A stretch of DNA of 64,000 nucleotides. Origin: Isoetes taiwanensis (Eukaryota > Streptophyta > Lycopodiopsida > Isoetales > Isoetaceae). The notes below the pieces were generated by a model. It had not been told where the DNA came from. It was given only the letters and a program-made list of their open reading frames with translations, and did not search any database. Below are positions 1 through 64,000 of this stretch, in pieces. The stretch lies in the NCBI GenBank assembly GCA_021234155.1, contig JAJEKV010000023.1, positions 10,241,141-10,305,140 on the forward strand, written 5' to 3'. Positions within the stretch are counted from its first letter, which is position 1. Each line of letters starts with the position of its first letter. The position numbers and the translations under genes were made by a program.

Positions 1-24
1 CACCAATTACGCATCAAGCATGAC

Positions 25-470
25 ATGGAACAGAGGTTCCATTTCATGGATCCGCTCATTTACATATTACTGTCGAACGAGCTTGCTTCAAAGGACAAAC
101 TGTTGCACCCTCAACTTGCAATTTCGGAATGTACCATTCTGCCAGCATGTTATCAGAAGCACTGGACAGTGTATGTCATTGTAGGTCTTGGAGGTCAGCC
201 AGTTAAATGTCGGCCGGTGTGTACCATTTTTGACAGCCTAGAAATGTACAAGGGCTCCGAGCTTGTCATGAGTTTTGTTGAGGATGCAAACACAAAATTC
301 CCAAGCACCATAAAAGCTGCACCACAAGAAAATTACAAGTTCCCCACTCGGTCGATTCTTTGGTCGTGGTGGTCGCTATATGTGTCTTTCGTAAAGAAAG
401 TTGTGGGCTGCGAATAATGCGAGACTTGGACATACTATCCCAATGCAAGGTGAGTTCGTAGAATTTGAAG
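25..470 (+). pseudogene. Decayed Ulp1-like (C48) cysteine protease remnant, truncated at window edge
   Basis: The reading frame contains a segment with HW (KHWTVYVI), then about 30 residues later FDSL. This is the His-Trp and Asp spacing of the Ulp1/SENP C48 protease fold found in SUMO proteases and in many plant transposon proteins. Past the middle the frame appears to shift. The stretch that should hold the conserved Gln and Asp-Cys-Gly reads as a Gln/Asp-like remnant in another frame (about 330-400) with no clear catalytic Cys. A possible donor follows near 449. The 5' part lies outside the window. The call rests on one His/Asp pair and general fold order, so it is tentative. Confidence 0.4.
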
Positions 471-479
471 GTATTACTC

Positions 480-820
480 ATCCAATGTGAGGCCTGATAT
501 GTTTGTTGCAGGGTGTACCAATTTCTAGTTCGCGAGCTGTTGGACACGCGCTGTAACGATGATTGATGTTGTGAAGCACGATTCTTTGTAGTAATGAAGT
601 GAGGTTGACGAGATCAATAGATCTTTACTTGTAATCACATGTTTGTATTATTGTAACCAAAGAGGTTATTCTTGTAACCTATTCTTTCATTGACACTCTA
701 ATGTACATTGTTGTATACTATTGTATACAATAGACTTTTCTGGCTGACCAGAGCAACACTCTGGTGGAGTTCAAATCTCCAAAAGAAATTGATGTATTCA
801 AAGATTCATGACAATGTGGT
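480..820. other. Spacer between protease remnant and tandem array
   Basis: AT-rich sequence. I see no gene, RNA or repeat structure here beyond a short ttgtatactattgtataca near-repeat around 711-730. Confidence 0.5.
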
Positions 821-829
821 GTTACATGT

Positions 830-2045
830 CGTGATAGATGTGGTGATGCAAATGGTGCATGTGGTGAATCATGTGGTGCATTTGGTGAACCATGTGGTGA
901 ATCATGTGGTGAATCGTAGGTGGCATGTTGGAGCTTACGTGGCATGTTTGACTTTCATTGACCAACATGTTTGGTGATGCAAATGGTGCATGTGGTGAAT
1001 CATGAGGTGTATTTGGTGAATCATGTGGTGAATCATGTGGTGCATCGTAGGTGGCATGTTGGAGCTTACGTGGCATGTTTGAGCCACCTTGGCATGTTGG
1101 AGCCTAGGTGGCATATTTGAGCCACCTTGGCATGCTTGAGCCTTTACATGACCTTTGTTACATGTTTGACTTTCATTGACCAACATGTTTGGTGATGCAA
1201 ATGGTGCATGTGGTGAATCATGAGGTGCATTTGGTGAATCATGTGGTGAATCATGTGGTGAATCGTAGGTGGCATGTTGGAGCTTACGTGGCATGTTTGA
1301 GCCACCTTGGCATGTTGGAGCCTAGGTGGCATATTTGAGCCACCTTGGCATGCTTGAGCCTTTACATGACCTTTGTTACATGTTTGACTTTCATTGACCA
1401 ACATGTTTGGTGATGCAAATGGTGCATGTGGTGAATCATGTGGTGCATTTGGTGAACCATGTGGTGAATCATGTGGTGAATCGTAGGTGGCATGTTGGAG
1501 CTTACGTGGCATGTTTGACTTTCATTGACCAATATGTTTGGTGATGCAAATGGTGCATGTGGTGAATCATGAGGTGTATTGGTGAATCATGTGGTGAATC
1601 ATGTGGTGCATCGTAGGTGGCATGTTGGAGCTTACGTGGCATGTTTGAGCCACCTTGGCATGTTGGAGCCTAGGTGGCATATTTGAGCCACCTTGGCATG
1701 CTTGAGCCTTTACATGACCTTTGTTACATGTTTGACTTTCATTGACCAACATGTTTGGTGATGCAAATGGTGCATGTGGTGAATCATGAGGTGCATTTGG
1801 TGAATCATGTGGTGAATCATGTGGTGCATCGTAGGTGGCATGTTGGAGCTTACGTGGCATGTTTGAGCCACCTTGGCATGTTGGAGCCTAGGTGGCATAT
1901 TTGAGCCACCTTGGCATGCTTGAGCCTTTACATGACCTTTGTTACATGTTTGACTTTCATTGACCAACATGTTTGGTGATGCAAATGGTGCATGTGGTGA
2001 ATCATGTGGTGAATCATGTGGTGCATCGTAGGTGGCACGTTGGAG
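830..2045. repeat. Tandem array with alternating 131-bp and 218-bp units
   Basis: Equivalent points (gaccaacatgttt or gatgcaaatgg) recur with spacings of 131, 218, 218, 131, 217 and 218 bp. The long unit is the short unit plus an 87-bp block built from gagccaccttggcatg and ggagcctaggtggcat. Inside every unit a 13-15-bp motif (catgtggtgaat) is itself repeated three to five times. Open frames on both strands here are a by-product of repeat length and lack of stops; they read as Pro/His-rich strings and are not genes. Confidence 0.95.
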
Positions 2046-2860
2046 CTATTCATGAATGGCCAATTCAGGATAGATATATATATATATATTTTTTTTATGT
2101 TTTTTAGAAAATAAAATAATGGTCCTTTCGAGGTTATTATTAGTTGCCTACTAAATCTTTAGGAATAAAGATGCTAATGGTACTAAAACTTAAGGAATAA
2201 AGATGCTAATGGTACGAAATCCTAAAATCGTAGCCTACGAAATTAATTTCACGCCAGCCTTTATAGGCTATGGTCGTGAAGGAGAAGCATCGTCCAATTC
2301 CTTCCAAGAATGTCGGCATTTGCCACGCGCTCTCCCTCCAGCTCGCCTCTCCCTCTCCCTCTCGCTCGCGCTCGGCGCTCCCTCCCCTAAAAGCTAGGAA
2401 GCGCTTTCAATTCCTTTGGCACGGTGATGGCCGGTTATGAAATAGGATCTTGGCCAAATTACCATTTTCTTTGGGCCAGAACACGAGAGCCCGGTGCGAG
2501 AGCCCCGAGCGAGAGCTCGAGTGCGATTCCACCTCTTAAAGCTCAAGATCTTTGAGACTTTGAGCGGTGGAATCCTCCCTCTAATTCGATTCCTCTCGAT
2601 GAAGCTTCTTCTGATGATCAATTTGATTCCCAAGATTACGATAACGAATCGGCGAAGACCGGACGAGAAGAAGAAGAAGAAGAGGTAGAAGGCTAAGAAG
2701 AACATGAAGTTTTTTGGAACTCCAAAATGTTCTCTGAGTAAGTAGCATGCATGCATTAAATTTTTGCTTTCTTTTATGTATTCTAAACTAATTTTCTTCA
2801 CTTTTTCTTCTGATGAAGCTTGAAGTCCCATTTTGTGCAATTTTTTTTTCTTTTGATCAA
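2046..2860 (+). other. Spacer with a possible acidic exon remnant
   Basis: A short AT run (2073-2100) is followed by a GC-richer stretch with ctccctctc runs (2325-2390). Between about 2598 and 2736 the plus strand encodes an acidic tract (DEASSDDQFDSQDYDNESAK, then six Glu) with one in-frame stop, and a GTAAGT-like site follows at about 2737. It could be the N-terminal acidic exon of an old transposase, but nothing downstream confirms it. Confidence 0.25.
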
Positions 2861-3290
2861 GTTAGTCTACAGGCCTTTTGTGCCTTTGTATTTTTTTTTT
2901 TGAAAAACAGATGGTATATAGGCCTTAGTGCCTTCATTTGATCTCACCCCCTTGTGAACTCACCCCTTGTGATACAGGCCTTAGTGCCTCTTTGTAATAT
3001 ATGATGGCCTTAGTGCCTTTTTGAATATATGATGGCCTTGTGCCTTTTTGAACCTTGTGTAAATTTCTAATTCTGAAGTATTCTGGTATCTTCTGTTTTA
3101 ACATATGATGGCCTTGTGCCGACTGTAATCCAGGCCTTGTGCCTTTTGTTTAATCGAGAAAATAGTTTATAATGGCTTTGTGTCTTGTGTAAATTTGTGC
3201 CTTGTGTAAATTTCTAATTCTGTTTTACCACAGGCCTGTTTCTAAAAACAGATACCACAGGCCTTAGTGCCTTTCTTTGATCTCAATTCA
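2861..3290. repeat. Degenerate short repeats built on ggccttagtgcc
   Basis: The motif ggccttagtgcc or ggccttgtgcc recurs at least ten times (for example near 2922, 2977, 3005, 3032, 3109, 3132, 3260), separated by tttttgaatatatgat and tgtgtaaatttctaattctg. Spacing is irregular, so this is a decayed minisatellite. It is followed at 3412-3470 by a short run of gtggtgaaa units resembling the motif of the 0.83-2.04 kb array. Confidence 0.7.
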
Positions 3291-3470
3291 GGGACCTAAT
3301 TTGGGATCCATATATTGCTGTCACCAAAATCAGTCAAGATACTATCAGGAATCTGAGAGCCATTCCATTTTCTGACCGGGTCAAAAAATGGTCAATGCCC
3401 CTGGCTGATTATGGTGAAATCTGTGGTGAAAGCCGTGGTGAAAACTGTGGTGAAGCTGTGGTGATGCAAA

Positions 3471-4180
3471 CGTTGTTTTTATATTTCAAAGGGAGAAAAA
3501 TACATATGGAAATCTACCATACCCGGTAGAATAGTTCATACTTCTTATGAAATGAAGTATGCAGAAAAACCCTGAGCTTCTAGTATTATCAAAATGCATT
3601 AGAGATGACATACAGTTACTGGGCCTCAATCAGATCCTGCATTGTGAGATCTCAGAACTCTACTATTTGGCACGTTCAAGACTTCATCAAGTAAGCCGCT
3701 GAATAGTTGGTGTAATCCAGCAACACTAAAACATGTGCTTCAAGTTTACGCTCCCACTTATGATCTGATTCATAAAGTATTGTCTCAGTTGTTGTGTCTC
3801 CATGCATCCGGCCTGCCGAGCACTTTTTAATGGCTGAAGCATGGATCATTTCTGCTTTAGTTGGATGAACATATCCTCTTCCTCAAGCACGGGGAGCTGA
3901 GAACTCATCCTCGAGAATCATACACCACCCCGGAACCCCCCGGTACCGCACCGGCTCTGTTAAGTCCCGGCGCATGCGTGTAAACAACATCATCTGTGTA
4001 AAACAACATCTACTACAAAGAAAGGCAACCGCCTATCAACGCCTTGGCTTCTAATTCTTTAAGCCCATCGGGGAATTAACCTATGTTTTAAGCCTAGAAT
4101 ACCTCGAATTCATGGGCCCTCCGCTCCTCTAATATCCGCCTCTGTTCTGGTTTATTTGCTCCGGTATAGGTCCTACCGGA
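3471..4180. other. Spacer without recognisable features
   Basis: No frame, RNA or clear repeat is supported. The stretch shows many stops in all frames and locally GC-rich pieces (3925-3980). Confidence 0.4.
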
Positions 4181-4480
4181 TCATTTGCATTTGAGGCCCG
4201 GTGAAATTGTTTGTGCTTTCGTGTTCTCCTTACGTTTTTCTTCGCCATATTTGGATTGTGATAAGCCAATGTCTGCATGCAAAACTAGATTTATGGTTTT
4301 CCCCAATGCTTCTCGCCTGACCCGACTTTTGAATGATTGACCTTGCATTTGATGTAATGATTTCCAATGATTCTCTGTCCCATTACATCCATCCTTAATG
4401 TAATTTTTACGTGTGTCACTTTCACCCTGGTCAATTAAGCAATTGAGATTTCTATTAAACATAGCATATATTACAGACAT
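4181..4480 (-). pseudogene. Unrecognised minus-strand coding remnant
   Basis: A 99-codon minus frame reads like a real charged protein (…LNCLIDQGESDTRKNYIK…, …FKSRVRREALGKTINLVLHADIG…). Similar charged minus-strand frames occur in pieces between about 5000 and 5940, including KGAKGKDKGKLKK-like and Pro/Phe-rich parts. Together they suggest an old minus-strand gene of a transposon, broken by frameshifts and split by the 4.5-5.0 kb minisatellite. No family was recognised. Confidence 0.3.
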
Positions 4481-4489
4481 TCATGTTAC

Positions 4490-4985
4490 ACCTCCTTATT
4501 CACCACACTAGGCACCACATAGAATATATTACGGCATTTATTTTACACCATATTTTTAACCACACTAGGCACCACACTAGGCACCACACCGGCACCACAC
4601 TAGGCACCACACTAGACACCACACCATGTTATTCACCACACTAGGGACCACATAGCATATATTACATAAAGATTTATTTTACACCATGTTATTCACCACA
4701 CTAGGCACCACAAAGCGTATATTTAGAGCATTTATTTTACAACATATTTTTCACCACACTAGGGCACCACATAGCATATATTACAAGATATGTTATTCAC
4801 CACACTAGGCACCACAAAGCATATATTGACAGCATTTATTTCACACCACGTGCCTCACCACACTAGGCAAAGACATATCATATATCACAAAGATTAATAG
4901 GCACCACACACCACAAGCAATCACTAACCACAAAGAACCACATATCACAAGCAATCACTAACCACATACCACATTAACAATAAAA
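4490..4985. repeat. Degenerate minisatellite of caccacactagg units
   Basis: The 12-mer caccacactagg recurs more than ten times between 4500 and 4870, alternating with caccacatagcatatatta and attttacaccatgttatt. The array ends in aaccacatatcacaagcaatcac repeats. The motif is close to the reverse complement of the gtggtg core of the 0.8-2 kb array, so the two may share an origin. Confidence 0.75.
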
Positions 4986-4989
4986 ATGT

Positions 4990-5960
4990 GGTGAAGATGA
5001 AGAAATGAAATAACCCGTGATTCTTCCGGATAGTGGGTGGCATGATCCTCTCTTACATTTCGTTCCAATCTTCCGAACTTAACATCCTTTGCATTTGAGA
5101 GACCCTACTTTTTCGGGTCCAAAATTGCCGCACAAGTTCTATGACTCGCTCTTCTAACTCTTTTGTACAAAACCCATTTCCCCTTTGCAATCTATCTCTT
5201 CCCTCTTCAATTTTGCTTTGGTAAGATTCCTAGGATGAACACCCAAATAGTTTACCAAAACCCCGAAAAGCACCGACAGATTAGCACTTTCGGTATTAAT
5301 GCTTTCCTCTTACGGCCATAGCAAGGCAACTACTCTTGGTCGCTAAACCGTCATTGCTGTTAGACTTCTTCACAAAGTTGAATGGAAGCCCGAGGTTGCT
5401 GACCACAATGCTCTTGGCTTGCAAATCTTTTTCTCTTTTCGCCAAGCACGTTGTCCATTGTGTCATCCTGCAGATAATCTAGTAAAACCTCTTTCTTATC
5501 ATTTTAGACAAGCCTTTAGTGGTGCTATGAAATGAAGATAACAATTTTAATACCATCCGGCCTTTGGTAGAGGCCGCTCGTGGATCCTCCCCGTCTTTGT
5601 TGCAATTTTTGCTAATTCTTCTTTAGCTTCCCTTTGTCTTTTCCTTTGGCGCCTTTTATGATCCCGTTCTTGTTCGAGTTCTCTTTCTCTTATCGCGGGC
5701 GATTTGCTTCCAAATTAAATGATTGAAGGTATGAACCGGATTGATCCACAACCGGATTAAGCGCCATAGCCGTGTGCTTCAGGAAAGGCGCGGGTGGGTC
5801 GTGGGTTTAGAAATCGGTTCGGTGGAGATTGGAATGGGACGGGTGGCGTAGGAAATTGGAATGGGACGGGTGGCGTAGGAATCGGGTTGTTGCAGTTCAG
5901 GAAATGATTGAATCCGGGCAGTACATCACTAGGCGCCAAACAAACATTTAAAATCGCACC
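4990..5960 (-). other. Broken minus-strand coding-like sequence
   Basis: Minus-strand reading gives short charged or Pro-rich pieces in changing frames, for example a 60-codon Pro/Phe-rich frame at 5757-5939 with an internal repeat (PIPTPPVPFQFPTPPVPFQS). It probably belongs to the same decayed gene as the remnant at 4.2-4.5 kb. No family is recognised. Confidence 0.25.
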
Positions 5961-6373
5961 ACAAATTTGATATCTTCCACCACATTTTTAGGAGGACAGG
6001 GGGGACACCCAGGGTGTTCCACTACAACATGCTTTCACCCATGCTGCCTCAAGTTTGGGAAATACTTTGCAAACAGTTGGATCCATCTTTGGGCACAGAG
6101 TTCTGTGCTCATGAGTCTCAGAATAAGCGTATGCATCTTCCCATGTCCTAGTCCTTATGCTTCTCTTGGCATCCCTCCATGGCATGAATACATGACCACA
6201 GACTGGCGTTCTTCCTTCTGGACGTGCACCTTAACTGCTCACGCTGAGTGTACTCCCACGTACATCACCATGGATCTTCGATGGGATCCATGCTTTGTTT
6301 GAAGGCACGTATGGAAGGATACTGACACTCTGGATACCACTACCAATTGGATCTACATCCCCAATGAGAAGTC

Positions 6374-6979
6374 TTGGAAAATGCTTGTCAATGTTGTTGC
6401 TGGTGTATCTCAATTTTTGACCCACGCCGCCACTTCTCCAAATCCTTCCGTTCATATAGACAAGCTAGTTTTTGTGCTGCACTCCAATACATTCTCATGG
6501 GCGCCTTGAACAGAAAGCACCCAATTTTCCACTACAGTCCTAATGCCCGCGTCAATGCCTTTGGGCCTGAGACTCTTCTTCTCATGGAATGTCAGTACAT
6601 ACCCGTTGTTGCTCATCAAGCCCTTGAAGAAATTGTGCAAACTGGATTGCTTATTGATGCCATGCCTGCTCTTGGACAGGTCACGCCGGATGCGCTCCAA
6701 CAGCGTCAAAAACTGGTTGCTCGGTATCAAAATCAAGTCAGACTACACAGTTGCCAGGATGATGCTGCTGATCTTGACAATTTCCCTCCTCTGGAAGCAG
6801 TATCCATTTTTCTCTTCTCTGAGTGTTCTTTGGTGGGGGGAAGTGCTAGTCCTGTGCTTAAAGACACAAGACTATTTTTAAGGTACATAAAAGAGCCAAA
6901 GGGGAAAGGTCAAGCATCCACGTCAGGAGCCAAGGCCATGCCAACCAAGAAGAAGAGACCAAGAGAGTCCATGGCATAG
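6374..6979 (+). CDS. Open frame of unknown family, possibly the 3' part of a decayed transposon gene
   Basis: A 201-codon frame with a basic, Lys-rich C-terminus (KGKGQASTSG…TKKKRPRESMA) that resembles a nuclear localisation tail. The middle (NAFGPETLLLMECQYIPVVA…, HQALEEIVQTGLL, TPDALQQRQKLVARYQNQ) has the composition of a real helical protein. Upstream, 5967-6302 is another open frame with HPGCSTTTCFHPCC, a Cys/His-rich stretch that could be the preceding part of the same product after a frameshift near 6300. No catalytic motif is visible and I cannot name the family. The start is uncertain because the coding-like signal begins before the ATG. Confidence 0.35.
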   Translation: MENACQCCCWCISIFDPRRHFSKSFRSYRQASFCAALQYILMGALNRKHPIFHYSPNARVNAFGPETLLLMECQYIPVVAHQALEEIVQTGLLIDAMPALGQVTPDALQQRQKLVARYQNQVRLHSCQDDAADLDNFPPLEAVSIFLFSECSLVGGSASPVLKDTRLFLRYIKEPKGKGQASTSGAKAMPTKKKRPRESMA

Positions 6980-7670
6980 GGAATCCACGGCCTATCAGTC
7001 TTCAGTGCCGCAAATTATGGCAATAAAGTTTCCACATATCATGGCAGAGATCACAGTCTGCAACTGGTTTATAATGACTTGGTTATCATAGCTTGTATAT
7101 GGATTACAGTCCATTGGGCGGACTTTGGCAACATACTTTGCCATGTGGCAAACTGGGATGGAAACTTTGCCATTCCCATTACAATATCATAATCGGGTCA
7201 AGATTTTTTTTCCCATGGTGCATTCTTTGCGCTACGGATCCAAACAACAACTTTGGATTACAGCTTGAAGCGGTCATCTACATCTATGCCATCTGATGAT
7301 CTGGCAGCAGACTCAGGTAAAATCTTTCCTTGATTACAATGTTGTTAGGGTAAACTAATTGGTCCGTGATTCCTAGTTAGCAGCTCTCGCAGCTAACACC
7401 GATCGCTGTTAAATTGGAAATCACATCCACCCTATAACCTTCCTGCGCCTAGTCTTTGCTTACAAGGCAAAGAAAAACTCAGTTTTTTTGGAAGTTTCTG
7501 GAAGTTGGACGGATCTTCTGAAAAATTCAAGTCCAGACTGAATGGGCGACGGATTTGGCTTCTGGTCCGGGATGACCATGTGACTGGGATGCACCCAAAT
7601 AACCTAATTCATCTGGCTCCTATTTAAAATCGCGACGACTTGCGGGATCGCTGGTTAAATTAAACCCTAA
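6980..7670. other. Spacer upstream of the 7.9-kb gene
   Basis: No gene is supported. A 67-codon frame at 7093-7296 has no coding character. Confidence 0.4.
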
Positions 7671-7836
7671 GAGGCGCCTCACATGTAAATTTTTAGGTAT
7701 TCACATGTAGTTCATCTGAGACGGCCGGTTTGACGTCTGAGCCGTTCGTCCCCGAACTGCTGGAGCAGTTTACACCTGAGTGTCTCGAACGGCTTGACGT
7801 CCGGCAAAAACTTGCCGGTGACATGTGAGGCGTCCC
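7671..7836. mobile_element. Tourist-like (PIF/Harbinger-type) MITE, 166 bp
   Basis: The ends are GAGGCGCCTCACATGT (7671-7686) and ACATGTGAGGCGTCCC (7821-7836), inverted repeats matching at 14 of 16 positions. They are flanked by TAA on both sides (7668-7670 and 7837-7839), the 3-bp duplication typical of PIF/Harbinger elements. The interior also folds back (gagccgttcg against cgaacggctt). It lies about 75 bp upstream of the next gene's ATG. Confidence 0.6.
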
Positions 7837-7854
7837 TAATATATTTACGAAATG

Positions 7855-7866
7855 CTATTATAAATG
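7855..7866 (+). promoter_or_regulatory. Possible TATA box
   Basis: The sequence tattataaatgg lies about 45 bp upstream of the ATG at 7910 and immediately right of the MITE. If used, it would give a leader of roughly 20 nt. This is inferred from position and sequence only. Confidence 0.3.
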
Positions 7867-7909
7867 GCCCTATTTTTCCAATATAATTCCCAAAATTATC
7901 CGGAGCACT

Positions 7910-8893
7910 ATGGCTTCCCTGCTCAGCATGCCGCTGCAATCTTCCTCTCACATGATAAGCAATCTAAATGCAGGTAAGTCTCTAAGCTTTTCTCCTTCGG
8001 TGGCGTTGAATTCTGCACAAATGCTGAAGATCAAAACCCCAAATCACATAAATCTCCTAACATGCCGATCCCAAGGAAACGGTAATGGAAGTTGTTGTGG
8101 TGGAAATGAAAGTAGTAATGGTAGCAGCGGTAGCTCTTGTAGCAGCCACAACACTTCTTCTGTGAAGGGAGTTGGAAAGGAATTTGAGGAGCTTGTAGCT
8201 GCCCAAACTTTGAGGGAAATGGAGAAAGATTATGAAACTGGCCCGGTTAGGTCTTACCCTTTTCTTCCCAATTGTTCCTGTTTGCTTCAAATGTCTTACC
8301 TTCTTGAATTGGTGGAATCTCATGCAGATGCAAGGCAATATTAACAGAGAAGTATTTCAAGATGTCATGAAATCTGCTCCTGGAACTATGGTATTATCCT
8401 AGTTCTTTGTTATTTCATTCAAGATTGCAACCATATGGAATCTGGTTCATTTTAGTTTCTATTGAATAAGAACCTTCAGGTTTATAACAAACAAAGCAAA
8501 AATAGAAGGGGCTGCATTTATTTCAAGATTCTGATGGAAACAGACCTTCCTAGAATGTATAGCGCTGCCAGCCCCAGTACCTAATCTTAGATGGAAAAGT
8601 GTCTTCTGTAATTTGAGCTGCTTACAGAATAGTCAGTTATAACCCTTTCTAATTTTGAAGGAGGTTTTCTGAGACGAAAATATGCTTCAGATCTCATACT
8701 CAATGTGTCCTGTACATTATAATTTTGCTCATAATGCAAATATATCTGACCATCATGATGTTTCTGGATTTTTTGTCAGGGGGAAGGCAAAGAAGAGAGA
8801 TACATTGATCTGGACCAAATACTTGCTGAAGCAAATATTCAGTCCAATGGAAAGTTCGTTTTTGAGGCATCTGACGATGAGATAATGGTTTAG
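7910..8893 (+). CDS. Three-exon gene for a small, probably plastid-targeted protein of unknown function
   Basis: Exons 7910-8245, 8328-8390 and 8780-8893 join in phase 0 with GT-AG introns to give 170 residues. The first 50 or so residues are Ser-rich and poor in acidic residues (MASLLSMPLQSSSHM…), like a plastid transit peptide. A low-complexity Gly/Ser/Asn tract (…NGNGSCCGGNESSNGSSGSS…) follows. The C-terminal half looks conserved and folded: KEFEELVAAQTLREMEKD, then NREVFQDVMKSAPGTM from exon 2, then YIDLDQILAEANIQSNGKFV and a short acidic tail ending in EIMV. No catalytic motif is visible and I do not recognise the family. The splice sites keep the frame exactly and no stop interrupts it, so it is probably a working host gene. 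An alternative donor GCAG|GTAAGT at 7974 could give a shorter isoform. Confidence 0.65.
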
Positions 8894-9043
8894 AAAGTAG
8901 AGAAAATAATGCTCCAACTAGAAGCAATTCTGTTATTGTTCTTAGATAGAAAATTCAAGGTATTATATCATCAATTATTATGGCACGTCATAATTGGTGA
9001 CCTATATTTCTCTCACTCCATTGCATTGCAATAATTTTTTAGC

Positions 9044-9175
9044 TCATTGCTTCCCAAAGTTAGTGCCTAATCTGTGAGCCCGTTGTAATAGCTTTTTAGA
9101 AGGCTTCCCAAAGTTAGGACAATCTTTGAGCCCATTGAAATAGTTTGTTAGATCAATGCTTCCCAAAGTTAGGTT
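9044..9175. repeat. Three imperfect tandem copies, about 54 bp each
   Basis: The phrase cttcccaaagttag recurs at 9050, 9104 and 9159, each followed by a related gagcccattgnaatag segment. It lies just 3' of the 7.9-kb gene, probably beyond its 3' UTR. Confidence 0.7.
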
Positions 9176-9790
9176 ATTTTTTCTGCGTCATAAAAACATT
9201 GTTCCTCGTTAAGATTCTTCAAATTAATACATGAGCTCTTATACATTACTATATCTTTTATGCCAGAATAGATGTTGGATACACTTATAGCACACAATAT
9301 TTATAGTAGTCACTCGTCATGACATGCAAGGCGAGGCGACCCTGTTAATCTCATAGGTGCCGCGCTCTAGAAGCCATACGAGATGGATAACAACATGATG
9401 GAAACTGTGGGAATCTATCTCGCGACCATTAGCTATGGATTGCAAGCAGGGATCAATGTGGATACCTCTTATTATGCATCTATTCGAATCGTTGTAGGTC
9501 ATGGAGCAAGTAATGGATTCGATGTATGGGGGAAAGGAAATTGGGGACCAATTTCCGGTCCAGCCGGTAGGGTCCCGCGACTTTTGAAGCAAAATTTGCC
9601 CCCCTTTTCCCCTGCGGGCATGACTGCGTCGAGGCGCCCAGGGAGGCCGCCTATGCATCCGAGCAGCATTTCTCTTCGAATGGCTAAGGCGGCGGCCAGA
9701 AGAAAGCTTGCTCAAGGCATTTTTGGCTTCATTTTTGCAGTATTGGAGTTTTTTGTGGCTTTTCAAGCTGATTTTTCTTGCTTAGCTTTA
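9176..9790 (+). other. Spacer and possible 5' region of the first Crypton-like gene
   Basis: A 155-codon frame (9383-9850) runs into the first recognisable recombinase-gene exon but has no family motif before it. It may be a chance frame. Confidence 0.3.
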
Positions 9791-9794
9791 GCAG

Positions 9795-12599
9795 CTGGTT
9801 CTTGTAGCGAAATTGGAGTAGTAGGTCGAAATAATGCAGGTATTTGTTGATCTTGACGAGTTTTTACTGAATCTTCACGAGTTTTAAGTATCAAAGTTTT
9901 AAGTATCACGAGTTTTTACTGAATCTTCACGAGTTTTAAGTATCACGAGTTGAGGCAGCTTTGTTTTTATGTTTCAGGTGTTTCTTGTTCGGATTTAGCT
10001 CCCCTAGGTTCTTATGATGGCAAAGGTACGTTCTATTGTTATTAAAGATTAATTTATTCTTGCATGCAACGTTTCTTTGCTATTGCAGATTCTTGTGGAG
10101 GCTCGAGTTCAAATGCAGGTGCTACTGGAGGCAGAAGTTCATATGCAGATGCTTCTGGAGCCACGAGTTCTGCAGCTAGGATTTCAGATGTTGTAAATGC
10201 AAATGTTTCTAGCATTGAAGGATGTTCTGCTGGTATGTATGATTCTTTTATTTATTTTTTCGTGTCCGCTCTGGCGGGTATGTAGGGTTTTGAATCAAGA
10301 TCAGATTTTGTTTCATTATAGGTGGTGCCAGTTTAGAAGAGACCTGTCCTCCTTTCTTTCTTGGTACTCCATTTGAAGATGACACAATTATGGGAGATGG
10401 TGTAGAAAATAGGACAGATGGCAGAGATGTAGAAGATGGCAGTGGTATTGCAGAGGTAGTAAATGGCAGAGCTAGAGATATTGGAATTGATAGTCGTTGT
10501 GGAAAGAAGGCATTACATATTGGTGGGATTACCGCTTTGGATCCCGAACTTGTTAAGAGGGTGAATGCACCATTTGTAAATCCATCTGAAACGAAGGACG
10601 ACTGGATTAGGGGTCGATTTGATGCATGGAGATTGCACGTTGGAAAATCAGTAGATAAAGCGATTGAAGAAATTCCCTTGGAAGAGCTAGCCGATAATTT
10701 GGAAGAATTTGTGTTGTGTGTGCGGCGACTTGATGGGAAATGTTATCCTTCGGATACGTAAGTTCTGATTTATTTTTATATTTGTTTTTAATATTTATGT
10801 AAGTTTTAACATATGTTTATATTGCTTTTCCTCAAGAAGCTGCGAATTTGTATAGAGGCTTTAATGCATTTTTGCGCCGCGCAACGTGATGCAAGAATGA
10901 TCGTAATAGAGACGTAAGAGAAGTTGATTGATACGTACCATGATATAAAGTTCATAAAGGCACGTAAAGCATTGGAGGTGGCAATGCAAGAGTCTGTTGC
11001 AGCTGGATCAATGTTGTTAAAAAACCCGTTTTTTATTTTTAAAGTACCTTTATAAAAATCCTCACGTTTTCAAAGGATTTTTATGATTTGGTATGGCCAA
11101 AAAAAAAAAAAAATTGCACATCCTTAGCACTACTTTATTGGATATATGTGCTATGGTTAAAATGCATATTTTTATTACAGCATGTCAACCAGTAAATCAA
11201 AAATTTATGCTGCTACAAAGATATCATAGTTATTGTGCCATGCAACTCTTAAGAAAGTTCAGAAAATCATTATTATAGAGATTAAGAAATATAAGAATTT
11301 CATATACAAGGATAAATAAGTTCAAGAATATCATATATTTGAATAAACAAAATCACAGTCTAAGGACTTTTAAAGATTTTTAAAGATTTTTAAGGATTTT
11401 AAAGATTTTTAACGTATTTTATATGAAATACGTTTTTAAAGATTTTTTTTCAAAAATTTTAAAAATCTTCAAAAAATCTTAAAAAACGTTTTTTAAAGGT
11501 ACGTATTTTAACGTACTTAACAACATTGAGCTGGATGCATTCCAAAGCGGAAGAATTCTGACATTATTAGCAGGGAAGACCAATCTCGGATTTTGGGACA
11601 TGAAGCACATCAAGTAACCAATAATTTGGGCTTGCAAAAGAGGTTTGCATTTTATTGCATGTCCAGTTTTTTATTCGCCGGTACAGAGTTGCGTAAGGTG
11701 CGTGATTTCCAGCTTTGCAATTGGAAAGGATTGTGTTAGGGGAATACCTTGAGTATTATGCAGACTAATTAGCAAAAAATTGGGTGGCGGAATAAATAAA
11801 TGTAAACCCGAGGATTTTCGTGAGCCGGTAAGATGCTATGAGGAAGATGTTATAGAGTGCCGGAAGCACTTGGAATTTAGGTTGTCGGGCATGAGGTGCG
11901 TGACAAATTTGATGGCAGGTTTGTCTTCTTTGCAGCCATAAATCGCGCCCTAGATCCGAGATTTGGTATAACACTAATCATGTGTCTTCAAGACTATTGG
12001 TACTTATCGAGATATGGCGTTAACTGTCATTTAGAAGGTAACTATACAAATAAAAGTTGCGGTGACCACCACGCGATCACACGATGTCGGTTTAGGTGTT
12101 CCGATAGAGATTGGAATGAAAATTGGCTGGGGCATAAAAATCCGTAATCTTATCGGAGGTATGATCAAAGTTTTAATTGTAGCAAAGGCATCCGCGATGG
12201 AGTGTTTAAACTCGTAAGACGTGATGTCGAATCTTTTGTCGCTAACGCATGCACTTTGAATGTCGGGCCTATCCGGTATGCGGAAAAGGCGGCTGGTCTT
12301 TGTTCTTCAAATTCCGTTCCGCTAAAAGATGTCAGAAATATTGCTGCAAGTTCTGGTAATTGAATATTTTCTATTTCTTTGAATTCTTGTAGTTGCAGCT
12401 TTATTTATTGTTTTTAAATTAATTGCAGGTTCTTCTAGTGGAGTTTTTGCTCATGTCGTCATTGACGATGCCTATATGAGCGACCTAGATCATCTGTTGA
12501 ATGAGAAGCCAGCATTGAAGAAGTATTTCAACGATGAAAATGTTTTTTCTAGTGGTGGGAGAGTTTCAATCACGTGTACTTGTGATTGAGAATTTTGTT
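9795..12599 (+). pseudogene. Crypton-like tyrosine recombinase (DUF3504-like), decayed copy 1
   Basis: The gene begins with short exons that all keep phase 1 (9795-9839, 9978-10025, 10089-10232), followed by a long exon from 10322 to about 10757. Its N-terminal domain reads KDDWIRGRFDAWRLHVGKSV, then EELADNLEEFVLCVRRLDGK, the core-binding region of the DUF3504/Crypton recombinase family. A broken stretch (10838-11000) reads LYRGFNAFLRRAQRDAR. After the inserted MITE the protein resumes with SREDQSRILGHEAHQ, then LGLQKRFAFYCM and GTELRKVRDFQL, where the catalytic Arg appears to be Thr. The C-terminal catalytic part at about 12015-12170 is readable only across frameshifts: YTNKS, then GVPIEIGMKI, GHKNP and YRRYD with the expected Tyr. 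A last intron (12356-12428) and exon to 12599 follow. At least three frameshifts plus the insertion make it nonfunctional. Confidence 0.75.
11009..11528. mobile_element. hAT-type MITE, 520 bp, nested in the recombinase pseudogene
   Basis: Perfect 12-bp terminal inverted repeats CAATGTTGTTAA (11009-11020) and TTAACAACATTG (11517-11528) are flanked by the 8-bp direct repeat agctggat (11001-11008 and 11529-11536). An 8-bp duplication is the hallmark of hAT insertion. The interior is AT-rich with subterminal runs of ttttaaagattttt. Removing the element and one duplication rejoins the recombinase reading, which confirms the boundaries independently. Confidence 0.88.
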
Positions 12600-13950
12600 A
12601 TAAACGCTATGCCTTTGAGTGAGGCAGGATCATTAGTAAAATCATTGTAAGTATTATATTTTCCTTATTCCTTATTCCATATTAAGTATTATGTTATTGT
12701 ACTATGTTTTCCAGCAGATGAATATTATTGTATTATGTCTTGCAGGAAATGAAGTTGCAGGAGATGACGTTGCAGGAATTGTGATCCAGTGGCATCTACT
12801 ATATGCAGTATCTTAGTTAATGATCCAGTGCAATGTTTTGAATGATCTAGTTTTGCAGTGAAAATACAGTGATGCTTTGATTACAGTGATGTTCTAAAAA
12901 CAGTGAAAAGTTAAATACAGTGATGTTTTCAATACAATGATGTTTTCAATGTTTTGATATTTTGAATCAATGTTTAAGTTTCAGTGTTTGAGCCAATCAA
13001 TGTTTATTTTGTGTAAGTTTGAGTGTAAGTTTCAGTGAAAACAAAGGAGAAAAAAACAATTGAAAAAAAAACTGAAGAAAAACAAATTGAAAAACAAGGG
13101 AAACCGCTAAACCCGGCCATCCGTAATTGGAAGACCCAACTTCCATTCCGGATTGTAGGGGGCTGACACATGTCAGCAGCGGAATGGTCGCCAGAAAATA
13201 AATGCGACCCTGTTTCCATATTGTTTTCAGCTCGAGCGAGCGATAATAGGACGCCGAGACATTGCAAATGAATGCCTCGTGCACTGAAATGCAGTTATAT
13301 TTATACCCACGAAATTATTGAGAGATCATACGAGTATCATGTACATAATAATTTTGTATGTATGTACCATCAATAATTTTGGTGGTTGGTGGCCCACAAA
13401 GTATTTTGTATATATCAATAATATTTGAGGATACTTAAGCTTGAGAAGTAGGAGAAATTGCTACAGCTTGAGCATATTGGCTTGGGTCAAAATTCTCTAA
13501 ATCGCGTTATTCTCTCCAAATAATTAAATCTTGTTTACTATGATAATTATAAAGGGGAGAGAAAAAGAAGAATAATTTTATACCCACCACAATAGACATG
13601 GTGATTTATAATCAATCACCTACCTTTTATTTATGCTCAGGTTTCCATGTTAGCTCAAGTTAATAGAAAATCTTCACAAGTTGCTTCGAATATCAGATTC
13701 ATTAGTATATTTAAAGATAGAGGTCCCATCATTGATCCTTATGAGCCAAAGTCGGTGATAGTGATATGAGGATTCTAATTCCTACTTAACATGTTGGGCC
13801 TAATTCCTAGTACTAAACAATGCAACAACGACAATGAGGTAGATGTTTGATACTATTGTCACAACTACTTCATTAAATTTGAGCGTTACTCTAGGATTTT
13901 AGTATCAATTTTGTTCCCACCGGTGAAGAGAACCTTCCAGAGAACCTTAG

Positions 13951-14016
13951 AAGAATAGATTGTGTTGACATGCACATTGACAACAAGAATAGATTGTGTT
14001 GACATGCACATTGACA
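13951..14016. repeat. 33-bp direct duplication
   Basis: The stretch gaatagattgtgttgacatg, with the following cacattgacaac, occurs twice in direct tandem. Confidence 0.85.
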
Positions 14017-14237
14017 ACGACACACATTTTATTAATGTCATGGTGCTTTAATGAATTCGAAAGTTGTCTTTGTTGGAAGTGCACATGTTTAACCAAACCA
14101 TAAGATTGAGTATGTTGAGATGCACAATGACAATGACAATGACAATGGACGACAATAACCTTCTTGTGAAACCAAAGATCAAACATAGGAGAACCATAAT
14201 CTATGGATTATCTTAGTATTGTTCTCTGGCATGTCCA

Positions 14238-14332
14238 ATTCTCAGCCACATGAGTTAAAAAAAAGGTTTCTGGAAAGGCAGATTCTCTCAGCCACATGAG
14301 TTAAAAAAAGTTCCTGGAAAGGCAGATTGTCA
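14238..14332. repeat. 47-bp imperfect direct duplication
   Basis: Two tandem copies of tctcagccacatgagttaaa followed by ggtttctggaaaggcagatt. The copies differ by small indels in the A run and near the gttcctgg segment. Confidence 0.8.
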
Positions 14333-14653
14333 AGAGGAATATACCCTTTTATCTGCATCAATCACGAGAAGCAGCTACAGTTCACGGGTAGGACATTCTC
14401 ACGTGACACCTAATAACGCAAATGCAAATCTTCTAACCAGTCTCTTCAAAAAAAAACTGATACTGCACCTTTCAGTTCTTCCGAATGTTTAAATAATCCA
14501 TCCAAAATCTACCTCTTAACCATGCAGATTAATCAACATTAAATTAACCACCTGATAATAGTAGCGGAACAGAAGGAGAATATTAAGAAGAAGAAAAGAA
14601 GAACAATATCAACCAAGCACAAAGAGCACATCTATGTAACCTTGCTCCTGGCT

Positions 14654-16503
14654 ATGGCGACTACACCAAGCTCCTTCAACATGCAAAAGACTTACAGTAA
14701 AAAGCCCGTCATTTTTCCAAAGCAGAATGTAACCTTTCTGCCCAAAACTGTCCTGCTTTCATCATTGGGGACACCCAGACAGTCGACCAAATCACTGGTT
14801 GCCTTCTCAAACGCGGCCACAAGGGTTCCAGTTCCACGCGTCTCTGCTCGGACAAGCATTGGCATCCCTCAGAAATTTATAGAGGTGGAATGTCGTTGAT
14901 TATCTGTTATTTCATCTTCTTCCTGAGCAATGTATCCACTGCATCTTGATCTTTGCATATGTGGAATGTAGACAGAGGCACCGCCTTGGAACACAAGTGA
15001 AGATGAATTGGGCCTTACATGTCCCCTCTGCTTTGGGCATCTCATTAAACAGTAAGTCTTAACCCTATGCTTCCATGCTGAAAACATGTTTTTTCTTCCT
15101 AAGATTTAGGTTCTCTTTTTATATTTTTCGAAAGGAGATTGTGGTTTTTTTTTTAAACCAATCTTTTCCTCCTTTTTGGTGGAATATTCGCAGAGATAAT
15201 GCAGCCAGATCAACCTATGTATGCCAGATCTGTGCAAAAGGTTATCATACAGCTGATGGCATTACAAACCTGACTCTTCCAGATAACATTTCTCCTGGAT
15301 GCACTAGCTTTTTCCAGTAAGCATACATCTGCATTGCAGTAATGCAATTAAGTATGGGATTATCTAAGCTGACATCTAAACTGGTTTTAGGAATCCCCTT
15401 GTAGCATACATCTATGACAGAGGATATCGCCAACTTTTCAAATTTGGCAACTTTCCAGGCTTTGATGAAGAGGCATGTTCCTGTGCTTTTAAATTAAGAA
15501 TACATACAATGAAATTTCAGAGGATGGTCAGAAATGAACTTAACATACTGGAAATAACCTTGGATCATAATGATTATTTCAGTTCAGAATGGCACAAGAA
15601 CTCATGGAACCTGCAGCTGGAAAAGTCATTATGGATCTGAGCTGTGCAGGAGGTTCAATGACGAGACGTTTCGTGTCTAGTAATGTATATAAATTAGTGG
15701 TGGCTGCAGACATCTCCGATGCGATGATGCAACAATGCCGAAATTCTCTTCTAGCTGATCCAACAATTGACATGAGGTAGCAGAGGTTGTGTATTTTAGG
15801 AATAGAAACAGATGTACTATAGCCCCATGCTGAAATGTTTGCAGGAAGGTTATGTTGGTCCGCGCAGATGCTGCAAGATTACCATTTCGAAGATGCTCAT
15901 TTTCAGCCATCCATGCAGGTGCAGCAATACATTGCTGGCCTCTTACTACTGCTGTAAGTATATACTTGATTTTACTATGATAAAATTTGCTGAATTTTTA
16001 ATCTGAATCACCTGTATGCAGGTTGCTGAAGTGACTAGGGTTCTCAAGCCTGGAGGAATTTTTGTTGCTACCACATATGTCGTTGAAAAGCCACCCCTAG
16101 AATGGGCTGGGATTGTCAATCCTATACGACAGGTAACTTTATTTAATGAAACATGGCATAAAGGTATCTTGGAAAGGAATAAAATATCACCAAACTATAT
16201 GACAAGAATTACCAGGGGCATATAGGAAGATGTGGTGTTTGTTTAGTTGTATAATATAGTGTAGGAAAATCGGTTAGTCAAGTACTCAACCATTACTCTT
16301 TATGTCTGTATGCTGGCTTCTTGCTTGCTATTTTAACATGGCATAAGTGTATATCTCAATTACAGTCGGTGGCACAACTTCAAATAGGTGCAAAGTTTTG
16401 GACAGAAGAGGAGTTGAAGGATATTGTAGAATCATGCGGTCTTACAGGGTGGAAAAGCATCCGAAGAGGTCAATTTATACTTTTCTCTGTTGTGAAGCGC
16501 TAG
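14654..16503 (+). CDS. Plastid SAM-dependent methyltransferase, At1g78140/At2g41040 family
   Basis: Eight exons (14654-14884, 14972-15051, 15194-15316, 15391-15472, 15583-15776, 15845-15953, 16022-16132, 16366-16503) join without any stop to 355 residues, as expected for this family. Residues 1-75 are Ser/Thr/Lys-rich with few acids, like a plastid transit peptide. A Cys-pair knuckle follows (LTCPLCFGHLI, then YVCQICAKGYHTADG). Next come VAYIYDRGYRQLF and NFPGFDEEFRMAQELM. SAM-binding motif I is VIMDLSCAGGSMTRRF, followed by VVAADISDAMMQQCR with the acidic end of strand 2, then LVRADAARLPF, AIHAGAAIHCW and VLKPGGIFVATTYV. Family members localise to plastids, some in plastoglobules; the substrate is unknown to me. 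The start at 14654 is the first ATG of the exon. Motif I has CAGG where relatives usually have CGSG. All introns are GT-AG except intron 4, whose donor reads GAG|GCATGT. Confidence 0.93.
15473..15582 (+). other. GC-AG intron 4 of the methyltransferase gene
   Basis: The exon must end at GATGAAGAG (15472) to keep phase 0 with the next exon (TTCAGAATGGCACAAG at 15583). The intron therefore begins gcatgt and ends atttcag. GC donors are a known minority class in plants. Confidence 0.75.
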
Positions 16504-17048
16504 GATGTAAAGTTTACTGCTCATTGAGCATGTTTGTACAGTAAAAGTTCTTTTATTTTCGGTGTTCCTTTCAATGCAACTGTACAGAGAACGTCTTAAG
16601 TAATGTAGCAGATTGAATGGTTATTATATTACAAACTTAAATTGATTTGTATGCTCACTTCATTTTCATATACTGAAAACCTAAAAGAAAACAATAGCGG
16701 GCACAAAAAGGACGGACCTCGTATATCTTGAGAAGCCTGAAGCCTGGACCCCTTGCTGGCATCGCTGCCAGGCTAATTAGGCCGACCTAGATTTTTTTTC
16801 CCATAGTTGTGTTTTTACGCTTTACGCGCGCACGCACGCACTCGCGCGCACACACTCACACCAAGGTAGCCATCAAAACATGAATGATAAGCACATACAT
16901 TAGACCTTTCCCCTTTCTGCTACCGTAGAATATACACACAAAACCATGAAAGCAAACCAAAGACAGATCGTGAAGATGAGTGCCAAGCAAAGGTAGAGAG
17001 TTACCAATTCAAGATAGAGTCTAGTTCCTCTACATCACATCAATCCGC
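16504..17048. other. 3' UTR of the methyltransferase gene and spacer
   Basis: The first 150 bases are AT-rich with ttattttc and ttattatatt, as in a plant 3' UTR. A short (cgcgca)(cactca) simple repeat lies at 16825-16862. Nothing else is seen. Confidence 0.45.
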
Positions 17049-17051
17049 TTA

Positions 17052-17394
17052 GGGCGAGGCGAGGTCACATGAAGATATCAACATCTTCCAGTAGACGTCA
17101 AAAACACAAAACAGAGGGGTCACATGGAGCTTTTTGACATGAATCTCTTCATGTTGACATCAATCCATCCCACCGGCTCTCTCCTCGGTTGGACGGATTC
17201 ATGTCAACATGAATCTCTTGGATATCAGCACGTGGCAGATCTCAGGGTACTTGGCAGCAATCCAGAAATCAGCGGGCAGAACAAAAACAGCAAGAACGGA
17301 TGGTGCGTTTGGATTTTCATGTGAGCCTGTTTCTATTGCTGCGTTCATGTTGACATGAAAGAGTCCCTTTTGACATCTTCATGTGACCATACCC
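17052..17394. mobile_element. Tourist-like (PIF/Harbinger-type) MITE, 343 bp
   Basis: Inverted ends carry the perfect pair GGTCACATGAAGAT (17063-17076) and ATCTTCATGTGACC (17375-17388). Outside these the ends start GGG and finish CCC, directly flanked by TTA on both sides (17049-17051 and 17395-17397), as PIF/Harbinger elements are. The interior repeats tgacatgaatctcttcatg and its inverted relatives. Confidence 0.65.
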
Positions 17395-17397
17395 TTA

Positions 17398-18520
17398 ATG
17401 GTTTCCAGTGAAGATGGATGTTTCCTTGTAGATGGCTTTGGTTATTAAAACTCGAGACAAAGCTCAACCATGCTCTATACAAGCCAGTCATAAGACAATT
17501 CAGCAGTTCAAATTTCCACAGCACTCTTCAATATCTAGTTTATGGCATCCACAAGTGGAATAGTAGGATTGATGATGAGCAACTTCTCATCAATAGCATT
17601 GTAGTTAATGAAATTTCTTTGTCAATTCCAAGAAGCTGTTCAAGGTCACCCTTCTCCCCATTGAAAGAAATGCCAAATAGTTAAGTCAAATCCATCTTAT
17701 GGTTGTCAATGCTCAAATAGTGAAATGCTCCTTAAAATTTCCCTTCTATCATCAAACGAGACCTCTATTTTGGATTAGCCACTCCACCACTATCATAATA
17801 CCTCCATATCTCTTACCTTACCTTGGAATAGGTTTGGCCTTTAGGACTAACCACTCTACTACTATTATAATGCCCCTCTTATTTTTGAAATGTGTTATGC
17901 CATCCTCAATGATAGGTACATTAGTAGCTAGAAAAGCTTTTTAAATGTCACGTAAAAATCCTTACCTTATAGCCTTTGAATGGAGGAAATATTGTTGGGA
18001 AGGGCCATGATGATGAAAGTTGGAATGCCCCTGATCTTATCATCTTAACGAATCTAAGATTAAGGTGTCACAAAGAATTCAAGTTCTTACTATCCAAAAC
18101 GATCACCTCATCTTAGACATGGCATACAACTCATATGAATACCACATTTTCATAGTGCTATAAACGAAGTAATATTCCAAAAGCATGCCTTAAGAGCAAT
18201 ACAATTTTGTACATTTCAAAGCCTTAGAAAATAGCATACATCTGAATGAATTGACATACCCAGCAATGCAAGGATTTAACTTCAAACTATCATAAGCCTA
18301 CGACAAAATACAAGGATAATACAAATAAAAATTGCAACTAATATGATATAATTGGAAAAGAATATGTAAAAGAGCCCAAGAGGCTGTAATCAAGAATTGA
18401 TATCTTTATTTGAATTTCCTCAAGTAGATGGCTTTTGCTCACCATGAAAGGACCTTGACAAAAAGCATTTTGTTTCGGAGGCCCATATGATATTGGCGCA
18501 AAGTGATATTATATCTCTCT
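17398..18520. other. Spacer without recognisable genes
   Basis: AT-rich; short frames at 17418-17944 have no family motif. A weak direct repeat (actccaccactatcataatacc / actctactactattataatgcc) lies near 17780 and 17850. Confidence 0.4.
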
Positions 18521-18527
18521 CCTTGCA

Positions 18528-18794
18528 ATGGGGTGTGTCTTTAGCAGAAAACTAAGTGATCAAGCATGGAAATGGGTTTGGAAGGGTCCATATATATCGA
18601 CATTGTTGTGGCAGGTTTTGCATAGAGTGGTCAGGGTCAACACAATGGTAAGCAAGTTCATGCATGACATTACATCAACATGTCGAATGTGCAATCAAGC
18701 GCAGGAGACAATCGAGCATTGCTTCATTCGATGCGGGCAAATTAATTCAATGTGGACTGATTTGAGGGAAGCGCCCTTGTCAAAGCGGTGCTAG
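18528..18794 (+). pseudogene. LINE 3' fragment: reverse-transcriptase zinc-binding domain (zf-RVT)
   Basis: The frame contains WKWVWKGPYISTLLWQVLH, then CRMCNQAQETIEHCFIRCG. This is the zf-RVT layout (W..W….P……W…. then C..C…ETI.H.F..C) found at the C-terminus of plant non-LTR retrotransposon polyproteins. Only this domain remains; no reverse transcriptase core is found next to it. It is a dead, truncated insertion. Confidence 0.75.
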
Positions 18795-19620
18795 GCTTAT
18801 ATCCAACATCACAACAATCTAAATGAAAAATTCCGGTGAACTTGTGTAAAGGGTGGATAGTATGGCTGATTTGAAAGAGACAAATTGATGTTATCGTCCA
18901 TTATATGCCCTGTACAGACACAAGTAACATATAATACACGGCAAGTAGATAACCATACCATAGACGTCTCAATATAGTATATGCTATTAAGGAGTATAAT
19001 GGAATGGTACATTAACCTTAGGCATATCAATTAACATTTGGGAGGGGGGATGGGCACTTAGGCACCACGTGGTACCAATCGATTGGTCAAGTTGAACTTG
19101 CCATATGCAGCTAGCCCAATTCCATTAACCCAATAGTTCTAAGGCAGAACCTAATTCTAGGAAGGAAACCTAGCTATGTTTCATTAATTATTAATTGAAA
19201 GCTAGCTATGTTAATTTAATCAATAATTAAACCTAGTTTAACAGTTACCACTTGATCCAAATAGATCGGACAAGGGAAAACTGCTAATTGGAGGAGAACA
19301 AAATTGGGGGATCATCTCTAATTTGCTCCGAATCGATTTGGGAAAGCTTGGAAGAGGAGGAATAGCCCTACACACCAAGAAGATGAAGATCATTTGAGAT
19401 AACGGTTCTCGCCAGGATCTAGGTTAGTAGATTAGGTAGCTTGAATTTCTAGATAGGAACGAACCCTTGTTTGGGTAGATGAATGGGTCCTTGCATCTAG
19501 GTTGTCTCATTTTAGTGTCCATTGATGCCCCCTTTCCCGAGGGAGAGAGATCTCGTTTCTTTCTTTCCATCCATTTTTTGTCCAGGCTTCTTGTAATCCA
19601 ATGACTAATGATGAAGGCAG
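18795..19620. other. Spacer after the LINE fragment
   Basis: No gene is supported; stops are frequent in all frames. Confidence 0.4.
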
Positions 19621-19624
19621 GAGG

Positions 19625-20133
19625 TAGAAATGGCATTTACAGAAGCAACGACGAAGAGCAACCAAGATGAGACAACAATTGTCAAATGGAAATTTGAATT
19701 TGAGTATTGAGCACTCGAAAAAACAATTGCAGCATGCAACCTCTGTAATCACAAAAAAAAAAATGGATTTAATAAAATCAATGTCTATAGACCAGAAGAA
19801 AGAAATAAGGCATCTAGTGGAGAACAACAAAATTATGCACGTTGCAGTATCTGATAGGAAAAGATTGTTCATAATGAAATTGTAGGTAGCATTCAAGGAA
19901 TCATATAACATGGAACATGAGTGGAGTCCAATGACAATTTAGCAGCAAAAAGAGTAGCATTAGTCATGGCACTTGGGAGGGTCAGCCATGGCAGCAAAAA
20001 GATTAGATGCGAAGGCTTTAGGAATTCATCAAGGAATTGTTCTGCAGCTAAGAAGCACCATATTGCAATTAATAATAAAGTTGCATTATCTTACAGGAGG
20101 GAAGATGGAAGGAAAGTTCACAGGTGGAAGTGA
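19625..20133 (+). pseudogene. Unrecognised broken plus-strand coding remnant
   Basis: Two neighbouring frames (19667-19885 and 19921-20133) read as charged protein (KKKMDLIKSMSIDQKKEIRH, then REDGRKVHRWK). A third frame across 19640-19750 contains IVKWKFEFE and ACNLCNH, a single CxxC that might be a BED-like zinc knuckle of a hAT-type transposase. Evidence is thin and frames change. Confidence 0.2.
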
Positions 20134-23100
20134 TTGAGAGGGTTTGGATTGATGGATAAACTACAAAGTTTCATGGCTGGGACCTTGAATCAGTGAGAAA
20201 ACATCTGTATCAGTATTGCCTCATGGATCTCTGTTGGAGGGTTTTATTTTGCTAATCCATGTTTTGCTGGTTACTAGGTCTGCTTTGGGTTCAATATGGT
20301 TGTCCACATCAAATCAGATTATTTAGGTGTATTGTGCTAGCACATTTTAGTACTAATGGTAAGCATTTTTTGTGGTAAGGAATGCTAAGTTTTTTTACAT
20401 TTATATAATGACCGTGCCATTTTTAGAAATTGTGTTAATGTTAGTGGCTCTTAGTATTTTGTGAATGATAGTCCTAATGTTACAAATTTTGTCAATGTTG
20501 GTGCCATTGTTAGTAATTTTGTCAATGTTAATACTACACTAAATCTATAGTTAGTAAAGCTATCCTAGCACAACAGATTAGCAATGCTTTTAGTCCAACA
20601 TCTTAGAATTTATTAGTGGTTTGGTTTGCCAAGGATTGTGCTATAATGCTAATGGAATCAACAATTAGTTCTAAGTTGCTATTATTAATATTTGTTTCCA
20701 CACAGCGTTGTCGTAGCATTTACTAGTGGTTTTATTCTTATTTTGCAAGCTGAATCCTTCCTAGTTCCGGGCCAAGACAATCTAGATGTTCCAAATTAAC
20801 CAAGAGCCTTCGGAAATAAAACCTTACTTTTGAATATTCAATATCTTTGTTCATCTATCTGAGAGGGACAGGAGGATGGGAACATGAAAAATCCATAGTT
20901 GCATATTGCAAATTGCACAATCTCATCTCTGTGCAAGGCCAAGTGGTGCCTGTCTACAAAAAAAGACATGTTTGGTGAATCTAACGGTGACATATTTCTA
21001 TATTTCTTCTCTACACTTGGTATTTAATTGGTCAGGTCGGGCCACCGTCCATGGTGATGGTATTTATTTTATGAGATGAGTTTCCCATGTTATATGATGG
21101 AGTGTGTATAGGTTGTGAGCGTCTGGGTGTGGGGCCATGTTTTGTTAGGGCGGATCATGCTCTTTGGTACAGTCATAAGTGATCAGATTGAGCTAGCGGG
21201 TCTTGTAGGGAGGTTGCAAATAATACCCAGGTAAGTGGCCATGAAAAGCCTGGCGTTTCTAGTTAGATTTACTCTTGAGATGAAGTTTTAACAAAATACA
21301 GGTCTCTGATGTGTTAGGACAAGAGGTAAAACTTCATCCGATGCGAATCTTAGCAAAAACATTTGGGCAAAGAAAGTCTTTTCAAAATTGTTACTTGGTC
21401 TGGCACCTCGACATCGGACCGACTTTGCATACGAAGGTGATACTTGGAGCTCCTAATTGCGGTGAAATTCATGGACGTCCGATCAAAATGATTTTAACAT
21501 TTAAATTTAAAGTAATTTTATTCCATAAAATTAGCTTCAATTCTAATTGGATCGTGTTTATGCTTGTTTTGTGTATTTAAATGTGGTTAAAGAATAGTTT
21601 TGGGCACATCTGGGCCTCAGCCCTTATCTCACTGCCCACCGATCCACATTTATCAATATAGACCACGGCCCTAGCTGATGCAAATAGTTGTTTTCACTCT
21701 CACTTATCAATATTGCAGGGATTTTGCCTCTTAAACTAAATGACTCTGCCTATCTAATTCCTTACCACAATAATTAGTGGATCTTTTTTCTATTCTAAAT
21801 TTCAGGTATTTATTAGGGCGAAGGGGTGCGTCATGTTTATTTGACTCTTTTGAACAATTTTTCTATTTATATGCGGTACAGGTTGTTTTGGTTTTTGAGG
21901 AGGAGGATCGATAGACTTTTCGTACAGGTTTCTTCTTCAGCACAACTTATCATTTTAACTTACCTCTGCGCCTTGCAATTGCTGCTGGCTTTATCGGCTA
22001 TAATGGCCGGCTAAAAATAAATTAGACATCAACATCAATCTGGATAGAAGGCCTGAGCTACCCGAGATGATCCGACACCCAATTCGGAAATCAATCTAAT
22101 AGTCTCATGCAACTCCGGCTATGTAAATCGAGCTGTCGGAGGTGCAATGCATTCCATTTTTTCCGGTGACTGCCATGTTACTTGTTTTTGCCAGCAATAT
22201 GTGCCCGGTAGCAATCACGGAGTGCCTCATGTACTTCTTTATGACAATATTAATCCCTTAACAACCTGATCCTCAAGATCGAATCTCGGCTGGTGGCGTC
22301 AAGGATAGGGTAAAAGTTGCATACGTAAAATATGAAAAAAAGTATAAAACATGAAATCTCCCCTTTTTTAGAAAAAAATACACATTTTATATGTTCGAAA
22401 AAAAATTCGGCCAGTAGAAGTCGTCGAAAAACAATACGTATAGTAGACATCGGCATAATGGCGTATAGATTGACTTTATCTTGCTAAAATGTGGACGTGG
22501 GAATTGGAGCCCTTCCCAATGTATCTTGGCATCGTCGGCATGCAAAATACATCGCAAGCAACACCACTGGTGCGACATGGATACAGGCACGTGGCTGGTG
22601 TGACAAAAGTGTCGCGGACGGATGTTAGGGCAACATGGCCGCGTAGTTGTCTGGGAACTTTGGCGTCCCTCGATGCAGCCGCAAGTTTCATTATTGCGGA
22701 CATGGTGCTTGCAATGCAGATGTGTCGTGACGTTCTCGCGGACGCGTGCTAGTTTTTTGGATTTTTCACGAATGCCTGTTGAGCATATTATAGCCACATG
22801 TAAATTTTATAAGTCATGATTCATCTAGCAATGATGCAGCACATAATTTATATATAATAAGTTCATTCGGATTGATATCCTTGCTTCAAAATGTCAACTA
22901 CCAAGTGCATTCGCTCATGAAGCGGTCTCCCTTTGATGATGTCATTTGAAGTCGAACCCTAATGTTAGTACTTAACAAGAGACATCCTTTGCTGGTTTGG
23001 CGTGTGCCGGTTGCCACTAAATTGAACGATTAAATAGCTTGATCGAGGTGGTGTGAGTAACTTGCCGTGCAAACTTCTCCTTAGATTATACACACTAGCC

Positions 23101-23600
23101 TTTGGTTGATTACTGTCTACTCTCCCCAGACCTAATACCCAACAATATTTAACAAAATTGGGTTCCCTCCTTTGCTAGTTGTGGTAGCTCGGGATATCAA
23201 TGAGTCGTAATTCTAATAAGCTTGATTGAAAGCAATTCGGCCTCTTCAGTGTTATCCCTTATTTATACCGGGAACCAAAAATCGACATAGCAGTCATTTG
23301 GTGCTTCTCGTCTCATGCAATAAAATCATGGAGCTATAAAAAAGCCGCCAAAGCCAAAAGCCACGTGGGTGAAAACTAGGGATTGAGGGCATTAAGTTAG
23401 GAGTGATTGTTAATGGACGGTGGGCATGTAAAGTTCACATTCACATGTCTCAAAAGAAAGGAAAAGTGCTACTGATATCAGCATCCACATTTTGGGAGGG
23501 AGCCTGAGAAAGAGAACAAAATTGATATAGCATAACCCTATTAGACCCAAAGAAACTTCGTAAGGATGCATTTAAAATGGCCAGTCTGCCGAGTTGTGGC
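20134..23600. other. Long spacer
   Basis: No gene, RNA or clear element is supported. A gttagtaattttgtcaatgtt direct repeat cluster lies at 20430-20540. The GC-richer part at 22480-22760 has open frames on both strands but no recognisable motif on either. Confidence 0.4.
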
Positions 23601-23879
23601 TTGATGCCTTTTCATCTAGGTATATAAAGGTATATGAAACTGCGTTGGCGAGGTGAAGCGTTTTGCCAAGGTCTTTTACTACACAATCAGAAAAAATTAT
23701 GTCTTGTGAGGCAGCCCGGAGTTGCATGGTCTCTGAGGAGTTGGAGAAAGGTCGGGCCGCAGGCTGATAGCGTGGGAAGAATCTGATCGTGTTGGAGGCA
23801 GGTTAAAGTCTCAAGCCAGCGATGTTGTGCCACGGTTGAAGAGGACTAGGGCCAAATCATGGAGGCTGACGATATCTGG

Positions 23880-26551
23880 TATCTTGGCGTCCACTTGCTT
23901 TTCTGCTGATGGGACTTTGGAGGATCAGCTGGTTACGGTATGTGCACATTATTCCTCGGGGTTTTTACCTGACGCCTCTTCCCTCGATTAAGGAATCTGA
24001 GGAGGCTTGTTTTGAAATTTGTGTCGTATCCTTCTGCCTCACAGTGAAACTTAGACTGACCTCGGTTCAGAAATATGACAAGGATATCACAGGGCTGGAT
24101 GGCATCCCTGTGGAGTTCCTTCAGGAACCTTATTGGAGTCATTTTAGTGAATCATGTGCAGTGTGTGCAGGTTCTAGGTCTTCTACTCTCAAATGGATGG
24201 GATCTTAGATCACCGCATGCATTCCTTGGTTTCTAGGTTAAGCGACCTTCTATTAATAGTTTGGGCCCTCTCCTTATTGTCCTTTGTAGCATGAGTTGTT
24301 GAAAGCCACTGTGAGAGAGGATTCAAGCCGATGTTGACTTCTTCCATTAGTAAAGGAAGTGCGATCTCAGAGGTTTGTCTGGGAACTATTTGGCTTCAAT
24401 GTTTTGGCTTATGAGGGGGCCTGTGTGGGCCGGGAGAGGCGAGGTCAAAAGCGTGCACCATCTTAAGCAGCTTTGCCAAAGCTTACGATAGTGTAGTTTG
24501 GAGTTCTTGTGCGCGCCGCGGTGGCGTTGTGGTCCGCTGGAGAGCAGTCATGAACTGCATGGAGTCGGCCTTGGAGCTCTGTTAATTGTGCGGGGTGAAC
24601 CCTCTTGCCTTCTCCTTACCTGGCGGAAGGGTGCGTCAAAAGGTGCTGCACTGTATCTTTTTGTTTACGATTGTGGCGGAGGCAACATCTCGATTGTTTA
24701 CATTTGCCGGGTGGAGGGTGGTGGATGGGCTTTGGATGCGGGGATGGTAGCAGTTAATAACGGTTTTGCGCGTTGTTACTTTTCCTCTTCTTAATTAGCG
24801 AGAAGAGAGGAATTTGCGAGGAATGCTTCAGAAGGGTTCTTTGGATACTTTTCTCATGCGGGCATTCTAACTTCTAGGGTGGGGTAGAGTGCTCCACATT
24901 ATGGGCCGGTGACTCGCCTCTCCCCTTGTTTGGCTCTATTCCCTTGGAAAGTGCTTCCGAGGTAATTTATTACTAAGTTGTTTGGGTATTCCCTTTGGAA
25001 AGGATGTTTCCATAGGGAGGGTGTGGGATGAGATTTTGCGGTTGCAGGAAACACCTCTATTGTGGAAGGGTGGCCCAGGTTGTCCCATAAGCGGGTGGGA
25101 TCCCACTGTGCCCGTCGGTGCTTTATGGCACTCTGTACACTCGGCCTCTGCGTGTTGGCTCCACGAGGAGTAAGATCACGGACTTTGGATAGATTTGCTT
25201 GAAATTTTGTGGCCAGGGTGCAGGATATGATAGAGGCGGTTGTTGAAATGACGGGTGGAAGTGTCTCACGCCTAGGAGGATAGAGCTTGGCCATTGGATT
25301 TGTGCTGCATGATAAGGTGTTGGTCTCAAGTTTGTTTGGGCATTGCAGGATGGAGCATCTTCTCCTGGTCTTGGCCTTTGATTAGGTCTGTTTGCCATTG
25401 TGTAGCGTTTGAGAAGCCCGTCTGTGCATGTGGGTTGCCACAGGCAGCATTGTGGGTCTGGGCGCCATGGCCGCTTTTCTCACTGGGGTGCCGCGGGCTT
25501 GGGATCTCATGTGCGTGTGCTCTTCCTTCGGGTGCTCACGCAGTTTTATCACCTCACCCTCACTTTCCTTGTGGGTTTCCTCTACCCCTGCGCCCACCCT
25601 TCAGGCCAAATTGCATCACCCGGACGCGGAGGGCGGGTTCAGGCCATTCTTTGTGCTCTGTGGAGGAGGATTGGTATTTGGGGTGGTCATTAGCTTAGTG
25701 GGAGTTCTTTGGGCTCTGTGAGGCGGTGGCCAGGCTTCTCCCGGGACTTCACTCGTCGCGAAATATTGCACTACACACATACCTATAGTCCCTCTCGGGA
25801 TGATGGTGGTGCGGGTTTGGAAGGTTCATCAGGATGTTCTTCTTTGGTCTTGTTAAGGTCGCTATTCCATTGCCTTTGGTAGTGGTCTGCTGACTTTCGG
25901 GTTCTCATTGGTGCTCGGCTTGGAGCGTGGACATGGGAGCTCACTTCCCCAGAAGGTTAAGTGCTTGTGTGGTGCCTGCATTATATCGGGGTGGAATGCC
26001 CTTGCCGTCGGTTTGGGCGGGTGTGAGCCCTCTACGCCCTTGTTGTGGCCCTCGTCGTGAGGCCCCGGCGGGCATTAATACGGTTTATGCCACTCGCCTG
26101 CAATTGGGTTTGAACTCGAGATGAAGTTAACTAACTGATTCTCTTTCATGTGTAGCATCTGGTGCTTAAGCTCTTGTGACAAACCACCCACATCTGTGCA
26201 TAGCTTGGTTGGTGGGTGATTTAGGCGGTTGTGGATCTTTCGAGGTTGACGACTGTAACCTCTACGATTCCTCGATAGATGCGAGCTATTTCAACTTACG
26301 GGTGTTCAAGAGATTAGTAGGCGGAAGTTTGCCATTTGGTACAGGACTTCTTGGAGATGGGCTATGGGGTAAAACGTTGATACCGGTTTTGGCCGGTGGA
26401 ATTCTGATTTTACATCAGTTTGTTCTTGGCTGGATTGCTCGAGAAATTATATTTGTCTCTTTAGGCGGTTCTCCTTCCCCTCCTCACTTGCTTGCTTTGT
26501 AATTACCATTCTTTTTAATATAATGATGACCACGGTTCTTGAGAAAAAAAA
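23880..26551 (+). pseudogene. Decayed L1-type LINE (reverse transcriptase to 3' end)
   Basis: Reverse transcriptase landmarks of plant L1-type LINEs appear in order on the plus strand but in changing frames. They are GLDGIPVEFLQEP (about 24090-24130), FAKAYDSVVW (24472-24501), PRWRAVMNCM (about 24515-24565), a GVRQ-like turn (about 24625), LF.…VAEATSRLF (about 24655-24705) and LGIPFGKDVSIGRVWDEILR (about 24975-25040). The YADD box that should lie between the last two is not found. Broken C-terminal sequence runs to about 26500. The element ends with tttttaatataatgatgacc and a short A run at 26544-26551, a typical LINE tail. Multiple frameshifts and stops make it inactive; the 5' part (ORF1, endonuclease) is not recognised. 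Confidence 0.75.
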
Positions 26552-28170
26552 GTTAGAATTAACTCAAGCCTTCGTGATAGAGGACTGGGAGGTAAGAGGG
26601 GTGCAAAAGTAGGTGCCTTAGAAGAGACACTGTTGAGGACAGAGGGGCCAAAAAAAAAAATAGGATGGAGGGCAATGGATTTAAAGCGATGGAGTTGGTT
26701 GCTGGTTGAGCAAAGCGGGAGGGTTGACCAATGTCTACTTCCGCAGGCGGCTTCGTTAGGCTCAACAAAAAGTTCTTTCAAGGTTTGTTGGGTTGTCCCC
26801 CATCTACTTGAGCATAAAGCAATGAAGGAGGCATTTGCGGAGAGTTACTAAAATTGGACTATTTATTTTAGGTTGCTTGTACATTTTAAACCTTAAACAT
26901 GGCCAGGTAGTGCGATGACATACACAAAAGATGATTGAAGATGAACACAAAGGCTGATAGAATTGCCAGCCACTGGTTTCCTGCTTATGCCATAGCAGCT
27001 GCAAACACCAATTTCGATCAAAGCAACTCCCTTGCCAAAAACACCATAACACCACCATAAAACTCTTGAACCTGGTTTTATTCAAAATTGGATAACACCT
27101 AAAACTAGGATGTTGCGCACTCTAGCAATCTAGGACCTCGGCTCTCGATGTTGCCAGGTGGGGCACACCTAGTTCAAAGGCGTTTATCCTCTGTAACATT
27201 GCTCTATGTTCATAATGTATGGAGAATCCTATATAACTGACTACCTTGAAACAAACTAAGCTCTTAAGCATGATTTCATTAATTGGATAAAATAAACATA
27301 ATTTTACAGAATTTTGGCTTTATATATTGCTCAAACACAGATACTTTCACCTAGTACTCATTAGCAAACGCGGGTAATTAACACCCACATGTCTACATAC
27401 AAATTTTTGTGTTGTAGCATGCGTGTATGACGCCATAAGCTCAATATTATTGTGTGTACATTTATGCATGCAATAATTCACATCAATACACTTCACTGTA
27501 AAAGCGGCTTCACGAGGGTGAGGCCATTCATCTTCCTTGGCTTAGATGCCTACATTCAGGAGGCTGTCAGCTCTTTTTCAAGTGTTGCCTTGAGCTTCTA
27601 GCGATGGTCACGTGAATGCGCTGAAATAGCGTTAAGCTTGGTCCATGGCTCTTATCTAAAAGTGGACTGCTAGTGCTTGCGGGAAGCTCACTCGCGTTAA
27701 GTCCATATTTGCACAGTCGAGGAGATCTGTAATTTGAATGGCATCACGAGGCTTTGATGTTGATGGCCAGTGAATGCGCACACACTAATAATGTAATATT
27801 TGACATGGGTACCTAATAACTAAGTAAGGATGTAATAACTTCGATTAAGGATGTAATATCACGTGCCACTGGCGGTGTATTATAGCGATGTACTATCCCA
27901 CCTCCACTTATTCGCAGGCATCATTAGTTAATTCAGTCAGAAACAACTATCTGTCCCCAAACTTATCACGCATATTAATCGCATACACACACATATATCC
28001 ATACGAAGATGTATTATACTTGTATTTATACTGGCGGTCTTATACCACGAGCAATAACTTGAAGTCTGCAATAATTCCTCAATAATTCTACCTCACTATA
28101 AAGCTTCTGCGCCAGGCTAAAGTTCATTCCTCTCCATGGATTATTTGCCTTCATCAATTCACCCACATCG
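26552..28170. other. Spacer
   Basis: No gene is supported. Open frames on either strand at 26.5-27.1 kb overlap each other and lack motifs. Confidence 0.4.
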
Positions 28171-28176
28171 AGCGAT

Positions 28177-31100
28177 CTAGGTGCTCAAGCTGACCCTCTC
28201 ACGATCTTGTTGGTTGCCCTGAACAGGCATCTTCTTCTTGATCCCTACACTGCGAAGAAAGCTTTGGGCGGCGGGGTGTGCCTGCGTCAATTCATTGTAA
28301 TAGTCCATCGATTTGGCGGCTTTACAGGCGAATGAGCTATGAGATCGGATCGCACTACGGATCACGAAGATGAATGAATCACACATTTGCTTATTAGCAG
28401 GTGTAAGAGACTCTTGTTGAATGGAAAGCAGGCGTATTTCAAATAATAACTAGTCTATTGTAACTTTCATGTTATGAATGATATAGTAATTATGTAAAGA
28501 AACATTGCATACCTCAAGAGTTCTCATCATCGTCCTTAGCTTCTTTAGCCACTAATTCTTGCAACTGAGCCCGAACACTCTTTTGGGGATCTAACGACAA
28601 TGGCCTGGTCTCTACGGCCCAACCATAGTCTATTGTTTTCAAAGGTTGGTAGCGTCAGGTCATTAGGATTGGGTCTCAATTCTTGCTCCAGCAATCCCTA
28701 TCTTGCATTGCATATGAGGTTCCCTTTCGGCAATAGGTTCAAACCAAGAGACAAACACCTCTTCGTAATGTGGGAGATTAGGGTCCTCTATTGGGTCCTC
28801 TCCGGCCAAAACCATCCATGTCGGGCAGTTATCATGTGGATGCGATTAGCAAGAGCATTCCCTTCTTGACATCTTGGTAGGGTCGAATATTTCAAGCTGG
28901 GTTCTTGGGTCTGCAGAGAAAGGCCAACGTAATGAGATGCTTCAATGTGCTCATCCACAAACACTCTTTCGGGTTCTTCCAATGCACTTTGCACAGTCTT
29001 TGGGCGAGAAATCTGAATGAGAGCTCTCACCGGGCTGCGTCACCAAGCACTTTCGCAACAAGGTGGACCGGTAGTCAATAACTTCATTCATATATGTGTT
29101 GGACCATGACTTATCGCCCCAGCTCTAGAAATAGCTGCCCGGTGCATCATGTACTTGGCAATGAAGCTCTTAATGCACATATATCTTTCAAGCTCCCCAT
29201 ATGGTCTGCGGGACCTTAGGTGACCCTCTCGGAATCATAGGTAAACCTTGGGCATCCTCCTTCCACATTCGAGGGGGAGCCACTCCCTATGCCCCGCCTC
29301 ATCTTGTAGAACATTAGTGGCCATCCATCCTTCATGCAAAACTTGAAGAGTAGAGGTTCCAAGTGACCACATAAGCGGTCCTTCTTATCGGGGGATAAAA
29401 CCTTTCACGAATTCCTTCCAATCGGGAACCTCTGTCACAAGGTAAAAGCGAAGGAGCCTTTGAACTACATCGCTTGAAGAGTTGCATAAGCTCGGAATAG
29501 TCAATGCATCTGATCTTCTCATTAGAGTAGAGTAGTTTCAAATAGGGCATCTATGTCATCGTGGGTGTGTCCAACCATCATGAATCGGTGCACTTGATCA
29601 AATACACCTAACCAAACCAAGTATGACAAGTAAGAGAAAAAGATATCTATTCTTATTCTGACACTGAGCAATTATCTAGCTGCAAGTAAAGCCTCCTAGG
29701 CAACTTGTTTGCTACCATGGGGCCTTTGATAGGAGGCATAAAATCATTTCTCTTGCCATTCATCATTTTGTCCCGAGGTTATACGTTGTTTAAAATTCTT
29801 TGCACCCCATTTTGCCGGACGATCGATTATCTCTCAAATGGCCCCAATTATCCCCGATTTATTCTCCGGTGTCTTCAAGGTATGATTCAAGGATCCCACA
29901 TGAAAATTAGAATCATCGGGGCCGGAGGTCCGATTGAGAAGTGGCCCAAGGCACCTATACCATGGCCGTGCATGAGAGCACTTGTAACAACGACCTTGGT
30001 CGTTCACCCCTCCATACAGACTTTGCTAGCTTCTCTAGGCGAGGGACCATGGTCTTATTCTCGATCCATCTTATCATGTATAATGGTTAAAGCGTGCTCG
30101 GGGAGATCTATCGACAAAGCTCTCCAGGGACCGATAAAGGCTCTCGCAAGAAATCTGGGCCATCATATGCGATTTCCTCTCTATTGCAAGTACCCTTCTT
30201 TCGTTTGGATCTCTGGTCTTAGCAAGCTTTTCCTTTATGACAATACGGGTGTTACACTTGGAAAATGCTATCCTCTTAGCTATTGATACCTACGAATGAT
30301 TCTCTTTCCAAGCGACGAAATGCCGAAGGAGAAATATGCTTGTTTGTCATCTCGTAGCGAAATATCTACTTCTTGGTGTATATCCTTCTTAGTCAAGGCG
30401 AGAAGGTAGCCTCTTAACATTTTGTCTGCTACCCTCGCTTTCGTAATTTTCGGCGGTGTGGCATCGTCTCTGCGTTTTCATCTATGAACATAGATAGCCA
30501 CGAGCATTACCGACCAAAGTATGAGACCTTGGCTTCTTAGACCCGGTATTTCAGGTGCTTTCGGCAATTACGTGGCCATCATTGAAGAGCTTCTTCCACT
30601 TGTAAAAGTGGAAATGGGAATGCCATAGGCTTTATGCCATGCTTTCACGCTTTTTGTTTGTTATTCAACATCGGTTTGCGGACTACACCATTTTTGAGCA
30701 AAGATCTAGCATGTTATATGCAAAAGTTGTGCGCTCAGGGACTTCATGTTCGATAAAGGTTCTCATGCAAGCTATCTCCGGGATGTAAAATTTGCGCGAC
30801 ATCGTTTCATGCAAAGACGATTGATGACACGAAGTCTAGAATAGCCTCGACACTAGTTTTTCTTTCACATTTACTCTGTCTTTGGGCGTGTTCGGGTCTC
30901 CGATTGACCATCTTTGTAAGGTCTCTTTTTTGGTGATGCCAATTTTGGGTCTAATGGAGTAAGGTTCATTCTCCACATCCTTCTCCTTCACCGCAACCAC
31001 AAGAGTAGAAAGCTGGAATGTTATCAACGAGCACGAGGGCTATGGGCCATCTCACAAGGTCATGCGGTTGGGGCATTTACGCACCGGGCTGGCGGCGCAG

Positions 31101-31377
31101 ATAGAGATCTTTTTCGGGCATTGGAAAAATGTTCATGATAGTAACGGCTATCGAGCCTTCCCCTAACTTCACGTCGGACCACGGCATGGTTTGGATCGGC
31201 AAAAGCGATAACACCATAGGCATAAGCCATGTAGCGGCATTCATGCATGAGTGTGCACGCCTTCTCAACTAACTCATCTCTAGAAAGCCCTTGCACATGA
31301 TTCGTCTCATTCTTGGCTAACCCCTCATTCCCTCTGTCTCCCCGGTCTATGCGTTTTATCGACACGGTGGGGTGCAT
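28177..31377 (-). pseudogene. Unrecognised minus-strand coding module, broken into pieces
   Basis: Minus-strand frames at 31060-31377, 30836-31027, 29332-29550, 28788-29030 and 28177-28386 read like parts of one long protein in transcription order. Examples are LSRDELVEKACTLMHECRYM and LDSRYYHEHFSNA near the 5' end, ETLQRWSIGDPNTPKDR, LKLLYSNEKIRCIDYSEL, and HIEASHYVGLSLQTQE near the 3' end. The pieces lie in different frames with long gaps, so the gene is either intron-rich or decayed. I recognise no family. A 193-codon plus frame (29705-30286) on the opposite strand is taken to be an antisense shadow. Confidence 0.3.
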
Positions 31378-31379
31378 GC

Positions 31380-33113
31380 TTCCTCATCTCTATCAAGTTG
31401 GCGGCAATGTCCTTCTTGTACCACAACACAAAAGTCCCCCCGACTTCACCCATTTTTCTATTTCCATTTTAGGAATTGGTAGCGATGCTTGTCCATCGAA
31501 CATTCACAATTGAAGCGACAACCATACCCTCAGGGGACGGTCGGTGTGATGGCTCGAAATTGTGGACTCTTCCTTACGCCACCTTTTTCCCCGGCAGATC
31601 TGGCGGAATTACATCAGCCATCCCGCAAACAAGAGGTCGTGAATAAGCGCGGCCGCGATCATAAAAGCGAGAAAGCTTTGTGATCACAAACCACTACAAA
31701 AATAGAACCGAAAAATAAAAATGCTCGGGACTATCGCCACCGCGATCTTATCGAGCATGGGTAAGAAGCGGTCGGCGCTTTTTTGCAAGTATTCACACTA
31801 TTTGTTTCGATAAGAACTTCGTGCAAATCACATTTCGAGGCTAGCTAGTGGTTTCAACTCAAAGTTGTCGATATTTGGGAGTTCATTGGTCAATAGCAAG
31901 TGTAGGCGGTTGAAGGTATCAGCGGCCAGCGATCTCGTGGAGCACCAAAGTTATCTGACCCGACTTACGAATAAAGCATTACTCATACCTCCACGAATCA
32001 CGGTGGCGTCAAGCGTCAACTTGTAGCCGGTGGCGTCAGCGTCAACTTGTAGCGGTGGCGTCAGCGTCAACTTGTACCCGTCGAAGGCTGCGGTGTCATA
32101 AAAAAGCGGTGTTTAGTTTCATCCACATGGAGAAAGAAAGCATATACACGAAACACGTTTACATTGTATAATAAACACACACGAGTGCAGTTTTGCTTAG
32201 AACATCTATTTTTACATAGTTGCAACAAAGTATCGGGGAGGTATCTTATCAATCCATGCAATACATAGTGATGTTAGTGAGGAGACTTCGGAGGTTGTAG
32301 TTATAATTAAAATTGATTGCAACATAGGCGTTGAGTTCACTTGATTGAGGGATATGCATCGAGAATAGGCCTTTTACCTGGCCGAAACCACCGAATTCGA
32401 TGCGATTTGCGAGAATTACGAATGTGTAGTGGCGGATTACCAAAGCGGATTATCAGCGCCCTCGTCGGCGCCTTCAATGGATCGAAATTCTGCGGCAAAT
32501 CCTGCCCGAACTTGGCCCGGCTTTTAGGCGCGACTCGGCGCCTCGAAGATCTTGCAAAACAATGAAATTTGAATTGGCTTTTCCGCTTTTCGAATTGGTT
32601 TGTTCTCGATTTCAAATTTTCTGATCCTTTGTCAGGTCCAAAGTAAACCGGATTTTTTGGGGCATTTATGGTCGCATAATGTGTCAGTCGAAATTACGCC
32701 CGAATTTGAGCGGGCGTCCAAGTGGATAAGGACCTTTCCTACGGATTACTTGCCTTTTCGGACGGGTATATCGCGCGACGACCGCATTTATGTCGGGGAA
32801 TAAATCGGCCCGCCGCCGAGTAATTATTGCGCCGCCAGACGACGCCATTATGGCCCTGGCCTTACGTTTTTCCGCAGCGCAATTATGAGGCGGGCAATTA
32901 ATTTCAGCGGCTGCGTTCTATAAATTGAAACTTCAAACCTTTAAAAAACAAATTTCGACTCAGCGATTTCGTTCGGCGCCTAAGCGCCTTAAGCCCTCCG
33001 GCGCCTTCTCGAGCCACTCCAAAAGACTTCGTATTTCGAACTTCGGCCGGCCATGCGATCCCATAGCACCTAAGGACTCCCTCAAAGAAGGTATTTTCTA
33101 ACATTTCAGCTCA
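31380..33113. other. Spacer with GC-rich short palindromes
   Basis: No gene is supported. Locally GC-rich (32.4-33.0 kb). Pieces resembling gcggccgcgatc occur near 31650 and 31735, related to the palindromes listed at 33.1 kb. A short direct repeat ggtggcgtcagcgtcaacttg lies at about 32030-32070. Confidence 0.4.
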
Positions 33114-33345
33114 GCAAGATCGCGGACGCGATCTTGCCTACTCAACTTCTATTGTTTTCATAAGTATTATTTGCTTTCGGCAAGATCGACAGCGGTCTTG
33201 CTTGATAGGTTTTGTAATTTCTAGGCGGCGTTCTTCATAAGTGTAGCTGCTCAACAAGATGCGACCGCGGTCTTGCTTGATAGGTTTTGTAATTTCTAGG
33301 CGGCGGTCTTCATAAGTGTATTTGCTCAACAAGATCGTGGCCGTG
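33114..33345. repeat. 75-bp tandem repeat carrying gatcgcg-type palindromes
   Basis: A perfect hairpin with 11-bp arms gcaagatcgcg / cgcgatcttgc and a 2-bp spacer lies at 33114-33137. Two tandem copies (75-bp period) of cggtcttgcttgataggttt… with tcaacaagat follow, each containing a decayed version of the palindrome. Confidence 0.85.
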
Positions 33346-33547
33346 ATGCGGCTGAATATATAGATTTTCTTTCTTTATATGTTTCATGAGTACTAGTGTA
33401 GTGCGTCATTAGGTTCGCGGACAGCGATGTTTTCTTAATCGTGCTTAAGTGCTACACAGCGTGTGGCCGCGATGGTGTGGAGTTCTATTTTAGGCGCTTT
33501 CGGCGGGATCGCGGTCGCGTTTTTCTCTGATAGTTTCTACCTTTTCC

Positions 33548-34270
33548 TTGCACCACATTATGCGACCTACCGGGCACTCACCACGAGCTTTTGTTTACAG
33601 CACTTGCTCTCTTAGGGGCGGATGTCGAGCGGTCAGGTATTATAACCCCTTCAATGAAAGGAAATGGTGTATTGAGATTGCACGGGCTATCTCGCGCACA
33701 TTAAGGGTGACCATGAAAAGGACACGTGCTGTTTTTCTGCGATTTGAAAAAAGGCGAGGGCGTTGAACAAGTTGGCATAGTGGTGGCAATGTGGGAAGGC
33801 ACGAAGAACAATGTGCAAGATGCTATCATATGCGGCATTGAGGACACACAAGCATTGCAGTTTCTGGAGTACATTTTGAAATGGCGCAATTATGACCCGT
33901 CTATGATGACGACCCGACCAAAATGAACAAGCCGATACCGGGAAAAACGTCCCCACGTCAGCTAAGGGTTATGGCTGGTTGTTGCCATCCTATGAATCTC
34001 TCTCTTTGTCAGGTATAAAGGGAAACAGAGACATATTGCTCGGGTTCTCGGCATGCAGAAATGGTTTGTCTACAGACAAGAAGCCTCCGAGCTGTGCCTT
34101 GAAAGCAGTTCGGGACGAGAAGATGCCCTCCGTGATGGACACTAATTGGCTAAGAGCCGTGGCCAAGAAAAAGAGTGTGAAGCCTATTCTTTGCTTTGGG
34201 AGAGACATCAGCACCAAAAGAAATTGCTCAAGAACCACAATCCACGATAAACCCCTCCGGTATTGTTAAC
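33548..34270 (+). pseudogene. Broken coding remnant upstream of ParB-like segment A
   Basis: Plus frames change here but read as protein: FEKGEGVEQVGIVVAMWEGT (frame of 33726-33926, its start read across a shift), then YESLSLSGIKGNRDILLGF (34000 onward). They are collinear with the ParB-like remnant and may be its N-terminal part. No domain is recognised. Confidence 0.3.
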
Positions 34271-34443
34271 CCTACTCTTCCTATTGCTATGAAGGCCCCA
34301 GATAGCACTACATCTGGTGGATTTATTCCAAAAAAGCTCCCTCCTTTCAAAATTAGCCTCGGGGAATCGACACCCATGAAGATAGCCCATGACCCCCAGT
34401 TCACAAACCCCCTCGATTCACGGATGCTTCCTCTAGACTAGCA

Positions 34444-35060
34444 TTGCCATGGCACCACGCACCTGCCATTCCAGTCGAGTTGAAGTTCAATCCCGATAAG
34501 GAACGCAAGATGGCGAGCAAACCACTTTCGAAGCTTGAACAGTTCAAAAGGTTCTACCCCTTAGGGGTTAATTGGTTTACAAAGATTTCTATTTTTGATT
34601 GTGAACCTGCACCAGCAAACTTGACACACAGAATGCGGTCAAATGACCATGTTCAAACTCTGGTTAAAAGCTTCAAGACATACCCGAGCGAGAGGTCCTC
34701 ACCCCGCCGGCGTCGTTAGTTTGACCCTATTACCAGGTAACTAATTCTTTATCTTTTGGACTAGATTTGACCTGACGGTTGTCTATCTTTCAGGAAGAGG
34801 GTGACATGGAGCAATCCAGAAGATTTGAAGGGCAAGAAATTTTATATTATTTTCGGCAACCACGGTATTTCTTTTTTGCACAACTCCTTTGTTGATTCGT
34901 CGTGAGTTCGAAAGAGCGAGAATTTGCCAAAGTATATGCTAGAAGACGATCGAGGGTGCTCAGCGGAAATCTTCTGGAGACAAGGAATATATAGAGTTGA
35001 GTATTCAATGCAACGAAGTAATTGCAAAAACCGCAGGTGTCTGAGAGCCACCGATTGAAA
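34444..35060 (+). pseudogene. ParB-like domain remnant (family member A)
   Basis: The frame reads SNDHVQTLVKSFKTYP, then a TAG stop (34718-34720), then FDPITR, a short intron (34737-34793, GT-AG), and WSNPEDLKGKKFYIIFGNHG. The order (D-H-V at a helix start, then W, DLKGK and GNHG) matches member B on the minus strand at 42.5 kb, where the same place reads DLKGKNMRLWVVDGQHSVRA. That is the G.H/R box of ParB/sulfiredoxin-like folds. Downstream, in another frame, YIELSIQCNEVIAKTAGV matches ELASISHCQNRIAAS in member B. At least one stop and two frameshifts make it a pseudogene. The assignment to ParB is by motif only. Confidence 0.45.
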
Positions 35061-35589
35061 AGCGCAACAACCGTCATCGGCGACAAGGCTTATGGTTGCC
35101 CTCCACAAGGACCTATAGGGACAGCTAAAACTTCAGCTTGGAAGGTATTTATTTGTTTTCTACTCGCCAAGTTCGTGTCGCGATCTTGATGACCTTGAAA
35201 TTGCTTCTGCAGGATTTCCATGAAATTGCAGCGACCACCTTGAAAGTGCGGGGAGCTTAAGGATGAAAAACAATTCATTTTATGGATGAAAAGGTTTTCA
35301 AGAAGTTAATGGAAGTTGCCGGCTGTGGGTGAGTCGTAAACTTCGGTGGCGACCATGGTGAGTTTCCGGACAAGCCATCCAAAGACTTCTTTAACAAGAT
35401 CGGCTCCGGTTGCTACGAGGTATGTCGAATGCGAGAGGTGTCCTGGTGCTTTCGATGAGATTATAGAAGGCAAGGCGTATTTAAAGGTGCGGTCGGGGTT
35501 ATAGCGGGAGATTTGATTGCAAACAACGGGCAAGCCCGACATCAGAACCCTCACTTTTATGAGGTGAGAAATTTTTCTTATGCCACAAA

Positions 35590-36160
35590 TTCTTGCAAAA
35601 GGATTTCGATGGCTGGGAAGAATTGCTTCGAGCTTTTCCCGATTTGGTGAGCAGAGAATCTTTGGATATATCGGATCATACGTCTGATGCGTGAAGGCTA
35701 ATTATAACAAGGATCATACACTAGGTAACCTACGTAGCCTTTCCGGAGCCAATCGGGGAATATTCTAAAGCCGGAAGAGGCTAGAAAAGAAAGGAAAAGA
35801 AAAATATTGTCATAGCGGTGACAAAGGATGGCATCCCTACTTCCTCCCAAGTGTCGTCGAGAATGCGACATTGATATTTATTGACATCCGAGGGATGAAC
35901 AAGGTATGGGATTGCAAGAAATATACAGATCTATTTACAAGGATAGCTACCATGATGATTGCCAAAGTTTATCACTTGGTTATTATCATCGCTCGATGAA
36001 TTTGCCAAATTGCTTTGTACAAATGAAGCAAATTCGGGCGGTGGCTACCTATCTTTAGGTTCCTATGAAGAAATTGGATGGGAGAGCAAGCGAAGGGTGA
36101 AAGAACATCAGTACTTTATTAGTCATATGTGCATTGCGGGAGTGATGTTGCGGTAACACT
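35590..36160 (+). pseudogene. Middle part of member A, methyltransferase-like fold with decayed motif IV
   Basis: From 35820 one frame reads HPYFLPSVVENATLIFIDIR, then KVWDCKKYTDLFTRIATMM. A hydrophobic strand ending in D followed by a short turn and W is what motif IV (D/N-PP-Y/W) of beta-class DNA methyltransferases looks like, but here it is D-I-R-G, without the two prolines. The frame then shifts. YLSLGSYEEIGWESKRRV (near 36045-36100) and YFISHMCIAG follow, with a stop and a further shift at about 36154. Confidence 0.35.
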
Positions 36161-37210
36161 GTGCAACCAGAGTTGGAGCTTCACCTATCTCCACACGGCA
36201 AGGCTCCTAAGTCAACACCATTGCCTCCAATGCCGCTAACAGGTAATGAGGATGCCGACGAGAAGATAAAAAAGAAATATCAGACTCTTTTTACAGGCAA
36301 ACCAAGATTCAAATGGGCGGCAATGGAAGGAGATCTTGTATTGAAATGCCAGCTGAAAACCTCCTATGCCTACCATATTGTTGAACAGCTGGTGCCGACT
36401 GATGGTTGTGTTCTGGATTTCTTTTCGGCTGGGACGGCTTCTCGTGTTGCTCTTATGCAAGGCAAAAAGAGCGTGGCTTTCGAAAGTTCAGGTAAAGTGT
36501 GCCGTTTCCTGAGGGCGTTCTTTGAAACGCTTGATAAAATGGCCAATCCAAGTGCCGATGGGTTTGAGGAAGAGCCGAAAGCAGAGAGGGTTGAGCCTGA
36601 TCCAGCTCAACCCGACATCAGTATCACCCAAAACACAGATCTATCAAAGTTGGATTCCATTTTGGAAAACCTCGATGCTAAGTCCTACGAAGAGAGAATG
36701 CAAGAAACAAAGCGCTTGCTTGAAGAGACGGAAAAAGGTATAGAAGCCCTAGAGCCCACTTTTCAAAAATTGAGTGCACTTAATGAGAAGCTTGATGGGT
36801 ACATGCCTTTCTTGACAGGCGAACATCAGTTTGAATACGTGGGCGTAGAACACATGGAAGCAGACCAGCAGCACATGGAGATTGACCAAGATGAGGTTCT
36901 TGGGTCACAGGAGCATCAGGTACACAGCAAGAAGCAGAAGCTCTCTCATCCACAGCAGAATGCTACTGCATCGGAGCTACTGCAAAACGAACTTATAGGC
37001 GGGAGCAGTGCAATGGACAGTGAAGAATGGGAGCCTGATTCACATCTGCAGCGCATCGCAAAGGCCATGGGTGTTGTAGTTCCAGAGATCACAGGTTATT
37101 CAGAGATGGACACAACACAAGCTATGGAATTGGGTAGAGAGCATGTCAATCGCATGGCCAATGAAATGGGTGTGATACCTGATCAAGTATCTGAAACACA
37201 ATCAGAATAA
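36161..37210 (+). CDS. C-terminal part of member A: methyltransferase-like SAM-binding motif I, acidic/coiled tail
   Basis: A 349-codon open frame, entered from upstream by a frameshift, so its true start is not here; the first codon is GTG. Residues 60-120 read FKWAAMEGDLVLKCQ, then VLDFFSAGTASRVAL, a Lys-rich turn and VAFESSGKVCRFLRAFF. That is the layout of SAM-binding motif I (D.F.G.GT…A…G……E) as found at the C-terminal end of beta-class N4/N6 DNA methyltransferases; the usual GSGT reads SAGT. The remaining 220 residues are acidic and helical with coiled-coil character (EERMQETKRLLEETEKG) and a possible nuclear signal (SKKQKLSH). The tail may act in protein contacts. No lesion lies inside this frame, unlike upstream. 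Confidence 0.5.
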   Translation: MQPELELHLSPHGKAPKSTPLPPMPLTGNEDADEKIKKKYQTLFTGKPRFKWAAMEGDLVLKCQLKTSYAYHIVEQLVPTDGCVLDFFSAGTASRVALMQGKKSVAFESSGKVCRFLRAFFETLDKMANPSADGFEEEPKAERVEPDPAQPDISITQNTDLSKLDSILENLDAKSYEERMQETKRLLEETEKGIEALEPTFQKLSALNEKLDGYMPFLTGEHQFEYVGVEHMEADQQHMEIDQDEVLGSQEHQVHSKKQKLSHPQQNATASELLQNELIGGSSAMDSEEWEPDSHLQRIAKAMGVVVPEITGYSEMDTTQAMELGREHVNRMANEMGVIPDQVSETQSE

Positions 37211-39245
37211 TTATCTCCTTCAATCAGTAATTATGTTGTATATTACTTCCTTCAATGGAAATTTTTGTTTCGGGAACTTTGGTTTTGTCTTTACCCATAT
37301 CTTTTACCATATGTTTAATGCTAAAAATAATCGCGACCGCGATCCTCTGTAGCAATTATATGGCTTTAAATACTGAATTTTGTGTGATATCCTTGCTCCT
37401 CGGTACCTTCTTTTAACACAATGCTCTCATATGGTTTTAATAAAAGGCACATTATTTTGTCTCCTTTCAGCTGCAAAACATCGCGTTCGCGCTTCTTGCG
37501 AGAAGTTTTAACACTCCCTCCTACTACGTTATACTCGCGGTGAACCTTTGCATTAGCAGTAAAAACTATATTTCCGAATAAGACCGAAGCCTTTGCAGAA
37601 TTTGTGCAAAAAAACGCCAACTTTTACTCAATTGGTAGTAGTTTTTGCACTATATGGCTACCCGCTAACCTATTTCATGCTAAACGAGAATTCCAAATTT
37701 CTCTAATTAATGAATTCATGCTTTCTTCTATTGCACGGCATATGTAATCCTAATATGTTCCTTGGATTCTTCAAGCTGTATCCAGGCAGAATCCAACCTC
37801 CAATCCCCCCCCGCCCCCGCTAGTAATGATGGCCATCCTCCACTTTTCTGGAAGGTGTTGTCGACAACTATGGTCTGCCCGCTTTAAGCTGGCCATTGAA
37901 GGGTGTTGCTTTATTATTTCCAACATTGTTCATCTTGTATACTCTGTATACTTAATGCAGAGTATCCAATTTAAACCTTTTGTTGTGACACACAACAAAT
38001 TCTTATTACATAGGGTCAATTTAATCCTTTGAATGTTCTTTGATCCTCTTATTGTCTTTTAAGCCGCTATTATGTGGGGAATAAATCATATAGGCCCCAT
38101 GATAATAAAATGGTTTTCTCTAAGTTAATAAAAGTCACAAGCTTAGCTATTATATAACAGTCTATATTGCAAATATGAGTTCAAATTTATCTATATCTTT
38201 TAACCCGCATATTATTGGGGGATATGATTTAAAGTCGTCGTAGATCTTAAAGCTGTCAGCAGTAGGGTTGTCATATGTGATGTCATGTTGTGCATGTGGT
38301 ATTATGGATGACATGGCATACTTATATAAGCCATAGTTATGTCTTACACTAGGGAGTGAGTGTTCTCGTCTGTCGTGAGTTAGCTAAAGCTAACAGGCGC
38401 CTGCCCTGCATTTTGTATCTCTATGTCACATTTAATTAAAGTGGGTCATATGCCATTCTCACTTTTTTTTGGAACCCTGTTATTTTACACGAAAAGGACG
38501 AGGGAAAATTATTCAGCCTCCTTAACTATCCAGAATTTGAGTATTTCTGTGTTAGGTTAGGTCCAAGCATACTATATCTTTCCCCCTGTTTTCTTGGATG
38601 GTGAGTCGAGAACAACAAGAATACAACTCAAACAAAGGAATTTCATTACACATTGAAGCCAAAGTTGTAGTTGAAAAAGAATTTTTATTAATAAATTAAA
38701 TAGTTACAATGTATTTTATAATGGACGCAGAGACCATGGCAGTCTTGCTGTCACTACAGTTACATCATCATGGTAGGTGGTCCACCTTACAGGAAGAACG
38801 TGTGGGGCTTCTTCTTGCCGTCTATAAGCTTTGGAGGCAACTTGAAGAACGTGAAATGCCTCACGAGGAGGTGCCTCGTGAGCCACCTCCTGACCTGTCC
38901 AACCTATTTTTCCACCCTCCTCTCGCATCTTTTCATCAATCGCCAGGTCGAATATGCTCATTCCCCAACCTCCGTGGATGTCATGCAATGCTTGCAAGAT
39001 CCTTTGAGCTTTCTGGACTTGCGAAATGTTCTTCCTCTCTTCCTCATCCCTTGAGGTCCCATAGCGTCTGCAATCACGAGCAAGCTTATCTTAAAGCCCT
39101 GGTAAGAGTGTAGCCTGAGCTGGATCTGTGCCAGAGCCACCTAGAACAAAGAGAGTCCATGATTAATCATTACGGTACCATTAGTCATGAGTAACGAAGA
39201 AAATGATGCAGAATTCTAAATAGATTGGAGATCATTCATTCCATA
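37211..39245. other. Spacer between the two ParB/methyltransferase remnants
   Basis: No gene is supported. A gatcgcg-type palindrome (atcgcg-ac-cgcgat) lies at 37330-37343 and a weaker one near 37482. A minus frame (37366-37620) and a plus frame (38709-39113) lack family motifs. Confidence 0.4.
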
Positions 39246-39501
39246 TAGCTGCATCCAATCACACAAAGAAGCATACAAATGGTCTCATCATTGGGACAAG
39301 CAGTGCTTTTCTCGACTTGTGAGTCGAGAAAGGCCCTGGAAACTCAATGTACAACTATTTTCATTACAGAATGTAGCTGCATCCAATCACACAAAGAAGC
39401 ATGCAAATAGTCTCATCATTGGGACAAGCAGTGCCTTTCTCGACTCGCGAGTCGAGAAAGGCCCTGGAAACTCAATGTACAAGTATTTTCATTACAGAAT
39501 A
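39246..39501. repeat. 128-bp tandem duplication, each copy with a palindrome
   Basis: Two direct copies (39246-39373 and 39374-39501) of a unit starting tagctgcatccaatcacac. The second copy holds a perfect 30-bp palindrome at 39433-39462 with core CTCGACTCGCGAGTCGAG. The first has the same palindrome with two changes (near 39305-39335). Confidence 0.95.
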
Positions 39502-39562
39502 TAGTACAATTGTTCACATTTCTTTCAAAAATTCACAGAACTTTGCTATCTAAAATCAGAGG

Positions 39563-40270
39563 TCACTGATCTTGATCTCCATAATATTTCTGGTCCATAG
39601 CCCTCATGATCGCGCTGCTCTCCGGATCAACCTGCTTGAGGTTCGGATAGTTCCTAATCACATCGGTCACAAGAATGGAAAACAGGGATTCCGCCAACAC
39701 CAGAACGAGATTGTAAGACAACTACTTATCCATTTCATACTCTTCTAGTCGATAACTCTTTGCAATGATTGTATTGTCCTAGTTATGATAGAACTTGTAG
39801 GTGGAGTCGTCTATGATCAGCGTGTTGTGTTTGTTAAAATTCTGGTATACTTCATAAACTCTTTTCAACCTTTTCACCATAATAGGCTTCCCCTTCATGA
39901 TGGCCGGATCGAAGTCTGACACATGCTCGACCTTTTCGTTCCCCCAAACAAACTTGAACTTCATAACAGGCAGGCCGAGTACACCAAGGACATTGACAAC
40001 ATTTTTCTTTGCCATACAAGACCATATGGCCACTTCGAATCCTTGGTCCAGGCACCATTGAATAATCTCTTTTGCTTGTGGTCGAGGATAGACGATCTTA
40101 GTCGTTGCCTTTGTCGGCTTCTGTGAGGTGGTAAGCTCAGGGACATCACCATCGTGTCAAAATTACAAGTTTGGTGGGCCCGTCTGGATCCCAGTTGTTG
40201 TTTGGCTCTGACCAGATTTCTTGATCGGGATCCAGAGCCGGGATCCTTATTCTTTCAGCTCCTTTCTCGA
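39563..40270 (-). pseudogene. FCP1/NIF-type (HAD superfamily) phosphatase-like remnant
   Basis: Read on the minus strand, the sequence gives RPQAKEIIQWCLDQGFEVAI followed by WSCMAKKNVV, then KFKFVWGNEKVE, then KPIMVKRLKRVYEVY and NTLIIDDSTYKFYHN. This is the order of the NLI-interacting-factor/FCP1 domain: a W-S loop, F.W strand, Lys of motif III, and the DD of motif IV. The N-terminal DxDx(T/V) nucleophile box should lie near 40170. There the frame is broken and reads only KLVIL followed, after a shift, by DGDV, so catalysis is unlikely. Two in-frame stops occur near 39780 and 39722, and the reading then continues to a stop at 39563-39565. It follows the ParB/methyltransferase remnant on the same strand and may be a second gene of the same element. 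Confidence 0.6.
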
Positions 40271-40550
40271 TGGATGCAGTGTCTTCCTGGACTATCTTAT
40301 TCTTCACTAGACTATCTTATTTGGATGTAGTGTCCTCTGTGCAATTGAATCGCCAGCAGATTCTTGTGATCGTGACAATGATCATGACTGATTTCACTCG
40401 ATGTCCCTGGAATGATGAAGGCCACAGTTACGAAAGGAGGTTCTCGACTCGCGAGTCGAGAAAGGATTCATGTGAGAAATCGGAAAAACATTAAGACTTT
40501 GAGGGTTTCTCAACTCGCACGTTGAGAAACCCTCAGAAAGGAAAATAAAC

Positions 40551-40928
40551 TCACCTCAATCGAGGTTCTGCTACGAGTTCGTCTAAACCTTCGATATGTG
40601 AGGGTTCAACTTGGCTGTCATCTTTATCTTCGTCATCTTCGTCCTCACTACTTCCAACAGTCTTCCTGTCTTGAAAATGGTAATGAAGTAGATCCAGGTA
40701 TGACGTAATGTTCTCAACCAGGTCCTTGTTCCCAACCACAGATATTAGTTTCATTCCATAGAGTATAGCCTCTTGAGAGAACAGACCATTCATATACCAC
40801 TCGCATACAATCTGATCTCCCTCGACCAAGGTTGTAATGAAGTACTTGATAACTCTTGGCCGGATAGGAATTCTATGTATTGGACCTGTCGCACCATCAC
40901 TGTTGACTTTGTCAAGCGATGAGCACAT
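40551..40928 (-). pseudogene. Member B, C-terminal motif-I-like segment with acidic tail
   Basis: A 125-codon minus frame includes TLVEGDQIVCEWYMNGLF, then YGMKLISVVGNKDLVENI and SYLDLLHYHF. It aligns by position with the motif I segment of member A (VLDFFSAGTAS…, then GKKSVAFESSGKVCRFLRAF), but the conserved D and most glycines are gone, leaving one G and the following strand. An acidic run (SSEDEDDEDKDDSQ) follows, as in member A. It probably lost SAM binding. Confidence 0.4.
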
Positions 40929-40984
40929 CCTCCATAAACCTGCCGCCCTTCTAGGGTTCCATATGCTTCTGAGGAATCATGAAC

Positions 40985-41634
40985 TTATCGACATAGTGGT
41001 GCTCGCTTGACCACCCACTTGTCCAAGTCTGCATTCGATCTTGAAACCAGAACCAAAATTATGTTAGCAAAACTTGGTGCCTTTGGCAGGCCAAGTCTAC
41101 ACTCATGTTCCAGCTCATATATGGAATACAAGACCTTGTTGCCGAAATTAATATCCGTTGTCCACTGTGAGATAGCAGATGCCTGACTGCCTGGCATGCA
41201 AAAGATAAGGAAACTGAAAGTATCTAGCTCAGTCATATCCAGACATGTCTTATACCACTGCTCAATGTCAGCTTTTTCATAAAATAAGGTGGGGTCTTTG
41301 ATCATATTCATGAACAATAGTGCCACAGGCCCAGCCGCTAGTTCCAGACCACCGAACCCCTTGTGACCCAAGGTTACCAAGAAGGGAGGGGAGCTATCGT
41401 CTGTCTTAATGGCACCACCCCGAATCCAAGCTTCCGCTTCAAAAGCGCCATAGCATGTTCAGGAAAGGGGGCAGTTTTGAAGTTCCGTTTAAGCTTCGTG
41501 TTGATGTAGGGTTGGCATAACCGATTCAACTCCTTCATGTCATCCTCATCAAGCACCACCTTCTCCTTATAGTAATCAAAATCATGGCAAGCATTGGATG
41601 CAACATTACAGAATTGTGTGATTCCTTCTTCCAA
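40985..41634 (-). pseudogene. Member B, middle part (methyltransferase-like fold), two overlapping frames
   Basis: The minus frame 41374-41634 (FCNVASNACHDFDYYKEKVV, then DDMKELNRLCQPY) passes by frameshift near 41380 into frame 40985-41380. The latter reads LVTLGHKGFGGLELAAGPVA, then IEQWYKTCLDMTELDTFSFL ending IFC, and LPKAPSFANIILVLVSR. The hydrophobic strand ending IFC…Q followed by a W is like the strands near motifs IV-V of beta-class methyltransferases, but no DPPY is visible. The order on the minus strand (ParB-like, linker, this part, motif-I-like part) mirrors member A. Confidence 0.4.
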
Positions 41635-41929
41635 CGCATGTCATCTCTTCGGGAGTGTGGTATAATCCTTTGCGTCCTGCATTTTTGAACTCCTAGTCTT
41701 CCTTAGCAGGATTGTTCCATCCAGGATTTTGCCCTGTAGATCAAGCATTTCTTCGTCCGTGAGGCCCTATATCCTTTTCATGAACTGCTTGTCGAGCAAC
41801 TTTGGGTCTGGCCTTGTTGGCAATTCTCCATTGCTGTCCTTAAGCTTGCCTCTTGTCTAGAGAGCCCAGATCCTAGTCCACTTTACCCAGACCGCCTCAC
41901 TGCTGAGAATGAGGTCATATTGGTCATAG

Positions 41930-42120
41930 AGATTCCCTGCCCTTTCTTGGTGTTCTTTTCTTTTTCTCATCTTCATCACCCCCCTCATCATTTTCCTGGC
42001 CTTCCAGAAGAACATACCTGCATAGTTTCTCGAAGGTCTTCCACTTGTCTGAGGGAGTCTTGTTTTCTTTAGGTTGCTGAAGACAACCCAATGCCTTCCA
42101 CTGTTGCCGAGCGTGTATGA
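41930..42120 (-). pseudogene. Member B, charged linker
   Basis: The minus strand reads KWKTFEKLCRYVLLEGQEND, then a Glu/Lys-rich run (EKKKRTPRKGRESL). It links the ParB-like part to the methyltransferase-like part. An overlapping frame in the same strand is stop-free but has no protein character. Confidence 0.3.
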
Positions 42121-42439
42121 TCTGGTCAGGATACGGACTGCAATGAATAAATGGAACTCTGTCAGAACAGTTATTTTAATAATCCATGGGAAGAGAACAT
42201 ACAGAGGGTTTGGGGCTCTCTCGACTCGTGAGTCGAGAAAGTTCCCAACTGCAAGGAGGCGTCTGTATAGCAAGAAATTACAAATTCTGGGTATTCTCGA
42301 CTCTCGAGTTAATAATACCCAGAGGAGGACAAAAAAAGGAGGGTGGGGGGCCTTTCTCGACTCGCGAGTCGAGAAAGACAGAAAACAGAGGATGCGGGGT
42401 CTTTCTCGACTCGCGAATCGAGAATCGCCCTGGTGCAGG

Positions 42440-42830
42440 GACAGTAAAATACCTTATGTAGCTGGCACTTGCTGCTATTCTATTCTGACAGTGGCTAATG
42501 CTAGCGAGCTCGGTGGATGGTGTATCTGTTGCACTCCCGTTTGGAACACCGATCCTTAATCCTCTGTGGGGCCTCCTTTTCTGTCTGCAACACTTGTGCT
42601 GCCCTCACTGAATGCTGACCATCCACAACCCATAACCTCATATTTTTGCCCTTCAGGTCTTCCTCAATGCTCCACCTGAACAATTCACATGTAGCTCTAC
42701 TGAATGGTATAACGTCCGCAGGCATTGGATCCGCAACAGGATGACGCACCATGAGGTTCAGAATCTCTAGCATGTGAGCTGGATTAATTCCCTGTGGTTG
42801 AAGAGGACCGCATTGCCAGTGCAAACCTTC
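42440..42830 (-). pseudogene. ParB-like domain remnant (family member B)
   Basis: The minus-strand frame reads NPAHMLEILNLMVRHPVADP, then FRWSIEEDLKGKNMRLWVVD directly followed by GQHSVRAAQVLQ. The VDGQHSVRAA box is the best single ParB-like signal in the window (family box: ii.G.HR..A). After a frameshift near 42530 the reading continues TELASISHCQNRIAASASYI and meets a possible donor at about 42455. In bacteria and phages, proteins joining a ParB N-terminal domain to a DNA methyltransferase are well known. Here the same order recurs twice in plant DNA. Confidence 0.5.
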
Positions 42831-44355
42831 AACCGTCTTATATCCAGCAGCAACTTGTAGCCAATCCTAGTGGATAAACTTGAGCCAAGCGCTCCATCTT
42901 TTGGGCTCCCCTCTGTGACTTCTTTATTTGGTCATATGGACCCAAGAACTAGGAGTCTACCATTTCGTCATCTTCTGCATCGGAATCCTCTGGAGTGCTT
43001 TCAGTTTTCACACTTGCACTCTTCTCTGGACTTTTCTCCCTCTCAACAACATCCTTCGTAACTGTTGAGCGCTTTAAAGTCTTAAGCACGTTGGATGTGA
43101 AGTTGCCTATGTTAAAGAGCTTCTCTCACACTTTGGAAATCTCCATTCTGAGCTCCCTTGATGTGAGCGTTTCGGCCTCCTTTATCTCTTCCAAATCCTT
43201 CCAGCCCAAGTTCTGGCAATTTAGAGGCGCCAGCATTTTGTTCGATGTAGAAGAATAATTGGAGACAGACAAGGTTGAGAGAACCACACTGACCTTCTTA
43301 TACTTGTCGCCGGAACTTTTTTTATCCCTTTGCCAAAGGAACAGATCTTTCTCTTTCCCACAAGTTGTTCGTTCAACATACTACCAGCAATCCGCAGGGG
43401 TTTCTAGCAGCTTTGTCTCCAATCCTTCAAGGACAAAGAATGGAGTTCTACCAGTGGTGATGAGTGTCTCTGCCGTAAATGCTGCAAGGCTAAAATATCG
43501 TTAGAACAAGCAAATGAATCGAATCAAAACTAAGAGCTTATCGGGAGGCATGGTCTTTCTTTTCTTCATTCCACTAGAACCCGGCTCTGATCCGGCGCCC
43601 CGCTTCTTTGTTGGAGTTGTTATGTCTTGATGCTGGCGCTGTCTCTTCCTGCTCGAATTCCCTTCTAAACTTAGTCTCTTCCGGGACTTTGTGATTTTGG
43701 GACTTCACATAAAAACAGGTTCCGGCGTGTACTTAAATTTGAAATTAAGGACATACAATCATTCAAGGAAAAAAAGCGGGCTAAGGGTACAGCACGACCA
43801 TCTTTAACCCACCCAAACACATTCGAAATTTTACATTTCGAGGGACTAAGTGTATCGAGCGCAGTGGAGTTTATCGGGCGCATAGTTTTATCGGGTCTTA
43901 GCAGCCGGAGGCCGAGAGAGATTCCGAACGACTTCTCGGCATGGCGCCACGATACTGTAAGCTCCTAACGACAGTTTAATATGTATCTCCGTCTAACTGA
44001 GTGTTTTGTTGAAACTAGATGATTCGATCGATGTACGTGGAGCCAAGGTGGCAGAGGGAGATGAGCTAGAGGACATGGGCACTCTTCACTGCAGCGCCAT
44101 GGAGAAGGGATACACAAGAATTGCTTTGACACAAGTTTTTTATGGAGATACCTTGTTGATGAGGCCTTACCTGTTTCAAAGATCCTGTTAGGCATGCTAG
44201 ACTTGTTTAGAATGTGGAACTTCTCGAAAGCTCGATCAATTGGTTGTTTCCTTGTTGAGCATATTTCATCGTCGAGACACTCTCTGGGTTGAGAGATGCT
44301 GAGCAAGGGAGCAACTAATCGAGGTAACTCGCGAACAACTCCATGTTTTGGTAGT
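42831..44355. other. Region 5' of member B
   Basis: No domain is recognised. Minus frames at 43671-43883 and 43965-44306 may be N-terminal pieces of member B or spacer. The plus frames at 42.87-43.5 kb are Ser/Leu/Phe-rich, as expected for antisense readings. Confidence 0.3.
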
Positions 44356-44359
44356 TTTG

Positions 44360-45110
44360 ATTGGAATGCATTCCCCTATGGTTAGTCGCAGAGGCCTTCA
44401 CCCAGTCTTAGCTTCTCCCCTTTGCAATATTCGATGAAGTTGGTTCGAAGAAGAGTGGCTCGGACTGGCTGGAGGCACCTGCGACTCAACACTGGAGAAT
44501 GCACTAGAGCTTGGGCAGATCAAGGGTGGATGTGGGATAAGGAGTCTGCATTGCTGTGTGTAAGACTCGAGGGCCTTCTCGACTTGCGAGTCAAGAAAGC
44601 CCCCAGTCCTCCTTAGGGATGCAGTTCAAATGCATTAACCTATGGCTAGTCGCAGAGGCCTCCACCCAGTCTGAGCCCCTCCCCTTCGCAATATTTGAGG
44701 AAGATGGTTCGAAGGAGAGTGGCTCTGACTGGTTAGAGGCACCTATGACTCGATACTAGAGAATGCACTAGAGGTTGGGCAGGTCAAGGGAGGATGTGGA
44801 ATAAGGAGTCTGCATTGCTGTTTGTAAGACTCGAGGGCCGTCTCGACTCACGGGTCGAGAAAGCCCCCAGCCCTCCTTAGGGATGCAGTTCAAATGAATT
44901 CCCCTCTGGTTAGTCGCAGAGGCCTCCACCCAGTCCGAGCCCCTCCCCTTCGCAATATTCGAGGAAGATGGTTCAAAGGAGAGTGGCTCTGACTGGGTAG
45001 AGGCACCTGCGACTCGACACTGGAGAATGCACTAGAGCTTGGGCAGGTCAAGGGCTGAGGGCCTTCTCGACTCGCGAGTCGGAAAAGCCCCCAGCCCTTC
45101 TTATGGTCCT
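44360..45110. repeat. 264-bp tandem repeat, about 2.8 copies, each with the palindrome
   Basis: The landmark gttagtcgcagaggcc recurs at 44381, 44645 and 44909, exactly 264 bp apart. Each unit ends with the palindrome (44574, 44836, and after a deletion 45063) and agcccccagccctcc. Confidence 0.95.
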
Positions 45111-45169
45111 CTTGACTCGTATGTCTAGTATGCGACCACCAAGACTGAGCCTCCATCCAGTCTGGATGG

Positions 45170-45575
45170 CCGCATTCTCGACTCACATTTTGAGAACAGG
45201 GGGAGTAGACTAGTGTTGACTGGTTGAGGCATTCTCGACTCAGGAGTCGAGAATAGCGAGTCGAGAATAGGAGCATTGGCTGGCTGAGTTGCGAGTCGAG
45301 AATAGCGAGTCGAGAATAGGAGCGTTGGCTGGTTGAGGCATTCCCGACTCGCCGTCTCGCAAGTCGAGAATAGGAGCGTTGGCTGGCTGAGGCATTCCCG
45401 ACTCGCCGTCTCGCGAGTCGAGAATAGGAGCGTTGGCTGGCTGAGGCATTCCCGACTCGCGAGTCGAGAATAGCGAGTCGAGGATAGAAGCATTGGCTGG
45501 CTGAGGCATTCCTGACTCGCGAGTCAAGAATAGCGAGTCGAGGATAGGAGCGTTGGCTGGGTGAGGCATTCTCGG
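45170..45575. repeat. 50-60-bp tandem array of palindrome plus gagcgttggctgg
   Basis: The landmark gagcgttggctgg recurs at 45270, 45320, 45374, 45428, 45488 and 45548. Each unit has one or two copies of gcgagtcgagaatag and a cattcccgactcgc half-palindrome. Minus-strand frames through it (repeating NAPILDS and SGMPQPA) are repeat artefacts. Confidence 0.95.
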
Positions 45576-45579
45576 CAAG

Positions 45580-46803
45580 GGAGGATGTATTATGTGTTAC
45601 AAAGGTCTGTGCAATGCTCTAAACTACCTAACATCTTCACAGTTCAATTATGTGTTAGAAATGCTTTGTGCAATGAAACATTCGTAGCTGTTTCTTTTGT
45701 GTACATGCTTGCTCTGCAATTTTTTCCTTCTATCACCTGTCTTTGGAGGATTCCTAGTCGACAATTTTGGTTGCTTGTCCCTATTCGTAGTTATGATTAA
45801 ATAGCAACATTGAGGCATTCAATTAAATAATACAAACAAAGAACACGGAACTGGCTTCCCAAAAAAAAAAAAAAAATGATCCTCGTCCTGACACGATCTG
45901 AATAAAACAAGATAATATAAGGAAAGAACATACCTGGCAGATTTGCTGGAAGAAGACGCAACTTCCATGTCTGATTCCTTGCTTACACAGACACTTGCAA
46001 ATCGAGAATAGGGATTTGTCGGGCTGGAAATTGTATCAGGGGATAGTAAGATCCTTTAAATACTATAAAAGGAAAAAGTAAGTAAGAATACATTAAAGCA
46101 TATGGAAATAACAAGATCAATAAAAATAGTGCTAAAAACTTACTAAAAAGAACCTCGCTTTCTTCTTAGACAATAGCGGCCTTTGGAGGACTCGATCTGC
46201 GCGAAAACTTCGGCGCTGGATGCGTCACGATCCGTCGACCAGGCGGCTATCATAAGAATAGGTCGCAGAGGTGTTCGTCGATCGATCGCCCAGCAGGAAC
46301 AGAAGAAACAAATGGCGAAGGAGTTCGACAAAACAGAGGAGGATGAATCACAAAACAGAGGAGGATGAATCGGTCGGAGTCGAGGAAAGGGAAGAGTGCA
46401 GTTATTTCTCGTTGTATCCTCGATCCTCGCAAAAGTGCCTTAACGAAAGTCTGGCACGTACAGGCCATGTCATGCGTGCCGTGGGTGTGCGGACTGCTGA
46501 CGTGGCACCGTCAGCAGTCGCTGAGGAATTGGCACATGGCCACAAGAATATATTATAGCTCTATGGTTTTAATATTATGGTTTTAATATTTTACGGTTTT
46601 AATATTATGGTTATATATATTCTTATGATATTTGGTTATGATATGTTATATGGTTTTAATATTTATGGTTATATGGTTATATATATGGTTATGATGTTAT
46701 ATGGTTAGATGGTTATATTTTATTATTTTTTGTTTTGTAGTGTTCATGGTTATATGATTATAATGTGTCCTCTTTCATTTAGGGAGCATGTGAGATAATC
46801 AAA
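45580..46803. other. Spacer with AT simple repeats before the DUF7869-type gene
   Basis: The part at 46560-46740 is a degenerate ggttatatggttatatat repeat. Short overlapping frames on both strands at 46143-46586 lack motifs. No promoter is assigned. Confidence 0.5.
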
Positions 46804-49689
46804 ATGGAGCCAAGCAAGCCAAGTACAGGATATTGCCCTAGGCTCCAATGGAGGAAGATGGATTGCTTATTATTGCACCCATGCAATGGGACGGTCTTTG
46901 CAGAGAGCATCATAACTACAGTGGATCCATCTGATAGTGTGAATGATGAAAGGCTGGGAGATAATCATCTTGGTGTTGGCATTGGGAAGCTTCTTATCCA
47001 AGTTGATGCAATCATGTTCCAGGGGAGTTCCAGTGACTGCATTGTGTGCTCTAGGTTGCTGGAGTCTCAAACTCAGTTAAGATGGCCAATTAGACATATT
47101 ACACACAAGAATGGTGAGAACCTAGAAGGCCCAACTGAAGTAGATACCCCAAGGCCCAGCCCAGGCAATGTGGAAGGTTTGGTGGTGGATGAGCATCCTT
47201 TGATCACAAGGAAGAGGCGCTACATTTTTCATAGAAGGCATCCAAGGGAGCCCAAAAGGGCTAGAAGTGGCAGATATTTACAAAGAATAGAAAGTATGGC
47301 ACCAACCAAAGAAAACCTAGAAGCAATTAGGGGACAATAATGTTGCACTCTAGATTGCACAGTCCAGTATAGTGTGGATGACCTTGTGGAAATAAGGTCC
47401 CAATACATTGGACAACTTAAGAAAGACAGGATTAATTTCATCTACTCCGTATATAGAAATTCCTGCTATGATGGAAACACAGGAATATTACTTTTATCAC
47501 TTGAGGGGCCTGAAGGTATGTATGAGAGCATTGAGATGGATTCTTGGCGTGATCAAGACTTCATTTTACAGATACTGGGAGCGGGTCAGAAAAGGGCGGT
47601 TGTTCCAGCATGGCAATGCACTGACTTTGAAACCTAGGGCAAACACTTTGAAGGCCATTGCAGTCTTCGAGAGCTTTGTGAGATACATGTCTCAATCTAT
47701 GCCGCATAAGTCGAAGGTGAACGAGCACGGTGTACGAGTGATCCAAAGGGTGTTGCCACAACATTACATCCAGAAAGAGTGCCTTAAAGAGGTCAACTCC
47801 ATTCTAGAAACTACTGGAGGTCAGCCTCTTTCTCAATCACATTTCAGGAGGTTATGGAAAACTCACTTCTCAGACGTGTGTGTCTTGCAACACATGTCAT
47901 TCTCAAAGTGCAACACTTGCATTCAATTGAAGGATACACTTGCATCTGCAATGGAGAAAGAAAGAATGGCAATCAAGGAGCAATTTGCAGATCACCAAAG
48001 GGACAAAATATCATGTAGACAGCTGTATTGGCAGAGGAGAACATTTTCCCAGATGCAGCCTGACAAATTTTGGTGTATAATTCATGATAAGATGGACCAA
48101 CACAAGACTTTCTTGCCAAAGCTAGATCCTTTGCCCAAGCATTGTCAAAACGCTTTTCAGATGAAAATAAGTCTGGCGGGTGTCTTGACACATGGACATG
48201 GAACTGGCACCTATGGTCATTTTGTGCTTGATCTATGGAGGGATGATCCCAATTTCCATGTGAGTTCTATTTTCAAGTGCTTGAGAACACTAGAGAGAGG
48301 ATCGATAGAAGGGAGGAGATATTCTTCCTCAGCCCCCATTTTTGAGGCTTTGATGGATGATCAACCGCTCTGTTACCAAAGGCAAATAAAGGAGCTCACA
48401 TCCAAGGCGTCGAAAGAAGCAAGAATGACTTGGGATGACTTCCCCTTACTTGAAAAACAACTGTCAGAGGAGCTATATGTTCAATTGGACAATTGTTGGA
48501 AAGAAAATAAGAATAGATGGATGTTTGGGGCAATGTCATACTTGACAGCAGTGGGAGTATTCAAGATTGTGAAGGTGGGATTCATGATGGTTGGGCATAT
48601 GCATGATGATATAGATACACTCTTTGAAACTTTCTCTACCAAGATCAAGAGAGAAAACGTGACTAGTCTCCCTGAACTTATGGATGTGTTTGAGAGCTGC
48701 ATTGACCCCAACCCAAGGACTTTCTTGATGGATGAGGTTGCAGATTGGAAATCATTTGTCGAGGGATACTTGCTAGATGGTAAGGATCAGTTGACAAGAA
48801 ACATAAAGCACTTCAGTTTAAGTTTTGGGTCAGGGATGGAATACCGATCATGCAATATAAATGGAGACCAGGTGATAAGTTGTGGATGCCTATACAAGGA
48901 ATCGAGTTGTGGCAAAGGGGGGCTATATGTGAAGTTCTTATTCCTAGAGGGCAGCCAAAACCACTTCCTCCCTTCAAGGCTGTTAAAGACTCTAGCCAAC
49001 TAGTGAAGGGCATCAAGGATTATATAAGGCGCTGGGATGATGTTGGAAATGGAAAGCACACCTCCACTCTGAAGAAAAATCACATGGACTCCCTAATCAA
49101 TTATTGAAAGAAAATTGTGACATGTTTAGAAACAGAACAGCCATGCGGGGGGGAGCTGAGAGACGGGTTCTTACCAGAATCTAGATGGGAGGGTTCTCAT
49201 GGAGCAAGCACATCTAAGAAAGTTGACTTGGGTCCTAACAATGGCTCCAAGTGGTTCGTGGGAAGCAAGGCCTCAAAGCCGAAGTGGTTTGATCTTCCTG
49301 AGTGGGATTCTTTTGAGGACATCAAGGAAGGATACTTTGTGCTAGTAAGGCCTGACGATGAGGATTGTCCAATTTGGTTAGGGGTGGCACTCTTTGATGT
49401 TACCACCACCATGTCTGATGGAGAGGAGCTGCGTCTTGGATTCCAGGTTCAATATTGGGAGCCTGTTGGAAGGCACAAGAGGGGCAACTTGAAGGAGCAA
49501 TACACCGATTGCTGGGAGGAGTGGAGGACAAATCATGCTGATCCTCAAAGAAGGGAATTGGTAGAATGTGTGGTATGGTCATATCCAACTTGTCACATTT
49601 CAAAGGACAAGACCCACAAGATCCCCAAAAGGGAGATGGACAAAGCCATGAGCAACCTCCATGCTATAGCACTGTATGAGGGTAGATAA
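46804..49689 (+). pseudogene. DUF7869-type, probably transposon-encoded protein, nearly intact
   Basis: One long protein can be read with few lesions. It starts at the ATG at 46804, meets a TAA at 47338-47340, and continues in the same frame (CCTLDC, then VEIRSQYIGQLKKDRINFIY) to about 47445. It then shifts to a second frame (LRGLKVCMRALRWILGVIK, then a Cys-rich helix MSFSKCNTCIQLKDTL). The core domain is HDKMDQHKTFLPKL, ISLAGVLTHGHG, FVLDLWRDDPNFHVSS, LQ/VQLDNCWKENKNRWMFG and VGHMHDDIDTLFETFS. These Asp-rich strands suggest an RNase-H-like catalytic core, and the set matches the DUF7869 family as I know it. Near 48818 the frame returns to the first (FKFWVRDGIPIMQYKWRPGD), passes a stop at 49105-49107, and ends with a domain containing WLGVALFDV and VQYWEP at 49689. 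No terminal repeats were found. Confidence 0.6.
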
Positions 49690-51370
49690 AATTGAGAAGC
49701 TTGAACACTTTCTCAACTCGTGGCTTGTAATATTTATAAGGAAAATAAGTGACCCAGTTCTTGGTGTATGATGTGTAATTCTATACGTGCATTCAACTCA
49801 ATAATTTTTTTTTTTTTAGTATGAATTCCATTTTCAGTCTAAGACCCAAACGTCAGGGTCTGACCCACTTTAATTAAATGCGACTTCTCTTCCTTCATAT
49901 CCATGTCTGGTCCAACAAAGGCAGTTATTTTCTTATGATCTAACTTTTATTCACCTTCTGCCTCCGTATATTATAAATTACCACTCCATATAAACCATTG
50001 GGTTCAATTTTATGTGATCCACAACAAGATCATTTTTAATATATAGTCTCTGGGTTATGCAAGACACATTTGACCTTCTAGAAAGTGAATTTCATTTGCG
50101 AACCAACCAGGGACTGCCATGCAGTACTCCTTAATCCAATGATTTTCCTTTATATTGTTGTCCTTTAACATTTATCTTAAATGCCAAAAACAACATCCTA
50201 CAGTAAGTCCTTTGGTGTTTACCTCATATATTTTCACAAGCTATAATCTTGCACCATAGATGTGAGACTTCTCAAATTCTACGACTGATCCTCATAGACA
50301 ACCCTAATCAGAGTACCCATAATTTAGTGAGTAACTTCTAGGGTAAGAGACCTCAACCCAGATTGCTAATACAAGTGTGTTGAATGCATTCCTTAGGAAT
50401 TCTGAACTTAATTCTCCCAGTATATCATTCAGACTAGAAAGTAAGGGATATATCATCTTTCCTTTCTCTTCCTCATACTTGTTGATTTCATACAATTCGT
50501 AGAAGTTCTTAAAACAACACAACTCAGGGATCTATTTTTCCTATAGGGATAAATCCTCCATTGAGTGCACCATATTGTGTCAATAAGGAATGGGAGATAG
50601 TCTTACTTGTCCAAGACAAGGGTAGAAGAGAGCTTCCTCCATAGAATGCAATGTGGATGGTCGATGATAAAAATGTGGATTTAATGTTTGTATATCTGAA
50701 ATGTTGTTATAAAAAATTTCATTTTTTAGTTGTACCACACATTCCATGTAAATGAAATGGTGTTAAAATCCTCGCACTTGTTTCAAACAAGTCACCATTT
50801 GCAATCAAATTCCGCACTCCAAAGAAAGTAGTTTCTACCTTACACATTAGAAATCTCGCCGAAATTCTTACTTTTCGTAACCTCCAAAAGGAATGCAGTT
50901 GTCCATTCCTTGCATCTCTAATCCATTATTGTTTGGGGTTAAACTTCCAACAATAGCATGGCTTTGCTAAAGGTCAAGCATTATTGGATTGGCACTCGTA
51001 AACAATCGCTCTATACATTATCAAAGGTTTTACTCTGATATTATGTTTCTATGAGACTCATACTCTTTTCTTTTGCTCTATCATTCGAACTTTTTACCTC
51101 AAATTCTCTAAGCCTTGTATGAGAATTATGTTCCATATTTATTGCAAGTCGACGGAATGGACATGTACGCAAATTCATCCCTATGTTACATGAGATTAGT
51201 CATCTAATGTCATGTATCTTTATCTTCTATTTGCCTATCTTTAGCCCAAATAGATGATATGATGCACTGCATTCCATTATCTTTATCAGATATATTGCAT
51301 ATGTACTTGATCGACACCATTAAACAATTTTGAGCATTAGCAAATTCAGAGATTGCTTTTTGGTATTCAG
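49690..51370. other. AT-rich spacer
   Basis: No gene is supported. One 72-codon minus frame (50304-50522) has no motif. Confidence 0.45.
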
Positions 51371-52295
51371 GCAAGGCCTGTTGTTCTTTATGGTTGCCCA
51401 ATTTGGGGCCCTGAGCTTCCTCTCAAAGGTTGGAATAAAATAGAATAAATCCAGAAAAAAAATTTGCTAGTTGAACTTGGAGTTAAGCCTCAGATTCCAT
51501 ATTGCATGTTGCTTTCTGAGACAGGTCTTTTACCTCTAGAAGTTGAAGCTTTGATTAGGACAATCACTTATATAAACAAAGCTTTGGCAATGGAGCAGGA
51601 TAGGCTCCCCTATATGGCATTGCAGCAATCTAAATATAAAGGCTGGTATGTTGATGCTTTGAAGTGGGCAGAACAATGGCTTGGCTTGAATACCTGGCCA
51701 GATTCAGTAAAATATTCAGAGATAAGAGTTTTTGTGACAGAAAGAGCACTTAGCAAACTATGGAAAATTGGGGACACAGGCAGTACAAAGAAACACTTTT
51801 ACCTAGCAGAGATTAATTCTTTACAGGATTATAAGGAACAAGATTATTTGTTATTACATATTAGCCGCAAGAACCGGATGCATATTTCTCAATTGAGCTT
51901 TCTTCTCACCATTTGCATATTGAGACATGTAGGTGGTATAGGACGCCTTTGCACGAAAGGTATTGTGTTGGATGCTTTGAACCGATGCCAGAATCAGAAC
52001 GTCATACATTTCTAGAATGTTCTTTTTATGAACATATAAGGATAAAATATGGTATAGAGGTAAACACTCTACGAGATCTTTTTTGCAGTATCTTCACATA
52101 CTTTAAGCACTTACATTCGGGATGTTTGGAAGGAAAGGGCAGACATAATTGAACTGTATAGTTTAATGCTTAACTTTGATATATGTAGCGCCTTGGATTA
52201 GTGCGACTCAAACTTTGTAATATTTTGCCATAAAGGCCTGAGGTCCTAATTGGCTTGATAAATTCAAATCATATCATATCATATCAATACAATAT
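51371..52295 (+). pseudogene. 5'-truncated LINE, reverse transcriptase C-terminus and 3' tail
   Basis: The segment opens with ARPVVLYGCPIWGPELPLKG, the PvLLYG.e.WG box at the end of non-LTR reverse transcriptases, then one stop (about 51445) and LVELGVKPQIPYCMLLSETG. The helical C-terminal region continues in one frame to 52015 (WYVDALKWAEQWLGLNTWPD). A frameshift near 51910 moves the C-terminal Cys/His motif to the next frame: HIETCRWYRTPLHERYC, then CFEPMPESERHTFLECSFYE (C..C….E.H.fleC). The 3' end shows ggcctgaggtcctaattggc and a short atatc repeat tail (52268-52290), as in LINEs with microsatellite tails. Few lesions suggest a fairly young insertion. Confidence 0.75.
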
Positions 52296-52299
52296 ATGA

Positions 52300-54345
52300 T
52301 AAAAAAAAGATATATAGAGGTTCTTGGTGTGGTCTTATTAGAAAAAAAATGAAGAAGCCTACTTACTTCTTATTATTATAAAGTTTGTGGCTGCTCCAAA
52401 GTGATGTCTAAGTAGGACCATAGTATATGTAGTTCACCTTTTATGATAGGCTATAACTTTTGTAAATGTGAACCTTTGTTGGCAATATATATCTCAAATT
52501 TCATGCTAGAACAACGTATTATATGCAAGATTTGAATATAAATAGGCATGAACTATTTCTAGCATTAGAACTATTTCTAGCATTAGACCAGTTGGATGGA
52601 GAAAATCTCTCTAGTTATTTGCGTTGACTCCATTCATTTTGTCCCCTACAATGATACCATGACTTCTCATCGTCTATGAGATGACTTTTGAGAGGTGTAA
52701 GTGGACATCCATATACATTCAAAGTAGCCCTTAATTGCTTAGTTTTTGTGCTTCAGTATCACCCTTTAGATAGACAATGCCCCTTAACCCCTCCTAACCA
52801 ACTATTGTTATCATACAGAATATGGTATATGTGAACTATATTCTAAAGAATTGATTAAGATGATGAGTTCTTGACTTTCAAATGGAAGGTCATGTGGATC
52901 AATAATTGGCATCGATATAGTAGTCTATCTTGATCTTCTCTAGTCACAGCTTTTAATATTTTTTGCTTGTTTCAGCTTGCATTGCTTTCTTAACTTTGGG
53001 AAGCTTTGAAATATAGTTTTTGAAGTTCACCCTCAAGGCACAAATCTAGAGATCAAACATGAAAAACATTTGATGATAACTTGGAACTACTAAAGTTTTA
53101 GCCCAAACCTAGCAATAAATATTTTTTTATTAATAGAGCAGCTTATGAGCTACTAAATCCTAAAATTCAACTTGAGGTTAAGATAAGGAAGTTATTGATT
53201 TAAAATGAACCTATGGATCAGTAATGGTCTTAGATATAGAAATGTTTCTTGATTCTTATGATCATGCTTTTTGCTCTTTTTCTTTACTTGTTTTTGCATT
53301 GGTCTCATATCCATACAAGCATCCATATATGATTTTTTTCAATGACATGGTATTTCAATAAATTTCATTCAAATTTAACAAAATAAATATCAATAAAGTA
53401 CTATAAGTTAAAGTTAGAATTTATGCATGAATAAAATAAACAACTTATAATAAATTATAAAAATTATAATAAATTATAATAATAAATTAAAATAAATTAA
53501 CTTATATACCAAAGTTAAAATAAAAAATCATTTCCATGCAAAAGTTATAGATTTTTAATTGAAACAGCCTTCTAGGAACTATTATTGGTCCACAAAAGAT
53601 AGAAATAGTTTTGACCATGTAATGTTTGACTGACGATATCTTCCTTCCGAGACTTCGGATTGGAGCAAGGCTTTTTGTGTATTCATCTTTATTTCGTATA
53701 AAAAAATACCATTATAATGAAAAAAATTAAAAAAAAAATCATTTTATTCAGACAGTTTTATATTATGTAAACATGAACCAAACTAGACTCGACCCCCCTT
53801 GTTTCACCTAAAGATAACTTTCAATTTTGGGGGTCTATGCATTTTTAACTTTTTTTTTTTATGCAACATGACTGCCATATATTAATATTTAGAAAGGGTT
53901 CCACTGAATCCTATGCCATTTATGTGAACTGTACAAATGAACCATTTATGGTCCATCAAGTGACAACTCTAGTGTTAGTGAACTGTAATAGAGCTTTCAA
54001 AAATGACAGGTATTTATCCATTCCGAATGTAAAGGAACTCGAACACGAATGTAGATTCTGAAACTAGATGATACACCATCCAAAGGACCGTGGGTGACTA
54101 ATTTTGAGAAAATGATTAAGATCCTACTACTTCATACAAGTCGCTATCAAAACCTTGGACGTATAGGTAACCTAGCTTTTGAGATAATGAGCCACCCAGG
54201 GCTGAGTTGTTGCACTAAAAAATAGGACTAAAAATATCGCAGTACCATGAAGTAGACAAACACCTTGCGAGCCCCTTACTGGGGCTCTATTTGTTGCAAT
54301 GTGCGAGCAATGGTGTCTATCCCCTTTAACCAGCCGTTCGATACT
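52300..54345. other. AT-rich spacer
   Basis: No gene or element is supported. A run of aaattataataaatta repeats lies at 53440-53510. Confidence 0.5.
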
Positions 54346-54350
54346 TTTAT

Positions 54351-54419
54351 GGCATCTTTGAGCCCTATATAGCCTAGATTATCAGCTCCTAGCTTGGATT
54401 ATAGGGGCTCAAAGATGCC
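54351..54419. repeat. Short inverted repeat
   Basis: Arms ggcatctttgagccc (54351-54365) and ggggctcaaagatgcc (54404-54419) enclose about 38 bp that itself contains cctagatt/agcttgg near-inverted parts. It may be a small foldback remnant. Confidence 0.75.
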
Positions 54420-54420
54420 C

Positions 54421-54506
54421 AACGTTGCCTGCTAGGAAGTTTGTGGCTACCTATTATGCCCTACGTTGCCTGCTAGGAAGTTTGTGGCTACCTATTATGC
54501 CCTATC
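54421..54506. repeat. 43-bp tandem duplication
   Basis: Two adjacent copies of acgttgcctgctaggaagtt followed by tgtggctacctattatgccct. Confidence 0.9.
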
Positions 54507-54509
54507 ACA

Positions 54510-55010
54510 GGGCTCGAATCAACGGTCTGAATCGCTTAATTAGAAAGCTTGTCGATTAGGGCCCTAGAAACTTCCAAGATGAACACACTTGTAATGAGTC
54601 AAAATGCCACTGCAGTCCAAATTCGTGTAAATACCAGCAATATTGGCATAAATTCCAGAAAATCATCGCTATAAAAATGGCATACCAAATATAAAGTGAT
54701 ATGTGGACCAGAGACATCTTTAACCATTGGATACATTTGTTTTACATCCAAATACACAAAGCCTTGAATTGAACATAAGGCTGCCACGAAGCATGGGATA
54801 GTATTTCAGTGACTATTGACTACTTCGCATTTGAGATCGAAGCACTCTCCCGAAAAAACATTAATGGGTCCAAAGATTTTTGACGAATTGTTTCAGATGC
54901 TAAAAGCTAAGCTAGAGTCAGTTAGACCTGCATTTTACAACGATATGTGCATGAAAAATATGGAATTAATGGCAATATATTGAACAACTTTCCATTTGTA
55001 CAAAACCATA
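54510..55010. other. Spacer
   Basis: No gene is supported. A 62-codon minus frame (54599-54787) is hydrophobic but isolated. Confidence 0.35.
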
Positions 55011-55011
55011 C

Positions 55012-56060
55012 ATCCAGGCCTGTTGTCCAGTATTGCTGTTTTCCAAGTAATCCGTGACGCCTCCTTTCCATATGCAGAGATGAAACTCATCGGCATGTCC
55101 ATGATTAGACAGCACTACTTATACAAGGCATTCCAAATAAGTTACTCCATCATTTTAAACTTGAAAAAAGTCTCATTAGTGCTTTCAAGCTTGAAATTTT
55201 CACAGTTCCTCATCAAATCCTCCTAGATCTGCACCAGCCCAATTCTTGTATTTTATGCAATGCATTGCACAGTCCGCAGTCCACAATCTTTATTCAGTTC
55301 TGCTGCTATGCTGATTATGTGATTTTAACATTCCTCGCCACAATCATAGAACGCTTATTGAACTCCCAGTCTTCCTTCGATAATAGGTGCTAGGCATTTG
55401 CCACAATTCAGATGGCACTGATCTAGAACTGCAAAACCTGAAGCTCTGTCCATGAGAATTTTGCACAAGGGACACACTCCCCTTGGAAGCTAACATTTCA
55501 TAGGTTCATGTGGACACCCTGTTGTCCAGTATTACTGTTTTCCAAGTAATCCGTGATGCCTCCTTTCCATATGCAGACATGAAACTCATTGGAATGTCCA
55601 TGATTAGACAGCACTTACACGGTATTTCAAATAAATTAATCAATCATTTTTCTAAATTTAGAAAAAGTTTCATTAATGTTTCCCAGCTTGAGTTTTCACA
55701 GTTCTTCATCAAACCCTCCTATATCTGCACCAGTCCAATTCTTGTGCACGGTTCCCAGTCCAGAATCCTTATTCAGTTCTGCTGCTATGTTAATTATGTG
55801 ATTTTAATATTTCTTGCCATAAGCATACAAAGCTCATTGAACTCCCAGTCCTCCTTCGATAATGGGTGCTCGGCGTTTGCCACAATGCAAGTGGCACTGA
55901 TCTAGAACTGCAAACCTGACGCTGCTCCAGCTGAAAATGTCAAAAGCATTCTGCACTTTTATGTTCAAATACATAAAATTGTATCATTTCATGTGCACCT
56001 GTCCATGACAGTGTTGCACAAGGAACACACTCCCATTGAAAGCTAGCATTTCATAGGCTC
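55012..56060. repeat. Segmental tandem duplication, about 0.5 kb per copy
   Basis: Copy 1 (about 55012-55508) and copy 2 (about 55511-56060) share ccaagtaatccgtgacgcct, ctgctgctatgctgattatg and the gaacacactccc…gctaacatttcatag end. The offset is 499 bp at the start and about 480 bp later because of indels. The copies differ at roughly one base in ten by eye. No protein is conserved between them, so the unit is probably noncoding or 3' sequence of the minus-strand gene to its right. Confidence 0.85.
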
Positions 56061-56446
56061 ATGCATACACCCTCACCTGTTAATGCATTTATATGGGCAT
56101 TATATATATCATTGGATGCCGAACCATAACTGTATTCTTCACATATTCAACAGTTCAGGTTTTTTAGCTTTGGTCAGAGTATGGTAAACACAGCCACAAT
56201 GGGGATAGAACTGGTTCATATACATCAGACATTGAATTCAATTATTGCACAGATAAAAGACCAAAAACATTACTAGATGCATTCTTTTCACCAGATCTGA
56301 AACAGACGTGGTCTTATATGGTGAGGTATGCATCCGTGGCAAATATCCGTGGCAAACGGGACACCTGCTAAATGGTGAGGGTCCAATCAGATTTTTCCTA
56401 AGTATATCTATACACGAAGATACATTAGAAGCTCTCTTCAAAAACA

Positions 56447-57300
56447 TTATGTTGAGGCTACTCCAGGTTTCTGCCTAAAGATATACAAGGTTAAGATAAG
56501 CATTGTCATAACCACACAGGCTTTGAAAGGTTTGTCTAATGGATCACTATGTTGTCCACCAAATATTTTCCCATCTACCAATGTGAAGACATGAACTACA
56601 CCATCTACGAGCTTATCCATGATATCCCATGCTGCATTTCTGACGAACAGGGCAGCACTTAAGAACGGATTTCCCCGTTGCTGAATGCTTGTATTTTGAT
56701 TACGTCCTGGATTAACAAGCCTTGTCATTTGCTAATCAAAATTATGAAAGACAAAATAACTAAAATAAGCTTACTGCTGAACTGAAGATGTTGGCTTTTC
56801 ATGAGCTCCTGAACCCTACCCCTCACAAGAGGATCCTCCAGAAGACGAATGACCACTTCCTAATAACAGGTATTTAACACAACAAATCAGGAAGCAAGAC
56901 AACAAGCACCAAAGAAAGAAGCCCAGCAATATAAATGCACCTGCATAATAGGATCTCTTTGAATTTTGTCAATGCACTGGGAAAATATAATATCAGGAGA
57001 AACGTTCGAGTTGCTTTGAAGACTTACAGTACTCCGAAAATGCTCTTCATGTCTGTGAAAGTGGTTATTCACTTGAGATTGTCCATTCTGAATCACAAGC
57101 CCATCCTGCAAGCACATGAGTTAATTCAACAAGCAGAATCTTATCATTCTTAGCAACCCAAGTCTTTATCTTTGCCTTAAAGAAGTAGAAACAAAAACAT
57201 AAAAAGGAACTTTTAATACTACCTCCACTGCGGCTTCACCAAACGTTCTATCAGGCATAACTCTCGAGACGGTATTTTGTCTCTGATCCAAAGAGCCCAT
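56447..57300 (-). CDS. Candidate minus-strand gene of unknown family (multi-exon, model incomplete)
   Basis: An ATG at 57300 opens exon 1 (57300-57223, MGSLDQRQNTVSRVMPDRTF…), ending GAG|GTAGTA. Exon 2 (57105-56941, DGLVIQNGQSQVNNHFHRHE… to …IQRDPIMQ) and exon 3 (56859-56775, EVVIRLLEDPLVRGRVQELM…) follow in phase 0 with GT-AG sites. A last coding frame (56728-56447) reads LVNPGRNQNTSIQQRGNPFL and ends with a hydrophobic helix (ACVVMTMLILTLYIF) just before the stop, as in a tail-anchored protein. The exon 3 to exon 4 junction does not keep phase with any acceptor I can see. Either there is a frameshift or another small exon was missed. No family was recognised. Confidence 0.4.
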
Positions 57301-57658
57301 GGATGTGCCTTACCACAAAGCAATCAGCACGGATCGTTCTACGAAAACCAATGTATTCCGCTCCACCCGCAATAATTCGACGAATGCCCTAACTAATAAT
57401 AATCGGTGCATTTATTGTCTCCCGATTATGGGTTGGATTCCAATGGGGTTAGACTCGTAGATTGCTTCAATTTTGCAAGTCGAATACCCCTCAAATTAAA
57501 AAGGTATTCGCCTCCTAGATTTTCATGTAAATTATGTAAATCAAATATGCCAAAAAAATATTGTGTGAGTTAAATACCCTCCAAAGTAAAAAAACGCTCA
57601 CACTATCTCCCCCAATTGGGGTTATTAAATAAATTAGTGGAAGCCCTTCCAAGGTTCT

Positions 57659-57699
57659 ATATGGAAACCCTTCCAGATTTCCCGGAAGGGTTTCCATAT
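57659..57699. repeat. Perfect hairpin, 16-bp arms
   Basis: atatggaaacccttcc (57659-57674), a 9-nt loop, then its exact reverse complement (57684-57699). A further ggaagggtttcc copy lies at 57709-57720. It could form a strong RNA stem or be a fossil of an element end. Confidence 0.9.
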
Positions 57700-58054
57700 T
57701 AGAACGCCGGAAGGGTTTCCACTGAAAGTGGAATTTTTCGGGTGAAGATATCCGCCGTTAATTAATGACCAGATTTAATTCCCACGGCTATTTTAGAAGA
57801 GGTTTTTTAGAAAGAATTTCTTTTCTTCTCACCTCTTCTCTTGCTGCAATTGGCGATTCGAGGTTTCACCTCACTGGCAATGATTCAAGAAGCATTTCTG
57901 AGGCAAGGATTCAAGAAAGTGTTTGTGGCGATTCAGGGGATTCAAAGATGCGTTTCAGTTCAGTGATTTAGAAAGTCCAAAAAAGATTCAATGAAGCGTT
58001 CGATTTCTTTCGGCTTCTGGAGTTCGCCTTCAAAATCAGAGCAAAGGGGAGAAG

Positions 58055-58148
58055 AAGGGGTTAAACCCCAATGCGAGGCCATTATGGCCAATAAACAGGC
58101 GAGCCCGTTTATTGGCCATAATGGCCGAGCATTGGGGTTTAACCCCTT
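58055..58148. repeat. Long hairpin, 42-bp arms with 2 mismatches, 10-nt loop
   Basis: The left arm (58055-58096) begins aaggggttaaaccccaatgc and ends ggccaataaac. The right arm (58107-58148) is its reverse complement except two positions. The arms contain smaller palindromes (ggccattatggcc). It lies about 200 bp upstream of the first exon of the second recombinase gene. Confidence 0.95.
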
Positions 58149-58345
58149 TAACCGGCAGTTTCGAGGGGATTTTCGTTTTACCCAATGGACAAAGAAGGCT
58201 TCCGTTGGACATTATTGCGTACGAAATAGGTAGCAAACACACATGGCAGAACTGGCACTCAGAGGAGGCAGAACTGGCGCTCAGAGGAGGAGAGGAGATT
58301 TGTGCGCCGTGAAGACTTTCGATGGCGCTGTGAAGAGGCGATTTG

Positions 58346-61300
58346 ATGGAGGAAGGACTTAGTATGGAGCAACGATTTGGTGCTGGTTTCAACCGTTCTT
58401 GCTGCATCTCATATGATTATGGTTGTTTTTGTTGCATTTCTGCAGGAACTAGCAATTTGTTAGAGGAGCTGCCTGGCGATGGCGATCATATTAACTGCAA
58501 CACAATAAAGAATGGTATGATTTCTTGTTTTACCTTGATTCGTGTAAAGAATGGTATGATTTCTTGTTTTATCCTTGATTCATGAATAAATATATTGTTT
58601 ATTTTTAATCTTTATGCATTTGTACAGGACATAGCCAACAGAGGAGTCCGAGCTTCGATTTAGGTATCCCTAGTCAGCCTTTGCATGAAAGAGGTAAGAT
58701 TCTCACAACTTGTTGCTTATTTTTTATGATCAATGAGATTCTCACAAGTTCTTGCTGATTTTTCATGATCATGATGCTTTTGATGCTGCCCTCTACAGGA
58801 ACCAGTATCCCTACCAAGGAACTGCCATTTTATGCTTCGATTAACAGCAACAAAGGTAAGATTCTCACAAGTTCTTGTTGCATTTTAAATGCTCAATGCT
58901 GTTTTTGATGTTGCCACATCAAAGAATGGTCGGTTTCTTGTTTTAATCAAAATTTTATTGATAAATGTAGAGATTTTAGTTGCTTTTTGTGCATTGGATG
59001 CAGGATACAGCCAAGAGACGCGCTCTAGTTTGCCGTTGCATGCTGGAAATGCTGGAAAAGGTAAATATGTGTGCCTTTGCATGAAGAATAAGGAAAAGAT
59101 GTATATTCTTGCTGCATTTTGTGAAGCTGGTTATACTGGTGCTCTGTATAGGAACCAGCAGAAAGGGGCATTCAAAAGCTATTCGTAATCAGCCAGGTAA
59201 CCATTTTAAGATTAATACATTCTATGAATGAAAGAAAACGAAGAAAATGGCTGCTCCTTTATGTTATCAATCAAGTTTGATTTGAGTAACATATTCGTAT
59301 GTTGTTTTCATGTTGCTCTTTTTAGGGAAACGTCCTTTTAGGGAGCTTAATCCAAATCGGATGGAGCAGGTGAACAAGGGCAATAAAAATAAACAAACTG
59401 AGAAGAAGGATAACTGGGCCAGAAATCTGTTTGCTTCTTGGAGAGAGAGTTGTGGCGTAGCAAATGTTATAGATGATGTTGACATTTTGATTGAAGACAT
59501 GCCATTGCAGGTAATTAATCATATATTTGTGTTACCTTTTTTTTTACATAAATAGGGAGGCTATCAGCAGTAAACTATCGGTTTGCATTAGATCATGTAA
59601 TTTGGAATGTTAATTTATGTCATCAATCTATAATCAATTTACTATGTGTTTCTGATGTCCACAGGAATTTGCAAGGCAACTGCCATTATTTTTTCAACAA
59701 GTCATGAAAAGTGATGGATCCATGTATCTAGCGTCAACCATACATGATTTGCTGCTTTGCTTTGGACGAATTCTGAAGGACGCCAGACTTAGTAGGATAA
59801 GAAAGACTGGAGTGCTTGAAGAAGACATTAACATCATGACGCATCCATTTTTTGAAGAGGCTAGGTATATATTTGACGTTTGATGCATTAATTTAAATTT
59901 AAAACTGTTTATTTAGTAGATTGTAAATTATTTATTTATTATAAACATTCTATTTATTTATCATTATTTATTTTCTTCTGTTTATTCAGGTCTGCGGCAA
60001 CTGTTGTTGCCCATGAGGCCAACCTTAGTGCACCAAGGGACGTGACAAGAGTCGTCGAAGTCTTGAGTGTCGAAGATGTAAATCTATGGGCAGATTAGAA
60101 TTTAGCAAAAATACTCCAAATGGCTTGCTGTTCAGGGTCGTTCTATTCTGCATAAACTTTTTTTTGATAAGATCTCGAGAGGAACTCCATGCCTTGAAAT
60201 ATAAAGATTTCAACTTCGAGAACGATAAATTCGGAGAATTTGTACAGTAAGTTTCCACAACCATCTTCTAGTGTTTATTTGAGTAGTTTTGGATTTCTTA
60301 CAATGTTTCTAATTCACATGAGCATTTTGGTAGGTTTAAACGACGGGCGAGCAAAAACTACCCAACGGACATAAAAAAGAGCAAGGAGAGCAATAAACGG
60401 TACGATCTTTGTTTATATAAATAGGTCTTTTAGCATTTTGCATGGCTGTAATAGAGAGATTTGCTTGTAATTTGCATTTGCATTAATTAAGTATTTGAAT
60501 AATCTGCAATTGACTACTCATAGTTTTTGTTGTAGGAAACCCGTGGAGATATATAGAAAGATAAACCCGGAGGTTTATGATACGTTTGTATTGTTTTATT
60601 CGAGACTGCCACCAATTGCGAATGATGCCTCCACCGATGGCTATCCCCTGTTTACGGCTGCAATTACGAAGCCACAATCTGATACTTGGTACGCCTATAA
60701 TCAGAATGTTGGAGTCAAGAAATTGGGGGACGTAGCCAAGTTAATCAGCGAGATTACAGGAAAAAAGTTCACGAACAAAGATTTAAGGCATTCAAGTATT
60801 ACAGTTTTGAACGTTTGTGGTGTACCGGATGAAGCAGCTATGAAGCTTACTGGCCATAAACGAGCAGAAAATCTGCATCAGTAAGTTTAAGTTTATTTTT
60901 TATTATATATCTTGTTCTTTTATTTAATATTTCTTCTTCCCTTATTTAGGTACGACCATTCAGACAAGGTGCAGATGATGGCCATGCAGTCTATTCTATC
61001 CAAACCACATGATAACAATGGTAACAATGTGGACAGCATTTTGAAGTCAGAAATTTCATTCAAAAATTCTGCTACAACTCAGTCTGATGCTGGTAAGCTA
61101 TGGTACTAATTTTCTTGCAATGGTGTATTTGATTTTATTGTACATCTTGTAGGTGCATGCAGTACTAGTTCTTTTGTTGATCCTGTTGCTTTCGCTGTAC
61201 AACAACCTACAAATGGTATAGATTGGGTTCCCTTTAACTAAAGCTTTTTTTTGAAAGTGTCTACTTGTTACTAATTATTTTTGTATGCAGGTTCTAATGT

Positions 61301-61370
61301 GACTTCAACAACTGCTATTGGTGTTTGTGCTGCGCCTGCTGGTAATGATAACGATGTCCTAGTGGTCTAA
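58346..61370 (+). pseudogene. Crypton-like tyrosine recombinase (DUF3504-like), nearly intact copy 2
   Basis: Thirteen exons can be joined: 58346-58385, 58446-58514, 58628-58693, 58799-58855, 59004-59060, 59326-59510, 59665-59864, 60000-60246, 60334-60399, 60536-60880, 60950-61092, 61153-61215, 61291-61370, about 540 residues. The first five exons end in phase 1 and split a Gly codon. The core-binding part reads KDNWARNLFASWRESCG, then DMPLQEFARQLPLFFQQVM. The catalytic part reads NGLLFRVVLFCINFF, then SREELHALKYKDF (box I Arg), KKFTNKDLRHSSITVLNVCG (box II, Arg present, Lys in place of the usual His), then MKLTGHKRAENLHQYDHSD with the second His and the nucleophilic Tyr. Joining exons 10 and 11 rebuilds the Tyr context exactly, which supports the intron. 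One frameshift (60096-60097, one base missing) is the only visible lesion, so it is either a very young pseudogene or a sequencing error. Such enzymes cut and rejoin DNA for Crypton elements; some are domesticated in animals. Confidence 0.8.
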
Positions 61371-61848
61371 TCCTGTTATAATGCAAATGCTGATTTAGTA
61401 ATAATGATGGAAGTTGCTAATATAGCAAGTATCAAAGAAGACAACGCACTTCTTCAGTTGGAGGAGGACCTTACATGTATAAGGGATCCTCTCGCACGCA
61501 AAGCTCTCAAACTTGATGAATATCAAGGGCCAAGACTTAGCACAGCTGACACAATTCAAAGGCCAAGAATATGTACTAACACATTTGAGCACTCTACTTT
61601 TAATAATTGTGTTTTTACGTTTCAGGTGGCACCCTCTTGAACCTCGTTTTGAGGATTGTGTTAAAATGTAACTGAAGCTTTTAACTCAAAAGCTTGAGGC
61701 TGTAAAGTGATTGAAGCTCGTTTTGACTGTTGATAAATCATTTTCCTATTAAAAATCATGTCAGAAACTCAAAATTGTGAATTGTTAAAATGGTTCCAGT
61801 AAACAAAACTGTATAATTAATGACAATATTTCTCTCTTAAGGACCAGC
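61371..61848 (+). other. 3' region of the second recombinase gene
   Basis: An open frame at 61404-61640 (EDNALLQLEEDLTCIRDPLA) could belong to an alternative 3' exon, since GCTG|GTAATG at 61341 is a possible donor. No motif decides this. Confidence 0.25.
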
Positions 61849-61849
61849 A

Positions 61850-61911
61850 TGTTTATCACGATAAACAGGCCAGTAAACAGGTTATTGGACTGTTTATCTT
61901 GATAAACAGTC
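61850..61911. repeat. Two adjacent short hairpins with gataaaca arms
   Basis: tgtttatc-ac-gataaaca (61850-61867) is followed by a 24-bp hairpin with arms gactgtttatc and gataaacagtc around tt (61888-61911). The motif ataaacaggc is shared with the loop side of the 58.1-kb hairpin (aataaacaggc), so the two hairpin sites may mark the two ends of one element. Confidence 0.85.
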
Positions 61912-63190
61912 TAGAAATAAAACATTATGCCTAATAATTGAATTGCATCAAACGGATCAGATTTAAAATCCCCAAGGAACTGCCGGTTAAGGAAAAATCT
62001 TGCCTGCAGAGCCATATCAGCAAGATGAAAGCCCAGGAAATGATAAGATCAATTTAGCACTTGATGACTCAGACTTGCGTACAGATTTCTTTTGTGGATC
62101 AACTTCTATTTGGTTCCTTGTGTTTAGTGGACTAATATGTGCAGGTCATCTTGGAAAGGCAAAGGAAGTAATTACAGAGGTTTTGCAAGAGAATGCACAG
62201 ACATGAATAGACATGAGGATCCCATTTTTTCCCTCTGTTGGAGTGAGCAGGTATTGGATTTATGGTGTGCAACTTTTTCTATCACTTCTAGAAATTTTAT
62301 AGGACTATCTTACCTTAGGTTTGATTTATGCAAGTTGTGGTAGGTTGTGCATGATTGGCATCCAGAATCAGTTTTCCAGCAAAAGCCAAAGAGTTATCTT
62401 TTGTGTGGGTCATCTTTTCTCTTATTTTATCCACAAAGGATCTTGGATGATTGATAATTAGAGATGTAATGACCGAAGAACATTATACAGTAAATAAGGA
62501 CTATGTTACCATATTTACTCTATGCTCTGTTGAAAACATTAGTCCAAGAATCAACATATGAATTGGATGCCCACAGTTGTGGATTATGAACTCTCTGTTG
62601 GAAGCCCTGGTTGTACAGTCATTAAGAAGTCATCAGAACTTACACCTTTGACTACTCTAGCCACTCTAGCACTTGCAATATCCGTGAGGACCGTGATTAC
62701 TTGTTATTATGTTCGTGTAGAGATCTTAGAAAGGCAGCACAGAAAGGCTGCCAAACCTAGATGTTTCCATTTCCTGCATTTCTTCATTGTCCTTACAGTT
62801 ACAGAGTCATGCATAAAGCTTCTTGATGACGTAGATGGCCTTTCAATGAAGAATTAGAAGGCAGAATTTGGACTTCAAGCTGCCTGTTGGATACGGAAAG
62901 ACATTAAAGCTATTTATGAAGTGATGCATAAGTTATTGCTTGAATGAAGATGTTGTTGTTCTATATGCTATGTTGCAGAGGGTAAACATAAGATTGCAAC
63001 TGTTTTTTGTCGATTTCATGGTCCGCCATATTCCGTTATCAGAGCTTTGAAGAACTATTTTATGTGACATTTTGCAAGGACTTGCCTAAGCAAAACCGAG
63101 TAAGTTACATATCATGCACAAGGAAAAAGAACATGCCTGCCTTGCTCACAAAAACCAGGCAAAAAAAGAAAAGACGCATAAATGTCAGGC
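61912..63190 (+). other. Spacer with possible exon pieces
   Basis: A few plus-strand pieces look exon-like (GHLGKAKEVITEVLQENAQT at about 62145-62204, preceded by tttgtgcag-type acceptor sequence) but no coherent gene or family emerges. Confidence 0.25.
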
Positions 63191-63194
63191 TGGT

Positions 63195-63560
63195 TCAATC
63201 CGGAAGGGTACAATCCGGAAGGGTATAATCCGGCGAATTGGATTCAGGCGGTGCTGATTACAGAATTGGTTACAGGCCAGACTTTGCAGGCCAGATTCTG
63301 GCGAATTGGATTCAGGCAGTGCTGATTTATTTTCATGGATTTTCGATTAGCAAGGCGAGTCCAGGAACTGGTCCGGTCCAGGAGCTGGATTAGAGCCGCC
63401 TTCTTCAAGCAGATCTGGAGACCTAAACGATCCCCAAAATAAGAAACGAAAATGAAATTCTTGGAACAACAAGGTGCAATTTTTTGAGAATTTGGCGAGG
63501 AAAGCGGGGAGAATTTGGGGAGGAAAGTGGTGAAAATTTGGGGAAAAGGAAAGATTAATG
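63195..63560. repeat. Local direct repeats
   Basis: caatccggaagggta occurs twice in tandem (63197-63226). ggcgaattggattcaggc recurs at 63232 and 63300 (68-bp period). gaatttgg.gaggaaag recurs at 63490-63535. ggttacaggccagactttgc at 63268 recurs at about 63681. Confidence 0.8.
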
Positions 63561-64000
63561 CATGACGAAGCTTGGAAATGGCAAGAAAGTGCAAGAATTA
63601 AAAGGGAATATGATCACGGAGCTAAAGAATATGCAAGGGCTCTAAACTGTGATGCAGGCTTGGTGGCTTTTTTATAGAAGGTTACAGGCCAGACTTTGCA
63701 GCATCACGGTTCTAAATTATAGAAGGGTTTGCAGCCCTGTAATGCTGCGTAATTTAAAATGCTTTGATTTGCTGTGTAATTTAGAATGCTTTGATTTGCA
63801 ATGTTTGTTTTATTAATAAGTTTGATGTTGGTAGAGGCAAATTTGATTTATAATGTTTTCTTAAAGTTTGAAATTGGCAGAGGCATAAGGCGGTTTTAAA
63901 AATGAGGGCCTGTATTCGAGCTGCAGCTTGGAGCACAAAACAAGGTTAGACATATTTCTCCATCTTGTCCATTATAGCTGTTTTTAGATGCAATTAGGAG
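63561..64000. other. AT-rich spacer at the right edge
   Basis: ttgatttgctgtgtaatttagaatgc-type short direct repeats occur around 63750-63800; otherwise nothing is seen. Confidence 0.4.

Follow-up and report, generated by a model that had tools for sequence, protein, structure and literature searches.

What is the intron-rich tyrosine recombinase gene at positions 58346-61370 of this 64,000-nucleotide stretch of Isoetes taiwanensis DNA (hereafter the window), and does it belong to a larger unit that moves? The results of our analysis suggest that the locus is very probably a dead copy of a Crypton-like tyrosine-recombinase DNA transposon of about 3.9 kb, in which the recombinase is the sole recognised gene. 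That the nuclear genome of a land plant contains a Crypton-like tyrosine recombinase, as proposed in the first-pass annotation of this DNA, is borne out by profile matches, catalytic residues, dispersal of copies and insertion junctions, whereas several of the details then given require correction.

The recombinase gene and the state of the window copy

Our present model of the gene has 14 exons and 13 introns, instead of the twelve introns first counted, and all introns are of the GT-AG type. Its parts are the following.

58346-61370, plus strand: tyrosine recombinase gene
58346-58385, 58446-58514, 58628-58693, 58799-58855, 59004-59060 and 59152-59196, plus strand: exons 1-6 of the model
59326-59510, 59665-59864, 59990-60246 and 60334-60399, plus strand: exons 7-10 of the model
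60536-60880, 60950-61092, 61153-61215 and 61291-61370, plus strand: exons 11-14 of the model
60536-60880, plus strand: exon 11, with box II (NKDLRHS) and the GH motif (LTGHK), placed by gene model and alignment
60951-60953, plus strand: Tyr codon of QYDH, at the start of exon 12
60086-60098, plus strand: frame lesion, a 4-nt gap after 60086 with an in-frame stop at 60096-60098

In three copies of about 80% identity the GT and AG of introns 7-13 are kept in all 21 cases. Exons 1-6 are unalignable in the same three copies, and this part of the model is based on the splice consensus and on splice sites kept in L033 and L035 only, the closest copies, which have two altered donors each among introns 7-13.

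The first-pass annotation had proposed an HMM search of the joined exons. Their product, with X at the lesion, matches the Pfam profile DUF3504 above the cut-off (E 3.9e-7, 30.7 bits against 29.7) and Phage_integrase below it (E 8.2e-5). The DUF3504 match of the window protein points toward the animal-type domain, and its N-terminal part has a weak match to QRICH1 (E 0.014, below cut-off). The genome also holds a second family of relatives, with 31-36% protein identity to that of the window copy (family 1), in which Phage_integrase is matched above the cut-off by three of five ORFs (E 6e-8 to 1.1e-7) and below it by the other two, while the ORFs scanned have no match to DUF3504 in Pfam. All three proteins scanned against PHROG match integrase families. 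A genome-wide DUF3504 search returned only two matches, in our view because the domain is interrupted by introns; in addition, DUF3504 is not matched by those second-family ORFs that were scanned. Among solved structures, the family profile search found no tyrosine recombinase and the single-sequence search reached XerH at E 0.13 only; the viral collection, scanned with a single sequence and then with an alignment, yielded no relative, and phage records gave a single weak match, to a hypothetical protein.

When the window product is aligned with seven second-family sequences, the invariant residues are the box I Arg, namely that of 'LIR' and not the Arg of SREEL originally named, the box II Lys and Arg, the His of GHK and the Tyr of YD, in agreement with the earlier assignments of box II, GH and QYDH. 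The spacing from His to Tyr is nine positions, as in XerD, where the Tyr follows the His by nine positions in the canonical arrangement. The 30 best of 176 matches correspond to 23 distinct loci, and 19 of these copies retain all five residues (R, K, R, H, Y). Three copies (L005, L010 and L016) have lost the box II Arg, replaced by Leu, His and Cys, respectively, and keep the other catalytic residues checked. With DUF3504 above its cut-off and the catalytic residues in register, the reading of plus-strand 58346-61370 as a tyrosine recombinase gene is confirmed.

The window copy itself is dead. Four letters that follow 60086 in all five aligned relatives are missing from it, and since the gap is of 4 nt and not a 1-nt slip, as had been thought, a base-call error is unlikely and the gene can no longer be called nearly intact. 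Nor does the recent activity formerly attributed to this copy apply to it, for a recently amplified look belongs to other copies, those of the second family. The closest copy, L035, which is 97% alike, is broken at other places. In the close copies the exons are no better conserved than the introns with respect to the window copy (97.0 vs 98.6% in L035, 94.1 vs 95.4% in L033), and hence there is no sign of selection since insertion; in L031, L032 and L034 the exons have fewer gaps than the introns and a slightly higher identity (85-88 vs 83%). Within the second family, dN/dS is 0.07-0.15 between subfamilies where dS was computable, many pairs being saturated, 0.19 and 0.27 in two closer pairs, and 0.51-1.09 for the youngest copies. 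This pattern is the one that a mobile family would give, with conserved source genes and decaying copies.

Extent of the element, its relatives and their insertion sites

The ends shared with other copies define a unit larger than the gene, and the window also contains a second, separate relic.

58054-61990, plus strand: whole family-1 transposon copy, 3937 bp, with ends common to copies
10294-12650, plus strand: second, decayed recombinase copy, related to the second family and separate from the main element

The 3' end (61990/61991) is common to all five fetched close copies, which are 78-97% alike by segment, 61991, the base after a common TTAA, differing among copies; the 5' end at 58054 is common to two of the five (L033 and L035), and the other three diverge upstream. 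The decayed copy consists of tblastn pieces at 10845-12647, with frame breaks and in several frames, plus an N-terminal-like ORF at 10294-10761 without Pfam match; its box I and box II Arg are unreadable in the matched frame. Elsewhere in the window, a 535-aa ORF on the plus strand (47396-49003) matches DUF7869 (E 1.4e-39) and is flanked by ORFs without Pfam match (46783-47340 and 49108-49689); this domain has no evident link to the transposon. On the minus strand, 44890-45618 is a 242-aa open frame of LDSRVGNASASQRSYSRLA-like repeated peptide units, probably a tandem repeat and not a gene.

The assembly searched comprises 1,658,258,908 bases in 1110 contigs, with the window at 10.24-10.31 Mb of a 19.7-Mb scaffold. 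The copy count that had been suggested as a check gave 176 exon-level matches to the C-terminal half of the protein; among the 150 of these that were listed, relatives lie at 123 or more places over 5 kb apart, on at least 74 contigs. In that search 138 of 1118 first-look candidates were scored, and copy numbers are lower bounds. Family 1 includes 17 short, non-autonomous copies of 0.6-1.2 kb, selected for having both ends matched, with the same ends as the element. Second-family elements L036-L038 measure 3.7-4.15 kb, and several loci of this family have open catalytic exons of about 400 residues, counted at the level of exons and not of whole genes. Of its short copies (0.6-1.1 kb), 20 were fetched, and in 15 of these the 3' end is no more than 4 nt away from where it is expected; L051, in which the 3' match stopped short, is excluded from the 15. 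The proteins of a third lineage, L092/L093, are about 60% identical to that of second-family member L011, and the pair L090/L091 (92.6% alike) shares a 3' end, the 5' end not being found. The copies are not all independent: the flanks are nearly identical in L050/L054, and likewise in L065, L060 and L059, which lie near 8.06, 8.09 and 8.13 Mb of C1068, respectively, so that the latter group probably stems from one insertion that was multiplied by subsequent duplication.

Joined-flank searches found unoccupied paralogous sites for three elements, L036, L037 and L059. The element is missing at the predicted point in every paralogue fetched (eight for L059, four for L036, two for L037), these 14 stretches having been taken from a longer list; for L059, the joined flanks identify at least 40 empty paralogues of the host repeat among the matches listed. 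TGT is present once in all six empty sites of L036 and L037 and at both ends when the site is filled, and the eight empty sites of L059 place the insertion point as predicted, apart from a single differing base at the right junction. Comparison of empty and filled sites of these three elements shows no target duplication of variable sequence. In second-family short copies, T precedes GTATGG in 19 of 20, the exception having C (L040), as does L092 of the third lineage. The crossover of the second family falls inside a short double-stranded inverted repeat, CCATA-TTG-TATGG. The left junction of family 1 has A two bases before GAAGG in 20 of 20 copies, followed by A, T or, once, G (hence AWG, once AGG), and at the right junction the 3'-end TTAA is followed by G, A or T; because these bases vary, no simple direct repeat is shown in family 1. 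The second family and L093 begin with TGTATGG, and CryptonS termini are given as TATGG in PMC3212892, which may be a coincidence.

These data bear on what moves the units. Inverted repeats at both ends and the 3-bp repeat of the second family would suit a DDE-type transposon that, like Tec elements, carries the recombinase as passenger or resolvase, but the four elements contain 18 ORFs of at least 100 aa, of which 17 were scanned with Pfam, directly or as an identical ORF elsewhere, and these 17 have no DDE or reverse-transcriptase profile, the recombinase alone exceeding its cut-off (small exons could be missed). Moreover, the 3-bp repeat is TGT at the sites tested and not variable, and we regard the DDE explanation as very improbable. 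For this copy, even less credit is due to a domesticated host gene comparable to animal ZMYM or QRICH1: the DUF3504 match, the many introns and the weak N-terminal similarity to QRICH1 are what such a gene could show, but the copies are many and dispersed, they have transposon ends and lesions, and they keep catalytic residues that are reported as mostly missing from animal DUF3504 genes (PMC3212892). Contaminating fungal or oomycete DNA in the plant assembly is the least believable source, given that copies occur not only on small contigs but also on scaffolds of 8-44 Mb and that three insertions are inside other repeats of the same genome.

The terminal palindrome and the predicted fold of joined ends

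The most unusual part of the element, absent from the first-pass annotation, is a palindrome at one end only, the 5' terminus, accompanied by inverted repeats (no strand assigned).

58055-58148: 5'-terminal palindrome, with arms at 58055-58100 and 58103-58148 that are 93% complementary
58148-58173: left inverted repeat, whose sequence is complementary to that of the 3' end; GA lies at 58163-58164
61965-61990: right inverted repeat, which is the 3' end of the element, with AA at 61974-61975 where most copies have GA
61888-61911: small subterminal hairpin near the 3' end, with 11-nt perfect arms

The palindrome of the window copy folds at -49.5 kcal/mol (z -16.2), a value that none of 200 shuffles reached, whereas the 3' end as a whole has no significant folding (z -1.3). 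Such a palindrome, spanning 82-119 bases, is present in 19 of 20 family-1 and all 23 second-family copies, and in the same proportions it starts no more than 8 nt from the insertion point; in L035 it is mostly gone. Three lineages, namely family 1, the second family and L092/L093, carry an inverted copy of the 3' end directly after the palindrome. Two single copies with provisional ends, L094 and L095, have the palindrome, the inverted repeats and an outer GA/GA, without the 2-nt bulge at the join described below; an inner GA/GA lies at +20 in L094 and is lacking in L095. L096 has the inverted repeats, the fetched stretch starting inside its palindrome, and no such palindrome was found in L097. 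A further relative, L098 (C1038:14031501-14037000, at 1051-3920), shows 17-bp perfect inverted repeats with adjoining GA and without palindrome; its ends are perhaps of a simpler, ancestral type.

Judged from the aligned sequences, covariation between the palindrome arms is clear in the second family and weaker in family 1. Among 21 distinct second-family rows there are six double-change pairs, compared with 1.4 in shuffles (one of 500 reaching this value), and 14 cells, compared with 1.8 (none of 500). The 19 family-1 rows give 14 cells against 4.9 (none of 500), four double-change pairs against 2.3 (50 of 500) and 13 additional types of pair, compared with 11.1 (41 of 500). Kinship of the sequences inflates the measures based on cells and on score, and of the five measures the two that inflation affects least give weak results in family 1. 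When the partner is slid by 1-3 columns, pairing falls from 97% to 31-59%, although a structure drawn from one row beats its slid versions for that reason alone.

If the right end is joined to the left end, as it would be in a circle, the computed DNA fold is one long hairpin. In family 1, 15 of 20 copies have in this fold a one-sided bulge of exactly 2 nt (GA) at +1, 15 of 20 a GA/GA loop at -16, and 12 of 20 another at +21 or +22. Bulge and inner loop are both present in the window copy, which has AA/GA instead of GA/GA at -16. The second family has a TA bulge at +2 in 13 of 16 copies, with GA/GA at -16 in 12 and at +22 in 14, the remaining seven of its 23 copies (L042, L044, L046, L047, L051, L052 and L057) being left unfolded at the join because the exact 3' end is missing. 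Both L092 and L093 present the bulge, the -16 loop and the +22 loop. Such loops would not exist in a perfect palindrome, and gene conversion from leg to leg should erase them; we read their recurrence in the predicted folds as selection for a folded or cruciform shape. The fold pattern of these lineages may have been inherited from one ancestor, and a hairpin end whose predicted shape recurs across differing sequence hints at a way of moving that is undescribed for such elements.

How the element would move can be outlined as follows. In intact relatives a circular form of the element would presumably arise by excision or copying, and the recombinase, probably active in them, would bind the arms of the joined ends, the putative site being composed of the palindrome and the two inverted repeats. 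The circle would then insert by strand exchange at a very short matching target. In a folded form, either a cruciform or a single strand, crossover would occur at the 2-nt bulge on one leg. We tentatively propose such recombination through a folded hairpin end, as for integron attC, in which the bulge would fix the crossover and the tandem G.A mismatches at about -16 and +22 would mark the binding arms, while considering this proposal somewhat doubtful. Alternatively, still for a transposon, the recombinase would act upon ordinary double-stranded ends, the palindrome being a by-product or serving another role (promoter insulation, escape from silencing, replication) and its legs being kept alike by gene conversion; the chances that this is so seem to us evenly balanced. 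It would agree with the location of the second-family crossover in a short double-stranded inverted repeat, with the single-copy relative L098, which seems to have inverted ends without palindrome, and with the weakness of family-1 covariation by two of five measures, and the folded form is a predicted one. On the other hand, most copies of the three lineages share, at similar offsets, the GA/GA mismatches and the 2-nt bulge that conversion should erase, and the palindrome starts, in nearly all copies of both families, within a few bases of the insertion point (the 8 nt given above). A folded substrate for the recombinase, if true, would constitute a eukaryotic counterpart to the structured-DNA recombination of bacterial integrons, and transposition in plants would pass through single-stranded or cruciform DNA, a route that evolved independently of integrons. 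Through the hairpin end, the question of how sites are selected and cut by Cryptons becomes testable.

Cryptons in plants and comparison with known systems

The Cryptons recorded by Kojima and Jurka (2011, PMC3212892) come from fungi, animals and stramenopiles. Crypton is also named among the superfamilies of all groups studied, land plants included, in PMC4438587; for plants, Crypton counts appear in an atlas (PMC8729191) and in the sour cherry genome (PMC10722297), a tree genome (PMC13084152) mentions Crypton-V once, and according to a review Cryptons are undescribed in Arabidopsis (PMC7385966). The view in the first-pass annotation that none was known from land plants holds insofar as the open-access literature consulted yielded no described land-plant Crypton, subscription papers and Repbase reports being outside this scope; it does not hold insofar as plant surveys list or count Cryptons. 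Within the same scope, again without subscription papers and Repbase reports, no hairpin end was found for Cryptons. Tyrosine-recombinase DNA transposons are now documented in a land plant with their ends and insertion sites, where the plant surveys consulted offer a list entry or a count.

Several systems resemble the Isoetes elements in part. DIRS, Ngaro and other recombinase retrotransposons likewise have a tyrosine recombinase and inverted or split terminal repeats, but the Isoetes ORFs scanned contain no reverse transcriptase profile. IS200/IS605 elements and Helitrons use HUH enzymes. Their terminal or subterminal hairpins recall those found here (PMC3627910, PMC7385966), whereas the Isoetes elements carry a different enzyme, a recombinase of the phage-integrase type. 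The animal DUF3504 genes (ZMYM2-4, QRICH1, KCTD1, WOC) share the DUF3504 domain and, weakly, a QRICH1-like N-terminal part; these host genes are reported to lack most catalytic residues (PMC3212892), while the Isoetes family is mobile and retains them.

The likeness to integrons concerns the ends. The integron attC site is an imperfect hairpin with unpaired bases at set offsets and with crossover on one leg, and after insertion one hairpin remains at one end of each cassette. By its predicted fold, an Isoetes circle would contain a single imperfect hairpin of this kind, likewise with a crossover confined to one leg, but the Isoetes units have no attI, their insertions are dispersed instead of being placed by IntI at an attI platform, and they encode their own DUF3504-type recombinase.

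Cryptons are similar in having the recombinase as sole recognised gene, a DUF3504-type domain and non-autonomous derivatives (PMC3212892). As in CryptonF, S, A and I, there is no variable target duplication, and the short terminal direct repeat of the second family is alike in the copies tested; a short direct repeat is, according to PMC8969392, the only distinguishing feature of Cryptons besides their coding sequence. Published accounts describe Cryptons without terminal inverted repeats (PMC3212892, PMC3627910), and for this reason we do not file the Isoetes elements, which would work like Cryptons, as plain members of that group: they carry inverted repeats together with a terminal palindrome. 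A further difference is their lycophyte host.
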